From Candidatus Nanohaloarchaea archaeon (GTDB taxonomy: Archaea > Nanohalarchaeota > Nanosalinia > Nanosalinales > Nanosalinaceae), in the NCBI GenBank assembly GCA_014297435.1, contig JACOQA010000004.1, forward strand, positions 76,180-140,179: a stretch of DNA of 64,000 bases. Direction: 5' to 3'. Shown here in pieces: positions 1 through 64,000 of the stretch; within the stretch, counting starts at the first letter, position 1; each line of letters opens with the position of its first letter. The notes under the pieces were generated by a model, which ran no database searches, was not told the DNA's origin, and saw only the letters and a program-made list of their open reading frames with translations. The position numbers were made by a program, and so were the translations under genes.

Positions 1-313
1 AATGAACGTTCTCGACTTTTTCTACTCTGTTACTAATTCTCTGTATCTCTACTAATAGTTCGGAGTTAAGTACATCCTTATCGGATTCAAACACGATGTA
101 TGTCGTGTCTCCTGAAAACTTCGCTCTCAAGGTATCGAGTGATTCGACGGTTGAGTCATCTTCTGGCAGGATTGCTTCGGTGCTTGGTTTAACCTCTAAG
201 TTTAACGCTCCTGGAACTACAAGAAGTGTCAAAAGACCTATTATGAGTAAGACTTTCTTGGGTTTCTCTACCTGGTATTCTACCAGTTTTTCAGCGAGTC
301 TCTCTATAATCAT
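1..313 (-). CDS. RND/MMPL-type exporter, N-terminal part (runs off the left edge)
   Basis: The reading frame opens with ATG at 313 on the minus strand and is still open at base 1, so only the first ~104 residues are visible. They show a short basic cytoplasmic start, one membrane helix (residues ~22-38, VLLIIGLLTLLVVPGA) and the start of an extracytoplasmic domain with the RND-like phrase STEAILPEDDSTVESLDTL. This is the TM1-plus-porter-domain beginning of RND superfamily exporters. Its start lies 3 nt after the stop of the neighbouring half-length RND gene, so the two are surely co-transcribed and probably form one transporter. Substrate unknown. Confidence 0.75.
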   Translation of the reverse strand, partial: MIIERLAEKLVEYQVEKPKKVLLIIGLLTLLVVPGALNLEVKPSTEAILPEDDSTVESLDTLRAKFSGDTTYIVFESDKDVLNSELLVEIQRISNRVEKVENVH

Positions 314-316
314 TTT

Positions 317-1381
317 TCAGAAGTCGTGCCTCCAGTCGATCGATTCATGGATTTTCTTCATAACCTTCTCCTCGAGTACGAAAACTGAGGGAAGCAGGAG
401 AAAGCTGAAAAGCAGTGCGTAGCCTATACCTATCGACATTATTAGACCGAACCTGTGCATCTCAGGCATCATACCTGTAAGAAACGCCATGAACGCGCTA
501 ATGGTCGTAATCGATGTTGCTAAAATAGCGACCCCTGTCTCTCCAACAGCTTCTGAAAGCGCCTCACCTATCGTGTTATCTTTCCTGTGAAACCTGTATG
601 TATTGAGTATGTGAACCGAGTAGTCGATCCCTATACCTATAACCAGTGCTGCGACAGATCCCGCCAGGGTTGAAAGCGGTATTCCTAGGTAGCCCATGGT
701 TCCGTATAGCCAGATAACTGAGAGCGCTACGACTATCAGAGGCATGAGTGCGGATGAAAAGCTTCCCTGAAAAAGACCTAGAGTTATCAAAAAAACGAGA
801 CCTAGGGATATCATAGTTGTAACATTTTTATCACGAGAGACCATTGATGAGAGACGTTGCTGTACTGCTGGAACACCTGATATCTCGGTTTCGACTCCTT
901 CAGGTTTTTCGTACTTGGTCTGTTCTTCTATTTCGTTGAATATCCTGTCCATTTCAGATCCAGAGTCCCCTAGATAAGTGTAGGCAGTAATTACTGCGTT
1001 TTGGTCTCTTTCGTCCACCAATCCTTCTCTTTGGAGAGGTGACATAACTTGAGTTACGCCATTTATCTTCCTGATGTCGTTCGAAAGATCCTGTATATAT
1101 TCTTCTGTCCGGTTGTCATGTATGCTTTGAACTCCGTCCTCCATTTTTCCTGTTGAGATTTTTACTGCGATAGAGTCTTTGCCTATTCCTTCAGCTCTCA
1201 AGTTGTTCACGCCTTCTACAGGGGTTGAGCTCGAAGGCATCATGTTTTCCAGTGCTACTATGGTTTCGACTCTTGCCATTCCAGGAATCATGGCTAGCGA
1301 GAGAAATACGAACAGGAGTACTATCTTGGTCGGATGTTTTTCCTGGATTGTTGTTATTTTCTCAAGGATTTTCTGTGACAT
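317..1381 (-). CDS. RND superfamily exporter, half-length (single 6-helix repeat)
   Basis: A 354-residue protein with TM1 near residues 18-36, an extracytoplasmic porter-like domain to ~180, then a run of five helices (ITLGLVFLITLGLFQGS onward), including the RND-type GIGIDYSVHILNTY segment that carries the charged helix-4 motif. Typical MMPL/HAE2 exporters have two such repeats in ~700-1000 residues; this has one. The next gene downstream begins with another TM1, so the transporter seems split into two half-proteins, as SecD and SecF are. Likely role is proton- or sodium-driven export of lipids or small molecules; substrate unknown. A TATA-like box lies 28 nt upstream of the ATG. Confidence 0.8.
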   Translation of the reverse strand: MSQKILEKITTIQEKHPTKIVLLFVFLSLAMIPGMARVETIVALENMMPSSSTPVEGVNNLRAEGIGKDSIAVKISTGKMEDGVQSIHDNRTEEYIQDLSNDIRKINGVTQVMSPLQREGLVDERDQNAVITAYTYLGDSGSEMDRIFNEIEEQTKYEKPEGVETEISGVPAVQQRLSSMVSRDKNVTTMISLGLVFLITLGLFQGSFSSALMPLIVVALSVIWLYGTMGYLGIPLSTLAGSVAALVIGIGIDYSVHILNTYRFHRKDNTIGEALSEAVGETGVAILATSITTISAFMAFLTGMMPEMHRFGLIMSIGIGYALLFSFLLLPSVFVLEEKVMKKIHESIDWRHDF

Positions 1382-1404
1382 TTAGTTGAACTATGTTGCA
1401 CAAT

Positions 1405-1414
1405 CTTTTTTATG
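1405..1414 (-). promoter_or_regulatory. TATA box for the RND gene pair
   Basis: On the minus strand CATAAAAAAG is centred ~28 nt before the ATG at 1381, the spacing expected for a leaderless archaeal transcript. It lies in the 77-nt divergent region shared with the HTH gene at 1459. Confidence 0.5.
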
Positions 1415-1458
1415 TTTACCAGGACAGGAAATTTACATCTTGCCGTGAAACCTAGTCT

Positions 1459-1788
1459 ATGGACTGCCCAACAGAAATCAAACAGCTGCTAAAAGTACTT
1501 TACAACCTATCAAGCTCCGAGACAGAGGTCATGTACTTCCTGTGCAACAACGAGGCTCGAGCCTCGGATATAGCCGAGGAACTTGGCAAGGACAGATCAA
1601 CAATCCAGAGATACCTTTCCAAACTGAGAACGACAGGGCTGGTAGAAAGAGAGAGTGTCGTTAAAGAGGGTAAGAGAGGTCGTTTCTACATCTACTCTGT
1701 GCCCGATAAGGCTGAGATGAAGCGGAAAGTCAAGGAACGGATGGAGGAATGGAAAGACGAAAAACTTGAGGTTCTGGAAGACCTCTAA
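1459..1788 (+). CDS. Small winged-helix transcriptional regulator
   Basis: A 109-residue protein with an N-terminal winged helix-turn-helix. ASDIAEELGKDRSTIQRYLSKL (residues ~34-55) looks like a recognition helix pair, followed by a basic wing (VVKEGKRGRFYIYSVP) and a charged C-terminal helix. The pattern resembles small TrmB/MarR-type regulators of haloarchaea. It is divergent from the RND exporter pair and shares a short intergenic region with it, so control of the exporter is a reasonable guess. No ligand-binding domain is visible. Confidence 0.7.
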   Translation: MDCPTEIKQLLKVLYNLSSSETEVMYFLCNNEARASDIAEELGKDRSTIQRYLSKLRTTGLVERESVVKEGKRGRFYIYSVPDKAEMKRKVKERMEEWKDEKLEVLEDL

Positions 1789-1792
1789 CAAC

Positions 1793-1805
1793 AAATTATT
1801 AAAAG
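1793..1805 (+). promoter_or_regulatory. TATA box for glutaredoxin gene
   Basis: AAATTATTAAAAG is centred 26-28 nt upstream of the ATG at 1827, which predicts a leaderless transcript. Confidence 0.55.
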
Positions 1806-1826
1806 TTCAACATTCTTACACAAACT

Positions 1827-2075
1827 ATGTCTAAAGAAATAGAAGTTTTCACGACACCGGCTTGCCCCTACTGCACCAAGATAAAGAAGTGGCTCGATGA
1901 AAACGGTTACGACTACACAGAACACAACGTAGCCGAAAACAAAGAAAAAGCCCAGGAAATGATCCAAGAAACAGGCGAAAGGGGAGTCCCACAGACCTTC
2001 ATAGGCAAAGAAACAGTAGTAGGTTTTCAACCCGGAAAGATTCAGGAAGCTATCGAAGAAGAGATAGAAACCTGA
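1827..2075 (+). CDS. Glutaredoxin (CPYC type)
   Basis: An 82-residue thioredoxin-fold protein with the dithiol active site TTPACPYCTKIKKWL (Cys at ~13 and 16), the cis-Pro segment GVPQTFIG (~56) and the C-terminal VVGFQPGKIQEAI helix seen in NrdH/GrxC-like glutaredoxins. It should reduce disulfides or glutathione-like mixed disulfides in the cytoplasm; haloarchaea use gamma-glutamylcysteine, so the natural thiol is unclear. It is monocistronic with its own TATA box. A second, divergent glutaredoxin lies at 51918-52166. Confidence 0.9.
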   Translation: MSKEIEVFTTPACPYCTKIKKWLDENGYDYTEHNVAENKEKAQEMIQETGERGVPQTFIGKETVVGFQPGKIQEAIEEEIET

Positions 2076-2213
2076 AAACCAAGGACAAGAATAAATGTAC
2101 AGGGAGGGGGACTACATCCTCGTCCTTCAAAAGTACTGTTCAGCCTTTAAATCCTCTAATAAAAGCTTTCCTATCCGCGAACCAATTTAAGGCGGCAACC
2201 AAAGCTCGTTAAT

Positions 2214-2402
2214 ATGTTTAATTTAGACCTTGAGAACCCCCTAATTTTCACGACGTTTACAGTAGCCTTATGGATTTCAATGGCGATATTAGTAGAAGTA
2301 ATTTTTGCCAACGGAAGTTTAGAGAGCGGTGTTATCAAGGGCTTTGCTGGAGGTATCGCATACTCGATTACGTACAGATATATACAAAACTTCTCTGACT
2401 GA
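2214..2402 (+). CDS. Small membrane protein, unknown
   Basis: A 62-residue protein with two hydrophobic stretches (LIFTTFTVALWISMAILVEVIFA and a weaker VIKGFAGGIAYSITY). I do not recognise a family. Support for expression comes from AATTTAAGG at 2183-2191, centred ~27 nt before the ATG. Confidence 0.5.
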   Translation: MFNLDLENPLIFTTFTVALWISMAILVEVIFANGSLESGVIKGFAGGIAYSITYRYIQNFSD

Positions 2403-2454
2403 AAGGCGCCGGTCGCAGAATTTTTGTTTGATTTCAGCCGAACAGCCTGTCAAC

Positions 2455-2466
2455 TTATTAAATAAA
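2455..2466 (+). promoter_or_regulatory. TATA box deciding the start of the secreted Ig-like protein
   Basis: TTATTAAATAAA is centred 26-27 nt before the ATG at 2487. The ATG at 2466 falls inside this box and so cannot be the start of a leaderless message. Confidence 0.6.
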
Positions 2467-2486
2467 TGCCGTCAGCAGGAAATTGT

Positions 2487-3602
2487 ATGAAAAGACAGTT
2501 TTTCTGTATTACTATGCTACTGGTTTGTTCTACTGCTTCTTCTGCTGCGCTGGAAAATGTAGAACAGGTTAATAACTCAAACCTGGCGAAACATGAGGTC
2601 GTGATCGGAGAGAATCAAGAAATCCGCTGGGCCGGATACGAAGCCGTATACAAAGACAGCAGAGATTACAGCGCCGAGAGAATTACATTCACAGACCCAG
2701 ACGGGGTGCTGATGAAACAGTTCTCTGGAGAGGAGTTCTATGACGCCTTTAGCGAGATAAAACGGATCAGCGAGAATCTCTACCTAAGACTCGACAGCTT
2801 AAATCATGATAAAAAAGAGATCAAGGCAACCGTCTGGGCTCCTGGGGACGAGTTTGGATCCTCAGATCTTAATATTACTGCCCCAGAGTACATAGTTAAG
2901 CAGAATGACGAAGATTTTACAGTCCCTATAAGAATTGAAAACAGTGGAGGCATTGAGGAAGCTTACGAGCTCTCAGCCGAATCATCAAGTCCTATTTCTA
3001 CTTACTTTACTTACCAAGGCTACAATATAACCAAGCTAGTCGTGGAGCCTGGAGAAGAGAAGGAAATAACCGCGGATATTGAGCTAGACGAAGATATAGG
3101 CAAAGGAGTGAAGAAAATCAACTTCAGTGTTTTCAACAGAAGCTTCTCTTCTAAAGAGTTCCGCTTTCAGGTAACCAACAGCAGCGAAGATGAAAGAGAG
3201 TTAAGAATGAATCTTGATGAGAACTACCTCGAGAAATCATCAGGAACTACAGTTGAAACCACAGTAAGAGTTGAGAACATAGGTGATTCCCTGGTGAAGA
3301 ACGTCGAGCCTTCGATATCCACGCCGGAAAACTGGAACTACACCGTGAAACCTGAGGAAACCAAGAACATCAGTAGCGAGGAGTTCCAGGACTTTGAACT
3401 AGCTGTTTCCGTTCCTTCAACTGCAACTAGCGGCGACTACTTCGTTGATATAGAGTTGGAAAACACTGAGAATTTTGATAAAAGAAATGTTAGAGTGAAC
3501 GTTTCAGATAGCAGCGGTGGCTTCGGTCTGATCGGTGCTATACTCGCTTTAATGTCTATCATGCTTGTAGCAGGAGTTTACAAGGTATTTGGTAGAAGGT
3601 GA
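2487..3602 (+). CDS. Secreted, membrane-anchored Ig-like (NEW3-type) protein of an ABC export cassette
   Basis: A 371-residue exported protein. The start at 2487 gives a classical signal peptide (MKRQFFCITMLLVCSTASSA); an in-frame ATG at 2466 lies in the promoter. The body has two beta-rich repeats (~125-215 and ~230-335) with phrases such as FTVPIRIENSGG and VETTVRVENIGD, as in NEW3/CARDB-like extracellular domains, and several Asn-X-Ser/Thr sites. The C-terminus is a glycine-rich membrane helix (GLIGAILALMSIMLVAGVY) and a short basic tail. The ABC ATPase starts 9 nt downstream. NEW3-type proteins often precede ABC-2 cassettes in archaea, so an outside partner of that exporter is likely. Confidence 0.7.
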   Translation: MKRQFFCITMLLVCSTASSAALENVEQVNNSNLAKHEVVIGENQEIRWAGYEAVYKDSRDYSAERITFTDPDGVLMKQFSGEEFYDAFSEIKRISENLYLRLDSLNHDKKEIKATVWAPGDEFGSSDLNITAPEYIVKQNDEDFTVPIRIENSGGIEEAYELSAESSSPISTYFTYQGYNITKLVVEPGEEKEITADIELDEDIGKGVKKINFSVFNRSFSSKEFRFQVTNSSEDERELRMNLDENYLEKSSGTTVETTVRVENIGDSLVKNVEPSISTPENWNYTVKPEETKNISSEEFQDFELAVSVPSTATSGDYFVDIELENTENFDKRNVRVNVSDSSGGFGLIGAILALMSIMLVAGVYKVFGRR

Positions 3603-3611
3603 TAAACTTAA

Positions 3612-4331
3612 ATGGCAGTTGTAGAAATAAACAATTTAAGCAAAAGTTTTGACGGCTTTAAAGCCCTGGAAAATCTGGAAATGGAGATACAGCGAGGTGA
3701 AGTTTACGGTCTTCTCGGACCGAACGGCGCAGGAAAAACCACGTTGTTCCAGACAATGATGGGACAGCTGACGCCTACTTCGGGAGAAGTGGAGATACTC
3801 GGGGAAGACGCATACCGCGACACTTTTGAAGTGGCAAAAGAGGTAAGCTTTCTCCCTGCGGATATCCGTTTCTACGACAACCTGACAGCGAGGAAGAATC
3901 TGAAATACCTTGCTGATCTCGTAGAAGAGGACCCCGACATCGATGAACTACTGGAACTAGTCAACCTTAAGGAGGAAGCAGATAAGAAGGTCTCGGGATT
4001 CTCTCACGGAATGCAGAAAAGACTGGGAATCGCCCAGACACTGATCAAGGATCCGGAAATAATCCTTTTCGACGAGCCGACCACAGGTCTCGATCCGGAA
4101 AGAAAGGAAGACTTCAAGGACCTCATCAAGGAGATCAACGAGGAAAAAGGAATCACTGTAATTGTTTCCTCGCATATCCTCCACGAGTTAGAGGACATAT
4201 GCGATCGAATTGGGGTTCTGAAGGACGGCAACATCAAGGTATCCGGCACTCCTCAAGGAATTATCGAAGAAGAGGGTGTTGATACTTTAGAAGAGGCTTA
4301 CCTTGAGATAACTCGAGGTGACTACCGATGA
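3612..4331 (+). CDS. ABC transporter ATP-binding protein (ABC-2 / NatA type)
   Basis: A 239-residue ATPase with Walker A GPNGAGKTT (36-44), Q-loop region FQTMMGQLTP, signature SGFSHGMQKR (128-137, a variant of LSGGQ), Walker B EIILFDEPT (149-157) and H-loop SSHIL (~188). It powers the integral membrane permease encoded directly downstream, whose start overlaps its stop by 4 nt (ATGA). The cassette probably exports a small molecule, lipid or peptide, or remodels the envelope; nothing in the sequence fixes the substrate. Confidence 0.9.
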   Translation: MAVVEINNLSKSFDGFKALENLEMEIQRGEVYGLLGPNGAGKTTLFQTMMGQLTPTSGEVEILGEDAYRDTFEVAKEVSFLPADIRFYDNLTARKNLKYLADLVEEDPDIDELLELVNLKEEADKKVSGFSHGMQKRLGIAQTLIKDPEIILFDEPTTGLDPERKEDFKDLIKEINEEKGITVIVSSHILHELEDICDRIGVLKDGNIKVSGTPQGIIEEEGVDTLEEAYLEITRGDYR

Positions 4332-5305
4332 AAGCTTTTACAGTTGCCAGGAAAGAGATTGCCGACCAGATGAACAGCAACAAGTTCCTGATCGTATTCG
4401 GACTGCTTCTACTTCTTACGGCAGCCACGGCATTCCAGGGCGCGCAGAACTATCAGGACAGTATGGACCGATTCCAGGAGGCACAGAATTCTGACTCTCA
4501 GATGGGATTCGCTCCGGACAAGCCTTCAGTCCTTGACGCATTCACTATGCTGACACAAGGGGTTAATTTCCCACTTATCGGAGGATTACTGGCATTACTG
4601 CTCAGCTTCAATACTGTATCCGGTGAACGGGATAAAAACACCTTGAAGCTATTAACCTCTTACCCTCTTCACAGAGATAGCATCATCACAGGAAAGTTCA
4701 TGGCAGGAATCTTCACATTGACGATAGCTTCCGCAGCATCATTCATGGTAGCCTCAGCAGTCATTATAGGCATGACCGGGGCAGCAGTAACCGGTGCCGC
4801 GGCAACACGCATCCTGCTGATGCTTGGAGGAACAGTCCTCTACATGTCATGCATCTACGGGCTAGGAACACTCCTCTCAACAGTATTCAACGACAGTTCA
4901 ACAGCTCTCACAGGAGGAATGCTCGTCCTGGTCCTTTCAACACTTGTAATCCCTCAGATGGCATTCATGCTTTCCGATGTCCTCGTAGAAGACTCTGAAG
5001 AGACGAGCATCACAATTGGCCAAGGAAGCTCTGGACTCAGCGATTCATATGAGAAGCGCATGGAAATACGGAACACGATCACGAAGCTGGCGCCATCAGG
5101 AAGTTACGGCAACTTCATGCAGTACATGCTGGGACAAGACCCAAGTAGCATAGGGGTAAGTACTGGAGGCGGCGATGCAGAAAGCGAACCATCAGTTATG
5201 GAAAGCCTCAATTCATCGCTAGGTAACCTGGGGCTTCTCGTGGGACAAGCAGCTCTGTTCTTCGGAGCAAGTTTCGTCATCTTTACAAGGAGGGAAATCT
5301 CCTGA
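4328..5305 (+). CDS. ABC-2 type permease
   Basis: A 325-residue integral membrane protein with about six helices: one near residues 18-37, a large extracytoplasmic loop, then helices near 80-100, 130-150, 155-185, 195-220 and a last one close to the C-terminus (LGLLVGQAALFFGASFVIF). The cytoplasmic VSGERDKNTLKLLTSYPL motif after TM2 is characteristic of ABC-2 permeases (coupling helix). It is translationally coupled to the ATPase upstream. A decayed copy of its last ~60 coding bases occurs at 8092-8160. Confidence 0.88.
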   Translation: MKAFTVARKEIADQMNSNKFLIVFGLLLLLTAATAFQGAQNYQDSMDRFQEAQNSDSQMGFAPDKPSVLDAFTMLTQGVNFPLIGGLLALLLSFNTVSGERDKNTLKLLTSYPLHRDSIITGKFMAGIFTLTIASAASFMVASAVIIGMTGAAVTGAAATRILLMLGGTVLYMSCIYGLGTLLSTVFNDSSTALTGGMLVLVLSTLVIPQMAFMLSDVLVEDSEETSITIGQGSSGLSDSYEKRMEIRNTITKLAPSGSYGNFMQYMLGQDPSSIGVSTGGGDAESEPSVMESLNSSLGNLGLLVGQAALFFGASFVIFTRREIS

Positions 5306-5333
5306 TCTTTTTTCTTTTATAGGAGAAGATAGA

Positions 5334-5501
5334 ATGCTGATGGACCTGATAAGAAGAAAGATCGTGATGTTTCTAGGTCCTGATAACCTGAATGTCCCGG
5401 ATTATTTCTGGATTGTAGCTCTGACAACAATAGTGGTTTTATCGCTCATTTTGAAATGGCGAGGACCTGAAGTAGAAGGAGGGATCATGGATCAAGTATG
5501 A
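5334..5501 (+). CDS. Tiny single-helix membrane protein
   Basis: A 55-codon frame starting ATG CTG ATG. The product has a basic start (LMDLIRRKIVMFLG), one clear membrane helix (YFWIVALTTIVVLSLIL) followed by KWRGPEVEGG, a positive-inside arrangement typical of genuine small membrane proteins. It sits 28 nt after the ABC permease on the same strand and may be the last gene of that cassette. No family recognised. Confidence 0.45.
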   Translation: MLMDLIRRKIVMFLGPDNLNVPDYFWIVALTTIVVLSLILKWRGPEVEGGIMDQV

Positions 5502-5541
5502 AGAACAACAGGAGTGAGTACATCCTTCTCCAACTTTTTCT

Positions 5542-6396
5542 TTATTGGTTTGGTATTTCTTTATAGTAGTTGAACATATCTGTGTAGGAGGGTTCGACAG
5601 TTTCCATATTCTCAGCGTCCTTCAGATTGTTTTCTGCAGCAATGAATCCTCTTACCTTGTCGTCAACTGTAAAAGTGAAGTTGTGTATTGCGAGATGGTT
5701 TAATCTTTCTGCATTCTCCAGGTCCGTTTCTATTACTTCTGGAATATTCTGCATGAGTTCTTCAGGTGTTCCTTCTGCTACAATTTCGCCGTTTGACAGG
5801 AATGCTATTCGATCTGCTATTTGGGCGTCCAGCGACAAGTGAGTTGAGATGACGAATGTAGCATCGGAGTTTGAATGTTCTCTGATAAGGGAATGTGTTT
5901 CTCTCACTGTTGTAAGATCAAGTGCCGCAGTAGGCTCGTCAAGAAGATAGGCTGATGCATCATTACTTAATGCGATAGAAAGCTCCAGTTTTCTTCTCAT
6001 TCCGCCCGAATAGTTCTCAACTTTCTTCTCAAGTTCATCTTTAATACCAAATTTCTGTGTATAATCTTTCCATCGTTCAGTAAACCGGGGATCTGCTTTC
6101 TTATAGAACTCTATATTTTCTTTACCGCTTAAACGATCAAGACATAAAGACTCCTGAACTAGAAGACTGACAAAACCCTCTTTCTCCGATATAGGAGTTC
6201 CAAGTGATTTGACTTCTCCTCCATCAATAGTTCTACTTCCTGAAAGACAGGATAGAAGTGTTGATTTACCGGAACCGTTCGCACCCATTATTACAAGAGT
6301 TTCACCTGCTCTGACTTCTAAATCAAGGTTTTTGAGTATTTTATCGCCGCCTAAAGATTTTTCCAGGTTATTTGCAAGTAATACAGGTTCGCTCAT
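5542..6396 (-). CDS. ABC transporter ATP-binding protein (CcmA/multidrug type)
   Basis: A 284-residue ATPase with Walker A GANGSGKST (38-46), signature YSGGMRRKLELS (~128-139), Walker B SAYLLDEPTAALD (~148-160) and H-loop STHLSLD. About 80 residues follow the nucleotide-binding core, as in drug- or antibiotic-exporting ABC-2 ATPases. It overlaps the 3' end of its permease gene by 4 nt. The cassette is convergent with the similar one at 2487-5305, but the proteins are clearly different. Confidence 0.9.
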   Translation of the reverse strand: MSEPVLLANNLEKSLGGDKILKNLDLEVRAGETLVIMGANGSGKSTLLSCLSGSRTIDGGEVKSLGTPISEKEGFVSLLVQESLCLDRLSGKENIEFYKKADPRFTERWKDYTQKFGIKDELEKKVENYSGGMRRKLELSIALSNDASAYLLDEPTAALDLTTVRETHSLIREHSNSDATFVISTHLSLDAQIADRIAFLSNGEIVAEGTPEELMQNIPEVIETDLENAERLNHLAIHNFTFTVDDKVRGFIAAENNLKDAENMETVEPSYTDMFNYYKEIPNQ

Positions 6397-7235
6397 CTAG
6401 GCAACACCTTTTTGTTGTAAAGTTTCCGCATAAGCATGATTCCTGCTACAGCGGATATAAGACCATAAAACGCGAGTAGACCTAGAGATTCCATGCTTGA
6501 AGGCATTGCAGGAGGTATGAGGCCTGCTTCCGCATATCCGCCTTCGCCGATTAAATGGTAACTGAGAACCCGTGTTGAAAGAGAGTTTGGGATAAAGTTT
6601 AGCAGATCCTGACTTATCATCGCCATTCCAGGCATTACTCCGTTGTTGCCTGTTATCAGTGTAGCAATAACTGCCGTTATAGTAGTTAAAAGCTCAGCGT
6701 ATCTTTCATTGCTGGAAGCCATTACCATAGGGATTGAGACAATCATCCAGAGTACGCAGGAAAAAACAAAGGCTGCAACTATGATAGGTATAGAGCTAAA
6801 TCCTCTTATAGAGTATGAGGCTCCAGTAACTGCGCCAACAAGTATTGTTACAAGAAAAGCAACTGAAGATATCATTACACCTGCTGACAACCGCCCTATA
6901 AGATCTGCAGAGGGCATCATCGGCATCGAACGATAGGTCTCATACCGTTGATCCTCAAAATCCGTGATCAACTGATTGCCGAATACATAGAGACATACGA
7001 TCATGGAACCAAATACGCCAAGACCTATGGACAGACCTGCCTTCATTGATGCAGGAGCCGAATCAAAAGACGCCATGTAGACAAGATAGAGAAAAGGAGC
7101 AAAACCAAGAGCAATAAACATCAGAGACCAGCTACTCAATACATCGCGTATACTTCGAATAGAAAACGCCTGAACCTGATCTAACCAGTTCCGAACACCA
7201 TTGAGATCTTGAACCCTATCTTTAGTCTGTGACAT
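6393..7235 (-). CDS. ABC-2 type permease
   Basis: A 280-residue membrane protein with six predicted helices; the first follows a ~35-residue cytoplasmic N-terminus. After TM2 it carries the cytoplasmic segment DFEDQRYETYRSMPM, equivalent to the coupling helix region of ABC-2 exporters. The start at 7235 (MSQTKDRVQ) is preferred over an upstream ATG at 7271 because GAGGTTATTCATATG places a ribosome site there, and a TATA-like TTTATTAAAA at ~7275-7284 would put transcription start between the two ATGs. Partner of the ATPase downstream. Confidence 0.87.
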   Translation of the reverse strand: MSQTKDRVQDLNGVRNWLDQVQAFSIRSIRDVLSSWSLMFIALGFAPFLYLVYMASFDSAPASMKAGLSIGLGVFGSMIVCLYVFGNQLITDFEDQRYETYRSMPMMPSADLIGRLSAGVMISSVAFLVTILVGAVTGASYSIRGFSSIPIIVAAFVFSCVLWMIVSIPMVMASSNERYAELLTTITAVIATLITGNNGVMPGMAMISQDLLNFIPNSLSTRVLSYHLIGEGGYAEAGLIPPAMPSSMESLGLLAFYGLISAVAGIMLMRKLYNKKVLPR

Positions 7236-7360
7236 ATGAATAACCTCAATAATAACAGGTTTACACAGCATCTTTTAATAAATAAGAGCAGACCTGGCAA
7301 TCACCGAAATTTTCTCCTCTTCATCCTTATTTTTATCAAGGAAGAAACTCAAATACCAGT

Positions 7361-7648
7361 ATGACGCAGATTACTGAAAAACTCCGAGAAAACATTTTCA
7401 GATCATCGAGACGCAACAAGGTCAGCCTAGTGTACTTCGGATGTGCGGCAGGATTCTTTGGCCTATACTTCTTCCTGGATAAAAACCTGTTCACGTTAAC
7501 CATGTTCACAGGCATGTTCCTGACAGGTATCTCGGAAGCTCTTCCTGAAGGCAGAAATGTTCTGGCAGGTGTTCTACGGATTACAGCAGTAATTATCTAT
7601 CTGTCAATTCTTGCATTCTCGTTTTTGAGGCCCGAAGCCGTAATCTGA
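7361..7648 (+). CDS. Small three-helix membrane protein, unknown
   Basis: A 95-residue protein with a charged N-terminal helix (residues 1-22) and about three membrane segments (LVYFGCAAGFFGLYFFL, FTLTMFTGMFLTGI, ITAVIIYLSILAFSFL). A TATA-like TTATTTTTATC lies ~28 nt upstream of the ATG, supporting a leaderless transcript. It is divergent from the permease at 6393-7235. No family recognised. Confidence 0.6.
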   Translation: MTQITEKLRENIFRSSRRNKVSLVYFGCAAGFFGLYFFLDKNLFTLTMFTGMFLTGISEALPEGRNVLAGVLRITAVIIYLSILAFSFLRPEAVI

Positions 7649-7752
7649 GAGACAGTTTGCAATTAACAAAAAACCCCTTCACTAAGAACGCCTTTTTTCA
7701 TTTAGAAAAGGATTTTTCCCTTTACTAAAAAAAGGAAAAATGAATAAATAGA

Positions 7753-7956
7753 CTACTTCATCTGTGTTATAGCGTAAGCCGTCATTAATCCTCCTGCTAT
7801 AAGCAGTACAAAACCCTGTAAATCTGCCGAGACCAGGTAAGGCATGCTGAAACCTATATCGACAGGTCCGACCATGGATTCATTGGTCAGGAGCGTCATC
7901 ACTCCTAGAAGCCCCAATACAGAGCTTATAGGAAGGATTAGCTGTTCGTTGTTCAT
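7753..7956 (-). CDS. Small two-helix membrane protein
   Basis: 67 residues with two membrane helices (LILPISSVLGLLGVMTLL and LQGFVLLIAGGLMTAYAI). The start at 7956 is fixed by GGAGGTG 9 nt upstream. The start codon overlaps the stop of another tiny frame (ATGA), so the two are probably translated together. The frame could be extended to 8130, but the added residues look like out-of-frame noise. Function unknown. Confidence 0.55.
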   Translation of the reverse strand: MNNEQLILPISSVLGLLGVMTLLTNESMVGPVDIGFSMPYLVSADLQGFVLLIAGGLMTAYAITQMK

Positions 7957-8075
7957 ACTGTAACACCTCCAATATAATTTATAGCGCTCTCTGTACTGAT
8001 TTGTAGCTGCCCGCCAGCACCCATGATCACGCCAACAAGCATGAAGAACACCGGTTGATCCGATCTCTCTGCCAT
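7953..8075 (-). CDS. Tiny membrane protein coupled to the 7753-7956 gene
   Basis: A 40-residue frame (MAERSDQPVFF, then the hydrophobic MLVGVIMGAGGQ). Its TGA overlaps the ATG of the downstream small gene, and the downstream ribosome site GGAGGTG lies inside its last codons, a layout typical of translationally coupled archaeal genes. The ATG at 8075 lies 17 nt from the decayed permease fragment, so it may have arisen in a rearranged patch. A GGAG occurs ~12 nt upstream, but I see no good TATA box. Confidence 0.4.
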   Translation of the reverse strand: MAERSDQPVFFMLVGVIMGAGGQLQISTESAINYIGGVTV

Positions 8076-8091
8076 AAGGAATGCTTCTCCT

Positions 8092-8160
8092 GGCTTCTCG
8101 TGGGACAAGAAGCTCTGTTCTTTGAAGCAAGCTTCATCGTCTTCACAATTTTTTCTTTTA
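8092..8160 (+). pseudogene. Decayed duplicate of the ABC permease 3' end
   Basis: Bases 8092-8147 match 5232-5287, the last codons of the ABC-2 permease, at 49 of 56 positions, and the following T-rich stretch (TTTTTTCTTTTAT) matches the sequence after that gene once ~20 bases are removed. In the permease frame the fragment reads LLVGQEALFFEASFIVFT. It has no start and no upstream gene body, so it is a remnant of a duplicated permease or of a recombination event. The rest of the 312-nt gene-poor stretch 8076-8387 shows nothing else beyond a T-run on the minus strand (8331-8338) that could end ATP synthase transcription. Confidence 0.75.
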
Positions 8161-8387
8161 TTTTATGAGAAAGCAACTCGACTATTAAAGTGGCTTTAAA
8201 GCTTAATTTAGAACCTGTTGGGGCGGGAGATCAGGGAAGAGATCCTTTCTGAAGTTGATTCAATTTTTGAACTGATCTTGAAGCTTAATTAACGTATGAC
8301 TCGGCTGAATTAATTCTTTGAGATGTTTATAAAAAAACTTGAGAATTATAGGTGAAAAAGAAGAACGCAGGTAAGAACAGCGGAAAG

Positions 8388-9017
8388 TTACTCCTCTTCC
8401 GCCATCTCCTTGACCTTCTTCATCCGGAAAGTCTCCTCACGCTCCGACTCCTCGAGCGCCTGGGAGATCTTGTCAAGAGCAGAGTTGAACTCGGGAATAA
8501 CCTTGTGCTCTAGAGCGTTGACCCTTCTCTTCGTCTTCTCGATCTCGTTCAGGAGCTTGATCAGCTTCGTCTGGGTCTCCGCCGCGTCAACAACTTTTTC
8601 GAGAAGGTCCTCGTACTTGTCTGCGGTGGAGTCGATTCTTGAGGTGGCTGAAGTTACTCCGTATTCTCTGTTGAGTACGTTCCTTGAGATCTTTTCTGAC
8701 TCGATCTCAGGCACAACCACTCCCATGATGTTCGATGTTGAGGATGAAAGCCTTGGCTCCTCTGTGACAGGGAACGAGTTGGCTCTTATGGCATCCTCAC
8801 CATCGTAGACTTTAGCTAAGAGTAGCTTGAGCTTTGCCTGAGAGTAGACATCAGCAAGCTCCTGATTCACTTCTCTTGCGTCTCCCGCAATCTCCATAAA
8901 CTCGTGGATCAAACCATCACGTTTTTTCTCAAGGATATCGTGTCCGTTTTCCGCAAGTTCAATTCTCTCCTTCAACCTGAGTTCTTCAGAACGGGTTGGT
9001 TTTACATCTTGACTCAT
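8388..9017 (-). CDS. atpD: A-type ATP synthase subunit D (central stalk)
   Basis: 209 residues, mostly two long antiparallel helices, matching the family from PTRSEELRLKERIELAENGH at the N-terminus to a C-terminal coiled coil ending in NALEHKVIPEFNSALDKISQ. Subunit D is the rotor shaft inside the A3B3 head. It is the last gene of the operon and overlaps the unknown upstream gene by 4 nt. In many archaea atpD follows atpB directly; here one gene intervenes. Confidence 0.95.
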   Translation of the reverse strand: MSQDVKPTRSEELRLKERIELAENGHDILEKKRDGLIHEFMEIAGDAREVNQELADVYSQAKLKLLLAKVYDGEDAIRANSFPVTEEPRLSSSTSNIMGVVVPEIESEKISRNVLNREYGVTSATSRIDSTADKYEDLLEKVVDAAETQTKLIKLLNEIEKTKRRVNALEHKVIPEFNSALDKISQALEESEREETFRMKKVKEMAEEE

Positions 9018-9358
9018 TTAGCTGTCACCTCCTTGTCGCTGATAACGCCGTAGTCCTCTGCAAGCTCATCCAAGACGCTGCTTTCCTCTTCAAGAGTTCC
9101 CGAAACCTTTCCCGGTTTCCTGAGCACATAATGGGCGAACTTGTCTCCAATCGACTCACCTGAGTAGTTCTCGATATTCATCTCAAAACCGTAGCCCTCA
9201 TCATAGTGCTCGATCTCAAGATCGATTCTGCCAGGATCTTTTTGCCTTATGAAGATAGCCGGTTCTGTTTCACCGGCAGCTTCAAGGACTTTGGCAGCAT
9301 GGAAGCTCTCCAGACCATGTAAGGCGTATGATTCTTCATTCCGGTTTTTCTGCATCAT
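9014..9358 (-). CDS. Unknown acidic protein inserted between atpB and atpD
   Basis: 114 residues from the ATG at 9358, chosen because GGTGATC sits 8-9 nt upstream; a GTG at 9370 is possible. The protein is soluble and acidic, has no membrane segment and no motif I recognise; the middle (GRIDLEIEHYDEGYGFEMNI) suggests alternating beta strands. It lies 12 nt after atpB and overlaps atpD by 4 nt, so it must be made with the ATP synthase. It may be an assembly or regulatory factor of halophilic-type A-ATPases; this is inference from position only. Confidence 0.75.
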   Translation of the reverse strand: MMQKNRNEESYALHGLESFHAAKVLEAAGETEPAIFIRQKDPGRIDLEIEHYDEGYGFEMNIENYSGESIGDKFAHYVLRKPGKVSGTLEEESSVLDELAEDYGVISDKEVTAK

Positions 9359-9370
9359 TCTATTGATCAC

Positions 9371-10759
9371 CTAGTCGAACCTTGTCTCTCGTCCTTCAAG
9401 ATGTTCTTCTCTCGTCTCAGGATCGATCTTCGTTAGCTCGCCTTCAGGGACGATCGAAAGCAGATCCCATGCAAGCTCGAGAGAGTCTTCGATACTTCTG
9501 TCTTCTCTGAAGCCTTGTCCGATGAAATGTTCTTCGAACTTCTTCGTGAACTCTAGAATCTTTTCGTCCTTGTCGGATAGAGCGTCTTCACCGACAATAG
9601 CGACTAAGTCTCTGAGAGACTGTCCTTCTGCATAGAGCGCGTAAAGCTGATCAGAGACATCTGGATGATCCTCTCTGGTGTAGCCTTCGCCGACACCGTT
9701 ATCCATCAGACGGGATAGGCTTGGTAAGACATCGATCGGCGGGTTCTGTCCTTTCGAGTCGAGATCCCTGTCGACAACAATCTGTCCCTCCGTAATATAA
9801 CCTGTAAGGTCTGGGATCGGGTGGGTGATGTCGTCGTTAGGCATTGTAAGGATCGGGATCTGTGTGACTGATCCTTCACGTCCCTGGATGATTCCAGCTC
9901 TCTCATATAACTCAGCGAGGTCCGTATACATGTATCCCGGATATCCTCTTCTTCCCGGAACCTCTTCTCTTGCCGCAGATACTTCTCTGAGTGCGTTTGC
10001 GTAGTTAAGCATGTCTGTCATAATAACCAGAACTTCCATGCCTTTCTCGAACGCTAGGTACTCTGCTGTTGTTAGTGCCATTCTTGGCGTGATGATTCTT
10101 TCCGGTGCAGGGTCCGAAGCTTTGTTGAGGAATACTACAGATCTCTCAAGTGCTCCCGTCTCTCTGAACTCTTCGATGAACTCCTGGGATTCCTCTTCTG
10201 TAATTCCCATTCCTGCGAATACTACTGCGAACTCTTCGTCTTCACCTGAAACGTCTGCCTGTCTTGCGACCTGCATAGCTAGTTCGCTGTGTGGTAGTCC
10301 GGATCCTGAGAAGATTGGAAGCTTCTGTCCTCGAACCAGTGTGTTCATAGTGTCGATCGAGGAGATACCTGTCTGGATGAAGTCTTCCGGAAGCTCTCTC
10401 GAACTAGGATTGATTGCCTGTCCGATGATATCCTCTTCTTCCTCAGGAATAATTTCCGGTCCATCATCGATAGGGTTGCCTGTTCCGTCGAGAACCCTTC
10501 CTAGAAGGTCCTCGGTGACTGGCATCTTGACGTTTTCGTCCATGAACCGGACGGATGCGTCCTGTCCGATTCCCTGTGTTTCCTCGTAGCACTGTACGAC
10601 TACGACATCTTTCGAGGTTTCAAGGACTTCTCCCTTTCTCATCTCTCCGTCCGGCGTCTCGATCTCGACGATGTCTCCATAGGAGATATTGTCGGTTTTC
10701 TCTACAAATACTAGTGGTCCTTTAACCTGGTTGATTGTCTTGTACTCTTGTTTGGTCAT
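9371..10759 (-). CDS. atpB: A-type ATP synthase subunit B (regulatory)
   Basis: 462 residues, the usual length. The N-terminal beta barrel starts [16 protein letters not shown]; the position of the catalytic P-loop is replaced by [11 protein letters not shown], the non-catalytic signature of B subunits. [25 protein letters not shown] and the [19 protein letters not shown] segment are family hallmarks. It alternates with subunit A in the A3B3 hexamer and binds nucleotide without turning it over. 13 nt separate it from atpA. Confidence 0.97.
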
Positions 10760-10772
10760 TTTTGATTCACCT

Positions 10773-12512
<1,740 letters not shown>

Positions 12513-12539
12513 TTTTAGTTTAAACCTCGTAGCATTAAT

Positions 12540-12848
12540 TTACGAAATATCTACTCCGATAACTCTCTGGATTTTATCTTGAAGACCTGAAGACTCTGCT
12601 GTTTCTGAAAGTGTTACGACAACAGGATCTACTGATTCTTCTACTTCACGTCTTACCCTGCCAGGCAGTTTTTCTAAGTCAGTCTGCTCTGCAACTAAAA
12701 TCCCAATTTCTTCATGTTTCAATAGTTCCTGGATCTTTTCCTCGTAGTTTTCAGGGTTGAAACTCTTCTGTACGCCGGCGAGTTCGAAGCCTAGAGTGAA
12801 CTCGTCGTCACCGATTACTCCGATCGTTTTCTTCTTTTCTTCTTCCAT
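12540..12848 (-). CDS. atpF: A-type ATP synthase subunit F
   Basis: 102 residues, the usual size for this small central-stalk subunit. It begins with IGVIGDDEFTLGFELAGV, the conserved Rossmann-like start, and has the EIGILVAEQ strand. It binds subunit D and is thought to regulate ATP hydrolysis. Its ATG is 1 nt from the stop of atpC. Confidence 0.95.
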   Translation of the reverse strand: MEEEKKKTIGVIGDDEFTLGFELAGVQKSFNPENYEEKIQELLKHEEIGILVAEQTDLEKLPGRVRREVEESVDPVVVTLSETAESSGLQDKIQRVIGVDIS

Positions 12849-12849
12849 T

Positions 12850-13848
12850 TTATGACACCACCAAGTTGTTTCTGATTGTTTCTAGGTTCTGGATACCTGT
12901 CTCCTTCGCTCTCAGAAGCATTCTAAGGTTCTGAACCTCAATCATCTTCGCCATAATGTAACCGAGGATGCTTGTTGCACCGAGAGGCTCTGTGTGCTGT
13001 GAGACGAGCGCCCTGTCCAATCTTGCAACCTCAAGCCTGTGCTCGATGTCCTCAATATTCGCTCCGTTCTTCTTTTCGAGCACTTCCTCATTAACCAGGT
13101 AGTCGATAGCTTCTTCGAACGATTTTGAGCCAAGAACTTTCTCGAGATGTTTCGACTTCTTGTCTGAGACAAGCCATTCCTCAATTTCCTCTCTCTCGAT
13201 CTCCTGTTTCTTCAGTCTTAGAGCGATCTTCAGGTTCTCGTACTCTATCTCTTCGTTTACGAACTTCTCGAACCACATTCCTCCGATCTTGCCTGAAATC
13301 CTGTCAAGATCTTGATAATATGCACGGTCAAGATTTCTTTCAATCTTTCTGAGATCCTTTTCCTCTCCGATAAATGATTTGTAGTCGATAGGCGAGTTCT
13401 TGAATTCGATCGATCCAACTATCTCCTCAAACGTTTTTTCTGAAAGATCCTCCAATTCCTCGACCGAGTAGTCACCCACAGGCACCAGAAGGTTCTCTAT
13501 TTTTTGGTTCCCTCCTCCCTGTTTCCACCTTAGAAGTCTTTTCAGGCTTAGAATATCATAACGCCTCAGGTAAGTTTTGATTACAGGTTCAAGGCTTTCC
13601 GGTGCGATCTCGACAAGTTTTGACATCGTTCGTGAAAGATTTCTCATCAGCGCGAGCTCAACAAGTTCGATTCCCTCGTATTCAGAGCCTAGCTCGTTGA
13701 TATCTTTTTTGTAAGCGCCTTCCTCAAGGTTTCTTGCTATTTCATTAGGCTTCATCTTGAGAAGATTCTCGTAGTCGCTTTCATCGAGAAGCTTCTTTCT
13801 CTTCGCGCTCACTCGAGCGTACATGTAAGGATAGTCGCGCTGAACCAT
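12850..13848 (-). CDS. atpC: A-type ATP synthase subunit C (central stalk cap)
   Basis: 332 residues from the ATG at 13848. This start has GTGATC 8-10 nt upstream and gives the normal N-terminus leading into YPYMYARVSAKRKKLL; an in-frame ATG at 13878 would overlap atpE by 23 nt. The rest is an all-helical protein with three repeated bundles, ending near ILGYIMAKMIEVQNLRMLLRAK, the conserved C-terminal signature. It links the rotor shaft to the membrane ring. Confidence 0.93.
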   Translation of the reverse strand: MVQRDYPYMYARVSAKRKKLLDESDYENLLKMKPNEIARNLEEGAYKKDINELGSEYEGIELVELALMRNLSRTMSKLVEIAPESLEPVIKTYLRRYDILSLKRLLRWKQGGGNQKIENLLVPVGDYSVEELEDLSEKTFEEIVGSIEFKNSPIDYKSFIGEEKDLRKIERNLDRAYYQDLDRISGKIGGMWFEKFVNEEIEYENLKIALRLKKQEIEREEIEEWLVSDKKSKHLEKVLGSKSFEEAIDYLVNEEVLEKKNGANIEDIEHRLEVARLDRALVSQHTEPLGATSILGYIMAKMIEVQNLRMLLRAKETGIQNLETIRNNLVVS

Positions 13849-13855
13849 TTTTAGA

Positions 13856-14389
13856 TCACTCAAAAAGCTTTTCCGCAACTTCTTTCCTGTGCTTGGATTT
13901 CATTTCTTCAACGATTTTATCGAACGTAAAGCTCTGCCTCCTAGAACCATCCTTGGATACAACCACTATTCCTTCAATGTCTTCTTCTTCGAAATCGATG
14001 CTTACGGCATCCTCAAACTCTTCTCCCCCGATAACTTTCTCGGGTTCGAACTCGACCTTGTCGAGGCATTTCTCAACGAAGTCCTCTCTTTCCTTCTTGG
14101 TCAGGTCTTCGAGGCTTTCACGGAAATTTTCGAATACCTCGTCTATCTTCGCTTGCTTCGCCTTCAACCTTTTTTCCTTGGCTTTCATACGAGCGTTGGA
14201 GATAGTCTTTGTTTCGTATGAATCCTTCTCCCCTTCAAGTTCTTCTTCATACTCTTCCTTGACTGCCTCTGCCTCCTGTCTTGCTTCTTCCAGGATTTCT
14301 TCTCTCTGTTGTTCAGCTTCGTCTATTATTTCGTCTGCTTTTTGCTGTGCTTCTTCCAAAATCTCGGATTTGACTTCTTTTAGGCTCAT
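13856..14389 (-). CDS. atpE: A-type ATP synthase subunit E (peripheral stalk)
   Basis: 177 residues with a long charged N-terminal helix (to ~95) that pairs with subunit H to form the peripheral stalk, and a globular C-terminal half ending in RRQSFTFDKIVEEMKSKHRKEVAEKLF-like family sequence. It is more acidic than most relatives, as expected in a halophile. It ends 7 nt before the atpC start. Confidence 0.93.
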   Translation of the reverse strand: MSLKEVKSEILEEAQQKADEIIDEAEQQREEILEEARQEAEAVKEEYEEELEGEKDSYETKTISNARMKAKEKRLKAKQAKIDEVFENFRESLEDLTKKEREDFVEKCLDKVEFEPEKVIGGEEFEDAVSIDFEEEDIEGIVVVSKDGSRRQSFTFDKIVEEMKSKHRKEVAEKLFE

Positions 14390-14458
14390 TTGAGTATCAC
14401 GTTTGTGTTTGAAATAAATTGAGAGTTGAAAACGGGTTGCCCCGTTTTCCGCGGGCTT

Positions 14459-14689
14459 CTAAATGAAGCCGGTTGATACCAGCGCGACGACCAGTCCGAA
14501 GATAACCATGGTCTCCGGGATAACTGTTAGGATAAGTACCTGGCCGAACAGGCTGTCGTCTTCTGCTAGAGCGCCAACTCCTGCAGATCCGATCTTTGCC
14601 TGTGCCCAGCCGGTTGCAAGTGCTGCAACTCCTAAAGCTATGGCTGCGCCGAGTGCTGGAAATGCTCCTATTCCTGCTGCTGTTGCCAT
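14459..14689 (-). CDS. atpK: A-type ATP synthase c-ring subunit K (proteolipid)
   Basis: 76 residues, a single helical hairpin. Helix 1 is Gly/Ala rich (ALGAAIALGVAALATGWA), the loop carries the conserved acidic AEDDSLFGQ segment, and helix 2 has the ion-binding glutamate in TVIPETMVIFG. The single-hairpin form is the common archaeal type. The motif does not let me decide between proton and sodium coupling. A small GC-rich repeat (GGTTGCCCCGTTTTCCGCGG) lies between this gene and atpE. Confidence 0.95.
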   Translation of the reverse strand: MATAAGIGAFPALGAAIALGVAALATGWAQAKIGSAGVGALAEDDSLFGQVLILTVIPETMVIFGLVVALVSTGFI

Positions 14690-14715
14690 TGTGTGGTTTT
14701 CACCTCAAAATAATG

Positions 14716-16524
14716 TTAGTTAGAGTTTGCTCCGAATGGAGCGTATTTTTTACCGCCTCCTTCATAGAACTTTCCGAACATCTCCACGTAGTGGAGTCGG
14801 ATTCCTTGAAGGAAGCCTTCCAAGATTTTAATGAATGTGTTGAACGTGTGACCGACCACCAACATGAATATTCCGAGTCCGACGCCCAGTAGGGATCCTG
14901 ACTGGAACAGTGGGTCTGCTAGACCGTTCACTACTTTTGCGAGTGAAACCGCCGCGACCGACACGCCGAATATTCTTAGGTATGATAGTACGTTTGAGAG
15001 GAGCGATGGGATTTCTACGACCCCTTCTATGCCCTCTCCCATGTAAAGCATGATTACTGCTAGGACGCCGACTACAGCGGCTGCACCTGTCATACCTAAT
15101 ATGGCTAGTGCGGCTGCCAGTTCGAGTACGATCCATGACCCTTTTTCTAGGAAGGCTTCTCTGAATCCGTGATTGGAATATTCGTTGTAGAATCCAAGCA
15201 GGAACCCTAAGTTGACGTGGACGACTCCTATAACTGCTGCTATGCTGAATACTGTTCCTAGTTCGTGTGCTCTGTGGAAGAGTATTGGGATCTGGCTGAA
15301 CACTTCCAGACCGAACTGACTGGCTAGTACGGAGTCATGACCGAATATTATGAAGCCAAACGCGTCACCGAACGCCAATCCAAATATTATGGTGGAGATT
15401 GATGCATACATCAGCGACTTGAAGATGTCGCGGGCTGCAGGAACCATTCTGTAACCTAGGTAGAATACTGCCAAGGTTGTCAGTCCGTATCCTGCGTCGC
15501 CGATCATGAATCCGAAGAAAAGTGGGAACGTCAAAAGTAGCATGAAAGATGGATCCAGCTCGTTGTATCGAGGCACTGAGACAAGATCGGTCAGTGACTC
15601 GAACGGCTGGACGAATCTGTTGTTATCATGTTTTACTGGCGGTTCCTCCTCCGCCTCTTCTTTCTGTACGTGGATTCTTCCTTCTGTCTTGTCAGCTAGT
15701 TCTTCCTCGACCTCAGCAAAACGTTCTGAAGGGATCCAACCGTACGCGATAAACGTGTTTTCTGTTGTTGCAAAGTTTAGAGGTGCTTCAGCTTTCTCTA
15801 CTCTTTCTGTCAGGAAGCTTTCGATGTTCTCAAGTCCTTCACGCCACTCTTCTGCTAAGCTTTCGAGCTCGTTTTCTTTCTGTTTCTTTGCTTCACGAAG
15901 CTCCTCTTTTCTATCCTCCAGGTTGTATGAAACCGTTTCGATTGAACCTGTAAGCTCTGTTTCCGGGACTGTCAATTCTATGGATGATGCTTTGTTGATA
16001 GCATCTCTGAACGCTTTGTCTTCGGTCTCGTGGTAGAAAATAACGGATGCTTTCTCTCCTTCGAACACGTCATATTGTGTGTTCGGTGCTTCCGAAGTCA
16101 GAATGTCCCGATCAATCCTTCCTACGAAGACATCCAAATTTTCTGTGCCTTCGAGATCTTCATAATTGACTCCGCTACCTCTAAGTTTCTTGAAGAATTT
16201 TTTCTTATCATTTACGTTGGAGATTCTTCTTTCCAGGGAAGCGATTTCTTCCTCTATATCGGAAATCTTTTCGTCCAATTGAGGAAGTTCGTTTTCGAGC
16301 TCTTCGATAGTCAGGTTCTTCCTGTGTCCCTCAACTTTAGGTAGTTTGGAGATTGTGGATCTCAAATCTACCAGTAGTTGTGAGATGTCTTCTGCTTCGT
16401 CTGAAGGCTTACCTGTGTTCAGTTCGCCGTCATAATCGTCTATATCTAGAACTTCAAGTCTGTAAAGTGTGTTAATTACGTTTTCCAGGTCTTTTTTGGC
16501 GCCTGTTACCGATATTTTGGTCAT
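14716..16524 (-). CDS. atpI: A-type ATP synthase subunit I (a subunit, ion channel)
   Basis: 602 residues. The first ~330 form the soluble arm with two long coiled coils (IDRDILTSEAPNTQ region and IEELENELPQLDEKISDIEE); the C-terminal half has about seven to eight membrane helices. NVLSYLRIFGVSVAAVSLAK carries the essential arginine that faces the c-ring glutamate, and VLEGFLQGIRLHYVEMFGKF is the conserved end. It forms the ion half-channels and anchors the peripheral stalk. Confidence 0.96.
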   Translation of the reverse strand: MTKISVTGAKKDLENVINTLYRLEVLDIDDYDGELNTGKPSDEAEDISQLLVDLRSTISKLPKVEGHRKNLTIEELENELPQLDEKISDIEEEIASLERRISNVNDKKKFFKKLRGSGVNYEDLEGTENLDVFVGRIDRDILTSEAPNTQYDVFEGEKASVIFYHETEDKAFRDAINKASSIELTVPETELTGSIETVSYNLEDRKEELREAKKQKENELESLAEEWREGLENIESFLTERVEKAEAPLNFATTENTFIAYGWIPSERFAEVEEELADKTEGRIHVQKEEAEEEPPVKHDNNRFVQPFESLTDLVSVPRYNELDPSFMLLLTFPLFFGFMIGDAGYGLTTLAVFYLGYRMVPAARDIFKSLMYASISTIIFGLAFGDAFGFIIFGHDSVLASQFGLEVFSQIPILFHRAHELGTVFSIAAVIGVVHVNLGFLLGFYNEYSNHGFREAFLEKGSWIVLELAAALAILGMTGAAAVVGVLAVIMLYMGEGIEGVVEIPSLLSNVLSYLRIFGVSVAAVSLAKVVNGLADPLFQSGSLLGVGLGIFMLVVGHTFNTFIKILEGFLQGIRLHYVEMFGKFYEGGGKKYAPFGANSN

Positions 16525-16549
16525 TTCTTTCGGCTTGATTTCTTCCCAC

Positions 16550-16867
16550 CTACTGGAACTGTTCTTCGAAGCTTTCTTTCAGGAGCTTTTCTGCTTCTTC
16601 CATTCTGTCCGAGGCTTTTTCTCTTAGTTCTTCTGCCTCTTCTTCTGCTTCATCGATTATTTCTTCTCTTTCTTCATCGACTTTCTCTTTGAACCGGTTC
16701 ATTTCCTCGTATTTTTCGTCTTTGGCTTCCTGTTCCGCGTCTTCTATAAGTTCTTCTGCCTCTTCTTCTGCTTCTTCTATCTTTTGCTGTTTCTTCTGTT
16801 TGGCATCCTCTAGAATGAGGTCTGCCTCTTCTTCCGCATTCTTGACTTCCTGTACTACGTCAGCCAC
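16550..16867 (-). CDS. atpH: A-type ATP synthase subunit H (peripheral stalk)
   Basis: 105 residues, almost entirely a Glu/Lys-rich coiled coil (VVQEVKNAEEEADLILEDAK onward), as expected for the partner of subunit E. The start is taken as GTG at 16867: GGTGAT lies ~8 nt upstream and the TATA box at 16904-16914 places transcription start at about 16883. An in-frame ATG at 16930 is upstream of the TATA box and would add an unrelated hydrophobic stretch. First gene of the operon. Confidence 0.88.
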   Translation of the reverse strand: MADVVQEVKNAEEEADLILEDAKQKKQQKIEEAEEEAEELIEDAEQEAKDEKYEEMNRFKEKVDEEREEIIDEAEEEAEELREKASDRMEEAEKLLKESFEEQFQ

Positions 16868-16903
16868 GTTATAATCACCGGCATGAAACCCTGAATACAG
16901 GAA

Positions 16904-16914
16904 GCTTATAAACC
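16904..16914 (-). promoter_or_regulatory. Promoter of the ATP synthase operon
   Basis: GGTTTATAAGC on the minus strand is a near-ideal archaeal TATA box. It predicts a transcript start ~16 nt before the atpH GTG, leaving room for the GGTGAT ribosome site. No other comparable box is seen within the operon, so one ~8.5-kb transcript is likely. Confidence 0.65.
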
Positions 16915-17002
16915 CTGTGAGCTTCCGCAACCATCTCCTGTTTAAAAGATTTTCTATAGGCTGGCGTTTGTTGAAAAGTCTTCTCTACCAAAAATCAAAA
17001 TT

Positions 17003-18100
17003 ATGGAAGAAAGAGGCTTGAAAATATTCGCACCCGAAGAGGAAGAACCCGGTAAGGACTCAGACGTCTTCTTCAACGACGAGATGCGTACAAACAGGGA
17101 TCTTTCCAGAATTGCTCTCAAAGTATTCCGCGACAAGATAGATGTTGATGAGTTTCGTATATGCGATCCTTTGTCCGCTTCAGGAGTGAGAGGTTTTCGG
17201 TATTCTGACCTAGGCAAACTTTACCTCAACGATACCAATCCAGAAGCAGTTGATTCAATAGAAAAAGGTTTAGAGGAGAACCAGATCGAGGCACAAGTAT
17301 ATAATAAGGATGCGAACGTTTTGCTCTCCGAGAACAGAAACCTCTTCCACTTCATCGATATTGATCCTTTCGGACCGTTTAACCGGTTTCTTGATTCTAC
17401 AGCCCGGGCTTCAAATCACCAGAGTTTTGTGGGTCTGACCGCTACTGATTTGGCTGCGCCGGCAGGAAGCTATAAGAAAACATGTATGAGGCGTTATTCC
17501 TCGAAGCCGTTGAAGAACTCTTTCATGCACGAGACGGGTCTCCGCATATATATTAAAGAGGTTTTCCAGAACTACGCACGTTTCGATAAGTGTTTCGACC
17601 CCAAGATATGCTGGCACGAACAGCACTACTCCAGAGTCATGGGGAGGGTAACTGAGTCAAAGAAGAGAACCAACCGCACGCTAGATAACATAGGATATCT
17701 TTCATACTGCCCCGAATGTAGATGGAGGAAACTTGAAAGAGAAGAGGAATGCGGCAACTGCGGTGAAGACACACAGATTGCGGGACCGCTCTGGACAGGC
17801 AAACTTGTTGACAGAAGATTTACCAAGGAAATGAAAGAAGAAATCCCTGAAGAATGGGTGGACGCCAATGAACTTCTCAGAAAAGTTCATGGCGAAGCAG
17901 AAATACTTACACCGTTTTACGATCTACATAAACTGAGCTCAAGTCTAAGCATTCAGGTTCCCAAAAGAGAGAAAGTTCTTGAATCACTAGAAGACAGGGG
18001 ATACCCGGTTTCCAGAACCCATTTTTCGCCTACAGGTTTCAGGACTGACGCGCCTCTACAAGATATTCGAAGGGTTCTAAAAGAAGCTTCGGAAGAATAA
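17003..18100 (+). CDS. trm1: tRNA (guanine26-N2)-dimethyltransferase Trm1
   Basis: 365 residues. S-adenosylmethionine binding is shown by ICDPLSASGVRGFRYSDL (residues ~53-70), catalysis by IDIDPFGPFNRFLDS and TATDLAAPAGSYKKTCMRRY, which match the Trm1 motifs. The C-terminal half has the four-cysteine zinc site CPEC...CGNCGED followed by AGPLWTGKLVDRRF, also conserved. It dimethylates G26 in tRNA. It is divergent from the ATP synthase operon. Confidence 0.95.
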   Translation: MEERGLKIFAPEEEEPGKDSDVFFNDEMRTNRDLSRIALKVFRDKIDVDEFRICDPLSASGVRGFRYSDLGKLYLNDTNPEAVDSIEKGLEENQIEAQVYNKDANVLLSENRNLFHFIDIDPFGPFNRFLDSTARASNHQSFVGLTATDLAAPAGSYKKTCMRRYSSKPLKNSFMHETGLRIYIKEVFQNYARFDKCFDPKICWHEQHYSRVMGRVTESKKRTNRTLDNIGYLSYCPECRWRKLEREEECGNCGEDTQIAGPLWTGKLVDRRFTKEMKEEIPEEWVDANELLRKVHGEAEILTPFYDLHKLSSSLSIQVPKREKVLESLEDRGYPVSRTHFSPTGFRTDAPLQDIRRVLKEASEE

Positions 18101-18168
18101 AGCAATCTAAACCCTTTCCCTGCCCCCGCCAAAGATTTTTAAATCCATCGATTACAGCTTTCATTGTA

Positions 18169-18624
18169 ATGGCTTGGAGAAGGGCGACCGCCGGAGGAGA
18201 ATTCTCTAAAGAAGCAGAAATTAGTAATAGGGCTGATTTGAACCGTTTTCTTGAGGAATCAGAAGCAGATATACCTTATGAGGTAGATTTGCTTGTTAAG
18301 GATGAGGAAAGGCTTGAAGAAGAACCTTACAAAGAAGATCTTCCTGAAGTTGAAAACTTAGACTATGTGTTTGAAGGAGAAGTATTCGTTCTAGACATGT
18401 CAGTTGAAGAGTTTACTTGCGCAGCAACAGCAGGGGACGAAGTAAGCGCATACGTCTATGGAACGCTTTCTATAGAAGGCGATGGATACGAAAGAGAAGT
18501 TACGGTAGATGAATTCTATGAGACTCCCGCCACCGATGTCTTCCACTGGGACTCTGCTGGAGAGAATGAAAAGGGGGCAGAAATTAATGCTAACGTCGAA
18601 ATGGCAGAAGCAGGCTCAGACTAA
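18169..18624 (+). CDS. Unknown acidic soluble protein
   Basis: 151 residues, very Glu/Asp-rich, no cysteine cluster apart from a single EFTCAATAG. The central part (VFEGEVFVLDMSVEEF ... EVSAYVYGTLSIEGDGYEREVTVDEF) looks like an all-beta domain. TTTTTAAATCC is centred 28 nt before the ATG, supporting a leaderless message. No family recognised. Convergent with TFB. Confidence 0.65.
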   Translation: MAWRRATAGGEFSKEAEISNRADLNRFLEESEADIPYEVDLLVKDEERLEEEPYKEDLPEVENLDYVFEGEVFVLDMSVEEFTCAATAGDEVSAYVYGTLSIEGDGYEREVTVDEFYETPATDVFHWDSAGENEKGAEINANVEMAEAGSD

Positions 18625-18679
18625 TAATTAGGTAAAGATTAGAAAAATAGAATTGGGAGAGAATGCGGCTGCGTCTTCT

Positions 18680-19795
18680 CTAGTTGCTCTTTTCTTCGAG
18701 TTCTTCTTCGAGTCCGAGCTTCTCAGCTAGTTCTTTGTAGCGGTTTCTGATTGTTACTTCTGTAACTCCGACTACGTCGGCAACTTCTCTCTGTGTTCTT
18801 TTCTCGCCTTCTAGGACTGCGGCGATGTAGAGTGATGCTGCTGCAAGACCTGTAGGTCCTTTGCCGGAGAGTAGGTCTCTTTCTCTTGCTTCTTTGAGGA
18901 TGTTTCTTGCTCTTGCCTGCACTTCTCCTGAGAGCTGTAGCTTTCCTGCAAATCTTGGGACGTAGTCCTGTGGTTTTGCTGGAAGGATTCTTAGTCCGAG
19001 TTCTCTTGCGACGTAACGGTAAGCTCTTCCGATCTCTCGTTTTTCGATTCCTGATGCTTCGGAGATTTCGTCCAGGGTTCTTGGCGTTCCCTGTTTTCTT
19101 GCGACGATGTAGAGCAGTGCTGAGATGATGGATTCCATCGATCTTCCTCTTACTAGTCCTTGGTCTACAGCTTTTTCGTATAGGCGTGCGACTTCTTCAT
19201 GGACTGATTCAGGAAGGTTTAGGTTGGACACCATCGAGTTGAGTTCAGAGAGTGCGAATCCAAGGTTGCGATCCTTGGACTTTGTGAGTCTCTTGTGCCA
19301 TTTTCTGAGTCTGTAGTACTGGGCACGTTTGTTTCCTGAGACCTTGTAGAGTTCCCCTGAGCCTTTTCCGATCTCGGTGGATACTCCCATGTCGTGTTTT
19401 GTGTAGGTCAGAGGCTGTCCGGCTCTTGCCTTCTTTTCTCTTTCCTGTTCGTTGAATGCTCTCCATTCTGCGGATTCGTCGATTCTGTCTTCGTCAATGA
19501 TTAGCCCACAGTCGACACAGGCGAGTTCTCCCTGTGCAGAGTCTTCTTTGAAGCGCTGGCTTCCACATTCAGGACATGTTAGAACTGTGTCGCCTTCTTC
19601 GGCTTCTTCACGTTTGATCTCGTAGCCTTCTCCCTGACCGACTTTTTCTTCCTCTTGTTCTGGTTCTTGGTCTGGTGTTTCAGCTTCTTCCTGTTCTGCT
19701 TCTTCTGCTTTTCCATCCTCGTCTTCTTCCCATTCCTCGGGGATCTGGTAGTCGTCGAACTGTCTCCTTGGTACGTTGTGCGAGTGTTCTGTCAT
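18680..19795 (-). CDS. tfb: Transcription initiation factor TFB
   Basis: 371 residues from the ATG at 19795, which has GGAGGT 9 nt upstream. Residues 1-73 are an acidic low-complexity stretch (poly-Glu/Gln/Pro). A TFIIB zinc ribbon follows (CPECGSQRFKEDSAQGELAC..CG, C74 onward), then the B-finger/linker (DESAEWRAFNEQEREKKARAG) and two cyclin repeats with the second carrying the BRE-binding helix-turn-helix (TQREVADVVGVTEVTIRNRY). It recruits RNA polymerase to TBP-bound promoters. The acidic N-terminal extension is unusual in length. Upstream there are three TATA candidates. Confidence 0.95.
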   Translation of the reverse strand: MTEHSHNVPRRQFDDYQIPEEWEEDEDGKAEEAEQEEAETPDQEPEQEEEKVGQGEGYEIKREEAEEGDTVLTCPECGSQRFKEDSAQGELACVDCGLIIDEDRIDESAEWRAFNEQEREKKARAGQPLTYTKHDMGVSTEIGKGSGELYKVSGNKRAQYYRLRKWHKRLTKSKDRNLGFALSELNSMVSNLNLPESVHEEVARLYEKAVDQGLVRGRSMESIISALLYIVARKQGTPRTLDEISEASGIEKREIGRAYRYVARELGLRILPAKPQDYVPRFAGKLQLSGEVQARARNILKEARERDLLSGKGPTGLAAASLYIAAVLEGEKRTQREVADVVGVTEVTIRNRYKELAEKLGLEEELEEKSN

Positions 19796-19841
19796 AATAT
19801 TGTTACCTCCTGGACGCGATGGAGCTTGTTCAGATACATTT

Positions 19842-19909
19842 CGAATTATATGTTCAGCTTGAACGAACTCCGATACTTTTAACCAATACATCCCTTAACT
19901 TTATATACC
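19842..19909 (-). promoter_or_regulatory. Complex TFB promoter region with three TATA-like boxes and a palindrome
   Basis: On the minus strand GGTATATAAAG (19899-19909), GGTTAAAAG (19876-19884) and CATATAATTCG (19843-19853) could each position transcription of tfb, giving leaders of ~80, ~58 or ~26 nt. A 13-bp palindrome, GTTCAGCTTGAAC (19852-19864), lies just upstream of the proximal box, where TFB recognition (BRE) or a repressor would act. Confidence 0.45.
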
Positions 19910-19988
19910 TTTCCACCGGTTTGTTCATTCCCTACTCACAACACCTCTTAGCATGAATAATAAATGATTGTTTCCCACAATCGAAAAT

Positions 19989-21059
19989 ATGCTGGAAGAG
20001 GAGATGCGATTCAAGCGAGAAATAATAGGAGTATCCGCGCTCCTCATCCTAGGCAGCCTATTTATACTCTATCCTTTTCTCGACGCCATAATATTCGCAA
20101 TCGCAACCTCATATCTTTTGAGATCAATGCACAGGAGGCTGAACTCGAAACTTCACAACAACTTCCTGTCTTCGTTAATTGTGGTCAGTACCATAGTCGG
20201 CGTAATATTCCTGGGAACATTTCTGTTCATCAATAACTTCACAGAGGTCTCAAACGCCACCACAGGCGTGGCAGAAAACATGCAGAACAAAACCCAAGAG
20301 GTCATACAGAACCTAGAGACCTCAGAAGACGTAAAAATGCAGCTCCAAAACCAGCTGGACAAACTTCTCGAGCCTGAGAATGTCAGAAGCCAGCTTGAAG
20401 GTATAATAGCGTCTCTACCCGGTTTATTCATAGACCTCGGCATATTCCTCGTGACCGCTATCTATCTATTCCGAGACGGAACAGACCTGAAACGAAAATT
20501 CTTCTCACTGGTAGAGGATCTACCTGACAACGAGGAGAAAATTGTCCGAACACTGACAACATCAATAGACTCCATATTCAGAGGTGTATTCCTTACCCAG
20601 TTTACAGTAGCCGCGATACTTGGTCTAATAACAGGAATAGGATTCTACCTCATAGGCTCAATAACAACACCAATACCATTCACAATTCTATGGGCGATAC
20701 TAATTGGAATAGCAGCCCTAATGCCTCTATTTGCGGCATTCATGATCTACGGACCAATAGGATTCTACTACCTGTTTGTCGGCATGCCAGTTAAGGGAAC
20801 ACTGATCCTGGCATTCGGAACAATCGTGCTTAACGTCCTGCCAGAAGTATTCCTAAGACCTTATGTCGGTTCAAAACAAATGAATGAGCATCCGCTGATC
20901 ATCTTTATAGGGTTTATAGCCGGTCCACTTACTCTTGGTCTGAAAGGTCTAGTACTCGGACCCGTACTACTGATACTTGCAAAGGACTTCATCATGAATT
21001 ACAGCGAACTCGTCTCCGATCAGGATTCGACCCGCAACGAGAACAGCGAGAACCAGTAA
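19989..21059 (+). CDS. AI-2E/PerM family membrane transporter
   Basis: 356 residues with about eight membrane helices in the AI-2E exporter pattern: two at the N-terminus (ALLILGSLFILYPFLDAIIF), a helix plus a ~90-residue soluble loop, and four to five in the C-terminal half with the family segment FGTIVLNVLPEVFLRPYVGS and IFIGFIAGPLTLGLKGLVLGPV. The ATG at 19989 is favoured because AATAATAAATG (19956-19966) is ~27 nt upstream; a TTG at 19968 also opens the frame. Members export quorum signals or act as cation/proton antiporters; the role here is open. Its last 68 nt overlap nob1 on the other strand. Confidence 0.85.
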   Translation: MLEEEMRFKREIIGVSALLILGSLFILYPFLDAIIFAIATSYLLRSMHRRLNSKLHNNFLSSLIVVSTIVGVIFLGTFLFINNFTEVSNATTGVAENMQNKTQEVIQNLETSEDVKMQLQNQLDKLLEPENVRSQLEGIIASLPGLFIDLGIFLVTAIYLFRDGTDLKRKFFSLVEDLPDNEEKIVRTLTTSIDSIFRGVFLTQFTVAAILGLITGIGFYLIGSITTPIPFTILWAILIGIAALMPLFAAFMIYGPIGFYYLFVGMPVKGTLILAFGTIVLNVLPEVFLRPYVGSKQMNEHPLIIFIGFIAGPLTLGLKGLVLGPVLLILAKDFIMNYSELVSDQDSTRNENSENQ

Positions 21060-21450
21060 CTTTTCTACCGCAGTTAGAACAGTTTAACTCCCACCTATAC
21101 TTCTCATCAGTTCCGAGATCCAAAAATCCTTCAAAATCTGCTTCAAGGTGGAGCGCAAGATTCTGAAGCGGTTTATCATCCGTAACCAGTGTATGCCCTG
21201 TTTGAACTGCAAGTGCAAGAAGTTTCTCATCTTCGTCCGAGGTAGGTGAATTAATCTCATCTGACTTCGATCTTACTTTTCCCAGAATCTTTTCAGAAGG
21301 CGTTCTTACTTCATATTTGAGGTTACGAAGGTTGTTACGACCTTTAGAGCTCTTAATCTCTTCAAGAACTTCAGGAACCATCAAAGCAGTGTCAAAAGCA
21401 TAACTACCTCTCCCATGCACGATTACGTTAGTGTCGACAACGGCTTTCAT
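20992..21450 (-). CDS. nob1: Endoribonuclease Nob1 (PIN domain + zinc ribbon)
   Basis: 152 residues. The PIN domain has the acidic metal-binding residues in MKAVVDTNVIVHGR, SDEDEKLLALAVQTG and LVTDDKPLQNLA. The C-terminus is a zinc ribbon (CSNCGRKVTGSRCSRCGSNPDRR), the combination that defines archaeal Nob1, which trims the 3' end of 16S rRNA. The ribbon ends in an Arg-rich tail. The 3' end overlaps the convergent transporter gene by 68 nt, a long overlap for this compact region. Confidence 0.9.
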   Translation of the reverse strand: MKAVVDTNVIVHGRGSYAFDTALMVPEVLEEIKSSKGRNNLRNLKYEVRTPSEKILGKVRSKSDEINSPTSDEDEKLLALAVQTGHTLVTDDKPLQNLALHLEADFEGFLDLGTDEKYRWELNCSNCGRKVTGSRCSRCGSNPDRRRVRCNS

Positions 21451-21476
21451 ACACCCTTAGTTTAAGACCTATGCTT

Positions 21477-21528
21477 AAAACCGGTTGGATTCGGTTCGAG
21501 AACCGGTTTTTTCGGGGGATCGGAACCG
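21477..21528. repeat. Palindrome cluster between nob1 and the histone gene
   Basis: AAAACCGGTT (21477-21486) and AACCGGTTTT (21501-21510) form a 10-bp inverted repeat with a T-run. Inside it CGGTTCGAGAACCG is a 6+2+6 palindrome, and CGGAACCG follows at 21521-21528. Both flanking genes start here, so this is not an ordinary terminator. The left arm overlaps the likely nob1 TATA box (minus-strand GGTTTTAAGC). An operator for one or both genes is the simplest reading. Confidence 0.6.
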
Positions 21529-21573
21529 TTTCATATTAAAAGCTGTTTCGTGAATTCTTCGACGTGATCTATA

Positions 21574-21774
21574 ATGAGTCTACCTAACGCACCTATCGAA
21601 AGAATTATCAGGAAGGCAGGAGCAGAAAGAGTTTCAGAAGGAGCTGTAGAAGAGCTTAAAGATGCTGTCGAAGAAGTTGGCGAAGAAATTGCACGTGACG
21701 CAATCGAAATGGCTGACCACGCAGGAAGAAAAACAGTCAAAGCGTCTGACGTGGAAATGTCGGCAGAGCGATAG
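21574..21774 (+). CDS. Archaeal histone
   Basis: 66 residues, a single histone fold: SLPNAPIERIIRKAGAERVS at the start, the central helix EELKDAVEEVGEEIARDAIEMA and the RKTVKASDVEM loop-helix 3. These match HMf-type histones of Euryarchaeota, which wrap DNA as dimers and longer polymers. CATATTAAAAG at 21532-21542 is a likely TATA box, giving a ~10-nt leader. aIF5A follows after 9 nt. Confidence 0.95.
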   Translation: MSLPNAPIERIIRKAGAERVSEGAVEELKDAVEEVGEEIARDAIEMADHAGRKTVKASDVEMSAER

Positions 21775-21783
21775 TGATAGAGA

Positions 21784-22167
21784 ATGCCGACACAGATTGA
21801 AGCAGGAAAAGTCAGAAACGGCACCTACGTCATGATTGACGAGGAGCCATGCGAAGTAAGAAGCGTTTCGAAGTCAAGCCCAGGAAAGCACGGAAGTGCG
21901 AAGGCGAAGATCAAGGCCAAAGAGATCTTCGGCGGCAAGAACAAGCACATCACCAAGCCTGTCGATTCGATGATGATGTCCCCGGACGTAGAGAACAAAG
22001 TGGGACAGGTTGTTTCGAAGGAAGGAACAATCGCTCAAGTAATGGACATGGACACGTACGAGACAGAGGAAATGGAACTTCCAGAAGACCTCACGATCTC
22101 AGAAGGAGAAGAGATCGAGTACAAGCAGATTGAAGACAGGAAGCTTTTCGAAGGCAAGAGGGAATAA
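21784..22167 (+). CDS. eif5A: Translation factor aIF5A
   Basis: 127 residues. The hypusination loop SSPGKHGSAKAKIKA is present with its central lysine (residue ~36). The N-terminal SH3-like domain (EAGKVRNGTYVMIDEEPCEV) and C-terminal OB domain are complete. aIF5A relieves ribosome stalling and needs deoxyhypusine synthase, which is not in this window. It is co-directional with the histone gene and 9 nt from it. Confidence 0.96.
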   Translation: MPTQIEAGKVRNGTYVMIDEEPCEVRSVSKSSPGKHGSAKAKIKAKEIFGGKNKHITKPVDSMMMSPDVENKVGQVVSKEGTIAQVMDMDTYETEEMELPEDLTISEGEEIEYKQIEDRKLFEGKRE

Positions 22168-22239
22168 AACCCCCTCATTTATTTCTACACATCTTTTCTT
22201 TTTCGAAGGATTAAAGTGGTTCTCCTCAAATTTTAGTAC

Positions 22240-23586
22240 ATGAACTATCAACGCCTAAGAGAAAAAGTTCTCGAAAAACACTATCCCTCAGACGAAGAGA
22301 TTCAGGAACTAGAAAAACAGTATCAGGAGATATCGGAACTGATCGAGTCAGAGTTCGGTCTTGAAACCCACTTTGCAGGATCAGCATCCAGAGGAACCTG
22401 CATGAAGGGCGACCGAGATATCGATGTCTTCGTTCTATTCCCTGAAGGCACTGACACAAACACGTTAGAGGAGAAAGGACTAGAAATTGGAAGAAAGGTT
22501 TTCGAGGAAATCGGAAGAGATTATGAAGTGGACTACGCAGAACATCCCTACACGAAGGGAGAGATAAAAGAACATGAAGTCGAGATAGTGCCCTGTATCG
22601 ATACAGAAGCCGAGAATATTACTTCTAGTGTTGATAGAACCCCTCACCACTCTCGCTGGGTGAAGAATAACCTGGATTCAAAGCAGAGAGAAGATGTTGT
22701 AATGTTGAAAAGGTTCCTGAGATCTGAAGGCATCTACGGATCCTCTTTGAAGACCGAGGGTTTTTCCGGCTATCTCTGTGAAGTTTTGATAAACAAGTAC
22801 GGCAGCTTCCAAAATTTGACCGAAGAAGCGGTGAATTGGCGCGAGAAACCTGTTTTAGATCCTGAAGAACATCACGAAGAGCTTCCTGAAAAGTTGGAGA
22901 AAAAGTTCAGCGATGAAGCACTGATAGTGATCGATCCTGTGGACCCGGAGAGGAATGTTGCCTCAGTCTTAAGCAAGGAGAATCTTTCACGTTTCGTATT
23001 CGCTTGCTGGAAGTTCAAACAGAGTCCTGGAATAGATTTCTTCGAAATAGAAGAGAAAACTTACACCGAGTTTGAGGTAAAGCAGGAGGTGCAGGGTAGA
23101 GGAGACTTCCTTGTTCTCGAGTTCGAAAATGTCGATGAGGTAGAAGATATTGTCTATCCTCAGTTGAGGAAGACTCTTGGTCGGATCGAAGACGAACTAA
23201 AGAATAGAGATTTCCGTATATTCGATTCAGGTTTCCATGTAGGCGACAAAACCAGAATTTTCCTGGAATTAGAGAGAGAACTGCCTGAGATAGAGGAGAT
23301 GAAAGGTCCAAAGCTTTTCCATGGAGAGAAACACGTGGAAGAGTTCTGCTCCAAGTACGATAATGTCTTTGTCCAGGACGATAGGCTGGTCGCCAAAGTC
23401 GACCGTGAGTACGTGGATGGGAAACAGTTCCTACAGGAATTCCTAAGTTCTAATCTGGAAGAGAAAGGAATACCAGAAAATATTGAGGAGGAGCTAAGCG
23501 ATTATGGATTTGTTGATCCGCTGGATGGCGGGGAAAAATGGTTAAATTACTTGGGCGAGAAGCTGAGAGTAGAGGCTAAACAATAA
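22240..23586 (+). CDS. cca: CCA-adding enzyme (archaeal class I tRNA nucleotidyltransferase)
   Basis: 448 residues. The nucleotidyltransferase signature FAGSASRGTCMKGDRDIDVFV (45-65) supplies the metal-binding aspartates D60 and D62. HSRWVKNNLDSKQREDVVMLKRFLRSEGIYGSSLKTEGFSGYL-type sequence and the C-terminal tail domain match the archaeal enzyme. It adds CCA to tRNA 3' ends; the two tRNA genes in this window do not encode CCA, so the enzyme is needed. Its stop overlaps the adenylate kinase start by 1 nt. Confidence 0.96.
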   Translation: MNYQRLREKVLEKHYPSDEEIQELEKQYQEISELIESEFGLETHFAGSASRGTCMKGDRDIDVFVLFPEGTDTNTLEEKGLEIGRKVFEEIGRDYEVDYAEHPYTKGEIKEHEVEIVPCIDTEAENITSSVDRTPHHSRWVKNNLDSKQREDVVMLKRFLRSEGIYGSSLKTEGFSGYLCEVLINKYGSFQNLTEEAVNWREKPVLDPEEHHEELPEKLEKKFSDEALIVIDPVDPERNVASVLSKENLSRFVFACWKFKQSPGIDFFEIEEKTYTEFEVKQEVQGRGDFLVLEFENVDEVEDIVYPQLRKTLGRIEDELKNRDFRIFDSGFHVGDKTRIFLELERELPEIEEMKGPKLFHGEKHVEEFCSKYDNVFVQDDRLVAKVDREYVDGKQFLQEFLSSNLEEKGIPENIEEELSDYGFVDPLDGGEKWLNYLGEKLRVEAKQ

Positions 23587-24155
23587 TGGGAGAAGTCAAC
23601 ATAATCATAGGTCTTTCAGGAGTTGGAAAAGGAACAGTTCTAGAACAGGCGATGCTAATCACTGACGAGGACTACAAGGTCATTAACTACGGCGACAGGA
23701 TGGTTGAAATCGCCAAGGACCAGAGACTCGTCGATTCAAGAGACGATCTGAAGAAATTGGATACTGAAACCAACAAACAGCTGCAGAAGGATGCTGCAGA
23801 GTCAATTTTCGACGATGCTGAGGATAACGATGTTATTGTCGAGACTCATGCCGCAATCCAGACACCTTTTGGCTATCTTCCCGGTCTTCCGAAATGGACG
23901 CTTGAAAATCTCGAGCCTTCTAAGATTATAATGCTTAGAGCTGAGCCCAAGGCGATTTATGAGAGAACCTTGGAGGACGATTCACGGGATCGCGAACATG
24001 AAGAGGTAGAACAGATCGAGGAGTACCAGGAAGTTGCGCGTGAAATGGCTTCGACAGGCGCAGTATTGACAGGAGCATATCTTTCTGTCATCGAGAACCC
24101 TGATGGTCATGCAGAGCAGGCTGCTGAAGATCTAATTGAGGTTCTTAGAGGTTAA
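23586..24155 (+). CDS. adkA: Archaeal-type adenylate kinase
   Basis: 189 residues with P-loop GLSGVGKGT (9-17) and the AdkA-family segments VINYGDRMVEIAKDQRLVDSRDDLKKL and VIVETHAAIQTPFGYLPGLP. The protein interconverts ATP, AMP and ADP. It has the archaeal (AdkA) rather than the bacterial Adk layout, which has a LID domain. It is coupled to cca (TAATG overlap). Confidence 0.93.
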   Translation: MGEVNIIIGLSGVGKGTVLEQAMLITDEDYKVINYGDRMVEIAKDQRLVDSRDDLKKLDTETNKQLQKDAAESIFDDAEDNDVIVETHAAIQTPFGYLPGLPKWTLENLEPSKIIMLRAEPKAIYERTLEDDSRDREHEEVEQIEEYQEVAREMASTGAVLTGAYLSVIENPDGHAEQAAEDLIEVLRG

Positions 24156-24859
24156 TCAAGGTAGAGTTCTGGTGAGAGCACCATCAAGTAAGTGGTGACC
24201 ACCGAACTCAATATTCTTCCTATAATGAAGCCTGCCTGACCGAACGATTTTACTACAGTCGATGAGCTGAACCAGAGACTTACTCCAAGCAGGATGAATG
24301 AGAGTACTGTCAACGATATCACAGCTGTTCTCTTTTCTTTGCTTCCCGCATATGATTTTTTCCAGCTTTTCAGCACGCCTTCCGTATCAAGAAGGGTGAC
24401 CGGCACGAAGTAAGAAGTATATGAGAGGAAGAACATCAGTACTAGAGTTATTGCTGGACCTACTATTCCAGCCCAAATTATTCCCTGTGAGTAGAAAACT
24501 ATTCCTATGGATGAGGGAAGTGCGATAAGGACCCCTATTAAGAGTAATGCTGTAGCAGCCTTCAGTAATTTGCCAATGTTGTGTGCTGCTTCGGAGAATC
24601 CTTTTTTCAGTCCCGAATTGTTTTTCACCATCGAGACCAGCATCAGCCATACGAAGAGACTTATTATGGATAGCAGGTACATACCTCCAAAACTTGCTGT
24701 TACCGCTGATGTAGAGAGTTGGTTCCCCGATGTGTAGTCGTTGAGAACTAGAATTAGGAAGGCTGAGCTGATCAGGCTTGAGACTATTCTTGGAAGGAAT
24801 AGTTTTGGTTGACCTGCCAGATTTTTGAGGCTTTTCTTCAGCACCTCGAGATTGTTCAT
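24152..24859 (-). CDS. Six-helix membrane protein, unknown
   Basis: 235 residues with about six membrane helices and short loops; the only soluble part is a basic loop (LKSWKKSYAGSKEKRTAV) before helix five. It resembles the haloarchaeal uncharacterised membrane family whose members start LKKSLKNL...P..LLP and may be distantly related to glycerophosphodiesterase-type membrane domains. No catalytic motif. Its 3' end overlaps adkA by 4 nt, convergently. Confidence 0.7.
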   Translation of the reverse strand: MNNLEVLKKSLKNLAGQPKLFLPRIVSSLISSAFLILVLNDYTSGNQLSTSAVTASFGGMYLLSIISLFVWLMLVSMVKNNSGLKKGFSEAAHNIGKLLKAATALLLIGVLIALPSSIGIVFYSQGIIWAGIVGPAITLVLMFFLSYTSYFVPVTLLDTEGVLKSWKKSYAGSKEKRTAVISLTVLSFILLGVSLWFSSSTVVKSFGQAGFIIGRILSSVVTTYLMVLSPELYLD

Positions 24860-24915
24860 GTTCGTTTCTTGGGGAAGTGAAGATTAAATATTCAGGTCTG
24901 AGTTCGCAGGTTTTT

Positions 24916-24944
24916 GTTTCGAGTCCATGTAGATCGGTCGAAAC
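24916..24944. repeat. Inverted repeat in a gene-free gap
   Basis: GTTTCGA (24916-24922) and TCGAAAC (24938-24944) form a 7-bp inverted repeat with a 15-nt spacer in the 195-nt gap 24860-25054. The same gap holds two direct copies of TTAAATCGTTT, at 24988-24998 and 25038-25048; the second is centred only ~12 nt before the ATG of the next gene. Either a small RNA or paired operator sites is possible. Confidence 0.4.
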
Positions 24945-25054
24945 CTTGAGAGGTTGTCACTAAGAATGGAACACAGTTTAACGCATCTTAAATCGTTTTC
25001 TTAGTTGTTATCAATCAAAATGATTAAAAGAGTTGTATTAAATCGTTTAGATAT

Positions 25055-25336
25055 ATGGCGAGCCTTTGGGACATCGGTAAAAGTACTGAGGAAAAGCTCG
25101 CCGATGACTTGAAGAGTAACGGCGAATTTCAAGAAATGGTCGAGCAGCATCGGCACAAGTTCGAAGACAGGTTCGAGCAAAATATGGAGGATGACGTTCC
25201 AACGCATCCATACAAGATCTACAGGAACATCGTTGAATCAAACGAACTCAGCGATGAAGAAAAGGTAGCACTTGAACAGATGAAAGACGAATTTTCTGAA
25301 AGATGGCAGAACCTGAAGAATCAACGAACTAACTAA
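25055..25336 (+). CDS. Small helical soluble protein, unknown
   Basis: 93 residues, predicted all-helical and strongly charged (LADDLKSNGEFQEMVEQHRHK; SDEEKVALEQMKDEFSERWQ). No cysteine or catalytic motif. It is a single gene ended by a strong hairpin terminator at 25353-25384. Function unknown. Confidence 0.6.
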   Translation: MASLWDIGKSTEEKLADDLKSNGEFQEMVEQHRHKFEDRFEQNMEDDVPTHPYKIYRNIVESNELSDEEKVALEQMKDEFSERWQNLKNQRTN

Positions 25337-25352
25337 AGATTCATCGGCGAGC

Positions 25353-25384
25353 AAAGGTCGGGGAGGGGAAATCCGACCTTTTTA
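25353..25384 (+). terminator. Hairpin plus T-run terminator
   Basis: AAAGGTCGG (25353-25361) and CCGACCTTT (25373-25381) pair over 9 bp around the loop GGAGGGGAAAT, followed by TTATTTTG. It lies between two convergent genes and looks like a bacterial-type intrinsic terminator; it should serve the gene at 25055. Confidence 0.7.
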
Positions 25385-25399
25385 TTTTGTCCCGATTGA

Positions 25400-25690
25400 T
25401 TAGACTATCTCAACATAATTTCCATCAGATTCTTTCCTACCATCTTCAAGGATAAATTTGAGATCTGTCGTTAGGTCATCATCATGAACACTGAGCTTGT
25501 ATTCCTCGTGTTCAGATTCCAGGTTTTCTCTTAGTCTGGGGCTTTTTTCCATGTGCATTTCAGGTCCATAGGCGAAACCTTTCTTGTGTAGAACCTCTTT
25601 AGACTTGGAGTAGGCCTCCTCTGGCTCGTATGAATCAAATAAGTCCTCGAAACTTATCACCAAGTCATAGATGTCCGGATCCGACGACAT
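25400..25690 (-). CDS. Small acidic protein, unknown
   Basis: 96 residues with an N-terminal helical half (LVISFEDLFDSYEPEEAYSK) and a beta-rich C-terminal half. No recognised motif. Convergent with the previous gene and 31 nt downstream of elp3 on the same strand, so it may be co-transcribed with elp3. Confidence 0.5.
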   Translation of the reverse strand: MSSDPDIYDLVISFEDLFDSYEPEEAYSKSKEVLHKKGFAYGPEMHMEKSPRLRENLESEHEEYKLSVHDDDLTTDLKFILEDGRKESDGNYVEIV

Positions 25691-25721
25691 GTATTGTTAT
25701 TTAGAAGTAACAATTAAATAA

Positions 25722-27302
25722 TTAGTTGAGGTCCTTCACCATGTAAGGTCCTTCCTTCTCGTAGTCGAACTTTCTGTAATACTCCCTAGTTCCGACAGCT
25801 GAGATAACGACAATCTTGTCTTTTCCAAGTTCCCGGGCTTTTTCCTCGGCCGTTTCCATAAGTTTTGTTCCGTACCCCGTGTGTTGTGTGTCGCCTTCTT
25901 CTCCTATTTCTGTGGCGCTTCCCATAACCTTGAGCTGACGGATAATCAAGGTGTTCTCATCTATCTCAGACCTGAAAGATTCAGGTGGCGCCCTCAAGCG
26001 TGTAAAACCAAGTATGATATCCTGATCGGTATCCTCATAGCTTAGGAAGTACTCTTTTCCGCTGGATGCATCGTAACTTCTCTCAACAAGCTCGACTTCT
26101 TCAGGTTCCCGACCATGTTTAGCTTTCTGGTGTCCTACCTCTCTACATCTTATACATCTACATCTTTCTCCTTCTTTCTCCATCTCCTGCAAAGCCATCT
26201 GTCTCATGTTTGTTAATTGAGGGCCTGCATCAACCTCTGTGGAGGGAATATCACGCATCACACGTTTGACTCGTACGTGAGGAGGCATGTGGTTCTTCAG
26301 TACTTCTTTAAGTCGTTCCTTGGCTTCTTCACTTGAGATAGGTTCGAAGTCTCCTTCCTCATACTGTCTATAAAGCTCTGTTCCCTGAATGACCTCACAA
26401 GGATAGATTTTGACCTCGTCAGGCTGATAATCTTCGTTTGAGAAAGCTTCCTTGAACTTCTCGATATCTTCCTCATAGCCCTCACCAGGAAGACCAAGCA
26501 TCAAATGGTATGCAACTTTAAAACCGGCATTTTTGAGGCGTTTTGTGGCTTCAATTACTTTATCCATTCCGTGACCTCTGTTCGTTACTTCATGAGTCTC
26601 ATCGAAGACGGTCTGTACACCCATCTCGGTTCTAGTACCGCCCATTTCTAGTATGCGGTCAATATGTTTTGTTTCACAGATATCAGGTCTTGTCTCGAAG
26701 GTTACGCCTACGTTTCTGACCTGTGCAGTCTCGTTCATTTTCTGTGCTTCTTCAAGAGTTTCGGCATCATCCAGCCCGGATTCTTCTGGATACGTGTTGA
26801 ACGCGTCAAAAGCTCTTTTTACGAATTTTTTCTGGTAATCAGGATCCTGGAACGGGAAGGTTCCTCCCATAACGATAAGCTTTGATTTATCGATCGAGTG
26901 TCCGTTTTTCTCATACTGCTCCAGTCTATCTGTGGCCTGATCGTAGGGGTCGTACTGGTTTCTGATTGCACGTCTTGTCGCAGGTTCCTTCCCAGTGTAG
27001 CTCTGTGGTGCGTCCTTTCCTTTCGGACAGTAGATGCAGCCTCCGCCACACGGTGCTGGACGTGCCATAATCGCTATATTGGCTATACCGGAGATTGTAC
27101 GCATCGGCTTTGTCTTAAGAAGTTTTTCTGCCTCTTCCTCATCATCTTCAACAAATTTTAGGATATCCGAGTTCTTGGGCATTCCGTCGAAAGAGTGCTT
27201 TGAACAGAGGTCCTTTTTCCTCTGTTCGATCTCGTCCTTTGACTCAATTTCTCCGTTTTCGATCTCATCTATTATACCACGGGAGATTTTCTTCAGCGCC
27301 AT
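25722..27302 (-). CDS. elp3: Elp3-family tRNA uridine(34) acetyltransferase (radical SAM + GNAT)
   Basis: 526 residues. The N-terminal radical SAM domain has the cluster-binding cysteines in PAPCGGGCIYCPKG (CX3CX2C, ~87-94) and the Elp3 motifs KLIVMGGTFP and ETRPDICETKHID. A zinc-type segment CRCIRCREVG and a C-terminal GNAT domain (TQHTGYGTKLMETAEEKA) complete the family. Archaeal Elp3 alone makes carboxymethyl-type modifications at wobble U34. Confidence 0.95.
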   Translation of the reverse strand: MALKKISRGIIDEIENGEIESKDEIEQRKKDLCSKHSFDGMPKNSDILKFVEDDEEEAEKLLKTKPMRTISGIANIAIMARPAPCGGGCIYCPKGKDAPQSYTGKEPATRRAIRNQYDPYDQATDRLEQYEKNGHSIDKSKLIVMGGTFPFQDPDYQKKFVKRAFDAFNTYPEESGLDDAETLEEAQKMNETAQVRNVGVTFETRPDICETKHIDRILEMGGTRTEMGVQTVFDETHEVTNRGHGMDKVIEATKRLKNAGFKVAYHLMLGLPGEGYEEDIEKFKEAFSNEDYQPDEVKIYPCEVIQGTELYRQYEEGDFEPISSEEAKERLKEVLKNHMPPHVRVKRVMRDIPSTEVDAGPQLTNMRQMALQEMEKEGERCRCIRCREVGHQKAKHGREPEEVELVERSYDASSGKEYFLSYEDTDQDIILGFTRLRAPPESFRSEIDENTLIIRQLKVMGSATEIGEEGDTQHTGYGTKLMETAEEKARELGKDKIVVISAVGTREYYRKFDYEKEGPYMVKDLN

Positions 27303-27355
27303 AGTACACAGCTCCGGATGAAATGTTAAAAAGAAAGCCCGAGTGCTGAAAACCT

Positions 27356-28213
27356 ATGAGAAAATACCTGATTTTACCGATTTTCCTAGTTTTAGTTGTA
27401 TCTCAAGCCTCTGCAGGATGGTTCGATAGTGGAGGACAGGCAGCAGTGATTAAGCTTAGTGGATCTATAACCCCTTCATCTCAAACCGGTTTAGGCGCAA
27501 CTAGTTCGATAACTCCTGAGAAGATCAGAAATCTTAATGCTCAAGCAATCCGTAACAACGCCCAGGCGATAATCTACGAATGGAATTCAGGTGGGGGAGC
27601 CGTAGTTGCCTCGAAGGAGATTAGACGCGAGATCGAGTCAGTGAAAATACCAACTGTCTGCCGCTTCCGTGATTTGGCGGCATCGGGCGCATATCTTGCC
27701 TCACTAAGCTGTGACCGTATTGTTGCCGATTCGGCTTCTATAACGGGAAGTATCGGCGTGAGAAGCTCTTACCTTGAGTTTTCCGGTCTACTCGATAAAT
27801 ACGGTGTCGAATATGTCAACATCTCTTCGGGCTCTCTGAAAGAAGCAGGCTCCCAGTTCACTAACCTTTCGGAACAGGAAAGACAGCTGCTTCAGGAAAA
27901 GGTGGATAAGCTTGGAAACCAGTTTATTTCGGAAGTTGCACAGGAGAGAGATCTTAACTCTTCGGAGGTCAAAAAGGTAGAGAAAGGACAGATTTTCCTT
28001 GGTTCTGAGGCTAAAAGACTCGGTCTTGTCGATACTTTGGGCGGTAGAAAGACCGCGGTTGATGTAGCAGGGAACATGACTGGAAGACAGCTCACAACTT
28101 TTGAAGTTGAGACTGGTTCCAGCTTCAGCTTTCTCTCGTTGCTTGGCTCTGATTCACTGTTGAAAAAGTTTCTATCTAACGGGGAAAGTCCTGTAAAGGC
28201 AGAATGGAGATAG
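27356..28213 (+). CDS. S49-family membrane protease (SppA-like)
   Basis: 285 residues with an N-terminal signal anchor (YLILPIFLVLVVSQASA). The serine-protease core shows VCRFRDLAASGAYLASLSCD, with the expected nucleophile Ser in ASGAY (~106), then ASITGSIGV and VNISSGSLKEAGS with the expected general-base lysine. It probably clears signal peptides or misfolded membrane proteins. It is divergent from elp3. Confidence 0.85.
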   Translation: MRKYLILPIFLVLVVSQASAGWFDSGGQAAVIKLSGSITPSSQTGLGATSSITPEKIRNLNAQAIRNNAQAIIYEWNSGGGAVVASKEIRREIESVKIPTVCRFRDLAASGAYLASLSCDRIVADSASITGSIGVRSSYLEFSGLLDKYGVEYVNISSGSLKEAGSQFTNLSEQERQLLQEKVDKLGNQFISEVAQERDLNSSEVKKVEKGQIFLGSEAKRLGLVDTLGGRKTAVDVAGNMTGRQLTTFEVETGSSFSFLSLLGSDSLLKKFLSNGESPVKAEWR

Positions 28214-28226
28214 AAAGTAGGGACCG

Positions 28227-28249
28227 GAAACTGTGTGAAAAACAGTTTC
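28227..28249 (+). terminator. Hairpin between convergent genes
   Basis: GAAACTGT (28227-28234) and ACAGTTTC (28242-28249) form an 8-bp stem with loop GTGAAAA. A longer imperfect pairing, GGACCGGAAAC with GTTTCTCCGGTCC (28220-28283), reaches into the end of the next gene. No strong T-run, so the terminator role is moderate. Confidence 0.5.
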
Positions 28250-28263
28250 AACGGGTAAAAAGA

Positions 28264-29106
28264 CTATTCTGGTTTCTCCGGTCCTTCAGGCGGTTCTTCT
28301 GAGTGATGCCAGAGCATGTCGAATACAGGCTCCATCGTATCCTGAGCCATGTGGTCTGACTTGGTCCAGAAAGCTGTGTCCTGTGTCTCGTGTACTTCGT
28401 CGTGTGTCATCGACATGGTTAATGCATCGTTGTCGATGATCGCAAATCTTCCCTCGGGTACGTCGAACTCGTCTTTACCTTCCATGTGTTTGACTTCTGC
28501 GTGTTCGGAAACTGCTTCGTATGCGTCCCTGTTCTTGTCAGTTACAGGCGCGAGAATCTTCAGGTTAACTCCTGCATCTTTGGCTTCTTCGATTACATCT
28601 GCATGGTTCTCGTAAAGGTTGTTCAGACCTTCTTCCGAGGTCGCGATCTTGATCGATTCCTCTGCTTCTTTGAACATGGTTCCCATGTGCTGGTTGATCT
28701 GGTGGTGTCCTTTGAGGGAGCCAGACATTTCCTCTGGTTCAACTAGTTCAAGACCCTGGTCGTAGAGGTCTTCTAGTTCGTTGACGGCTTCTGAGTCTTT
28801 GAAACTGTCAAGTTTTTCTAGTTTATCCTCCAGATCGCGCTCGTGGCTTTTCTTTATGTTTTCTATGGCTTGCTGAGGAGGGATTGCCACGTATTCCATA
28901 GGTTGGGAGGATTTGATTACTGCGAAGCCTTTCTCCGCTAGTGATTCGAGAACGTCGTAAGCTCTGGATCGAGGGACGTTTGTCATCTCCGACAGCTCTC
29001 CGGCTGTCGACACACTCCGCCCTAGGAGCGCTGAGTATATTTTTCTTTCATACATGTTCAATCCGATGTCTTCTAGCTTGTCCAGAGTTTCTTGGCTTGC
29101 GACCAT
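28264..29106 (-). CDS. TrmB-family transcriptional regulator
   Basis: 280 residues. The N-terminal winged helix matches the TrmB pattern (LGRSVSTAGELSEMTNVPRSRAYDVLESL and the wing ending YVAIPP), followed by a coiled coil and a phospholipase-D-like ligand domain (NIKKSHERDLEDKLEKL; ASEEGLNNLYENHADVIEEA). The ATG at 29106 has GGTG 10 nt upstream and a TATA box (GGTTTATAAC) at ~29148-29157; a TTG further upstream is less likely. TrmB proteins sense sugars or redox state. Confidence 0.85.
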   Translation of the reverse strand: MVASQETLDKLEDIGLNMYERKIYSALLGRSVSTAGELSEMTNVPRSRAYDVLESLAEKGFAVIKSSQPMEYVAIPPQQAIENIKKSHERDLEDKLEKLDSFKDSEAVNELEDLYDQGLELVEPEEMSGSLKGHHQINQHMGTMFKEAEESIKIATSEEGLNNLYENHADVIEEAKDAGVNLKILAPVTDKNRDAYEAVSEHAEVKHMEGKDEFDVPEGRFAIIDNDALTMSMTHDEVHETQDTAFWTKSDHMAQDTMEPVFDMLWHHSEEPPEGPEKPE

Positions 29107-29201
29107 GTTTTTTACACCTTCTATTAACAAAACTTTTCAGTACGGCAGTTATAAACCTTATCCGGCTGTTTACCGCCTGACCAGATAAGTTTATTATCGC
29201 C

Positions 29202-29216
29202 TAGTAATAATTACTA
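29202..29216. promoter_or_regulatory. 15-bp palindrome upstream of the TrmB-type gene
   Basis: TAGTAATAATTACTA is a perfect 7+1+7 palindrome, ~45 bp upstream of the trmB-like TATA box and just after the end of the nitroreductase gene. It could be an operator for the regulator itself. Confidence 0.4.
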
Positions 29217-29224
29217 CTGAAGAT

Positions 29225-29869
29225 TTATAAATACTTGTTCGCCCTCTTCCTGAGTTTAGTCAGAAAGCCTCCTGCCTTCTTTCCATAAATTTCTCTCTCC
29301 TCATGAAGACCTTTCCACTCAAGACCGTCAAAAGCCGAACCAACCTGATTTCCATAACCATCATAGAAACAGACCTCGTTCAAACCAAACTTGGAAGGTC
29401 TCTCGACTTCATCCAAAGAAAAGCCAAAACCCAGGATATCAAGAGGCTCTTTTCCTGTAGGCACACCAAACTGTTCAGAAACCCTTTCGGGATCAAAACC
29501 CCCGATCCAGCAAGAACCTATACCTTCTTCCTCAGCAACCAGCCTCATGTTCTGAACCGCACAAGCAGCCTCGGCATTACACGCCTCTCTTGCCATATGA
29601 TCGCTGAACCTGCGGGACATCCTGTCAATATCTCCCAGAATAATTACTGCAGTTGGAACCTCCTCCAACCTGTGGTCGCCCGCAGATTCTGAAAGAAACT
29701 CCTTCTTGTGCTCGTCCTCAACTACGATAAATTCAAGGCTTTGAACGTTTCCTGGCGAAGGCGCGTTCCTTCCCGCCTCCAGAACCTTCCCCATGGACTT
29801 CCGGGGGATAGTATCATCTTTACAGCTCCTGAAAGATTTGAGACCAAGCACTGAATCGAAGACGCTCAT
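29225..29869 (-). CDS. Nitroreductase-family flavoprotein
   Basis: 214 residues from the ATG at 29869; GGTTTAAACC at 29891-29900 is centred 27 nt upstream, so a GTG at 29890 is rejected. The FMN-binding start SFRSCKDDTIPRKSM and EAGRNAPSPGNVQ, the middle AAQNMRLVAEEEGIGSCWIG-type segment and LGFGFSLDEVERPSKFGLNEV match the family. The substrate could be nitro compounds, quinones or flavin; not specified by sequence. Confidence 0.85.
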   Translation of the reverse strand: MSVFDSVLGLKSFRSCKDDTIPRKSMGKVLEAGRNAPSPGNVQSLEFIVVEDEHKKEFLSESAGDHRLEEVPTAVIILGDIDRMSRRFSDHMAREACNAEAACAVQNMRLVAEEEGIGSCWIGGFDPERVSEQFGVPTGKEPLDILGFGFSLDEVERPSKFGLNEVCFYDGYGNQVGSAFDGLEWKGLHEEREIYGKKAGGFLTKLRKRANKYL

Positions 29870-29922
29870 AATAAATTGGTTGGTGCCCACGGTTTAAACC
29901 TTTCAGCCCGAAAAATTCTCTC

Positions 29923-32634
29923 ATGAAGTATTCAAAACTAGTTGAAAAATACAAGCAGCTTGAGGAAACACAGTCCACACTCGACAAAACAGATATTCTA
30001 GCAGAACTCTATTCCGAGAACCCGGAAAACCTGGAATCTTTGGTGCTTCTATCTATGGGAAGACCTTTTCCTGACTGGAAGGACCTAGATCTCGGTATCT
30101 CAAGCAAGACCATGGTAGATATAATTAAAGAGGCGACAGGAAGATCGGAGGATGAGATAGAAAGTGTCTGGAAAGAAAAAGGCGATCTTGGAGTTGCCGC
30201 TGAAAAAATGGTGGAGAAAAAAACCCAGCGGCGTCTGATGACCAAAGAATTAACGGTTGAACGCGTGATGGATAAACTGGAGAAAGTGGCAACAATGGGC
30301 GAAGGTGGAGGCGAAACGGGCAGCGTTTCGATGGCTACGAAGAAGAAAGAAGTAGCAGATCTAGTTTCATCCGCAGAACCTGAAGAGGCTAAATGGGTGA
30401 CCAGAATATTCCTTCAGAACCTCCGGCTTGGAGTAGCAGAAGGACTTGTTCGAGACGCATTAGCTGAAGCATTTTTCGATGGCAAAAACACCGATATAAT
30501 CCAGCACGCATACGACCTGACCAACGACTTCACCGAGGTAGCGAAAGCCTGCACTGAAGGGGTCGAAGCGCTCGAAGAACTGGAGATAGAGGTCTTCAGA
30601 CCTATCAACTCGATGCTGGCGAAGAAAGTTGATACTATCGAAGAAGGTTTCGAATCTGTAGGCGAACCTGCCGCAATCGACTACAAATACGATGGCATGA
30701 GATGTATCTCAGGTTATACTCCGATATACGTAAAGGATAAAGGGATCGTGTCTGTACGCGATGTCAAGAAAGGCGATAAGGTTTTAACACATAAAGGGCG
30801 GTTTAAGAAGGTTGAAGCAAAAAGCAAACGTCAAATAGACAGTGACGAAGATGTTTTCCGATTCTCAAGTTATCTCGGCAACGACTTCAAAATCACGGAA
30901 GGTCACGAAATTCTAACAGATGAAGGCTGGATAAACGTTGAAGACCTGGAAAATGAGAGACTTGTTTTTCCCATACCCGACATAGAAGTTGATACCGACA
31001 AGCCTTCAGATCTCAACTTGAAAAGAAATGGCGGCTACAAAAAGAAGATAGAATTGACGCCCGAAGTATGGAAAATAATAGGTTTCTGGGTCGGAGATGG
31101 ATATTCAAACAAAGCAAACGGAAACCAAAGAATAGGCCTAGTATTCAACGAAGAGGAAAAGGAACGATTCCAAGAATATCGGGAATTAGTGAAAAATAAT
31201 CTTAAAATTCCCGAGAACGAACTCAGAACACATTCTCACAACGACGGCAAGACCCTCTACTGGACTGACCCGCCTTTCCTAAGGTGGATGTCAAAGAACT
31301 TTAGAAAACAAGATCAGAGCGGCTGGAAAGATAAACGGGCGCCCGAATGGTTCTGGAAGCTCACAGAAGAAGAATTCAGAAGTTTCTTAGACGGTTGGAT
31401 TGAAGCAGACGGCCAAAAAGACGAGAAAGGAAAATGGAAGAACGTTACAACTAAAGAAAGATCTCTAGCAACAAAAGCCCAACTTATCGCTTCAAAACAC
31501 GGCATAAAATCCGGTATTCGAAAACTAAGAATAGATGGAAGTACCTATTATCGCCTAGTTTTCACCGTATCAAACAAGCATGTGGAAATCGACGGAAATA
31601 AAATGAAATTGAGAATTCTAAAGAAAGAGAGACTTTCGCGTAACTCCCCTAAAGAAGTAGATCCTCGACAGAAAGTATATAATCTTCAGGTAACCGACGA
31701 TGAAAGTTACTGCACCACCACTGTTGCACTACATAACTGTCAGATACATAAGAAAAAGGATGAAGTGAAGCTATTCACTAGAAGGCTTGAGGATGTCACT
31801 AAACAGTTCCCGGATGTTGTAGAGGCGGTTAAGAACAATATTGATGCCGAAAAATGTATTATAGATACCGAGATCTTGGCCTACGATCCTGATACAGGTT
31901 CTACGATCCCGTTCCAGAAGCTTTCGAAACGTATCAAGAGAAAATACGATATCCAGAAACTGAAAAAGGAGATACCTGTAGAGGTAAGACCTTTCGATGT
32001 TATCTACCTAGAAGGTTCGATGCTTGAGGAGAACTATAGTGAGAGATGGTCGAAGCTCGGAGAAATTGTGGAAGAGGAGAAACAGGAGTTGAGACTGGTA
32101 GACCACTTTGAAACCTCTGAGGAAGAAAGAGTCCAGGAACTTCAACAGAAAGCTCTGTCTGAAGGTCATGAGGGTATAATGATGAAAGCTTTAGATGCCA
32201 GATACAAACCCGGTAACCGTGTCGGATACATGGTTAAGTTGAAGCCTGTCATGGAGACACTGGATCTTGCGATTATCGGTGCGAAGTGGGGCGAAGGTCG
32301 ACGTAGCGGCTGGCTTTCCCGATTGAAACTTGGTTGCTGGGACGATAAGTCAGGCGAATATAAGATGGTTGGACGTATGGCCACAGGTCTAACTGATGAG
32401 CAATTGGAAGAGATAACTGAGAAACTTGAACCTTTGATTGTAAGCGAGGATGGACGAGATGTTGACGTAAGACCTGAAGTTATCGTGGAGGCGGAGTACG
32501 AGGAGATACAGAAAAGTCCTAACTATTCTTCAGGTTACGCCTTGAGATTTCCACGTATGAAGCAGTTCCGGGATGATAAGGAAAACGCCGACTCACGTGA
32601 AAAAGTGGTTAATCTGTACGAGGATCAAAATTAA
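29923..32634 (+). CDS. lig: ATP-dependent DNA ligase with an intein
   Basis: 903 residues, of which residues 261-605 are an intein; the spliced ligase would be 558 residues, the normal archaeal length. The N-terminal DNA-binding domain is complete, and the adenylation motif I is KYDGMR with catalytic Lys255, directly followed by the intein. After the intein come CIIDTEILAYD, GHEGIMMKALDARYKPG (motif IV region) and the C-terminal OB domain with VGRMATGLTDEQLEE. It seals nicks in Okazaki-fragment joining and repair. Without splicing the active site would be disrupted. Confidence 0.95.
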   Translation: MKYSKLVEKYKQLEETQSTLDKTDILAELYSENPENLESLVLLSMGRPFPDWKDLDLGISSKTMVDIIKEATGRSEDEIESVWKEKGDLGVAAEKMVEKKTQRRLMTKELTVERVMDKLEKVATMGEGGGETGSVSMATKKKEVADLVSSAEPEEAKWVTRIFLQNLRLGVAEGLVRDALAEAFFDGKNTDIIQHAYDLTNDFTEVAKACTEGVEALEELEIEVFRPINSMLAKKVDTIEEGFESVGEPAAIDYKYDGMRCISGYTPIYVKDKGIVSVRDVKKGDKVLTHKGRFKKVEAKSKRQIDSDEDVFRFSSYLGNDFKITEGHEILTDEGWINVEDLENERLVFPIPDIEVDTDKPSDLNLKRNGGYKKKIELTPEVWKIIGFWVGDGYSNKANGNQRIGLVFNEEEKERFQEYRELVKNNLKIPENELRTHSHNDGKTLYWTDPPFLRWMSKNFRKQDQSGWKDKRAPEWFWKLTEEEFRSFLDGWIEADGQKDEKGKWKNVTTKERSLATKAQLIASKHGIKSGIRKLRIDGSTYYRLVFTVSNKHVEIDGNKMKLRILKKERLSRNSPKEVDPRQKVYNLQVTDDESYCTTTVALHNCQIHKKKDEVKLFTRRLEDVTKQFPDVVEAVKNNIDAEKCIIDTEILAYDPDTGSTIPFQKLSKRIKRKYDIQKLKKEIPVEVRPFDVIYLEGSMLEENYSERWSKLGEIVEEEKQELRLVDHFETSEEERVQELQQKALSEGHEGIMMKALDARYKPGNRVGYMVKLKPVMETLDLAIIGAKWGEGRRSGWLSRLKLGCWDDKSGEYKMVGRMATGLTDEQLEEITEKLEPLIVSEDGRDVDVRPEVIVEAEYEEIQKSPNYSSGYALRFPRMKQFRDDKENADSREKVVNLYEDQN
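30703..31737 (+). mobile_element. Intein with LAGLIDADG homing endonuclease, in DNA ligase motif I
   Basis: 345 residues. It begins with Cys1 (CISGYTPIYVKDKG), has the block B histidine in TEGHEILTDEGW and ends with VALHN before the +1 Cys of the extein (CQIHKK). Two dodecapeptide endonuclease motifs are present, IIGFWVGDGYSN and SFLDGWIEADGQK, each with its acidic residue, so the homing endonuclease may be active. The insertion is immediately after the KYDGMR nucleotidyl-lysine motif, the most conserved place in the ligase and a typical intein site. Confidence 0.95.
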
Positions 32635-32657
32635 AGAAAAAAGGTAGAAATGGGTTT

Positions 32658-33023
32658 TTAGTCGTGTTTCTGTGCTTTGTGAATGCTTAGTCCTCTCGAA
32701 GTGTCGAAAGTTCTTCCACATTCTTCACAGGTATGTCCTTCCTGTTCTACAGCTTCCTTGACCTGTTCCTGCGTCTGTTCAACTGAGGAACTTGTGTCTT
32801 CTTCGGTCTGGAACTGCTGCTGGAGACCTTCTCTGCTGTCCTTCTCTTTCCTCATCTTCCACTCATCGCTTTCAAGCCAGACTACAAACGCTCCTACAAG
32901 TACTAGAAGCGGTCCAATTCCTGCCTGGACTAGATTTACGAGTTGTTCGAAGTAGGTTACTGAGGAGAAGACTCCTACGATAACCATTACGGCTCCAATC
33001 AGAATCTTTAATGCCGGATTCAT
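32658..33023 (-). CDS. Membrane-anchored C2H2 zinc-finger protein
   Basis: 121 residues from the ATG at 33023. Two membrane helices (ILIGAVMVIVGVFSSVTYF and AGIGPLLVLVGAFVVWL) are followed by a ~50-residue Gln/Glu-rich cytoplasmic linker and a classical C2H2 finger at the C-terminus (CEECGRTFDTSRGLSIHKAQKH). Single C2H2 fingers are common in haloarchaea, but one tethered to the membrane is unusual. It could bind protein or nucleic acid at the membrane; function unknown. Confidence 0.75.
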   Translation of the reverse strand: MNPALKILIGAVMVIVGVFSSVTYFEQLVNLVQAGIGPLLVLVGAFVVWLESDEWKMRKEKDSREGLQQQFQTEEDTSSSVEQTQEQVKEAVEQEGHTCEECGRTFDTSRGLSIHKAQKHD

Positions 33024-33085
33024 AGTATCACAGAGGAATAATAACACATCGATGTTTTATGTGTTTCGGCTCCCCAGTACTCAAT

Positions 33086-33634
33086 ATGCTCCGGAAAACA
33101 ATCACTCTTGTCACAAGTAACGAGGACAAGCTTGAATCCTTCAGGAATGCCTCTAAAAATACCGAGATAAATTTTGAGAGAAAAAATATCGACTACCCGG
33201 AAGACCATGACTCGAATTCAACGTCAGAGATAGCAGAGAAAGGCGCAAACCACTGCTTCGAAAAACTTGGGGAACCCGTAATAGTGACGGATATAGGCTT
33301 ATTTATCGACTCGCTGAACGGTTTCCCGGGCGTCAACACAAGTTTTGTCCTTGATACAATCGGAAATCAGGGGCTCCTCAAACTTCTTGAAAACGAGGAA
33401 AACAGGAACGCAGAGGTCAAACTATCCATAGGATACTGCGACAAAGAGAGGAACTTTTCAGTAACAGCCTCAACCAAAGGAACGATCACGGAGAAACAGA
33501 GAGGTGAAGGATTTGGTTTCGATCCAGTATTCAGACCAAAAGGTTTCGATAAGACGTTCGGAGAGGATCCTAAGATGCGGGACAGAGAGTCTCCGAGAAA
33601 GGATGCGATAGAAAAGTTTCTGAAAAAACTTTAG
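33086..33634 (+). CDS. rdgB: Non-canonical purine NTP pyrophosphatase (RdgB/HAM1 family)
   Basis: 182 residues. The N-terminal LVTSNEDKLESFRNA, the metal-binding VIVTDIGLFIDSLNGFPGV and the C-terminal GEGFGFDPVFRPKGFDKTFGED match the HAM1 fold. It removes ITP, XTP and similar damaged nucleotides. The ATG at 33086 follows a TATA-like TTTTATG by ~27 nt, so the upstream in-frame ATG is rejected. Divergent from the zinc-finger gene. Confidence 0.93.
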   Translation: MLRKTITLVTSNEDKLESFRNASKNTEINFERKNIDYPEDHDSNSTSEIAEKGANHCFEKLGEPVIVTDIGLFIDSLNGFPGVNTSFVLDTIGNQGLLKLLENEENRNAEVKLSIGYCDKERNFSVTASTKGTITEKQRGEGFGFDPVFRPKGFDKTFGEDPKMRDRESPRKDAIEKFLKKL

Positions 33635-33637
33635 ATT

Positions 33638-33690
33638 GCTTGTATGGAACCATTTTCGGAAGGTTTCTGAAGGGAGGTAGTTCCATACAT
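33638..33690 (+). ncRNA. Possible structured RNA (hairpin, H/ACA-like) between rdgB and L15e
   Basis: TGTATGGAAC (33640-33649) pairs with GTTCCATACA (33680-33689) over 10 bp. The ~30-nt loop can form a short upper helix (TTTTC/GAAGG) whose ends carry GGA and TGA, like the sheared pairs of a kink-loop, and ACA ends the lower stem. This resembles an archaeal single-hairpin H/ACA guide RNA, but the pocket sizes are only approximate. A plain hairpin after rdgB is the alternative. Confidence 0.25.
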
Positions 33691-33719
33691 AGGCTTCACT
33701 AGCAGGTGCAAGCGCCACC

Positions 33720-33733
33720 GTTTATAATATTTT
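33720..33733 (+). promoter_or_regulatory. Promoter of the L15e gene
   Basis: GTTTATAATATTTT, a strong TATA-like box, places the transcript start ~14 nt before the GTG at 33766 and leaves the GAGGTTA ribosome site within the leader. Confidence 0.55.
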
Positions 33734-33765
33734 GCTTCTTCATAAAGACTACGAGGTTATCAAAA

Positions 33766-34341
33766 GTGGGATACTACGAGTACGCTAAGGACCAGTACGA
33801 GCAGCCTAAGGAGAATCTTGATGAACTCTGGCAGCAGCGTCTGGTCGAATGGAGGCAGCAAGACTCAATCATAAGTGTCGAAAACCCGACGAGACTTCCA
33901 AAAGCAAGAGAACTCGGCTACAAAGCAAAGAAAGGTTTCAACACCGCCCGAGTAAAAGTAAAGAAGGGGGCTACAAAGAGGAAAAGACCTGCAGGCGGAA
34001 GAAGCCCAAGAAGATCCGGTCAGAGCCGTTACAGCTCCAAAAAATCGAAGCAGGTAATTGCAGAGCAGAGGGCTGCTAAGAAGTTCTCCAACCTTGAAGT
34101 ACTCAACTCCTATTGGGTATGTGAGGACGGAAACTACAAATGGTATGAGATCATCATGGTCGACCCTGAAAGACCTGAGATCCAGAACGATGACGACATC
34201 AACTGGATCTGCGATCAGGAAAACAGAGCTGAGAGAGGCGTAACACCAGCAGCCAAGAAGTCCAGAGGACTTCAGAACAAAGGGACCGGCGCAGAGAAGG
34301 TAAGACCTTCGATCTCCAGCAACAAGGACAAAGGGAAATAA
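33766..34341 (+). CDS. rpl15e: Ribosomal protein L15e
   Basis: 191 residues beginning GYYEYAKDQYEQP and carrying the conserved RLPKARELGYKAKKGFNTAR, GGRSPRRSGQSRY and LEVLNSYWVCEDGNYKWYE segments, ending in a basic tail. The start is GTG at 33766, with GAGGTTA ~9 nt upstream; the in-frame ATG at 33706 lies before the promoter. L15e belongs to the archaeal/eukaryotic large subunit. Confidence 0.96.
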   Translation: MGYYEYAKDQYEQPKENLDELWQQRLVEWRQQDSIISVENPTRLPKARELGYKAKKGFNTARVKVKKGATKRKRPAGGRSPRRSGQSRYSSKKSKQVIAEQRAAKKFSNLEVLNSYWVCEDGNYKWYEIIMVDPERPEIQNDDDINWICDQENRAERGVTPAAKKSRGLQNKGTGAEKVRPSISSNKDKGK

Positions 34342-34395
34342 ATTCTCCTCCTTCTTTCTTAAAACGTTAAATTCTTCCTTCAAGATCTTTCTTAT

Positions 34396-35013
34396 ATGAC
34401 AAACTACTACGAAACCTGTTTGAGAGAAACTTCAGACGAGATTAAGCAGAAGACCTCAGATTTAGGCTGGGAGTCAACTAACTGCGACTACGAAACAGTT
34501 TTTCTTGAAGCCGAGAATTGGGGAGAACTGAAACGAAAAATTGACCGGAACCGTGGAGACGCCGACATACTAGTGTTCAAGGGCGGCGACGAACAGCTTA
34601 ACCGTAAAGCCGCTGAGTCCTCGAGAATTGACGTTCTACTTCATCCCGAAAAAGGCAGAAAGGATTCAGGTATCGATCATGTAGTGGCTGAGAAAGCTGC
34701 AGATAATCATGTAGCTATAGGATTTGATCTAAAGCAGTTACTGGAGAAGGAAGGAAAGCACCGTTCTTTTGTTTTGAAGCACTGGCGCAGGAACCTGAAG
34801 CTGTGCGAAAAATACGGAACACCTTATGTAATTACATCTGGAGCCAGCGAAAAACTGGATTTGAGAGCTCCAAGAGATCTTAAAGCTATAATAGACTCTC
34901 TGGGTTTCGAAGGACGTAAGTCAGTATCTGATTATCCTAAGAGAATACTTGAAAGATCCGAGAATGTTGAAAGTCAGGTTCGGTCTGGAGTAGAGGAGGT
35001 CGATAGAGAATGA
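34396..35013 (+). CDS. rnp3: RNase P protein component 3 (Rpp30)
   Basis: 205 residues with the PHP-like TIM-barrel pattern of Rpp30: DADILVFKGGDEQLNRKAAES, RIDVLLHPEKGRKDSGIDHV and LKLCEKYGTPYVITSGA. It pairs with Pop5/Rpp14 in RNase P, which matures tRNA 5' ends. TATA-like GTTAAATTC is ~26 nt upstream. Its stop overlaps the next start by 4 nt, matching the known rnp3-rnp2 pair. Confidence 0.93.
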   Translation: MTNYYETCLRETSDEIKQKTSDLGWESTNCDYETVFLEAENWGELKRKIDRNRGDADILVFKGGDEQLNRKAAESSRIDVLLHPEKGRKDSGIDHVVAEKAADNHVAIGFDLKQLLEKEGKHRSFVLKHWRRNLKLCEKYGTPYVITSGASEKLDLRAPRDLKAIIDSLGFEGRKSVSDYPKRILERSENVESQVRSGVEEVDRE

Positions 35014-35342
35014 AAAGGCTTCCTCCTTCGATTAGACAAAAAAAGAGGTATGTAAGATTCAATATTCACTCAGAATCAAATTTTGATCTTGGAGAGGTTG
35101 TAGATTGTTTCTGGGACGCTGTTATTGATTTTTCTGGAGTTCAGGGAAGTTCAAAGATCGATCCATGGATTATAGGAAATACTTTTGACGAGACAAAGCA
35201 GGAGGGAGTAGTTAAAGTTCGAAGATCTGAGGTAGAGAGTTTTAGAGCCGCAATTACACTTGTTGAAAATATAGGCGGAGAAGATGCTTTTGTAGAGGTG
35301 ATTCAGGTTTCAGGCTCGCTTGATAAGGTTAAACGTAGTTGA
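35010..35342 (+). CDS. rnp2: RNase P protein component 2 (Pop5)
   Basis: 110 residues starting RLPPSIRQKKRYVRFNIHSE, the characteristic Pop5 opening, with an RRM-like fold and the WIIGNTFDETKQEGVVKVRR strand pair. Its partner Rpp30 is encoded immediately upstream. The last 14 nt overlap the convergent small membrane protein gene. Confidence 0.92.
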   Translation: MKRLPPSIRQKKRYVRFNIHSESNFDLGEVVDCFWDAVIDFSGVQGSSKIDPWIIGNTFDETKQEGVVKVRRSEVESFRAAITLVENIGGEDAFVEVIQVSGSLDKVKRS

Positions 35343-35511
35343 GGATGTTGAATTTCTCTGTTATGAAGTCGATTATGCTTCCGATATCAGGAAGTTGAGG
35401 TCTGTAGAGTCCAGGAGGGTCCTGTGCGTAGACGAATACGAAGAGTACTACTACGACCAATAGAATGAAGAAGCTCAACAGAACTAAGTTTTTTCTCTGT
35501 GAGGGATTCAT
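35329..35511 (-). CDS. Small membrane-anchored protein, unknown
   Basis: 60 residues: a short basic start (NPSQRKN), one strong helix (LVLLSFFILLVVVVLFVFVYA) and a ~30-residue tail rich in Pro and Ile (DPPGLYRPQLPDIGSIIDF). Positive charges at the start suggest the tail is outside. A minus-strand TATA box (GTATAAAAATAG, 35535-35546) lies ~28 nt before the ATG, which supports expression. Confidence 0.6.
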   Translation of the reverse strand: MNPSQRKNLVLLSFFILLVVVVLFVFVYAQDPPGLYRPQLPDIGSIIDFITEKFNILNYV

Positions 35512-35545
35512 CCGGACATTTTAAGATGTAATATCTATTTTTATA

Positions 35546-35563
35546 CAAGTTCTGTAGGACTTG
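35546..35563. repeat. Palindrome next to the small membrane protein promoter
   Basis: CAAGTTCTGTAGGACTTG can pair over 7 bp (one G-T) with loop TGTA. It abuts the minus-strand TATA box at 35535-35546, the BRE/operator position. Confidence 0.4.
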
Positions 35564-35641
35564 TTTCCAACTGTTTCAACACTACGGCATCCCACCTTTT
35601 AAAAGAGTTTATTTTAAATACAGATATACTTCATTTAAAAA

Positions 35642-35667
35642 GGCGTTATCGGTTTTCTCAGAACGCC
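35642..35667. promoter_or_regulatory. Inverted repeat in the TBP promoter/leader
   Basis: GGCGTT (35642-35647) and AACGCC (35662-35667) flank a 14-nt spacer directly after two TATA-like boxes (GTTTATTTTAAATAC at 35607-35621, CATTTAAAAAGG at 35632-35643). If the upstream box is used, the repeat would form a hairpin at the very 5' end of the tbp mRNA; if the second is used, it would sit at the start site as DNA. Confidence 0.4.
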
Positions 35668-35687
35668 ACCCCGAGGTGAACCAAACA

Positions 35688-36251
35688 ATGAGCGAAGAAG
35701 GTTTTGACGAGGACGACGGAATAAAAATCGAGAACGTAGTTGCTTCCACCACACTAGACAGGAGGATGCCCCTCGACAGGATAGCGATCTACCTAGAAAA
35801 CACCGAATACGAACCAGAACAGTTCCCAGGACTAGTATACAGACTGGAAGAACCAAAGGCCGCAGCACTACTGTTCGGATCAGGCAAAGTTGTATGTACA
35901 GGAACACAGAGCCCGGACATGGCAAAAGAAGCCGTACACAAGATCATCGACGAACTAAGAGAAGCAGACGTCGAGATCGGAACAAAGCCAGAGATCACAG
36001 TACAGAACATGGTCGCATCATCAGAACTCGACCACACACTCAACCTGAACAGGATTGCATTCGAACTAGTCGGTACAGAGTACGAACCAGAACAGTTCCC
36101 AGGACTAGTATACAGGATCGAAGAACCAAACGTAGTATTCCTACTCTTCTCATCAGGAAGAATCGTTTGTACAGGAGGAAGAACCTACGAAGATGTCCGC
36201 AACGGCATCAACAAGCTAAAAGAGAACCTCGAGGAGATCGGGGCTCTCTAA
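35688..36251 (+). CDS. tbp: TATA-binding protein
   Basis: 187 residues with the two direct repeats of TBP: IENVVASTTLDRRMPLDRIA and VQNMVASSELDHTLNLNRIA, each followed by YEPEQFPGLVYR, identical in both halves. The intercalating Phe-type residues and the GSGKVVCTG/SSGRIVCTG strands are present. A short acidic leader precedes repeat one. GAGGTGA 9 nt upstream fixes the ATG at 35688. It works with TFB (18680-19795) at the TATA boxes noted here. Confidence 0.97.
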   Translation: MSEEGFDEDDGIKIENVVASTTLDRRMPLDRIAIYLENTEYEPEQFPGLVYRLEEPKAAALLFGSGKVVCTGTQSPDMAKEAVHKIIDELREADVEIGTKPEITVQNMVASSELDHTLNLNRIAFELVGTEYEPEQFPGLVYRIEEPNVVFLLFSSGRIVCTGGRTYEDVRNGINKLKENLEEIGAL

Positions 36252-36269
36252 AAGCAATTCTCTTTATTC

Positions 36270-36716
36270 TTAATATTTCTCTAAAGCCTTCAAGGCAGCC
36301 CTTCTAGCATTCTCCGGAATATCATCAAGCTCTTCAATCTCACTTTTAGAGAACCACTCAATATCCTCCTCACTGTACTCGTAGTCATTCACTCTTCCAG
36401 TTATCTTCCCCATGTACTGAAACTCGAGATGCCAGTGACCATCTTTAATCCTGTGAAGGTTGACGTTGAAAGGTTCCGGAAGATCAGTAGAACCATCTCC
36501 GTACTCTTCTACAGAACCGACAATACTAATTTCATGGCCAGTCTCCTCCAAAACTTCTCTTTTAGCAGTCTCCGTAGGAGTCTCGCCTTCCTCTACATGT
36601 CCGCCGGGCTGCAACCACATATCTAGCTTCTTATGATTCAATAACAAGACTCTACCGTCCTTGACAATATAGGCGCCCGCCGTGAAATCTCTGTCAGCGT
36701 CTTTAGGAACCTTCAT
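36270..36716 (-). CDS. NUDIX hydrolase
   Basis: 148 residues from the ATG at 36716. The Nudix box is complete: GGHVEEGETPTETAKREVLE followed by ETGHE (GX5EX7REUXEEXGU). YIVKDGRVLLLNHKKLDMWLQPGG precedes it. It would hydrolyse a nucleoside diphosphate linked to another group; the sequence does not show which. Its start is 7 nt after the stop of the carbinolamine dehydratase gene. Confidence 0.88.
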   Translation of the reverse strand: MKVPKDADRDFTAGAYIVKDGRVLLLNHKKLDMWLQPGGHVEEGETPTETAKREVLEETGHEISIVGSVEEYGDGSTDLPEPFNVNLHRIKDGHWHLEFQYMGKITGRVNDYEYSEEDIEWFSKSEIEELDDIPENARRAALKALEKY

Positions 36717-36722
36717 ATCCAA

Positions 36723-37019
36723 TTACCAGTCAATACTCCGGACTTTTTCAGTAATCTCTTCCGCTAGCTCAATATCCTTTTCGGTTATTGCTTCCTCTTC
36801 ATGGCTCCATAGATCGATCTCTACAGCTCCATACTCAACTTTAACTTCGGGATGGTGGAAGTGGGATTCTGCGAGTGTAAATACTGTGTTTGCGAAGAAA
36901 ACAGATTTCTTGTAGTCATCGAACTCTATTCGGGTAGATAGTTTTCCGGCTTCGAGACCCCATATTTCTAGGTCTTCAAGCGCTTCTTTAAGTTCTTCAT
37001 CTTCAAGTCGTTCGGCCAT
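36723..37019 (-). CDS. phhB: Pterin-4a-carbinolamine dehydratase (DCoH/PhhB)
   Basis: 98 residues with the active-site pattern AESHFHHPEVKVEYGAVEI and the LWSHEEEAITEKDIELAEEI end, both characteristic. The family dehydrates pterin carbinolamine; in archaea it may serve molybdopterin or other pterins. No pterin hydroxylase is seen here. It pairs with the Nudix gene and is divergent from mcm. Confidence 0.88.
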   Translation of the reverse strand: MAERLEDEELKEALEDLEIWGLEAGKLSTRIEFDDYKKSVFFANTVFTLAESHFHHPEVKVEYGAVEIDLWSHEEEAITEKDIELAEEITEKVRSIDW

Positions 37020-37071
37020 AGCTTTTCTGGTGTAGTGAATCCTTTTCAGCTTTTCCGCCCCATATTACAAT

Positions 37072-39081
37072 ATGAGTCCGGGGGGATCAGTAGAGTACGG
37101 GGAAGCAGTCAACGAGTTCGAGGAGTTTTTCTCGGATAAATACTATGATAAGGTAGCTGACGCAGTTCAGGACGGCGAGGAATCTATCGTCGTTGACTTT
37201 ATGGAAATGGACATGTTCGAACCACGTCTAAGCGACTACCTGAGAGAAGATCCGGAATCCGCAATTAATGCTGCCGAAGAAGGTGTTCTAGGCGTAGATA
37301 TTGTTTCAGACGAAGATTTCAAGGTACGTTTTACCAACATGCCGGAAGAAGATTTTGTCCTACTCAGGAACCTCCGTTCCAAACACATAGGAAAGTACAT
37401 TCCTATCGAAGGGATGATCAAGAGAGCTTCCCAAGTCAAACCGGAAGTTGTATCCGCTATATTCGAGTGCGCGCAATGCGGCGACCGGTACGAGAAAGAA
37501 CAGGATTCTTCAGAGCTGAAAAGCCCTTACAAATGTGACTGCGGGTCCAGAAAGTTTGAAACAGTCGAAAAAAGGATGACGGACACACAGACAATAACTG
37601 TAGAAGAGAACCCAGAGTCAAGAGAAGGTTCTGAACAGCCTTCCACACTTCAGATAAGATTGGAAGGAGATCTTGTGGATCCTGACTTCCAGAAAAAAGT
37701 TGTACCTGGTAACGTCGCAGAAATAACCGGCGTTGTAAAAGAAAGACCGTTGAAGAAGAACTCGAAGAAGTTCGATATCTACATGGAAGGAAACTACCTC
37801 GAACCAACACAGCAGGAGTTCGAAGAGCTTACTCTTAACGACGAGGAGCGGGAGAAAATCGAGGAGATGGCGGAAGACCCCGAAATATTTGATAAAATAG
37901 CGCGTTCGATCGCTCCCTCAATCTACGGTCACCAACAGATCAAGAAAGCTATTGCATTACAGATCTTTGGAGGAGTAAAGAAGACTAGAGAAGACGGAGT
38001 CAAATCTAGAGGCGATATACACATGCTCCTAATTGGAGAGCCTGGTACAGGCAAATCTCAGATGCTTAAGTTTACAGGAGAGCTTGCGCCGAAAGGACGT
38101 TACGTTGTAGGTAAATCAAGCACCGGAGCCGGCTTGACTGCCGCAGTTGTGAGAGATGAGACTACGGGAGAGTTCGAGCTTGAGGCAGGAGCCGTTGTCT
38201 TAGCGAACAAAGGTACCGCGGTTATTGACGAGATTGATAAGATGTCAGAGGAGGATCGTTCCAGCCTTCACGAGGCGATGGAGCAGCAGCAGATCTCCGT
38301 TTCGAAAGCAAATATCCAGGCGACCTTAAATGCTCAGACCTCTATCTTGGCGGCCGGAAACCCTAAGTTCGGGCGTTTCGATCCTTACGAACCGATTCCA
38401 CAGCAGATTGAGATTGGGGACACTCTACTCTCTCGTTTCGACTTCATCTTCCCGGTTAAGGACGAACCGGATGAGTCGAAGGACACGAAGCTTTCCTCAC
38501 AAGTTTTAAAGAATCATATTGATCCTGAGGAGACTGATGCAGAGATACATCAGGAAAGGCTAAGGAAGTACGTTGCTTACGCAAAGAAGAACTACAAGCC
38601 TGACTTGACTCAGGCTGCGGCCGACAAGATACAGGAGTTCTACGTATCGATGAGACAGAAAGGCGGAAATGAGGCAGGCGACTCCGTCCCGGTTACGGCA
38701 AGACAGCTTGAAGCTCTTGTCCGTGTCGCCGAGGCGTCAGCACGAGCCGAGTTGAAGGAAGAAGTTGAGGTGGAAGATGCCGAGAGAGCTATCGACATAC
38801 TGACCTACTGTTTAGAACAGGTAGGAGTTGACCCTGAGACAGGCGAGTTTGACGCCGACATTATCGAGACCGGCACCTCCTCAAGCCAGAGAAACCGTGC
38901 TCAGACAATCAAGCACATTTTGAAGCAGATGGCGGGTGAAAGCTCTGTGGAACTAGAAGAAGTTCTGGACGAGGCAGAGGAGGAAGGACTTGATAGAGAT
39001 AAGACTGAGCAGCGGATTAAACAGTTGATGCGGGACGGCGAAGTGTTCGAGCCTGAGCCCGGAAAGGTCAAGATGATGTAG
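37072..39081 (+). CDS. mcm: Replicative helicase MCM
   Basis: 669 residues. The N-terminal DNA-binding part holds a zinc site (CAQCG...CDCGS, ~131-155). The AAA+ domain has Walker A GEPGTGKSQ (~323), Walker B AVIDEIDKM, sensor 1 ILAAGNPKFGRF and arginine finger LLSRFDFIF. The C-terminus is a winged helix ending VFEPEPGKVKMM. It unwinds DNA at the fork as a hexamer. No intein is present, though MCM often carries one in halophiles. The closing winged-helix phrase recurs in the next gene. Confidence 0.97.
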   Translation: MSPGGSVEYGEAVNEFEEFFSDKYYDKVADAVQDGEESIVVDFMEMDMFEPRLSDYLREDPESAINAAEEGVLGVDIVSDEDFKVRFTNMPEEDFVLLRNLRSKHIGKYIPIEGMIKRASQVKPEVVSAIFECAQCGDRYEKEQDSSELKSPYKCDCGSRKFETVEKRMTDTQTITVEENPESREGSEQPSTLQIRLEGDLVDPDFQKKVVPGNVAEITGVVKERPLKKNSKKFDIYMEGNYLEPTQQEFEELTLNDEEREKIEEMAEDPEIFDKIARSIAPSIYGHQQIKKAIALQIFGGVKKTREDGVKSRGDIHMLLIGEPGTGKSQMLKFTGELAPKGRYVVGKSSTGAGLTAAVVRDETTGEFELEAGAVVLANKGTAVIDEIDKMSEEDRSSLHEAMEQQQISVSKANIQATLNAQTSILAAGNPKFGRFDPYEPIPQQIEIGDTLLSRFDFIFPVKDEPDESKDTKLSSQVLKNHIDPEETDAEIHQERLRKYVAYAKKNYKPDLTQAAADKIQEFYVSMRQKGGNEAGDSVPVTARQLEALVRVAEASARAELKEEVEVEDAERAIDILTYCLEQVGVDPETGEFDADIIETGTSSSQRNRAQTIKHILKQMAGESSVELEEVLDEAEEEGLDRDKTEQRIKQLMRDGEVFEPEPGKVKMM

Positions 39082-39136
39082 AAACTTACCGTCGCACGTA
39101 TAAAAATTCATAAGAATATCTTAGGTACAGGATACC

Positions 39137-39883
39137 ATGCCCCAGCAGAAACGACAGACAGCGAAGCTCGCGAACGCACAAAAACTGAACTCCGGAAAAT
39201 ACTTCCAGAAAGAAGGATTCACACCTAACTACCTTCTGACACCGGAAGGACAGAGATATTCGAGAGCTAGGGTTGTGGCTACAGTTGTCGACACGTTTGT
39301 AAACGAAGACGAAACTTACGGTTCAATTACTTTAGACGATGGAACAGACACTATCCAGTTGAAGTTTTTCAACGAACTAGATGATTTAGAAGACTTCGAG
39401 GTCGGAGATGTTGTAGAAGCTGTGGGCAAAGTACGAGAGTACCAGGGACAGATCTACATGAACGCTGAGATCCTCGAAGAAAGAGACGTAGAGAAAGAGC
39501 TTCTTCACGAACTCAAGTTGAAGAAGACAACCGAGGAATGGAACCAGATTCGGGAAACAGTAAAACAGCTCAAGGAATCAGGTAAAGATCAGGAAGAGAT
39601 AGAGAAGGAGATGGCTGGAAAGCTTGATGAGGCTGAAGTTGACGCTCTACTTCAATCATTTGGAGAACAGTTCGACCAAGGAGTTTCCGACGAGGAAAGA
39701 GAGAACCTTGAAAGAGAGGTTATCGAAGCTGTAGAGAATCTTGAGGATGATGAAGGAGCCGACTACGAGGATATAGCGGATGAAGTCGATGCTCCAGAAG
39801 ACCAGCTAGAAGACACAATCAATTCGCTTCTGAGCGAGGGAACATTCTACGAACCGGAACCTGGCAAGATCAAGAAGCTTTAA
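39137..39883 (+). CDS. RPA-associated OB-fold protein with MCM-like winged-helix tail
   Basis: 248 residues. Residues ~40-115 form an OB fold (RARVVATVVDTFVNED, IQLKFFNELDDLEDFEVGD, GKVREYQGQIYMNAEIL), as in the COG3390 RPA-associated proteins. A helical linker follows, and the last ~60 residues form a winged helix ending GTFYEPEPGKIKKL, strikingly like the MCM C-terminus (GEVFEPEPGKVKMM). It lies 55 nt after mcm. A role at the fork with RPA and MCM is likely. Confidence 0.85.
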   Translation: MPQQKRQTAKLANAQKLNSGKYFQKEGFTPNYLLTPEGQRYSRARVVATVVDTFVNEDETYGSITLDDGTDTIQLKFFNELDDLEDFEVGDVVEAVGKVREYQGQIYMNAEILEERDVEKELLHELKLKKTTEEWNQIRETVKQLKESGKDQEEIEKEMAGKLDEAEVDALLQSFGEQFDQGVSDEERENLEREVIEAVENLEDDEGADYEDIADEVDAPEDQLEDTINSLLSEGTFYEPEPGKIKKL

Positions 39884-39894
39884 GGTGGAAACCG

Positions 39895-40422
39895 GTGAAA
39901 CCCGGAACCACAATCTTTCTTATTCTATGTATAACTGCTTCAGGATGCATATCCACGGATAAAAGCCCTGAAAATAGAGAAAAGAATCTTTCTGTCGAAG
40001 TTTCCAGAGTTGTTGACGGAGATACTGTAGAAGTAGTTTTGAATGGTTCTAAGGAAGACATCCGTTTGATCGGGGTTGATACGCCGGAAGTGCATGTAGA
40101 GGTTGATCCCGCAGAGTACGAGGGAATACCAACAAATGAAACAGGAGAAAAGTGTTTGGAGAAATGGGGCGAAAAAGCTTCTAACTACGCAAAAGGCAGG
40201 ATTTCCGGAACAGTAGAGTTGGAGGTCTCAACTAATAGCGGTAAAATTGATAGAGGCAGTTATGACAGAATTCTCGGCGAAATATGGGTAAATAATACGT
40301 CTTTTAACCGTCAACTGGTTCTAGATGGTTATGCGCGTTCTTACTCTACTGATGGTCCTTACATGCGTGAAGAGGTTGAAGCGATCAGGAATAATAGAGG
40401 TCTGTGGGGTTGTACGGGTTGA
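39895..40422 (+). CDS. Secreted staphylococcal-nuclease-like lipoprotein
   Basis: 175 residues. The start is GTG at 39895 with AAGGTGG 9 nt upstream. A short signal peptide ends in the lipobox ASGC (Cys ~18), so it should be a lipid-anchored exported protein. The SNase core has all catalytic and calcium-binding positions: VVDGDT, IRLIGVDTPE and the second arginine in YDRILGEIW. GYARSYSTDGPYMREEVEAIR completes the fold. It would degrade external DNA or RNA, possibly to scavenge nucleotides. It follows the RPA-associated gene by 11 nt. Confidence 0.88.
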   Translation: MKPGTTIFLILCITASGCISTDKSPENREKNLSVEVSRVVDGDTVEVVLNGSKEDIRLIGVDTPEVHVEVDPAEYEGIPTNETGEKCLEKWGEKASNYAKGRISGTVELEVSTNSGKIDRGSYDRILGEIWVNNTSFNRQLVLDGYARSYSTDGPYMREEVEAIRNNRGLWGCTG

Positions 40423-40453
40423 AGTTAAGAAGATTTCCAACTAGTAAAGTTTT

Positions 40454-40849
40454 ATGAGCGATTACGAAGACCTTCTCGACAAAGGACTGGAAGAAGCCGA
40501 TGAAACATCACAGGGAGAACGTTTCGAGCTACCTGAGGCAGAGACCAGGAAAGAAGGATCAAAAACCATTCTTGAGAACTTCAAGGAAATTGCGGAAACC
40601 GTTGGAAGAGAGGAGAAACATTTCTCAAAGTTTATCCAAGACGAATTAGGTACCAACGGTCACATCGAAGGCTCCGAACTTGTGTTGAACGGAGAGTTCA
40701 GAAGAGGTAATGTTAACGGAAGGATCGAGAACTATGCTAGAGACTGGGTTTACTGTCCAGAGTGCGAGTCTCCAGACACGAAGATTGTGAAGGAGAAAGG
40801 CGTAGAAATGATGAAATGTCAGGCTTGTGGAGCTAGAAATCCCGTCTGA
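40454..40849 (+). CDS. eif2b: Translation initiation factor aIF2 subunit beta
   Basis: 131 residues: an acidic N-terminus, the core NFKEIAETVGREEKHFSKFIQDELGTN and a C-terminal zinc ribbon (CPECESPDTKIVKEKGVEMMKCQACGA). It joins the alpha and gamma subunits in the factor that brings initiator tRNA to the ribosome. Confidence 0.96.
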   Translation: MSDYEDLLDKGLEEADETSQGERFELPEAETRKEGSKTILENFKEIAETVGREEKHFSKFIQDELGTNGHIEGSELVLNGEFRRGNVNGRIENYARDWVYCPECESPDTKIVKEKGVEMMKCQACGARNPV

Positions 40850-40970
40850 GACTTGAAGAGTCTGAAAGCCCGACCTCTTTTATAAAGGTTTCCTGTCATT
40901 TAGGTGACAAGGTGTAGGGAGTGGCAGGTTTGAAGCCTCTTCTCCTAATTCAATTTTCAGGTGTAACACT

Positions 40971-41201
40971 ATGAACGATCAAGCTAACGCACAGCAAGTT
41001 ATGCAGGTAATGCAGCAGAAGCTAGGAAACCTAGAACTAACAACACACGCACTTCTTTCCGTACTACAGGAAAAAGATATTGTAGACCAGGAAGAAGTTA
41101 ACGAGGAAGCTCAGAAGATTGTCGAAGAGATGCAGGAACAGCAGGCAGAGATGGGCGACCAGATGGGAGACCTAGAAGATCAGCTAGAGGACGACGAGTA
41201 A
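40971..41201 (+). CDS. Small coiled-coil protein, unknown
   Basis: 76 residues, Gln/Glu-rich and helical throughout (ANAQQVMQVMQQKLGNLE; EEAQKIVEEMQEQQAEMGDQ), without cysteines or hydrophobic helix. GGTGTAAC precedes the ATG. The 121-nt gap before it contains a TATA-like CTTTTATAAAGG (40876-40887) but no other feature I can name. Confidence 0.6.
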   Translation: MNDQANAQQVMQVMQQKLGNLELTTHALLSVLQEKDIVDQEEVNEEAQKIVEEMQEQQAEMGDQMGDLEDQLEDDE

Positions 41202-41309
41202 TATCGTCGTTTTCCCTTTCTACGTTTCTGAATTATTAATTTAGATCAGCGCCAGTTCAGCCAAATTCTACGAAAGAACTTATATGATTTATTGTTCTAT
41301 AATGACAAC

Positions 41310-41588
41310 ATGTCCACCATCCGAAGGAAAGTTGAACCTGAAGACTTCATATCAGATGACAAAGATTCGGACAGAGAGTACAGAACAATCGAATATGAAG
41401 GAAAAAAGCTAATTGTTTCCGAGCTCAAACTAAACTATGGCGATGGAGTAGCGGATGTTCCAGGCTATCTAGAAGAAGAAACAAACAGTGTTAACCCGGT
41501 GCCAGAAGAAGATAGGGAAGAGATCCAAGATTTAGTTCAAGCCTCATCCCCCAACAACCTAGAGAAAGACGATATACTGTTCTGGTAA
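41310..41588 (+). CDS. Small acidic protein, unknown
   Basis: 92 residues; ATG at 41310 chosen because TTATATGA is centred ~27 nt upstream. Beta-rich, with no known motif (YRTIEYEGKKLIVSELKLNYG). Convergent with nth, 3 nt apart. Confidence 0.55.
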   Translation: MSTIRRKVEPEDFISDDKDSDREYRTIEYEGKKLIVSELKLNYGDGVADVPGYLEEETNSVNPVPEEDREEIQDLVQASSPNNLEKDDILFW

Positions 41589-41591
41589 AAC

Positions 41592-42245
41592 CTACATTTC
41601 TCCATACTTTTCACAAAGCTCACAGCTATCCTCTCTTGCTGTACAGCCATTCCTGCCGTGCGTAATCAGAAGGATGTGAAACGGATACTTGATATCATCA
41701 GGAACTTTTTCCTCCATAATCTCATGTGTTTTACTTCTCGAGCACCCTTCCGGAACTAAACCTAATCTCTGAGAAAGCCTGTGTACATGTGTGTCCACTG
41801 GGAAGGTCGGCATTCCGAAATGGAAACAAAGTATTACTGAAGCTGTCTTCGGTCCGATTCCAGGTATCTCGGTCAACCAGTTCTTCGCCTCCTCCACATT
41901 CATGTCGTTGAGAAACTCGATGGAGTATTCTCCATCGTTCTCTTTCCTGATTATCTTCAAAGCCTTCTGGATTCGCTCTGCCTTTGTAGGTCCAAGACCT
42001 ACAATACGTATAGTCTCCGTCAACTCGTCGTGCGGAGCGTTCTCAATCGCTTCATAGTCATCTCCGTACTCTTCTTTGAGGTTCCGGAAGCCTTTATCGC
42101 GGTTGATATCGTTGGTGTTCTGGGAGAGAATTGTTTCAATAACCCAGTCGATACCTGACTTTTGATCAGGTCTCTCAGGTTCACCGTACCTCCCAAGAAG
42201 ATCTTGGTAAATTTCCCGTATTTTTTCTTGTTCGTCCATAAACAT
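41592..42245 (-). CDS. nth: Endonuclease III, with an incomplete iron-sulfur motif
   Basis: 217 residues. The helix-hairpin-helix IPGIGPKTASVILCFHFG includes the catalytic lysine, and FPVDTHVHRLSQRLGL holds the catalytic aspartate. The C-terminal [4Fe-4S] loop should be CX6CX2CX5C; here it reads CTAREDSCELCEKYGEM then stop, so the fourth cysteine is replaced by the terminal Met. The enzyme removes oxidised pyrimidines and cuts the abasic site. Confidence 0.9.
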   Translation of the reverse strand: MFMDEQEKIREIYQDLLGRYGEPERPDQKSGIDWVIETILSQNTNDINRDKGFRNLKEEYGDDYEAIENAPHDELTETIRIVGLGPTKAERIQKALKIIRKENDGEYSIEFLNDMNVEEAKNWLTEIPGIGPKTASVILCFHFGMPTFPVDTHVHRLSQRLGLVPEGCSRSKTHEIMEEKVPDDIKYPFHILLITHGRNGCTAREDSCELCEKYGEM

Positions 42246-42268
42246 CGATTTGGTCGAGAAGTTTCAAA

Positions 42269-43147
42269 TTAGTTCGACCTACCTAATTGTAAGCCGTAAA
42301 ACCTCTCAAGTATTGATCTGTTAGGATCGAAACCGCCAACAAACTTGCCCGGAAGTTTTTTGGAAAGATCTCTCTGACCTCTAAGATAAACTTCACCCTC
42401 CAGCCCCTCTAAGACTTGTCTGATCTCATTAAGATGCGATTCAATTTGCTCCTCACGTTTCTTTTCAAAACGTCCCTGTGAGAAACCGCCTTTACCATGT
42501 TCACGGTCAATTCTGGACTTCAGAACCTCAACTTCTTCGAATCCCCCACCTTTCTCGGTATAAATATAGGTTTCTCCGGCTGAAACAAGTGTGAAGTATT
42601 TCTTTCTCTTGAAGAATTCCATTATTGGCTCGACATCAAATTTTTCTTCGATAGAGAACTTTTCGGGGTAGAAAGGCGCCACCTTTAGAATAAATGATCC
42701 TAGCTCCTCATCGATAAACGCAACAAAACCATTCTCGCCCTGAATCCGCGAATACTGGTTTTTCGTAATAGAGTTCTTGATCGAACGAAGATCTCTATGA
42801 TCTTCAAGCTTACCGGGACTGTAAATACTGACTAGTTCGCCGCCTCCTGACTCAATAGTCGATAGCTTTTCCAAGAGTCTTCTGGCAGAATTGTAGTCCA
42901 AGTTCTCGAATGTCCCATCCCATTCTTCCTCTTCCTCTTCGACCTCATTATCTTTATCCTGTTTGTCTTTCAGCCGGTTAAGCTCTTCTTCGGCCTCCTG
43001 TTTCTTCCTGGAAAGTTCTTTCCGTCTTTCCTCTTCAGCCTTAAAACGGTTCCTCCAGCTTTCTTTGTCCTGTTTTTCCTCTTCAAGCTTCTGTTCGAGC
43101 TCTTCGATTCTTTCCTCAAGTTCTTCTGTGTTCCAGGGAAGCTTCAT
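42269..43147 (-). CDS. Vms1/eRF1-like (VLRF1) peptidyl-tRNA hydrolase-type protein with coiled-coil N-terminus
   Basis: 292 residues. Residues ~5-70 form a coiled coil. The rest matches the release-factor-like fold of Vms1/ANKZF1 relatives: LVSIYSPGKLEDHRDLRSIKNS, then the loop REHGKGGFSQGRFEKKREEQ in the place of the GGQ loop of release factors, and VYLRGQRDLSKKL. In Vms1 this loop hydrolyses peptidyl-tRNA on stalled ribosomes. The Gln is shifted (GGFSQ instead of GGQ). A ribosome rescue role is likely. Confidence 0.72.
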   Translation of the reverse strand: MKLPWNTEELEERIEELEQKLEEEKQDKESWRNRFKAEEERRKELSRKKQEAEEELNRLKDKQDKDNEVEEEEEEWDGTFENLDYNSARRLLEKLSTIESGGGELVSIYSPGKLEDHRDLRSIKNSITKNQYSRIQGENGFVAFIDEELGSFILKVAPFYPEKFSIEEKFDVEPIMEFFKRKKYFTLVSAGETYIYTEKGGGFEEVEVLKSRIDREHGKGGFSQGRFEKKREEQIESHLNEIRQVLEGLEGEVYLRGQRDLSKKLPGKFVGGFDPNRSILERFYGLQLGRSN

Positions 43148-43235
43148 GGTTTCAGGTACTTCTCCACGGGTTTAAAGCCTTGTACAGCGGAAAAGTTAAA
43201 AAGGTAGTCGATAACTTCTGGATGTGGGATAAGAC

Positions 43236-43538
43236 ATGACTGCAAAGACTGTTGAGGAACTTTCACCCGAGGACGACGATATTGAAATCGAAGGAAAAAT
43301 TGCCGAACTACCGACTCCACGTGCCGTGACCACCCAGTACGGCCAGAAAAAAATTACTACCGTAGTTTTCGAGGACGAGACCGGAAAGATCGACCTCACC
43401 CTCTGGGAAGAGGAAATTGAGGCAGTTGAAGAGGGCGCAAGCGTCAGGATAGAAGGCGCCTACGTCCGTGAATGGGCTGACGATATTCAGCTCAACATCG
43501 GCCGCGATGGAAACATCGAACAGGTAGAAGAGGAATAA
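43236..43538 (+). CDS. Single OB-fold RPA-like protein
   Basis: 100 residues consisting of one OB fold (IEIEGKIAELPTPRAVTTQYG; TTVVFEDETGKIDLTLWEEE; VRIEGAYVREWADDIQLNIG), as in archaeal single-stranded-DNA-binding RPA subunits. It has no zinc finger and a short acidic tail that may recruit partners. Located among repair genes. Confidence 0.85.
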   Translation: MTAKTVEELSPEDDDIEIEGKIAELPTPRAVTTQYGQKKITTVVFEDETGKIDLTLWEEEIEAVEEGASVRIEGAYVREWADDIQLNIGRDGNIEQVEEE

Positions 43539-43634
43539 ACTAGAAACCCGGGACCGGAAAGTCCCTCACAACCTTAACTTCTATTTCTATATACTGGGAT
43601 TTTTAACTTCTCAGCATCAAACTTGGCATAAAGG

Positions 43635-44723
43635 ATGGGAATCGAGGAACGTATACAGGAGCTTGAGGACAAACTTGAGGAAACTCCTGTCAACAAAGCA
43701 ACGGAGACTGAGAGAGGTCGTATCAAGGGCCAGATCGCTGACCTGAAGGAGGAGAAGCAAAAGAAGCAGAAAAGTACCGAAGACACTTCCGGATACGCTG
43801 TTGAGAAGAAAGGCGATGCCACAGTCGCACTTGTAGGATTCCCGAGTGTCGGAAAATCTTCTTTACTCAATAAACTTACTAACGCTGATTCCGAGACAGG
43901 GGAATACGAGTTCACAACCTTAGATGTCGAGCCCGGCATGTTGAAACATAGAGGCGCAAACATACAGATACTTGACGTACCTGGCTTGATTGGAGGTGCC
44001 GCAGATGGTAGAGGTGGAGGACAACAGGTTCTCTCTGTTGTCAGAAACGCCGACCTGATTCTATACATGCTTGACCCCGAGGAGATGAGAGAAGAGGAGA
44101 TCAAACAGGAGATATACAACGTCGGAATACGTACAAATATCGAACCCCCGAACATGAAGGTGGAGAAGAAAGGAAAAGGCGGTATAACAGTCTCCTCAAC
44201 TGTAGACCTAGATATTGAACACGATACTGTCGAAAGCATTATGCATCAGAAAGGTTTCGTAAATGCTAACGTTACTATAAGAGAGGAAATGGATCTTGAC
44301 CGTTTTATCGACGGTTTAATGAACAACAGGAAGTACATTCCTGCAATTACCACAGTTAACAAGATAGATCTGATTGATTCCAGTAAAGTAAATGATTACG
44401 AGGAAGAGTACGATTTACTTATATCTGCGAAGGACGGAAAGAATCTCGATGAGCTGAAGGATTTGATCTTCGAGGGACTAGGGCTTATCAGGATCTACAT
44501 GAAGGAAAAAGGCGAAGAAGCCGACAAAGACGACCCCCTGATTCTTAGAGAAGGAGATACCGTTGAAAGTGCGCTTGAAACACTTCCCGGTGATATGAAG
44601 GATCGTTTCAAGAAAGCCAAAGTCACAGGTCCTTCATCGAAGTTCCCTAACCAAAAGGTGGGAGTAGAGCATGAGTTGATGGACGAAGATGTTCTTGAGT
44701 TAAACTTGAGGCATCTTAGTTGA
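43635..44723 (+). CDS. drg: DRG-family GTPase
   Basis: 362 residues. N-terminal helical hairpin (GIEERIQELEDKLEETPVNK), G1 GFPSVGKSS (~72), G3 DVPGLIGGA, G4 TVNKIDL, G5 ISAKDG and a C-terminal TGS domain (REGDTVESALETLPGDMKDR) match DRG1/DRG2, translation-associated GTPases conserved in archaea and eukaryotes. A short hairpin (GGGACCGGAAAGTCCC, 43552-43567) lies in the gap before it. Confidence 0.95.
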   Translation: MGIEERIQELEDKLEETPVNKATETERGRIKGQIADLKEEKQKKQKSTEDTSGYAVEKKGDATVALVGFPSVGKSSLLNKLTNADSETGEYEFTTLDVEPGMLKHRGANIQILDVPGLIGGAADGRGGGQQVLSVVRNADLILYMLDPEEMREEEIKQEIYNVGIRTNIEPPNMKVEKKGKGGITVSSTVDLDIEHDTVESIMHQKGFVNANVTIREEMDLDRFIDGLMNNRKYIPAITTVNKIDLIDSSKVNDYEEEYDLLISAKDGKNLDELKDLIFEGLGLIRIYMKEKGEEADKDDPLILREGDTVESALETLPGDMKDRFKKAKVTGPSSKFPNQKVGVEHELMDEDVLELNLRHLS

Positions 44724-44758
44724 ATAAAAATAAAGAGAGAAAATTCCAGAGGATTTCT

Positions 44759-45076
44759 TTACTCTTCATCACTACGCTTTTCCTGTTCTCTTTCGATTAG
44801 GTCTCTGAGCGCGGAGGCTAGGAATCCTAATGTAATAGCGTCGCCTACAATTTTTAGCGAAGGGAATGCTAGTGGACCCATCTTGAGGAGACCTCCTTGA
44901 GTGTCGATAAGCGGTGTAAACATCATAATCGAGAATACCGCTGTGGCTGCCGCAACTTTAATACTCAGTCTCTCCTCGAAGTCCTTGTGGTACACATCAA
45001 GATACCAGATTGTAAGCATTGCAGCCACAAGTCCTCCTGCGCCTATAAATGCACTTATGAGCGTATAAGTTTCCAT
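44759..45076 (-). CDS. Small three-helix membrane protein, unknown
   Basis: 105 residues with three predicted helices (LISAFIGAGGLVAAMLTIWY, IKVAAATAVFSIMMFTPLI, LKIVGDAITLGFLASAL) and a charged C-terminus. No family recognised. It is divergent from orc1/cdc6. Confidence 0.6.
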   Translation of the reverse strand: METYTLISAFIGAGGLVAAMLTIWYLDVYHKDFEERLSIKVAAATAVFSIMMFTPLIDTQGGLLKMGPLAFPSLKIVGDAITLGFLASALRDLIEREQEKRSDEE

Positions 45077-45119
45077 AAAGTCGAATTAGCTAAGCTCAGT
45101 TTTAAACCTTCCCTAAAAA

Positions 45120-45240
45120 CGTATTACAAAAACCCTCTATTTTTGGAGCTTAAACCATTTTTGTATTACATATTTCTAGCGGAAGTAACGGAAAGGTACG
45201 TCTCCCTGTTTTAAACTACCGGAAGTATTATAGTTCCGTG
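45120..45240. other. AT-rich repeat region upstream of orc1/cdc6; possible origin element
   Basis: The 161-nt gap 45077-45237 contains GTATTACA twice (45121-45128, 45164-45171), CGGAAGTA twice (45180-45187, 45220-45227) and the small inverted repeat CGGAAGTATTATAGTTCCG over the orc1 start. A third CGGAAGT lies inverted after orc1 (46271-46282, CGGAACTTCCGG). Repeats around orc1/cdc6 often are origin recognition boxes, but no known ORB consensus is evident. Confidence 0.35.
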
Positions 45241-46257
45241 AGAACTCCGAACACTGTTATAGAGGACGCGAGGGTGCTAACAGCCGACTTTCTGCCGAAC
45301 AGAATGGTTCACAGGAACTCACAGCTCAACGAGATAAAACGCTGCCTCGAACCCATACTCGACGGAAAGAACCCGAGAAACATGCTGCTCTACGGACCTC
45401 CAGGAACCGGAAAATCAACCATGGCAGAGTACGTAGTCGATGAACTACAGAAACACTCCTCCACAGTTGTGTGGGGAAGCGTCAACTGCTGGAGATACCC
45501 CTCAAGATTCAAAGTATACTACAACCTACTACAGGACATAGGAGTCAACCTGATCCACAGGACAGGAACACCTACGGACGAACTGGTTGACAAGTTCAGG
45601 GAAAAAGTATCGGGAAGACCGAGCATCGTTATACTCGATGAGGTAGACCAGATCGAAGAGGAAAGAATACTCTACGACTTTGCCCGAGAAAACAACATAG
45701 GGTTGATAATGATCGCCAACAAGGAAACCGCATTATACGATGTCGACCAGAGAATAAGATCCTCTCTGGAAGGAACCAAAGAAGTACGTTTCCCAGCCTA
45801 CCCGCAAGAAGAACTAGTCGACATCCTAAAGGATAGGAGGAAGTGGGGTTTGAGAAAAGAGGCTGTAGACAACCAGCAACTAAACAGAATCGCTTCAAGA
45901 GCGGATGGTGACGCCCGGGTTGCGATAAACGGTTTGAGGATTGCTGCGGAAGAAGCAGAGAACAGGGACATGGAAGAAATTACTGACGCAATAGTCGAGA
46001 ACGCCCTGCCGCAAGCCGAAGAAGAGAACAAATCCAAGTCAGTCGATAAGTTAAACGGACACCAGGAAGTTCTCTACGAGATCATTAAGGAAGAGGGAGA
46101 GATTTCTCCAGGCGAACTGTACGAGGAGTACGAGGAAAAGGTGGATGATCCGAAGACCGAAAGAACCCGAAGGAAGTACTTGAAGAAGATGGATCACTAC
46201 CGCTTGATCGAGTCAGAAGGAGAAGGTCGTTGGAGGAAGTACCGGTTACAGGAGTAG
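45238..46257 (+). CDS. orc1: Origin recognition protein Orc1/Cdc6
   Basis: 339 residues, start GTG at 45238 with GTTTTAAACTACC 26 nt upstream. The AAA+ domain has Walker A GPPGTGKST (~53-61), Walker B IVILDEVDQI, sensor 1 IGLIMIANKE and sensor 2 SRADGDARVAINGLRIA. The C-terminal winged helix runs from VLYEIIKEEGEISPGELYEE to the end. It marks origins and helps load MCM. The oapABC genes typical of haloarchaeal origins lie 6.7 kb downstream. Confidence 0.96.
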   Translation: MRTPNTVIEDARVLTADFLPNRMVHRNSQLNEIKRCLEPILDGKNPRNMLLYGPPGTGKSTMAEYVVDELQKHSSTVVWGSVNCWRYPSRFKVYYNLLQDIGVNLIHRTGTPTDELVDKFREKVSGRPSIVILDEVDQIEEERILYDFARENNIGLIMIANKETALYDVDQRIRSSLEGTKEVRFPAYPQEELVDILKDRRKWGLRKEAVDNQQLNRIASRADGDARVAINGLRIAAEEAENRDMEEITDAIVENALPQAEEENKSKSVDKLNGHQEVLYEIIKEEGEISPGELYEEYEEKVDDPKTERTRRKYLKKMDHYRLIESEGEGRWRKYRLQE

Positions 46258-46296
46258 AGATTTTTTCTATCGGAACTTCCGGTAACCTCCTCGTTT

Positions 46297-46307
46297 GTTT
46301 ATAAACC
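46297..46307 (+). promoter_or_regulatory. TATA box for the 46329 gene
   Basis: GTTTATAAACC is centred 27 nt before the ATG at 46329, fixing that start over a TTG at 46320. Confidence 0.6.
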
Positions 46308-46328
46308 GAGTCTTGTCCTTTGAAAGAT

Positions 46329-46523
46329 ATGTCCGCAAACATTCGTGCCTACGAGGACCATTTCGAGTACCTTCCCGAGAAGGAGAAAAAAGCCGTAAAA
46401 CAGCTCTTAGATGCCGAAGAAGAGGATAAGGTTCCTATGATGATCGTGAAACAGGTCGACCGCAACAAGATGTATGAGGAAGAAGAAAACCACACTATAT
46501 CTAGGATGCGAAGAAAGCCTTAG
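46329..46523 (+). CDS. Small acidic/basic soluble protein, unknown
   Basis: 64 residues, helical and highly charged (YEDHFEYLPEKEKKAVKQLLDAEEEDKVP), with a basic tail (SRMRRKP). Strong TATA box upstream. No family recognised. Confidence 0.6.
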   Translation: MSANIRAYEDHFEYLPEKEKKAVKQLLDAEEEDKVPMMIVKQVDRNKMYEEEENHTISRMRRKP

Positions 46524-46572
46524 AAACCTTTATGAACTCCGCAAAACGATTAGAACGGTTTTCAAGAGCAAG

Positions 46573-46583
46573 GGTTTATAAGC
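46573..46583 (+). promoter_or_regulatory. TATA box for the 36-residue gene
   Basis: GGTTTATAAGC, the same core as the ATP synthase promoter, is centred 25-28 nt before the ATGATG at 46603-46608. Confidence 0.55.
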
Positions 46584-46602
46584 GTGCAGGGGGATTTTTA
46601 GC

Positions 46603-46713
46603 ATGATGCAAACCGATTTCATGGATGAGACTGGTCGACAGATTCCGGTCGAGTTCGAACAGGGAAACCTCTTTTCCCGCGCGGTAAGCAAACTAATGGG
46701 TTTCAGAAACTAG
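46603..46713 (+). CDS. 36-residue protein with its own promoter
   Basis: ATG at 46603 (or 46606) to TAG at 46711-46713. The product is QTDFMDETGRQIPVEFEQG followed by a more hydrophobic, basic end (LFSRAVSKLMGFRN). The near-perfect TATA box at the leaderless distance is the main support. The peptide is amphipathic at its C-terminus. Function unknown. Confidence 0.55.
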   Translation: MMQTDFMDETGRQIPVEFEQGNLFSRAVSKLMGFRN

Positions 46714-46829
46714 GGAGGGGAACCCGACCCGAGATTTCTTCTTTTCTATTATCAACCAGTTAATTGTAGATCAACCCGCTTAAATCTTTCCGATAAAGCT
46801 CTAATACCATTTGAACAGTTATACTACAT

Positions 46830-47075
46830 ATGGGGAAGGCGGATATACTTGAAGACGAAGATATTGAAGAAATCTATGTAGAAGTCCGAGGTTCGGGCGA
46901 GACTTATGAAACAGTCTTAGAGAAACTTGGGGAGCTAAGTATTGATTACAACGAATCAGAAGATCCTTCAACCTATACTACAGGCGTGGTAATGAAAGTG
47001 AATCCTGAGAAAGGTCTTGGAGGAAAATTTAAAGGAGAAGAGGCGTTGGACGCCTTAAACGTTTTACTCGAGTAG
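46830..47075 (+). CDS. Small soluble protein, unknown
   Basis: 81 residues with an alternating helix/strand pattern (DIEEIYVEVRGSGETYETVLEKL ... TTGVVMKVNPEKG), perhaps a ferredoxin-like fold. No cysteines. Its 3' end overlaps S8e by 12 nt, convergently. Confidence 0.55.
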   Translation: MGKADILEDEDIEEIYVEVRGSGETYETVLEKLGELSIDYNESEDPSTYTTGVVMKVNPEKGLGGKFKGEEALDALNVLLE

Positions 47076-47438
47076 TTCTCCGTTTACAACTCCTTCCTGC
47101 CCAGGTCTTGAAGTAATTCTGGCCTTTCCTTCAGAAGTTGTTACGATTGCGCCCTTGGTTAGTAGCGAACGTCTTACGAAGTTAGGGTTCGCATCGTTCT
47201 CTTCAACTGCTTCGATATCTGCGCTTACAACACCATCATCGGTTGCGAGGTTGATTGTCTCAGCGCCCTTTACTACGTTTTTGTTGTTTCCTCCGCGAGT
47301 ATCTTTTTTCTCCACCTTCTTTTCATCGAGCTGCGGTTCCGAGAACTCGGATCCCAGGTCGTGTTTCCGGGACTTTCTGTAGCTTCGTGTTCTTCCGCCC
47401 GTCTTCTTTCTTCCGTTCTGTCTGTGCCAGATTGCCAT
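47064..47438 (-). CDS. rps8e: Ribosomal protein S8e
   Basis: 124 residues. IWHRQNGRKKTGGRTRSYRK at the start, the KKDTRGGNNKNVV loop and NPNFVRRSLLTKGAIVTTSEG are family signatures. Small-subunit protein of archaea and eukaryotes. A minus-strand TATA box (TTTTTATAAAATTT, ~47460-47472) lies ~27 nt before the ATG. Confidence 0.96.
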   Translation of the reverse strand: MAIWHRQNGRKKTGGRTRSYRKSRKHDLGSEFSEPQLDEKKVEKKDTRGGNNKNVVKGAETINLATDDGVVSADIEAVEENDANPNFVRRSLLTKGAIVTTSEGKARITSRPGQEGVVNGELLE

Positions 47439-47492
47439 ACAGTAATGCTCTAGCTGAAATTTTATAAAAACCTCTCTAACCCTTCAACTCCA

Positions 47493-47514
47493 CGGATATA
47501 CGGCGTTATATCCG
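47493..47514. repeat. Perfect palindrome between the S8e and LSm promoters
   Basis: CGGATATA (47493-47500) and TATATCCG (47507-47514) pair over 8 bp with spacer CGGCGT. It lies between the two divergent TATA boxes, ~25 bp from each, so either transcript's start could be controlled by a factor bound here. Confidence 0.55.
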
Positions 47515-47537
47515 CCTCAGAACGTGGCACAGGGCAG

Positions 47538-47549
47538 GGTTTATATAAG
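47538..47549 (+). promoter_or_regulatory. Promoter of the LSm-L37e operon
   Basis: GGTTTATATAAG places transcription start near 47570, ~15 nt before the ATG at 47585, with AGGTG as a ribosome site in the leader. Confidence 0.6.
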
Positions 47550-47584
47550 TTGTAGGAAGAACTTCGGTTATAGGTGTTTCTAAG

Positions 47585-47821
47585 ATGGGAGACAACGACG
47601 ACGGAAAGAGGCCACTCGACGTACTAGATACTGCAAAAGGAGACAGAGTAATCGCAAAACTGAAAGGCGGCCAGACAGTTTCCGGCAACCTGAAGGCTTT
47701 CGACCTCCACCTCAACATGTGGCTCGAAGAAGCTTCAGTCACGGATGAAGACGGAGGACAGACAGACTACGGAAAACTCTTGATCAGAGGCGACAACGTA
47801 ATACTAGTCAGCCCGGAGTGA
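47585..47821 (+). CDS. lsm: LSm (Sm-like) RNA-binding protein
   Basis: 78 residues with Sm1 ([30 protein letters not shown]) and Sm2 ([13 protein letters not shown]) motifs, including the RNA-binding D.H.N and RGD residues. Archaeal LSm forms a hexameric or heptameric ring that binds U-rich RNA. LSm followed by L37e is a conserved archaeal pair. Confidence 0.95.
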
Positions 47822-47828
47822 TTCAATA

Positions 47829-47984
47829 ATGGGATTAAACAAAGGAAAACGTAACAAGAAGACTCACGGTAAGTGCCGCAGATGCGGCAACAAGTCGTTC
47901 CACCTCAGGAAGAAAGAATGTGCTTCCTGCGGATTCGGAAAGACAAAGAAGATGAACAAGCCAGAGAAAAAGAGGAAAGCATAA
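47829..47984 (+). CDS. rpl37e: Ribosomal protein L37e
   Basis: 51 residues ([18 protein letters not shown], then [17 protein letters not shown]). The CX2C...CX2C zinc ribbon and basic tail are complete. It starts 7 nt after the LSm stop, and its stop overlaps the next start by 1 nt. Confidence 0.95.
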
Positions 47985-48214
47985 TGGAGAAGAACTACTC
48001 GGTAATCATTCTCTCCGCAGCGGGAGACTTCCTTGTTGAAGAGGAAGACCAGCTGGAGAAAAAGGAGAAAGGTGTAGTAGCCAGAAAGCCTTACATCTAC
48101 ACCGAAGAGGATGAAGCTCAGAGGATCGATGCCGAGAAGATCTTCGTTCCGTACAGTTCGATGGACAACATCCAATACGGCGAGTTCGACATCGAAACTG
48201 TCGAGCTAGAATAA
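47984..48214 (+). CDS. Unknown protein of the LSm-L37e operon
   Basis: 76 residues from the ATG that overlaps the L37e stop (TAATG). The sequence (YSVIILSAAGDFLVEEEDQLE; YIYTEEDEAQRIDAEKIFVPYSSM) suggests a small alpha/beta protein. It is followed by tRNA-Lys after 48 nt. I do not recognise the family; position suggests a translation or RNA role. Confidence 0.7.
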   Translation: MEKNYSVIILSAAGDFLVEEEDQLEKKEKGVVARKPYIYTEEDEAQRIDAEKIFVPYSSMDNIQYGEFDIETVELE

Positions 48215-48262
48215 AGGTATCTCCCATCAAAGGGGCATTTGAGCCCTTTCTTATCTTTTGAT

Positions 48263-48336
48263 GGGCCCGTAGCTCAGTCTGGCAGAGCACCGGCCTTTTA
48301 AGCCGGGCGTCGCGGGTTCAAATCCCGTCGGGCCCA
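48263..48336 (+). tRNA. tRNA-Lys (anticodon TTT)
   Basis: Acceptor GGGCCCG/CGGGCCC, D-arm GCTC..GAGC, anticodon stem CCGGC/GCCGG around CTTTTAA, T-arm CGGGTTCAAATCCCG, discriminator A. No intron, and CCA is not encoded. Confidence 0.97.
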
Positions 48337-48360
48337 ATTTCAATAAAAAACCCTGTTTCT

Positions 48361-48837
48361 TCAGAAACCTACACTTCTCTTAACAATTCTACTAATTTTG
48401 GTCAGCTTTCCTGCGATACTCAAACGCCCAATATAGGCTCCTAGGAGAGCCTCTTCTTCGAAAGGCAGGAACTCAGCGATAGCTCTACCTACCCGTGCCT
48501 CACGCATGATTGAGAATACAGGGATTATTAACAAGAAGTCGAGCCAGTGCTGTTCGAAGAACTGTTTTCTTGAGGTTGCAAGTCTTGCCGCCACCACAAG
48601 CCGGGCACTGAAGTAGATTATTAGTCCGTAGTTCAGTAAGTTGACCGCTGTTCGAGTTCCTGGGTTGACAGGCAGCACAAACATGACTGTGATTATTGAT
48701 CCTATGCCGATTAATGCAAATGGAAGCAGTTGATCTAGGATTTTCTTGGCTCTAGAAGCTCTTTTCTGGGAAAATCTGGACTCTAGACCTTCCTCGATGT
48801 TTTCGACTCCTTCTCTGTAGTCTTCTTCCAGACCCAT
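48361..48837 (-). CDS. Membrane protein resembling an ion-channel voltage-sensor domain
   Basis: 158 residues: an acidic N-terminal helix, then helices near 38-55, 65-85 and 92-108, and a C-terminal basic amphipathic segment (GRLSIAGKLTKISRIVKR). FFEQHWLDFLLIIPVFSIMREARVGR resembles the S3-S4 region of voltage-gated channels (D in S3, spaced arginines after). There is no pore domain. The similarity is by eye only. Confidence 0.5.
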   Translation of the reverse strand: MGLEEDYREGVENIEEGLESRFSQKRASRAKKILDQLLPFALIGIGSIITVMFVLPVNPGTRTAVNLLNYGLIIYFSARLVVAARLATSRKQFFEQHWLDFLLIIPVFSIMREARVGRAIAEFLPFEEEALLGAYIGRLSIAGKLTKISRIVKRSVGF

Positions 48838-48956
48838 TAAAGATGTGTTTAACCCAGGTCCGTCTTAAAACTTGGCGATCTAGAACCTTTTACACGAGGA
48901 AAAGACGGCAAGGAGCAAGACCTTTTAGAATGTTAAGGTTCAAGCCTTGTTTGTAA

Positions 48957-49031
48957 GGACCGGTAGCTTAGCCAGGTTATAGCGCCACGCTGATAACGTG
49001 GAGATCCCCAGTTCAAATCTGGGCCGGTCCA
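48957..49031 (+). tRNA. tRNA-Ile (anticodon GAT)
   Basis: Acceptor GGACCGG/CCGGTCC, anticodon stem CCACG/CGTGG around CTGATAA, T-arm CCCAGTTCAAATCTGGG, discriminator A. No intron, no encoded CCA. Confidence 0.97.
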
Positions 49032-49150
49032 CTCTGATTAATTGTCCTTGCTCTTCTTGACCTGAACTTTGACGTAAAGCTTGGGTTTCTGAGGAAACTT
49101 TCAAGACGACCAAGTTGTTATTAAAAAGTTAATACAGATCGGTATTTTTT

Positions 49151-50350
49151 ATGGAAGACTTCCTGAGTCTGAAAGAGATAGAGGAAAAGAAAAACGAACT
49201 AAGGCAGGAAAGAGCCGAACTTGGAAACCCTCATGCACGAGAACTGAAAGACCTAGAGGAACCTATAGATTACATACTTGAAACCGAGGACAAATTCTTT
49301 GATCCACTACATGCGGTAGAGCTATTTGGAGAGGCTATCGACGTATGGAACTTTATAGATGAGTCATACAAGAAAAGTTACGGAACCGATTTTGAACCTT
49401 TAGATCAGATCCTGGACGGTACAACATTCACATGGGAGCAGGAGATGGAGGAGACCGAAGGACCTTTAACCCCAATCAATGAACCATCCTCAGATATTTT
49501 CGACAAGATGGACAAAGCATTCATGTTCTACGAAATCTCGGATCTTAGTGAAACCCCGGTTCTAAGCGAAGAGTTTGATGACTGGTTCAGCAGATTATTT
49601 GAGAAAGGCAGAAACATAGCGTTGATAGATGGCGCGGTCGACTCCTATAACGGCGGAAAGGACTATCAGGATCTTGTGATGGATACAGGAAACTATATGG
49701 ACTTCCTGTTGGATCAGCAGAGAAAGGATTTAGGCACAACTTTGCCGTTGAACAGGATAAACCACGATAGGATGAAATCTATGTTCAGCACCGAACAGGT
49801 CGAAAACCCTGAGAAGTACAAGGGCGCTAAAGTAGAGATGCCTAAACCTCATCCCCAGCTGAAGTATACGATGGCAAGAGAGTTCCTGGAAAGATACGAA
49901 GAACAAATAGAGAAAGCCAGAAATGAAAAAGGAGATAATACACAAGAACAAGATATCGTAGAGGAACAGGTTACCCGCACCGATACAAGAACTGTTGTGG
50001 ACTGGGAAATGTTCGGATCCGATCCCTCTGATGAGATGAAACAACTCTATGAAGCCGGAGCGAAGTATCAGGACGAATCCGATCTAGACCTCGATGCGGA
50101 GCGTCTAGGAAAGATTGTAGCCGATATGAACGGCGAAGATGTAGAGTACGAGCAAGGCGTGAAGCTTGGACCTCTAGGCGATGTAAAGAAGGCTGTTGAT
50201 GAAGTTGATGACCTAGACTTCAAGCTGCCCGTAGGCTCTAAACTTCACGAATTAAGGACCCTTGCCGAGTCAATAGATCATGCAGAGAATTATCGTACGC
50301 GGGAGGAGTTCGAATATACGAAAACTGTGAAGGTTAGGCAGAACGATTGA
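49151..50350 (+). CDS. Large acidic soluble protein, unknown
   Basis: 399 residues, predicted largely helical, with a coiled coil at the start (SLKEIEEKKNELRQERAELG) and a linker near 260-280 rich in Asn, Gln and Asp. No membrane segment, cysteine cluster or nucleotide motif. It starts 120 nt after tRNA-Ile with TTATTAAAAAGTTAAT as a likely promoter. The amino-acid bias matches the other acidic proteins, so I see no sign of transfer beyond the tRNA neighbour. Confidence 0.6.
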   Translation: MEDFLSLKEIEEKKNELRQERAELGNPHARELKDLEEPIDYILETEDKFFDPLHAVELFGEAIDVWNFIDESYKKSYGTDFEPLDQILDGTTFTWEQEMEETEGPLTPINEPSSDIFDKMDKAFMFYEISDLSETPVLSEEFDDWFSRLFEKGRNIALIDGAVDSYNGGKDYQDLVMDTGNYMDFLLDQQRKDLGTTLPLNRINHDRMKSMFSTEQVENPEKYKGAKVEMPKPHPQLKYTMAREFLERYEEQIEKARNEKGDNTQEQDIVEEQVTRTDTRTVVDWEMFGSDPSDEMKQLYEAGAKYQDESDLDLDAERLGKIVADMNGEDVEYEQGVKLGPLGDVKKAVDEVDDLDFKLPVGSKLHELRTLAESIDHAENYRTREEFEYTKTVKVRQND

Positions 50351-50401
50351 TGCCGGAAATCTTTCAAACCAGGTTTTTCAATTAATTATATTAAAGAAGA
50401 A

Positions 50402-51277
50402 TTATAATTCGAACTCTCCTTTACAAGCGGCTTTCAGCCCGTGAACTACTGCTTCTTCGCCCAATGAGTTTTCTTCAACTATAGGCTCCTGATTCATTAA
50501 GCCGTCCTCCACCTTTTCGAACGGTTCTTCGACAACTTTCTCAAAATGGTTTTGTGCTACGGCTCCACCTACCCAGATTACTTCAGGATTGAACAGGTTG
50601 ATCAGGTTCTCAAAACCTCTGGCGTTGCATTCCTGCATCTTGTCTATAACTTTCTCGGCAGTTCTATCACCTATCTCCTGTTTTTCGAATATTTCTCTTG
50701 AGTCCTTGTAGTTCCTGTTGAATAGTTGTTCAGCCATTAAAGGCATTCTGTCGCCTGCACTATAGGCTTCCCAGTGGTCGCAGCCCCCGCAACCGCACTT
50801 CACTCCGTCTTTACCTATCTCCATATGTCCAACCTCTCCAAGGTTTCCGCCCCAGCCCTCAAGGATCTCTCCATCCACTATAACACCTGCGCCTATACCG
50901 GAGCTTATGGTGAGGTAGATCATGTCTTCAGCCGAGTTTCTTCCGTAGTAATATTCTCCTGCGACTGCTGCTGTCGCATCGTTCATCATTTTTACATCTC
51001 CGTAGCCTGAAAGCATTTCTCTGAGGTTGAAGCTTTCTTTCGAAAGGTTTGGTGGGTAGAACTCCCCTTTCGCTCTGTCGATAGGTCCTGCAGCCGCCAC
51101 CGCGACGTGTTCGAGATCTTCTAATTCATGGGATGATTCACGAACAACCGCTTCTACTAGTTCGTCTGTGTTTTCGAAGAAGTAGCGTGTGCTGTATTTT
51201 TCGACTGTTTCGAAGTCCTGTTTTCCTGTACCGATTACGGTGTTGGTGGCTCCTATGTCAACGCAGAGAAACGCCAT
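50402..51277 (-). CDS. ROK-family sugar kinase
   Basis: 291 residues. ATP-binding CVDIGATNTVIGTG at the N-terminus, AAAGPIDRAKG, the catalytic region MMNDATAAVAGEYYYG with its Asp, and the ROK zinc motif HMEIGKDGVKCGCGGCDHWE. GVGVGGAVA-type sugar/ATP loop follows (VIWVGGAVAQNHFE). It probably phosphorylates glucose or a related hexose; the family is not more specific. Confidence 0.92.
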   Translation of the reverse strand: MAFLCVDIGATNTVIGTGKQDFETVEKYSTRYFFENTDELVEAVVRESSHELEDLEHVAVAAAGPIDRAKGEFYPPNLSKESFNLREMLSGYGDVKMMNDATAAVAGEYYYGRNSAEDMIYLTISSGIGAGVIVDGEILEGWGGNLGEVGHMEIGKDGVKCGCGGCDHWEAYSAGDRMPLMAEQLFNRNYKDSREIFEKQEIGDRTAEKVIDKMQECNARGFENLINLFNPEVIWVGGAVAQNHFEKVVEEPFEKVEDGLMNQEPIVEENSLGEEAVVHGLKAACKGEFEL

Positions 51278-51363
51278 AGAGGAAGCTTGATTTAACCAGA
51301 ATTTAAGCTTTCGGAAGAATCACTCTCAACAAACATAAATTAATTTAGTCTTTATTGGCTTTT

Positions 51364-51927
51364 ATGTCCTCTGAGAAATTCTTAGAGTTTCTAGAAGTGT
51401 TGAAGAAGGACTATGAGGACAAAAGTTACAGTTGCCAAGTTTTCAATGAGACCTATCCCGGCGCACTGGAAAGTGTGGACGAAACTGTCGAACCGGAAGG
51501 CAAAATAGATCTGCTTTTCGAGGATCGCTATTCTGCTGCCGACAAAATGGTTGGGGCAACAAGAACGTCTATGATAAGTAGACCTCTCCTGGAAAAACGC
51601 CTTGATAGAAAAAGGAAGAAAAACGCTGGAGCCGCCCTCCACGTAGAATCAGTAAAAAATACGAAAGTAAACACCGAATTGGCTCTAAAACCTGAGGGTG
51701 AGCTAAAAACAGTTTATGAACTTTACGAAGGAACACAGGGGAGCTTTGAATGGGGAGATGCAGAGACAGTTGTTTCCAACCCCTCAAATCTCTACCGGAT
51801 GAGGGACGAGTATCTGATCCAAGTGAACCAGGAAGTACTTAGAGAAAGAGATGAAGAGAGATGGGAGCTGTGTAACGACCTAGAGGATACCGTTGATCTA
51901 TTGAGAGATGTCGAAGTCTATTTATAG
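51364..51927 (+). CDS. Soluble protein, unknown
   Basis: 187 residues; ATG at 51364 follows ATAAATTAATTTAG by ~25 nt. Mixed alpha/beta, with one Cys-containing segment (SYSCQVFNETYPG) and a basic helix (LLEKRLDRKRKKNAGA). No known motif. Its last 10 nt overlap the convergent glutaredoxin gene. Confidence 0.55.
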   Translation: MSSEKFLEFLEVLKKDYEDKSYSCQVFNETYPGALESVDETVEPEGKIDLLFEDRYSAADKMVGATRTSMISRPLLEKRLDRKRKKNAGAALHVESVKNTKVNTELALKPEGELKTVYELYEGTQGSFEWGDAETVVSNPSNLYRMRDEYLIQVNQEVLRERDEERWELCNDLEDTVDLLRDVEVYL

Positions 51928-52166
51928 TGCTCTTCTAGATATTCGACGATGTCGTCGCTTTCCGGCATTACAACATCTTCGTTAGGATCTACAAGTACAG
52001 GGACGTTAGTCTGTCCTGAAACCTCTTCGACCCTAGAACGGTCATCAGGATCGACTGCGCGTGCGATGAAATCTATCCCAAGATCAGTCATCTTCTGTCT
52101 TACTTTTGAGCAAAAAGGACATCCTTCGAACTGGTATACCTCCAGCATTTGATCTGGTTGCGTCAT
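51918..52166 (-). CDS. Glutaredoxin-like protein (CPFC)
   Basis: 82 residues: VYQFEGCPFCSKVRQKMTDLG (active site Cys ~16 and 19), cis-Pro NVPVLVDP and the VVMPESDDIVEYLEEHY end typical of GST-N/glutaredoxin-like proteins. It differs from the CPYC glutaredoxin at 1827 and may reduce or transfer to a different thiol partner. Confidence 0.9.
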   Translation of the reverse strand: MTQPDQMLEVYQFEGCPFCSKVRQKMTDLGIDFIARAVDPDDRSRVEEVSGQTNVPVLVDPNEDVVMPESDDIVEYLEEHYK

Positions 52167-52198
52167 AATCCTATTAGTGGTATAGCTGGATTTAAGCC

Positions 52199-52630
52199 TT
52201 AATCTAACTGTTCGGTAACCTTCTCCAAGAGTTCAACCTGGTTATCATGAGTTAAAAGTCCTTCAGTATCTTCTCTGTTCAAGAAGAAACCTGAGTCGTG
52301 TTCATCGTGAGGATTACCTTCTACATCAATTATAGCTTTGTCGGCTACTTTTACTAGGAAGCACTTATACTCACGTTTGATTTCTTCGCCTTCTCTTTCA
52401 AAGCTCCACTCAAGAACTTCATCAGTCCCCTCTATTTCCTTTAGATGTTCTTCTCCAATACCGGCTTCTTCCTCCATTTCAAGCCTGACTGTTTCCTCGT
52501 AATCATCGTTTTCTAGGTGGCCTTTTGGTAGTTCCCAGCCTTCCCAGTTCTTCTTCCTGTTTAAAACTGCGAAACGCGGGCTTCTGCCGGGTTTGTAAGC
52601 TATTATCACTACGCCTTTTTCCGTTTTCAC
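52199..52630 (-). CDS. NUDIX hydrolase (Ap4A-type)
   Basis: 143 residues. The Nudix box GHLENDDYEETVRLEMEEEA plus GI keeps the catalytic glutamates but the usual Arg of REUXEE is Leu. WELPKGHL is characteristic of diadenosine polyphosphate hydrolases. It likely cleans signalling or toxic dinucleotides. Followed by a small membrane protein gene upstream, 3 nt away. Confidence 0.85.
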   Translation of the reverse strand: MKTEKGVVIIAYKPGRSPRFAVLNRKKNWEGWELPKGHLENDDYEETVRLEMEEEAGIGEEHLKEIEGTDEVLEWSFEREGEEIKREYKCFLVKVADKAIIDVEGNPHDEHDSGFFLNREDTEGLLTHDNQVELLEKVTEQLD

Positions 52631-52633
52631 TTT

Positions 52634-52876
52634 TTACCTGCCTCCATGAAGTTGTTTTCTGTTCCTGAGGTAGAGTTCTGCTCCCAGTACGAAGAAGATG
52701 AATCCGCCTATTATAGCTCCAGCTTGAAGTCTCAACGTATCAACACTCTGGCTGGATGAACCTGTAATTATTGTGATAAATCCTGTTATAACTCCTAGGA
52801 AGCTTAGGAGCATCAGTATTTCGCCGGTTCTTCTTTTCGTGGATCGATCCACTGTAGGTGCTAATCCTTCAATCAT
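52634..52876 (-). CDS. Small two-helix membrane protein, unknown
   Basis: 80 residues with two helices (ILMLLSFLGVITGFITIITG; LQAGAIIGGFIFFVLGAELYL) flanked by basic residues. Probably co-transcribed with the Nudix gene. Divergent from oapA. Confidence 0.55.
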   Translation of the reverse strand: MIEGLAPTVDRSTKRRTGEILMLLSFLGVITGFITIITGSSSQSVDTLRLQAGAIIGGFIFFVLGAELYLRNRKQLHGGR

Positions 52877-52971
52877 TTTAATGAAGCTTGTGACAGTACG
52901 GCAGAAAACCCTGTAAAACAGGAAATAGTTTTTATAGCTGGTGTACGTGTTTAGTATTAATTGGTGTCAAC

Positions 52972-53598
52972 ATGATAAAGCGTTTGAAGGAGCTGTTCAG
53001 CAACCTTTTCAGCGACTCGGAAAAGGACGATATTAGCATAGGGATTTATGGCCCTCCAAACGCAGGTAAATCAACTTTAGCTAACCAGATCTCTCTCGAC
53101 TTAACAGGAGAGGACATGACAAGTGTTTCTGAAGTTCCTCACGAAACCAGAGCTGTTGAGAAAAAGGAAAAAGTTACGATTGAATCGGACGGTCAATCAA
53201 TCGACATGAACCTGCTTGACATGCCAGGAATCTCAACCAACGTCGACTTCAAAGACTTTACAGAACACGGTCTTGAAGAGGATGAAGCCAAGGGAAGAGC
53301 GAAAGAAGCTACAAAAGGAATTGTGGAAGCAATCAAATACTTGGACGATGTTGACGCATGCCTCGTAATCTTCGACGCAACAGAAGATCCATATACACAA
53401 GTAAACGTTACTATTATCGGAAACCTTGAAGCAAAAGATATTCCGATTCTTGTTCTCGCAAACAAAGTTGATCTGGAGGGCGCAGAACCTGAAAGAGTTA
53501 GAGATGCTTTCCCACAGCATCCAGTTCTCGAAATTTCTGCCAAAGAAGGCACAAACATCGACAAACTTTATCAGGAAATAATTGAAAGGTTAGGCTAA
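52972..53598 (+). CDS. oapA: Era-like GTPase OapA
   Basis: 208 residues: G1 GPPNAGKST (~28-36), G2 threonine in HETRAVEKKEK, G3 DMPGI, G4 LANKVDL, G5 EISAKEG. Together with the next two genes this is the oapA-oapB-oapC set found next to replication origins in haloarchaea. A TATA-like GTTTTTATAGC and a GGTGTC ribosome site lie upstream. Its stop overlaps oapB by 1 nt. Confidence 0.9.
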   Translation: MIKRLKELFSNLFSDSEKDDISIGIYGPPNAGKSTLANQISLDLTGEDMTSVSEVPHETRAVEKKEKVTIESDGQSIDMNLLDMPGISTNVDFKDFTEHGLEEDEAKGRAKEATKGIVEAIKYLDDVDACLVIFDATEDPYTQVNVTIIGNLEAKDIPILVLANKVDLEGAEPERVRDAFPQHPVLEISAKEGTNIDKLYQEIIERLG

Positions 53599-53987
53599 TG
53601 GGCGATGAAGGAGTCACAATAGAGTTTCTCTCGAAGGACAAGCTGGATAAGAGCTTTGATGAGAAGCTGGAATTCGTTCTCAACAAAGTGAAGGACGACG
53701 CAGTACTTGTCCTCGGAGAATCATGGACTCCTGAAGAGAAACGAGAACTTATACAGGCATCGATGGAAGAAGTAGACGAGGACTTTCCCGGAGTAGAGTT
53801 CATGGGTCTTGAATCAAGCGACTCACCTTTTGAAAAAGCCAAGAGCATGTTCTACTCCAAATTTATGAAAGAAGAATATAGGAAAGGAATGACAATTGTT
53901 GGAAACGCCCGCGTAATGGAAAAAGTCCAGGAAGAACGCGACTCGGTTTCGTTCCTAGCAAAGATCGGCGAAGAGGAGGAAAAATAG
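53598..53987 (+). CDS. oapB: OapB (DUF2073 family)
   Basis: 129 residues with the family phrases VTIEFLSKDKLDKSFDEKLEFVLNKV, VLGESWTPEEKRELI and GMTIVGNARVMEKVQEERDSVSF. DUF2073 is always paired with the Era-like GTPase in Euryarchaeota. Molecular role not known; the pairing implies GTP-dependent regulation. Confidence 0.9.
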   Translation: MGDEGVTIEFLSKDKLDKSFDEKLEFVLNKVKDDAVLVLGESWTPEEKRELIQASMEEVDEDFPGVEFMGLESSDSPFEKAKSMFYSKFMKEEYRKGMTIVGNARVMEKVQEERDSVSFLAKIGEEEEK

Positions 53988-53988
53988 A

Positions 53989-54363
53989 ATGCCTCACCGC
54001 TGCATGAACTGCGGAAGAACCTACGAAGAAGATTCTGAAGAACTTATCTCCGGCTGCGAATGTGGATCCTCTTTGTTTATCTTTGAGAAAGAATCCGAGA
54101 TAGATGAAGAGGAACGTGAAGAAGTCAAAGAAGACTTAGAGGATTTGAAACAGCAAGGATTCGAGGACGGGGAAAACATTAAATTCAAGTTCGATCTAGA
54201 CTCGATTATAGTTGAAGAGGAAGGAGTATACAATATAAATGTTTCGAGATTGCTGGAGGAAGTCCCTCTAGTAATCCGGAAGACAGAAGGAGTTTACCAC
54301 GTACACCTGCCTTCTGCATTCAAGCCTGAAACTGCGGACATAAGTCCGGAGGATCTTTCATGA
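53989..54363 (+). CDS. oapC: OapC (zinc-ribbon, DUF2072-type)
   Basis: 124 residues: zinc ribbon PHRCMNCGRTYEEDSEELISGCECGSSLFIF at the N-terminus (four Cys), an acidic linker and a C-terminal domain (VYNINVSRLLEEVPLVIRKTEGVYHVHLP). It is one base after oapB and overlaps the next gene by 4 nt. Confidence 0.88.
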   Translation: MPHRCMNCGRTYEEDSEELISGCECGSSLFIFEKESEIDEEEREEVKEDLEDLKQQGFEDGENIKFKFDLDSIIVEEEGVYNINVSRLLEEVPLVIRKTEGVYHVHLPSAFKPETADISPEDLS

Positions 54364-54617
54364 CAGAAGAACGACCTAAAGATAGATTTGGACTGCCGAA
54401 GATGACCACAAACCAGGAAGTAGCAATATCATTCGCCCTGTTCTCACTAGGAACACTACTAATTCTCTCGGTACTTTATCCGCTTTCGAACATGATGGAG
54501 ATAGGTCCTGCATATATGGGCGTTATAATGACTGCAACAGGATACTTCTTCGCGATCGAATCGATCAGAGAACTTGAGGAGAAGGATCACTTCCTCTCAA
54601 AAAGACTGATGAAGTAG
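54360..54617 (+). CDS. Small two-helix membrane protein of the oap operon
   Basis: 85 residues; helices VAISFALFSLGTLLILSVLYPL and YMGVIMTATGYFFAIESI, with a basic C-terminus (KRLMK). Its ATG overlaps the oapC stop (ATGA), so it belongs to the operon. Its presence hints at membrane attachment of the oap system. Confidence 0.65.
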   Translation: MTEERPKDRFGLPKMTTNQEVAISFALFSLGTLLILSVLYPLSNMMEIGPAYMGVIMTATGYFFAIESIRELEEKDHFLSKRLMK

Positions 54618-54660
54618 GAGTAAACCAAAAAATAAAACCTTTCCTTTCTACTATTAACTC

Positions 54661-54936
54661 ATGGCAACAGAAGAAGTGGATCTTGACTTCGAATTCTCAA
54701 ATGAAGAACTTGCTAACTTTCTGGACAACTTTGCTGATAAGGTAAGAACCGGAGAAGTCGGTCTCTCATTCAAGGGAAGAAAGGAAGTACATATCTCGCC
54801 TAACCAGGATAACAAACTCGAGATGGAGTTCAAAGAAGGATCAACATACAGAAAACTTGAGCTAGAAGTCCAGCTCCACGAGAAGATGGAAGCAACAGAG
54901 GAAGGAAGAAGAAAGATCGACGTGGAAGTCGTTTAA
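54661..54936 (+). CDS. Amphi-Trp-domain-like small protein
   Basis: 91 residues with the pattern of the haloarchaeal amphi-Trp family (SNEELANFLDNFADKVRTGEVGLSF; MEFKEGSTYRKLELEVQLHE), though without tryptophan at the eponymous position. Function of the family is unknown. Starts 44 nt after the oap operon; TATTAACTC precedes it. Confidence 0.6.
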   Translation: MATEEVDLDFEFSNEELANFLDNFADKVRTGEVGLSFKGRKEVHISPNQDNKLEMEFKEGSTYRKLELEVQLHEKMEATEEGRRKIDVEVV

Positions 54937-54955
54937 TCCAATACCTCTTTTTCTT

Positions 54956-55321
54956 TTACTGTCCAAAGCTCTCCAGTATCTCAATCATTCTCTGATTCTG
55001 CTCAATAATTCTATCAAGCTTATTCTCAACCGAAGACATATCAGCGTTACCGGAAGAACTAGCAGAATCACTAGATGACGAAGTCAGAGGATTCTCATCC
55101 TTACTACGGCTATTCGGACTAGTCTTTGAGCTATTTGAAGGCTGTTTCTGAAGACCATCCTCTTCAAGAACCTCGATCGGTGTATCGTCACCGTCCTCTT
55201 CCTCTTCTTCCGAGGATTCTTCTGCAGCTTCCTTCAAAGTATCGAAAGATGCCTTGTGGTTGCTGTTTCCTTCACCTCCTTTGTCCTTTACGGAGTCCTT
55301 CACGTTATCATAGTAGCTCAT
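54956..55321 (-). CDS. Acidic low-complexity protein with a C-terminal coiled coil (pair member 2)
   Basis: 121 residues: Ser/Asp/Glu-rich middle (ESSEEEEEDGDDTPIEVLEE; SSSDSASSSGN) and a C-terminal heptad (VENKLDRIIEQNQRMIEIL). The tail matches that of the preceding gene (DIYEQNQKIIRLLEKL), so the two probably pair through coiled coils. It overlaps the upstream gene by 14 nt. Confidence 0.6.
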   Translation of the reverse strand: MSYYDNVKDSVKDKGGEGNSNHKASFDTLKEAAEESSEEEEEDGDDTPIEVLEEDGLQKQPSNSSKTSPNSRSKDENPLTSSSSDSASSSGNADMSSVENKLDRIIEQNQRMIEILESFGQ

Positions 55322-55592
55322 TCATACCCTCTCCTACATTAGAAGTATTTGTTTCTTCTTTTTCCTCTTCGTCGACAAGCTTTTCGAGAAGGCGGATAAT
55401 CTTCTGGTTCTGCTCATAGATATCTCTATTTGAGACTGAATCCGATCCTTTGGAGCTCTCCAGTCTTTTCTCGGATTTCTGACTTGATCCAAACTTGGAT
55501 TCTACCTCGGAGTGTAGCTCGGAGCCCGAGGATTCATCAGGCACATCTATCCTGACCTCTCCTTTCGCTTCATCTCTATCAAAAAGACCCAT
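55308..55592 (-). CDS. Acidic low-complexity protein with a C-terminal coiled coil (pair member 1)
   Basis: 94 residues beginning MGLFDRDEAKGEVRID, a Ser/Glu-rich stretch (LHSEVESKFGSSQKSEKRLE) and heptads RDIYEQNQKIIRLLEKLVDE. The start MGLFD is typical of small membrane-associated or filament-type proteins. Paralogue-like to the next gene by its tail. Confidence 0.6.
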   Translation of the reverse strand: MGLFDRDEAKGEVRIDVPDESSGSELHSEVESKFGSSQKSEKRLESSKGSDSVSNRDIYEQNQKIIRLLEKLVDEEEKEETNTSNVGEGMNELL

Positions 55593-55645
55593 ACCTCAAA
55601 CTTTGTGCGGTCTCAAATAAAAGGTTTGCCGGTCTTTCCAAACCT

Positions 55646-56128
55646 GTGAAGGCGGAGATCAAACCGACGGAGAAGTTAGACATTCTAGAGGACAACCTCC
55701 AGAAACGGGTTAAGTCTGTTGAAAGACAGGAAAACAGGCTTCTAGTAGAGGTAGAGAATAAGGAGAAGCTTGAAAGAATTCCCGGCATTGAAAGATTCGA
55801 GGTAGATAACGAGGAGTTTGAAGGCATCGGCGGCAGACCTGTCGATGAAGAAGCATACATTCGTATCGAGTCAAAAGGGGATGCTGTAAGAGCTTTTCTT
55901 GCCACAGTAGATGGATATGATCTAAGGGTTCTCGAAACAGATAGAGAATGGGACCTAAGAAACCTGAAAAAATACAACCCCGATATCAAACATCTAAAGT
56001 TCAATAAGCCTAAAGAGGTTCTGGGTATCGAGAAGACTGTTACCGATCTTGATTCGAATCTTGAGAAGGTTGAAATTGATACTGATGAATCAGATATAGA
56101 GCCTATTTATAGGCGTTTCTTGACGTAA
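55646..56128 (+). CDS. THUMP-like protein, unknown
   Basis: 160 residues, start GTG at 55646. The first half (LQKRVKSVERQENRLLVEVENKEKLERIPGIERFEV) resembles the THUMP RNA-binding fold (GV..V....LLVEV.....L..IPGI). No catalytic domain follows, so it may be a stand-alone RNA-binding protein. Weak assignment. Confidence 0.5.
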   Translation: MKAEIKPTEKLDILEDNLQKRVKSVERQENRLLVEVENKEKLERIPGIERFEVDNEEFEGIGGRPVDEEAYIRIESKGDAVRAFLATVDGYDLRVLETDREWDLRNLKKYNPDIKHLKFNKPKEVLGIEKTVTDLDSNLEKVEIDTDESDIEPIYRRFLT

Positions 56129-56174
56129 TGGAAAGGTTTTAAACCATCTACGGTTTAAGTTTGGATTGGTAGGC

Positions 56175-56477
56175 ATGAAGGACATCGACTTTGAACGAAC
56201 GGAATACGTAACAAACAGAGAACTTGAGAACGATGAAGGAGAAGAAACAGGACAGCTACAGATGTTTTCTTATGATAACGAGCTTTTCCACTTCAAGATG
56301 ACGTGTCCTTACTGCCAGCACGAATTCGAGGGCAAACAGGAACTTGGTTCACGACCATGGTGGATCGAATGTCCTGAATGCACCAGAAGCACTAACGTTT
56401 ACAGGATTAAGGACAAGAAGAAGCGGGAGATCAAGGACAGAGGACCTGACGCACCTGACGACGTAGACGTGACCTAG
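56175..56477 (+). CDS. Zinc-ribbon protein, unknown
   Basis: 100 residues from ATG 56175. A four-Cys ribbon is present (FKMTCPYCQHEFEGKQELG ... WWIECPECTRSTNVYRI) with a basic C-terminal helix (DKKKREIKDRG). A nucleic-acid or protein-binding role is likely. The next gene starts 2 nt later. Confidence 0.7.
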   Translation: MKDIDFERTEYVTNRELENDEGEETGQLQMFSYDNELFHFKMTCPYCQHEFEGKQELGSRPWWIECPECTRSTNVYRIKDKKKREIKDRGPDAPDDVDVT

Positions 56478-56479
56478 AG

Positions 56480-56785
56480 ATGATAGAACAAGAGGAGAAA
56501 GGCGACAAAGTCTTCTGCACTCTTGAATCCGAAGATAAAGAACTTGAAATTGAGATAAGTTCAGGAATTCAATCTCTTGCTTTTATAGAGTCTGAGGACT
56601 TTGACTTTGCCAGAATTTTATCCGGCGAGGATAAGAGGATCCGTTTGAACCAGCTAGGTTTAAGACTGAAAGGTGAGGCAAATCTCACCAACATAACGGA
56701 GGAAGACTTCTCAATAGTTCTCTTTGAAGACGCAGAGATATACGCAGTTGAGCCTTGGACAGAAGAGCCAGAGCAGATTTTCTAA
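56480..56785 (+). CDS. Small acidic protein, unknown
   Basis: 101 residues, beta-rich (VFCTLESEDKELEIEISSGIQSL; LKGEANLTNITEEDFSIVLFEDAEIYAVEPW), without cysteines after the first strand. Coupled to the zinc-ribbon gene. The gap 56786-56919 after it holds no gene I can support. Confidence 0.55.
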   Translation: MIEQEEKGDKVFCTLESEDKELEIEISSGIQSLAFIESEDFDFARILSGEDKRIRLNQLGLRLKGEANLTNITEEDFSIVLFEDAEIYAVEPWTEEPEQIF

Positions 56786-56919
56786 TCCGTTTTCCTACCA
56801 CTGTCTCTCATCTTAAATAATACTTAGTCTGTTGTCTGTCTAAAAACTCTCGCGTATTCTCAAAAACGTCTACTGGACACAGGCATGCAGCATATGAATT
56901 TGAACTGTCAAAAAACCGG

Positions 56920-57867
56920 TTAAACGTCTAAAAGTTCCTGCTGGGAGAGAAATCTTTCCTCCTCTGTTATCCACTCCTCAATTTTTTCGGCTAAACGTTC
57001 CCCGTAAACCTCTAGGTCGTCTATATGTTCAATCGTCTTTCCTGTTCCTCTTGACTTTGACAAGGGTTTTCCCTCCTTGTCGGCAATCATAGGTGCGAGG
57101 AAGTAGTCAGGTGTTTGTCCGCAAGCAATTTCTGTTATCTTCTCAACCTTCTCTATTTTAGAGGTCTTCATCTCTTTCTCTGCTTTCCGGTAGTCTCCTC
57201 CGAAGACATGTACTGCTACATCTCTACCAGGATCCCTGACAGGATCTACAAGATAGTAGACTCCTTTTTTACCTGAAATATTGTCAGCTGCAAAGCCTTC
57301 ACTACAGTCTTTATTTCTGCATGCGAAGACAAGTTCATCTGTGTTCTCTGAATAAGCTGCGCCTTTTGAATGTGAGAAACCGCAGCCGCAGACATTCGTG
57401 ACAGGCGATCTGTACCTTCTGCGGAAACCACCTCCGAACACCTCGTCAAAACGTTCCATTGACGAAAGTAGGTTGCTAAGAGCATCGGCGTAATGCTTCT
57501 CGGCTTCAATGTTCGAAAGATAACCAACTTCTACTTCAAGGTCTACCTCTTGTTCCAGACCTTTCAGAAAAGGCTTTATCTCGTCAACTCTGTGCTCTGC
57601 GATATTCGAATGTTTTCCACAGCCACAGCTTCTTTCGAAAAACAGCTTCATCACATCCGAGTTCTCGGGTTTGTGGTTCTCATGGATATGGGCGCTCCAG
57701 TCTGTATCACAACACATCAAGTCAAGCTCAAGACCCAATTTATCAGCTATAACCGCAGCATAACCTATGGAGAGAAGATTTCCGACGTGAAGCTTTCCGG
57801 AAGGTCGAAAACCTACCGCAACCCTATCTCCCTCAGGATCTAAGTTTTCAAGGTTTGAAGTCCTCAT
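56920..57867 (-). CDS. Truncated class I aminoacyl-tRNA synthetase-like protein (LysRS-I type)
   Basis: 315 residues. The HIGH motif appears as FRPSGKLHVGN (20-30) and KMSKS as KPLSKSRG (~270). Between them are Cys pairs (CGCGKH; CGCGFSH; CRNKDCSEG) that probably bind zinc, and VHVFGGDYRKAEKEM. The layout resembles class I lysyl-tRNA synthetase (~530 residues) without its C-terminal anticodon-binding domain. It may aminoacylate another molecule, modify tRNA or be a second, minimal synthetase. LysRS kinship is by architecture only. Confidence 0.65.
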   Translation of the reverse strand: MRTSNLENLDPEGDRVAVGFRPSGKLHVGNLLSIGYAAVIADKLGLELDLMCCDTDWSAHIHENHKPENSDVMKLFFERSCGCGKHSNIAEHRVDEIKPFLKGLEQEVDLEVEVGYLSNIEAEKHYADALSNLLSSMERFDEVFGGGFRRRYRSPVTNVCGCGFSHSKGAAYSENTDELVFACRNKDCSEGFAADNISGKKGVYYLVDPVRDPGRDVAVHVFGGDYRKAEKEMKTSKIEKVEKITEIACGQTPDYFLAPMIADKEGKPLSKSRGTGKTIEHIDDLEVYGERLAEKIEEWITEEERFLSQQELLDV

Positions 57868-57920
57868 AACCCACTCTTTAGATTGAAAGCTTCAAAACCA
57901 TTGTCCGACCATAACGTGTC

Positions 57921-58031
57921 ATGAAGCCGCTGAAGAAAATCCGTTCTATAATCAGAACAGTTAGAAGTGCATTAATCTTCCTTGGACTACTGAGTGTGTT
58001 GAGGAGAGCCGGCGATATAAGAAAGAGGTAG
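57921..58031 (+). CDS. Tiny basic membrane-active-looking peptide 1
   Basis: 36 residues: KPLKKIRSIIRTVRSALIF, then LGLLSVLRRAGDIRKR. Twelve basic and one acidic residue around a hydrophobic core, the opposite of the acidic proteome. ATG at 57921; no clear TATA box. It heads three short co-directional frames; the next starts 21 nt later. Could be a membrane peptide, a toxin-like peptide or chance; unverified. Confidence 0.4.
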   Translation: MKPLKKIRSIIRTVRSALIFLGLLSVLRRAGDIRKR

Positions 58032-58052
58032 AGAAACTCAAGCCTGTCGAAG

Positions 58053-58130
58053 ATGATAAGCAAAAGGATCAAGTTCCGTAAACTTCACAACAAACACCTT
58101 AAGAAACGGAACGAACTTTTTGAAGTATGA
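58053..58130 (+). CDS. Tiny basic peptide 2
   Basis: 25 residues (ISKRIKFRKLHNKHLKKRNE, then LFEV) from the ATG at 58053. Its TGA overlaps the ATG of the next frame (ATGA), the usual sign of coupled genes. Too short to judge alone. Confidence 0.3.
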   Translation: MISKRIKFRKLHNKHLKKRNELFEV

Positions 58131-58234
58131 ATAATCTCAGGAAGAAGCTGTACAAGATTGCTCAGATAATCGGAATAATCTATCTTGTGAGGGAAATAAT
58201 GAAGAGAAGGAAAAAAATGAAGAAAGCCGATTGA
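58127..58234 (+). CDS. Tiny basic membrane-active-looking peptide 3
   Basis: 35 residues: NNLRKKLYKIAQIIGIIYLV followed by REIMKRRKKMKKAD. A hydrophobic helix flanked by dense lysine/arginine, very like peptide 1 in design. It overlaps peptide 2 by 4 nt and ends 7 nt before the convergent 58242-58823 gene. Confidence 0.4.
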   Translation: MNNLRKKLYKIAQIIGIIYLVREIMKRRKKMKKAD

Positions 58235-58241
58235 AAATATT

Positions 58242-58823
58242 CTATGGCTCCTGCTGCCTTGCTTCAAGTCGTTCAGCTGTTGAACCTTGAATCTCTCTTG
58301 TCAGACCCATATCGTTCTCCCTGTAAACCTGCTTAAGTGTTTCTGTCGCTTGACCGCCCGGCATCTCCGCTATGATCTCAGCTCTCCTATCGAGCTGGTA
58401 AACGTATCCTGACTGAGTTCCAAACCTTGCTATCACCATGAAGCCCTGTGTTGCATTAAACTCGTTTGATGAGAGTAGTAGTGCAAGCATTCCTTTCGCT
58501 TCGGAAGGATTCTCAGAGTCAAGAGCCGACTTTATCTTTTCTCTTGAGATCGAACCGGTTACAGCCGATATAATATCTGAATCAACCTCAAGTACGGAAA
58601 TGTTAGCTTCTTCTCCGACAGTAGACTCCTCCAGTGTGTTGAAGCTCGATGTGCTTCTAACTTTGGTCAACGCATCAGAAACGGTCGCAACCTCGACGTT
58701 ACCCATCTGTCCGGTAGTCGTTCCAGAGTTTGTAATGTAAGTATAACCCAGAAATCCGGCTACGGCTATAGCTGAGACTCCAATAACTGTCATCGAGATC
58801 CACATGATTTTTTCAGTTTCCAT
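58242..58823 (-). CDS. Exported, membrane-anchored protein, unknown
   Basis: 193 residues: an N-terminal signal anchor (IMWISMTVIGVSAIAVAGFLGYTYI), then a ~160-residue outside domain that is Ser/Thr/Glu-rich in its first half and helical later (AEIIAEMPGGQATETLKQVY). No cysteines. No family recognised. Confidence 0.6.
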   Translation of the reverse strand: METEKIMWISMTVIGVSAIAVAGFLGYTYITNSGTTTGQMGNVEVATVSDALTKVRSTSSFNTLEESTVGEEANISVLEVDSDIISAVTGSISREKIKSALDSENPSEAKGMLALLLSSNEFNATQGFMVIARFGTQSGYVYQLDRRAEIIAEMPGGQATETLKQVYRENDMGLTREIQGSTAERLEARQQEP

Positions 58824-58917
58824 AGTAGTTCTAAGTCCAAATCAAGGCAGACAGCAATAAAAGTGGTGGGGATCTGACCAACGAATTCAAATAGGTTCTA
58901 CGCCAGAATTTAGTTTT

Positions 58918-59172
58918 ATGGTACGTTTTGAGACTATCGAGAAAGAACGCAGAGATTATGGAAACTTTCCAGGAGAAAAATTCATCGAAGTATCTAGAAA
59001 TAAAGCAATACAGGACGACGGTGAGGAAAACAGCTTTATCCAAATCGCTACCGGCTACTACAGCGATGAAGAAGCTCAGTACAAAAAACGATTTACAGTT
59101 CCTACAGATGAGAAAGCTGTAGAACACGTGGTCGAAAAGCTTCCTGAGATGTTTGAGAAGGAGCAGGAGTAA
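58918..59172 (+). CDS. Small protein, possibly PC4-like
   Basis: 84 residues: FIEVSRNKAIQDDGEENSFIQIATGYYSDE then KRFTVPTDEKAVEHVVEKLPEMF. A four-strand sheet plus C-terminal helix is predicted, reminiscent of the PC4 single-stranded-DNA-binding fold found in archaea, but this is a weak resemblance. Its stop overlaps the start of the broken gene below (TAATG). Confidence 0.5.
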   Translation: MVRFETIEKERRDYGNFPGEKFIEVSRNKAIQDDGEENSFIQIATGYYSDEEAQYKKRFTVPTDEKAVEHVVEKLPEMFEKEQE

Positions 59173-59537
59173 TGGAGGATTATCTAGTTGCCGTCGATCC
59201 CGAGAAAGAGGAACAGCTTAGATCATCCTATCTAGTTGAGGCGTAAGCTGTCAGCCAGGCATGGAACGTTTTTGCTGACGACCTGACGGACACCGCTTTT
59301 TTGCTAGAAAGAGGTGAGCGAACCAGCATCAAGGATGTAAGATTCAACCAGAAGAAAGATTCAAGGATCGACTTCGAGGTGCTCGCGGAAGACGAGGACT
59401 GTTACGAATTCAGTGTTTACGCGGAAGAAACTGAAACCGGTTACGGTCTTAGAAATATTCAGAAATGGGCTAGTCCTCTCGGTCCTGAAGAGAAAAGACG
59501 GGTCTTAGATTTGATGGAGCAGTTAACTGAGATATAG
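59172..59537 (+). pseudogene. Gene interrupted by an in-frame TAA
   Basis: The frame starts at ATG 59172 (overlapping the previous stop) and reads EDYLVAVDPEKEEQLRSSYL, hits TAA at 59244-59246, then continues in the same frame for ~97 more codons (AVSQAWNVFADDLTDTAFL ... WASPLGPEEKRRVLDLMEQL) to 59537. The downstream part has the same acidic composition as its neighbours, so it is real coding sequence. A nonsense mutation is the simplest explanation; stop readthrough or re-initiation (TTG at 59301) is possible. Confidence 0.7.
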
Positions 59538-59738
59538 AAAAACGTCGCCCTCCACGGTTTATTCCCTTAATTTTTGGTCTATCCTGTTATACCCTCTGGA
59601 ATTTTTGATATGACTTCATTTCTTACTTCAGTAATACATCCTGAATCTCTAACTCGATAAATCCTTTCCGTGGAATATCCATGACGGATCTGATATCCTA
59701 AAATAATACTTAAAGATTGGCACCATCGTTACACCATT

Positions 59739-60581
59739 GTGCTAAAAATAGGGATTTTGGAGCAAAAAACAGCTCTAAACAGCTTTATATCTCGATTCAG
59801 TCGTTCAGAAACTGCTTCGGATACTGCCAACGATGCTTCAATCCCAGAAAAACCTTTCTCTGAGTATACAGAGAAATATAATCTAAACGAATACGAATCC
59901 AACAGGTTGGAAATCGCTTCTCAAGCAGGGGTTGGTGCAGAGGAAGCACTCAAGTTTGCACTACCTCAAGAGACTGCTGAAGACATTCTTCAGACCGAGG
60001 AAGGTTTAGAGGAATCCGGAAACCCATACCACCGAGGCTTTTCCGATGAAGAGATGAGAATTGCTCTCGAAGGCTTTTACGATGAATGGATGACTCCTGA
60101 AGAAATAGCGGACAAAGTTGCGGACAGAAGCCCCTACAACAGGACCTCCCCGACTATAAGAGGCAACCTGGAAAAGATTGAAGATATCGACACGCCTTCC
60201 CCCGCAGCAGTCTCCCAACAGGAGGAACGTGTTGAAGAGGCAGAAGGTCAAGAAGCACGTTTCAGATACGAGCGCGTAGACTTTTTCCGGGACGGAAGAG
60301 ATTACGTGATGAGACAGAGTATTCCAACAGGGGATGGGCTAAGAAATGATACCAAGGGCTATGAAGTACTTGATGAAATCGATGACGAGGAACTTGTTGC
60401 ATGGCTCTACGGCGAGGGTCTTGACGAGCAGGAGATAGTTACCGCGGTCATCGCTAACACCGAGAACTCGGAGATAACAGAATCAGAGGTCAGAAAGTAC
60501 AGAGCGGATGCAGATATTTCCGATGTGGCCGAGGAAGTGCTTGAATCCAAAAAAGATAGAGATGAGTTAAGCTTTGTATAG
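59739..60581 (+). CDS. Acidic modular protein, unknown
   Basis: 280 residues, start GTG at 59739 with AATAATACTTAAAG ~28 nt upstream. It contains three short helical units with similar wording: SDEEMRIALEGFYDEWMTPE, ELVAWLYGEGLDEQEIVTAV and an N-terminal EYESNRLEIASQAGVGAEE. These look like repeated helix-turn-helix-like elements (EEIADKVADR, DEQEIVTAVI). Possibly a DNA-binding or adaptor protein. The 201-nt gap before it holds only this promoter. Confidence 0.55.
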   Translation: MLKIGILEQKTALNSFISRFSRSETASDTANDASIPEKPFSEYTEKYNLNEYESNRLEIASQAGVGAEEALKFALPQETAEDILQTEEGLEESGNPYHRGFSDEEMRIALEGFYDEWMTPEEIADKVADRSPYNRTSPTIRGNLEKIEDIDTPSPAAVSQQEERVEEAEGQEARFRYERVDFFRDGRDYVMRQSIPTGDGLRNDTKGYEVLDEIDDEELVAWLYGEGLDEQEIVTAVIANTENSEITESEVRKYRADADISDVAEEVLESKKDRDELSFV

Positions 60582-60588
60582 AATTTTT

Positions 60589-60720
60589 CTAGTTAAAATG
60601 AAGCTCATTAGGAGCCGGGAATTCAACCGTTCCCAAGCCCTTAGAAAGTTCAAAAGAACTTTCATGAGCAGGCAGTTTCCAGCATCTCTCACAAAGACAC
60701 GGAACGCCTATGACAATCAA
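60589..60720 (-). CDS. Possible small Cys-pair protein
   Basis: 43 residues from a TTG at 60720: IVIGVPCLCERCWKLPAHES, then SFELSKGLGTVEFPAPNELHFN. CXCXXC resembles the small zinc-finger proteins common in haloarchaea, and GTATTTAACG lies upstream, but spacing to the TTG is short (~18 nt). Weak. Confidence 0.3.
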   Translation of the reverse strand: MIVIGVPCLCERCWKLPAHESSFELSKGLGTVEFPAPNELHFN

Positions 60721-60787
60721 TTGGCTCAGTAACGTTAAATACACAGAACTTTGATCAGAAAAGGTAAAGAAGAAAAAGGAGAAGAAT

Positions 60788-61462
60788 TTACTGGAGTTCT
60801 CCTTCTGATGCCCATACAAAGTCGTTGCCATAGGTTACGTCGTGTCTTACCGCGCTGTCATCGTAACCCAGTATTCCAAGCATTCCGTCGACCCTGTCTG
60901 CATACTCTGTTGGTTCCTCTGCGTTAAGGTCTCTTGTGTGATCGTTTCTCTCAACCTCCACAACGACGTTGGGGATGTCGTAAGTTCTCGAATCCTCCAG
61001 GAATCCATTATCATCCGGCCAGGAGTCTCCGTTATTGCTCCACTCCGCAGATGCCCCTCTACCATCATAGATAGCTAGGAGGTCTGCATCTTCTGCCACA
61101 TCGTCAACGTCTTCTATATCTGCGTCGTTGGCAAACCCGATGCTGTATCCATCCTGAGAGTTAAGTCGGTGTACCGTTAGACCGTCGTCTCCTGTGGTCA
61201 TTTCTGTGCTTCCTTTCAGCGCTTGTTTGTCGAGATCTGCGCCTGAGCCGCCTAGTGATTTTGTGACAACGGTTTTCTCATCGCCTCTCTCCATGTCGGC
61301 CATTATGTCGTTGATTGTTCTTGCGGCGCCTACATGTCCACGTCCAGTGTGTGCGCTAGATCTTTTGCCTAGTCTGTCCTGTCTATGTGCTGCAAAGTCA
61401 TAATCGACAGATTCTTTCAGATTAGTAGCCATGTTGTCGGGATGATTCATTAGGTTCATCAT
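60788..61462 (-). CDS. Acidic soluble protein, unknown
   Basis: 224 residues; ATG at 61462 with GTATTTAAGTG (61483-61493) 26 nt upstream. Asp-rich (DADIEDVDDVAEDADLLAIY), with an N-terminal helix carrying Arg/His (AAHRQDRLGKRSSAHTGRGH). The pattern TEMTTGDDGLTVHRLNSQDG suggests a beta domain. No family recognised. Confidence 0.6.
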   Translation of the reverse strand: MMNLMNHPDNMATNLKESVDYDFAAHRQDRLGKRSSAHTGRGHVGAARTINDIMADMERGDEKTVVTKSLGGSGADLDKQALKGSTEMTTGDDGLTVHRLNSQDGYSIGFANDADIEDVDDVAEDADLLAIYDGRGASAEWSNNGDSWPDDNGFLEDSRTYDIPNVVVEVERNDHTRDLNAEEPTEYADRVDGMLGILGYDDSAVRHDVTYGNDFVWASEGELQ

Positions 61463-61482
61463 ATTTTGTTACTCTACGGTAA

Positions 61483-61493
61483 CACTTAAATAC
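61483..61493 (-). promoter_or_regulatory. TATA box for the 60788-61462 gene
   Basis: Minus-strand GTATTTAAGTG is centred 26 nt before the ATG. Confidence 0.55.
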
Positions 61494-61552
61494 TTTTTGT
61501 CTGTACTCACGACAACTAACCAATAAGTCAATTACCCGCCTTAATCTTTTCC

Positions 61553-62122
61553 ATGATACCTTTCGAAAAAGAGGCTAGCTTGACCGCAAGCGAAGAATAC
61601 GCCCAGGAAATACTCGAATCAAACTGGAAACATGTAGTAAGGACCACCCCAGGAATGCTGGAGGATCTTGAGCAAAAGTATCCGAAGCTTTGCGACCTGA
61701 TAAGCCAGAATATCTTGGAGGATGCAGGAAAGCGTATAGACAACATTTTCAGGACAGGCGTACCCGACTTCCTCGTGTTCAGCGACAAAGGCGATTACAA
61801 GTTCGTAGAAGTGAAGAGTGGAGAAGACGGCTTAAGGCATACACAGCTCGACTGGCTCCGTGAATTCGAAGGGATAAAAGCCGAGATCTGGTTTACCGAA
61901 AAACGAGAAGTTGAGAAACAACTGGATACAGATAATATTTCGGCTTACACCTTCCAGGATCGCAAAGGCGAAAGCTCTTCCAGCCATATTACAAGCGAGA
62001 AAGATTCTAACCTCTTTATTGAGCTGCCAAAGACTTTGGCATCTATAATCGGTCTTTCCAAGGAAGATAGTTTCGATTGGCGTTTGAAGAGCAAGGATGA
62101 ACTTATTCTTGACTCTAAATAA
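61553..62122 (+). CDS. VRR-NUC-type nuclease fused to an AbrB-like domain
   Basis: 189 residues. A PD-(D/E)XK nuclease core of VRR-NUC type is visible: GVPDFLVFSDKGDYKFVEVKSGEDGLRHTQLDWL (Asp in VPD, Glu and Lys in EVK, Gln after). The C-terminal ~40 residues (LFIELPKTLASIIGLSKEDS, then FDWRLKSKDELIL) match the swapped-hairpin AbrB/SpoVT DNA-binding fold, so the nuclease may be targeted by sequence. ATG at 61553 follows no strong TATA box. Its end overlaps pitA by 8 nt, convergently. Confidence 0.75.
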   Translation: MIPFEKEASLTASEEYAQEILESNWKHVVRTTPGMLEDLEQKYPKLCDLISQNILEDAGKRIDNIFRTGVPDFLVFSDKGDYKFVEVKSGEDGLRHTQLDWLREFEGIKAEIWFTEKREVEKQLDTDNISAYTFQDRKGESSSSHITSEKDSNLFIELPKTLASIIGLSKEDSFDWRLKSKDELILDSK

Positions 62123-63260
62123 TTGAGAACACTATGTAGGAGAGACCTGCTGAAATTAGAGGAGTAAGTATCCAGAAAGTGACTACATGACCGATTATCT
62201 CAGGTTTAAAGAGTCTGTCGTCCGGTAAGTCATTCTGGTCTTCTTCACCGATCTTCTTTTTCTCGACCTCGTTTAATGCTGAGGTCTTTAGAGGAGGTTT
62301 CTCTCCCCCCATAACGACTTCTTTGGCTTTGAGGGTTCTTGATGCTCTTCCCCAGCCTAATCCCGTTATGCACATTGTGGCGTTAATCGCAAGACTTGCC
62401 GGAATACCCATAAACGATAGGAAGGAGATTATCGAGGCGGAAACCACCGAAACAACTAGTGCAGCCAATAGAGGCAGATCTGTTATGCCGTCGCCTACAG
62501 TATCCAAGGTTTTTCTCGCTATTGTGAAGCCTCCTAGACTCATAGCTGCGACAGCTAGAATAATACCTGCGTTCATCTGGATTACCTTGCTGCCGACAAG
62601 TGGGGCTACAGCGTTCGCAACGTTAGAGGCGCCGGCCGAGAAAGCCATGTAACAAGCAATAGATAGAACGAGTAGACTACTGAAAACCTCCTTCTTCGTT
62701 GTTCCAGGACCCAAACCAATTTTTCCTTCAGATAAATTGAGCTCTATCAGACTGCCGTGGCTCTGCTTGATCTTAAAGAAATCATCGAGGTGAACATAGA
62801 TATAACGTCCTATTATCCCTCCAGCCAGAAATGCAAAGGCAGGAGCTACAAGCCACCACGAAAGTATTCTTCCCATTACCTCCCAGTTAAGAGAGCCGGT
62901 TGCTATTCCGAGTCCTGCGATAGCGCCGACAGCCGTCATCGACGTAGATGCCGGGACACCGGAAAGATTTGAAATCAGTAAACTCAGACCTATAAAGAAA
63001 AGTATAATTACCGATGCAGTAAGCGAGAATTGGGACGCAGGAACAATTTTGCCGCCCATGGTTTCTATAACGTTTCTTCCAACAGTCCAACCGCCTATTA
63101 AAGCAAAGAATGTCATTAGCGCTGCCGCGCCAGGTTTCGAAACAAGTTTGCTGCCGACAGAAGGACCAAAAGCAACTCCTGTCGAGGAACCTCCTATGTT
63201 TACTCCGACGAATGCAGCAGCGATAACTCCTAGAAGCAGTATAATTTCCAAGTTATTCAC
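62115..63260 (-). CDS. pitA: Inorganic phosphate transporter, PiT family
   Basis: 381 residues with 10-11 helices and the two PiT repeats, each marked by a GANN-like motif: VGVNIGGSSTGVAFGPSVGS near the N-terminus (variant) and SAGASNVANAVAPLVGSKVI in the second half. A long soluble loop with a Lys/Glu-rich segment lies between helices late in the protein. It imports phosphate with sodium or protons. Preceded by a small membrane protein gene with no gap. Confidence 0.9.
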   Translation of the reverse strand: MNNLEIILLLGVIAAAFVGVNIGGSSTGVAFGPSVGSKLVSKPGAAALMTFFALIGGWTVGRNVIETMGGKIVPASQFSLTASVIILFFIGLSLLISNLSGVPASTSMTAVGAIAGLGIATGSLNWEVMGRILSWWLVAPAFAFLAGGIIGRYIYVHLDDFFKIKQSHGSLIELNLSEGKIGLGPGTTKKEVFSSLLVLSIACYMAFSAGASNVANAVAPLVGSKVIQMNAGIILAVAAMSLGGFTIARKTLDTVGDGITDLPLLAALVVSVVSASIISFLSFMGIPASLAINATMCITGLGWGRASRTLKAKEVVMGGEKPPLKTSALNEVEKKKIGEEDQNDLPDDRLFKPEIIGHVVTFWILTPLISAGLSYIVFSII

Positions 63261-63458
63261 CTATCCGAGAGGACCATTCCTGAACATACCATCATACATC
63301 AATATTAAGGCGACTATTCCTCCGGCACCGACTCCATAAGCCAGAGGTATACCCGTTGAGTAACCAGCGACAGTTCCTCCAGTGAGGCTGAGAAATATAC
63401 CGCCTAGAATCTTATCGTAATAGTCTAGATCAAGCTCTGTGTCAGGTATCAAGCCCAT
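63261..63458 (-). CDS. Small two-helix membrane protein next to pitA
   Basis: 65 residues from ATG 63458 (an ATG at 63476 is possible). Two helices (ILGGIFLSLTGGTVAGYS and AYGVGAGGIVALILMYDGMF). Such proteins frequently precede PiT transporters in haloarchaea; the stop is directly followed by the pitA start, so they are coupled. Confidence 0.65.
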   Translation of the reverse strand: MGLIPDTELDLDYYDKILGGIFLSLTGGTVAGYSTGIPLAYGVGAGGIVALILMYDGMFRNGPLG

Positions 63459-63554
63459 CTTTTGTTTAGATTTCAAAACTAGAGGTATTAAAAGGGCGTT
63501 GTTCCCATTTTCAGTAAATTCCCGAAAAAGTAACTTAATTCGTAGGATTCTATC

Positions 63555-63950
63555 TTAATTTTTTCCGGAAGCGCAGTGTTCACAACAATATATTTTGCCG
63601 TCTTCTTCGTAGCCGTTATCGTAAATTTGGCAGTCGCAGTGGCTGCATTCTTCGATCTCGTCCTTTATTGCTGCGTGAAGTATTTCTCCAAACGAGTTTA
63701 GTTGTTCTGATATGAAGTTTTCGCCTTCGTCTGTTAGAGAGTATGTTTTCTTGCCTCTGCTGCCTTTCTCTGATTTGATGTATCCGTTTTCTTCGAGTTG
63801 TGATAGGAATGGGTAGATATGTGATGTGCTTGGTTCTTCGCCCGTCATTTCCTCGATTTTATCGATTACCTCGTAGCCGTGCCGCGAATCTGTTTTCAGT
63901 AGTAGAAGTGTGTAGACACGGTAGATATGGTTTAAGTTTAGTTCTGGCAT
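63555..63950 (-). CDS. PadR-family regulator with a Cys-rich C-terminal tail
   Basis: 131 residues. The winged helix is typical of PadR: LNHIYRVYTLLLLKTDSRHG, YEVIDKIEEMTGEEPSTSHI, LEENGYIKSEKGSRGKKTYSLTDEG. The last ~30 residues have six Cys and a His (CSHCDCQIYDNGYEEDG, IYCCEHCASG) and probably bind metal, so the regulator may sense metal or redox. ATG at 63950 has TTTTATAGC 27 nt upstream. Confidence 0.85.
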   Translation of the reverse strand: MPELNLNHIYRVYTLLLLKTDSRHGYEVIDKIEEMTGEEPSTSHIYPFLSQLEENGYIKSEKGSRGKKTYSLTDEGENFISEQLNSFGEILHAAIKDEIEECSHCDCQIYDNGYEEDGKIYCCEHCASGKN

Positions 63951-63972
63951 AGTGGTGGTTGGGTTGTAGAAA

Positions 63973-63981
63973 GCTATAAAA
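63973..63981 (-). promoter_or_regulatory. TATA box for the PadR gene
   Basis: Minus-strand TTTTATAGC is centred 27 nt before the ATG at 63950. Confidence 0.55.
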
Positions 63982-64000
63982 TTAACCGACACTTCAATAT

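What the first reader, a model, noticed from the sequence alone, without database searches (positions are those of the whole stretch)
61553..62122. VRR-NUC nuclease fused to an AbrB-like DNA-binding domain
VRR-NUC cores usually occur alone or with helicase-type partners. Here a swapped-hairpin AbrB/SpoVT fold at the end could give sequence targeting, as in a small restriction or repair system. No methylase lies beside it.
Basis: partly seen in the sequence, partly recalled or inferred. Interest (0 to 1): 0.6.

Follow-up and report, generated by a model that had tools for sequence, protein, structure and literature searches.

The report
Nanohaloarchaeal VRR-nuclease with AbrB-like tail
A small DNA-cutting enzyme of salt-loving nano-archaea carries an AbrB/MazE-type pairing domain at its end; the combination is real and conserved in one archaeal family, but the tail looks more like a dimerising handle than a sequence-reading one.

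Summary
The ORF at 61553-62122 (+) encodes a 189-aa protein with a VRR-NUC core (Pfam 4.8e-9; E14, PD72, ExK86/88 and Q98 invariant) and a C-terminal ββαββ unit (residues 145-189). That unit matches AbrB/MazE by Pfam (3 of 13 orthologues), by profile-profile comparison (96.7%, 3.3e-10; controls negative) and by predicted fold. Thirteen full-length orthologues exist, all in one nanohaloarchaeal family (13 of 19 genomes). None was found in 9 other genomes of the order, in a GTDB scan, or in phages, plasmids and viral contigs.

The 'sequence targeting, restriction' reading is not supported. The tail is acidic (mean net -4.6, against +0.9 for stand-alone AbrB proteins of the phylum), has no conserved basic residue at AbrB/MazE DNA-contact positions, and has no methylase or conserved partner beside it. 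The core has a two-helix β1-β2 segment that aligns with FAN1, where an insertion at that place blocks VRR-Nuc dimerisation. I favour an accessory branched-DNA nuclease whose two FAN1-like units are paired by the AbrB-type tail. Dimerisation and substrate are inferred, not shown. It does not replace Hjc: an Hjc-like protein coexists wherever it occurs.

New domain combination of known parts; moderate interest.

The parts
61553..62122 (+). whole gene, 189 aa plus stop: VRR-NUC nuclease with C-terminal AbrB/MazE-like domain
   Evidence: ORF; Pfam VRR_NUC 4.8e-9; 13 full-length orthologues
61586..61624 (+). first helix of the nuclease (residues 12-24) with invariant E14, the first acidic residue of the E-PD-ExK site
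   Evidence: E14 invariant in 13/13; helix in AF2 model; role by comparison with PMC4103454
61646..61744 (+). segment between beta1 and beta2 (residues 32-64), two predicted helices 35-42 and 44-58; FAN1-like insertion
   Evidence: DSSP of AF2 model (repeated for an orthologue); FAN1 aligns 99-110 residues over model residues 8-126, small bacterial/phage VRR-Nuc only 72-78
61745..61897 (+). catalytic core (residues 65-115): P71-D72, E86-x-K88, Q98, all invariant
   Evidence: invariant columns; Pfam VRR_NUC 64-106; mean pairwise identity 0.68, the highest of all segments
61898..61984 (+). linker (residues 116-144), variable in length and sequence, low confidence in the model
   Evidence: lengths 27-33, mean identity 0.32; pLDDT about 30 at residues 121-140
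61985..62119 (+). AbrB/MazE-like swapped-hairpin half (residues 145-189), strand-strand-helix-strand-strand
   Evidence: Pfam PF04014 in 3/13 members and in the G010 orthologue in a six-frame search (E 7.6e-4); hhalign 96.7%, E 3.3e-10; MazE 1mvf and SpoVT 2w1t aligned to 145-189 and 142-189

Best explanation
An accessory structure-selective DNA endonuclease of nanohaloarchaea. Shown: a VRR-Nuc catalytic core with an intact E-PD-ExK...Q site, a helical segment between beta1 and beta2 as in FAN1, a variable linker, and a C-terminal half-unit of the AbrB/MazE swapped-hairpin fold. Inferred: the beta1-beta2 helices cover the face by which small VRR-Nuc proteins dimerise, so the nuclease domain itself is monomeric and FAN1-like; the AbrB-type tails of two chains interlock and hold two nuclease domains on flexible linkers, giving a two-headed enzyme for branched DNA (flaps, forks or junctions) in repair. 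The tail is a pairing device first; any DNA contact by it would be weak or non-specific.
For: Catalytic residues E14, D72, E86, K88, Q98 invariant in 13/13; these are the metal-site and Gln residues of VRR-Nuc structures (PMC4103454). Best sequence and fold matches are FAN1 (profile E 2e-5; Foldseek ranks 1-6), and FAN1 aligns over nearly all of residues 8-118 including the two inserted helices. In FAN1 an insertion between beta1 and beta2 blocks the VRR-Nuc dimer face and FAN1 cuts flaps, not Holliday junctions. AbrB N-domains form dimers (PMC4022651) and MazE acts as a dimer. The tail's invariant residues are P159, L162, W176, L184, L186 (hydrophobic or structural), while it is acidic and has 1.8 K/R in its DNA-facing arm against 4.9 in stand-alone AbrB proteins. 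Neighbours are unrelated from genome to genome; among them are an Mre11/Rad50-like pair adjacent in G002 and about 2.3 kb away in G003, and a SprT-like gene in G014.
Against: No dimer was modelled; single-chain AF2 confidence in the tail is moderate (pLDDT about 50-64 in the window protein, 58-75 in an orthologue). The repair-gene neighbours are few and on different sides. FAN1 insertion homology is by position and fold alignment at Z 6-7 only, below the level the tool calls safe. The substrate is untested. Halophile proteins are acidic overall, so acidity alone does not exclude DNA contact.
Confidence: 0.5

Rival explanations
1. Sequence-targeted nuclease: the AbrB dimer reads a DNA site and places the nuclease, as a small restriction-like or replicon-directed enzyme.
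For: AbrB, SpoVT and MazE domains bind DNA as dimers; fold confirmed. Partly conserved basic positions 179 and 181 lie in the second hairpin. Present in 13/19 genomes, absent in single-contig genomes G006 and G008, as for defence genes.
Against: No basic residue conserved at positions matching AbrB R8, R15, R23/R24 or MazE P-2 Arg; net charge -4.6. No methylase among neighbours scanned. VRR-Nuc enzymes studied are structure-selective, not sequence-selective.
Confidence: 0.18
2. Holliday-junction resolvase: two VRR-Nuc domains, dimerised through the core as in psNUC/stNUC and stabilised by the tail, cut four-way junctions symmetrically.
For: Small VRR-Nuc proteins are dimeric junction resolvases (PMC4103454); Hjc and 4qbn appear among fold matches. 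A two-fold dimer suits junctions.
Against: The core has the FAN1-type helical segment that in FAN1 blocks the dimer face. An Hjc-like protein is conserved in 26/28 genomes of the phylum, including all 13 with the fusion, so no resolvase gap needs filling.
Confidence: 0.2
3. The tail is an antitoxin-like or autoregulatory domain: it represses its own gene, or pairs with stand-alone AbrB/MazE proteins of the cell to restrain the nuclease.
For: Closest stand-alone relatives are small AbrB-like proteins of the same phylum, for example G009:C1:313899-314027 matched by the family profile at 2e-4.
Against: No toxin or antitoxin partner recurs next to the gene; tail lacks basic operator-binding residues.
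Confidence: 0.08

Closest known systems
FAN1 VRR-Nuc domain (Fanconi-associated nuclease 1; bacterial paFAN1)
   Same: E-PD-ExK...Q site; best sequence and fold matches; helices between beta1 and beta2
   Different: FAN1 is 530-1000 aa with SAP and TPR-type parts before the nuclease and a longer stretch between the catalytic residues; no AbrB tail
Small VRR-Nuc Holliday-junction enzymes psNUC, stNUC, saNUC (4qbl, 4qbn, 4qbo)
   Same: same catalytic fold and site; 4qbn_A Z 7.0 over 78 residues
   Different: 92-121 aa, no C-terminal domain, dimerise through the core; lack the two-helix segment seen here
AbrB/MazE/SpoVT swapped-hairpin domains (PF04014; 1mvf, 1ub4, 2w1t, 1yfb)
   Same: strand-strand-helix-strand-strand half-unit, conserved Pro before the helix
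   Different: here at the C-terminus of a nuclease, acidic, no conserved DNA-contact arginines; sub-threshold Pfam score
Archaeal VRR-NUC proteins with other partners: family-B DNA polymerase fusions (L106, L107), 288-aa type (L090), 488-aa type (L096)
   Same: VRR-NUC catalytic core
   Different: none shows an AbrB-like tail in the Pfam scan

Membership tests
VRR-NUC (PF08774) | profile score above the curated cut-off | tested here: met
   36.7 bits against 23.8; 13/13 orthologues match
VRR-NUC (PF08774) | catalytic E, PD, ExK and the family Gln | tested here: met
   E14, P71-D72, E86-x-K88, Q98 invariant in 13/13
VRR-NUC (PF08774) | metal-dependent nuclease activity | not testable with these tools
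   needs an assay
AbrB/MazE/SpoVT swapped-hairpin fold | sequence profile match | tested here: met
   hhalign 96.7%, E 3.3e-10 with controls; PF04014 matches in 3/13 members, best 0.0022, below the gathering score
AbrB/MazE/SpoVT swapped-hairpin fold | strand-strand-helix-strand-strand half-unit | tested here: met
   AF2 secondary structure in two members; MazE 1mvf_D aligned over 44/44 residues, rmsd 2.5
AbrB/MazE/SpoVT swapped-hairpin fold | interlocked dimer | not testable with these tools
   only single chains could be modelled
AbrB-type DNA-binding protein | conserved basic residues on the DNA-facing arms | tested here: not met
   no conserved K/R at AbrB R8, R15, R23/R24 or MazE P-2 equivalents; arm K/R 1.8 against 4.9
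FAN1 | helical insertion between beta1 and beta2 of VRR-Nuc | tested here: inconclusive
   two helices at the right place and aligned with FAN1, but Z only 6-7 and no homology shown for the helices by sequence
FAN1 | SAP and TPR-like domains | tested here: not met
   the whole protein is 189 aa
Restriction-modification system | adjacent methyltransferase | tested here: not met
   20 nearby genes at ten loci scanned, none a methylase; window neighbours likewise

The most novel reading that the evidence does not exclude
A new class of two-headed branched-DNA nuclease in which a FAN1-type monomeric VRR-Nuc domain has regained dimerisation through an AbrB/MazE-type tail, so that a transcription-factor fold serves as a nuclease dimer clamp.
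Probability: 0.4. Interest if true: 0.55.

Novelty: new variant of a known kind. Interest (0 to 1): 0.38.

Why it matters
FAN1 and the small VRR-Nuc enzymes differ in substrate because one is monomeric and the other dimeric. A protein that seems to keep the FAN1-type block yet carries a separate dimer module would be a natural test of that rule. It would also show an AbrB/MazE fold used as a pairing handle rather than for gene control, in a host-dependent DPANN lineage whose repair enzymes are little studied.

Tried and rejected
Chance resemblance of the tail to AbrB: rejected by shuffles and the N-terminal control. Tail as part of the nuclease fold or absent in relatives: rejected. Assembly artefact or single-genome fusion: rejected, 13 genomes, several of them a single contig. 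Replacement of the archaeal Hjc: not supported. Weak Hjc hits proved to be one conserved 159-aa Hjc-like family in 26/28 genomes, coexisting with the fusion in all 13. Operon or partner gene: none conserved; location is shared only between close relatives. Mobile or viral origin: no match in viral contigs or phages; one VRR-only match in a Vibrio plasmid. Same fusion elsewhere: none of the VRR-NUC proteins from 394 archaeal genomes outside this family that I scanned with Pfam showed an AbrB tail; the GTDB scan used family-specific peptides, so remote bacterial fusions are not excluded. Secretin_N_2 match (0.033): dismissed, below cut-off and in one member only. NCBIfam: no family. Papers joining VRR-NUC and AbrB: only two phage or prophage surveys with one passing mention of each.

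Full report
What is there. The window lies in a genome of about 1.0 Mb in 15 contigs. Its named relatives are nanohaloarchaea (Nanosalina, Nanosalinarum, Nanohaloarchaea SG9 and M3_22). The ORF at 61553-62122 (+) has an ATG start and 189 codons. It is flanked upstream by a divergent 224-aa ORF without a Pfam match and downstream by a convergent PHO4-type phosphate transporter gene, whose stop overlaps it by 8 bases.

The nuclease half. Pfam VRR_NUC matches at 4.8e-9, above the cut-off. In the alignment of 13 orthologues E14, P71, D72, E86, K88 and Q98 are invariant. These are the residues of the VRR-Nuc active site, E-PD-ExK, and the family's conserved Gln that bonds the catalytic Lys (PMC4103454). 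The sequence and fold matches are led by FAN1. In the AlphaFold2 models of two members, two helices (35-42 and 44-58 in the window protein) lie between beta1 and beta2. FAN1 chains align over 99-110 residues of the nuclease half, the small bacterial and phage VRR-Nuc proteins over only 72-78, which fits the two helices having a FAN1 counterpart. The Z values are 6-7, so this is a lead and not a proof. Pennell and colleagues report that FAN1's helical insertion between beta1 and beta2 covers the face by which small VRR-Nuc proteins dimerise, and that FAN1 cuts flaps but not Holliday junctions.

The tail. Residues 145-189 have fixed length (44-45) and mean pairwise identity 0.41, after a linker of 27-33 residues with identity 0.32. 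Three of 13 members match Pfam MazE_antitoxin (best 0.0022), and a six-frame search with PF04014 finds the tail of the G010 orthologue at 7.6e-4. Profile-profile comparison with 14 AbrB-like proteins from the same phylum gives 96.7% and 3.3e-10; 60 column shuffles and the nuclease half give nothing. A stand-alone small AbrB-like protein in G009 is picked up by the tail part of the family profile at 2e-4. The template-free model has strand-strand-helix-strand-strand order. MazE and SpoVT align to residues 145-189 and 142-189, and MazE, AbrB and C68 appear in the Foldseek list.

Does the tail read DNA? AbrB's contacts were proposed to be R8, R15, R23 and R24 (PMC4022651); MazE has Arg two residues before the conserved Pro (from my own knowledge of its sequence). 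In the family the matching positions are Ala, Ser, Glu, Gln and the like. The tail's mean net charge is -4.6 against +0.9 for the stand-alone proteins, and the arm carries 1.8 K/R against 4.9. Its invariant residues are Pro159, Leu162, Trp176, Leu184 and Leu186. This speaks for a structural, pairing role. Two caveats: salt-in proteins are acidic overall (full-length net -8 to -22), and basic positions 179 and 181 are partly conserved.

Distribution and neighbours. Orthologues were found in 13 of 19 genomes of the same family, in none of 9 others of the order, and only in nanohaloarchaea in the GTDB scan. Two single-contig genomes lack it (G006, G008), so it is not essential. VRR-NUC is rare in archaea: 25 of 394 genomes, 13 of them with this fusion. 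The neighbours differ from locus to locus; only close relatives share location. Pfam scans of 20 nearby genes show no methylase. An Mre11/Rad50-like pair lies adjacent in G002 and about 2.3 kb away in G003, and a SprT-like gene lies beside it in G014: a hint of repair, no more. An Hjc-like family is present in 26/28 genomes including all carriers, so the fusion does not fill a missing resolvase.

Verdict. The fusion is real, conserved, and to my knowledge not described; the literature held here gives no paper on it. Sequence targeting and restriction are not supported. The most likely reading is an accessory branched-DNA nuclease with a FAN1-type core and an AbrB-type dimer clamp. The architecture is shown; the dimer, the substrate and the pathway are inferred.

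Noticed in passing
L106 (G332:C5) and L107 (G348:C40): Archaeal family-B DNA polymerase fused at its C-terminus to VRR-NUC (DNA_pol_B 3e-11 and 1.5e-16 plus VRR_NUC 1.7e-6 and 8e-5; the second VRR match is just under the cut-off).
   Followed up: partly
L090, L093, L094 (three genomes of another nanohaloarchaeal family): A conserved run of ArsR-type HTH gene, MIP18/FeS_assembly_P gene and a 288-294-aa VRR-NUC protein.
   Followed up: partly
G000:C9:43378-43854 and equivalents (alignment A3): A 159-aa Hjc-like protein conserved in 26/28 genomes of the phylum that scores below the Pfam and NCBIfam Hjc cut-offs in the member tested.
   Followed up: partly
window 62115-62122: The stop ends of the fusion gene and of the convergent PHO4-type transporter gene overlap by 8 bases.
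   Followed up: no
window 61485-61492: TATA-like CTTAAATA between the fusion gene and the divergent 224-aa ORF; its spacing fits a leaderless start of the divergent ORF better than the fusion gene (sequence).
   Followed up: no
L017 5254-5832 (G015): Gene next to the fusion weakly resembles the SLATT_4 membrane effector family (1.4e-5, just below cut-off).
   Followed up: no
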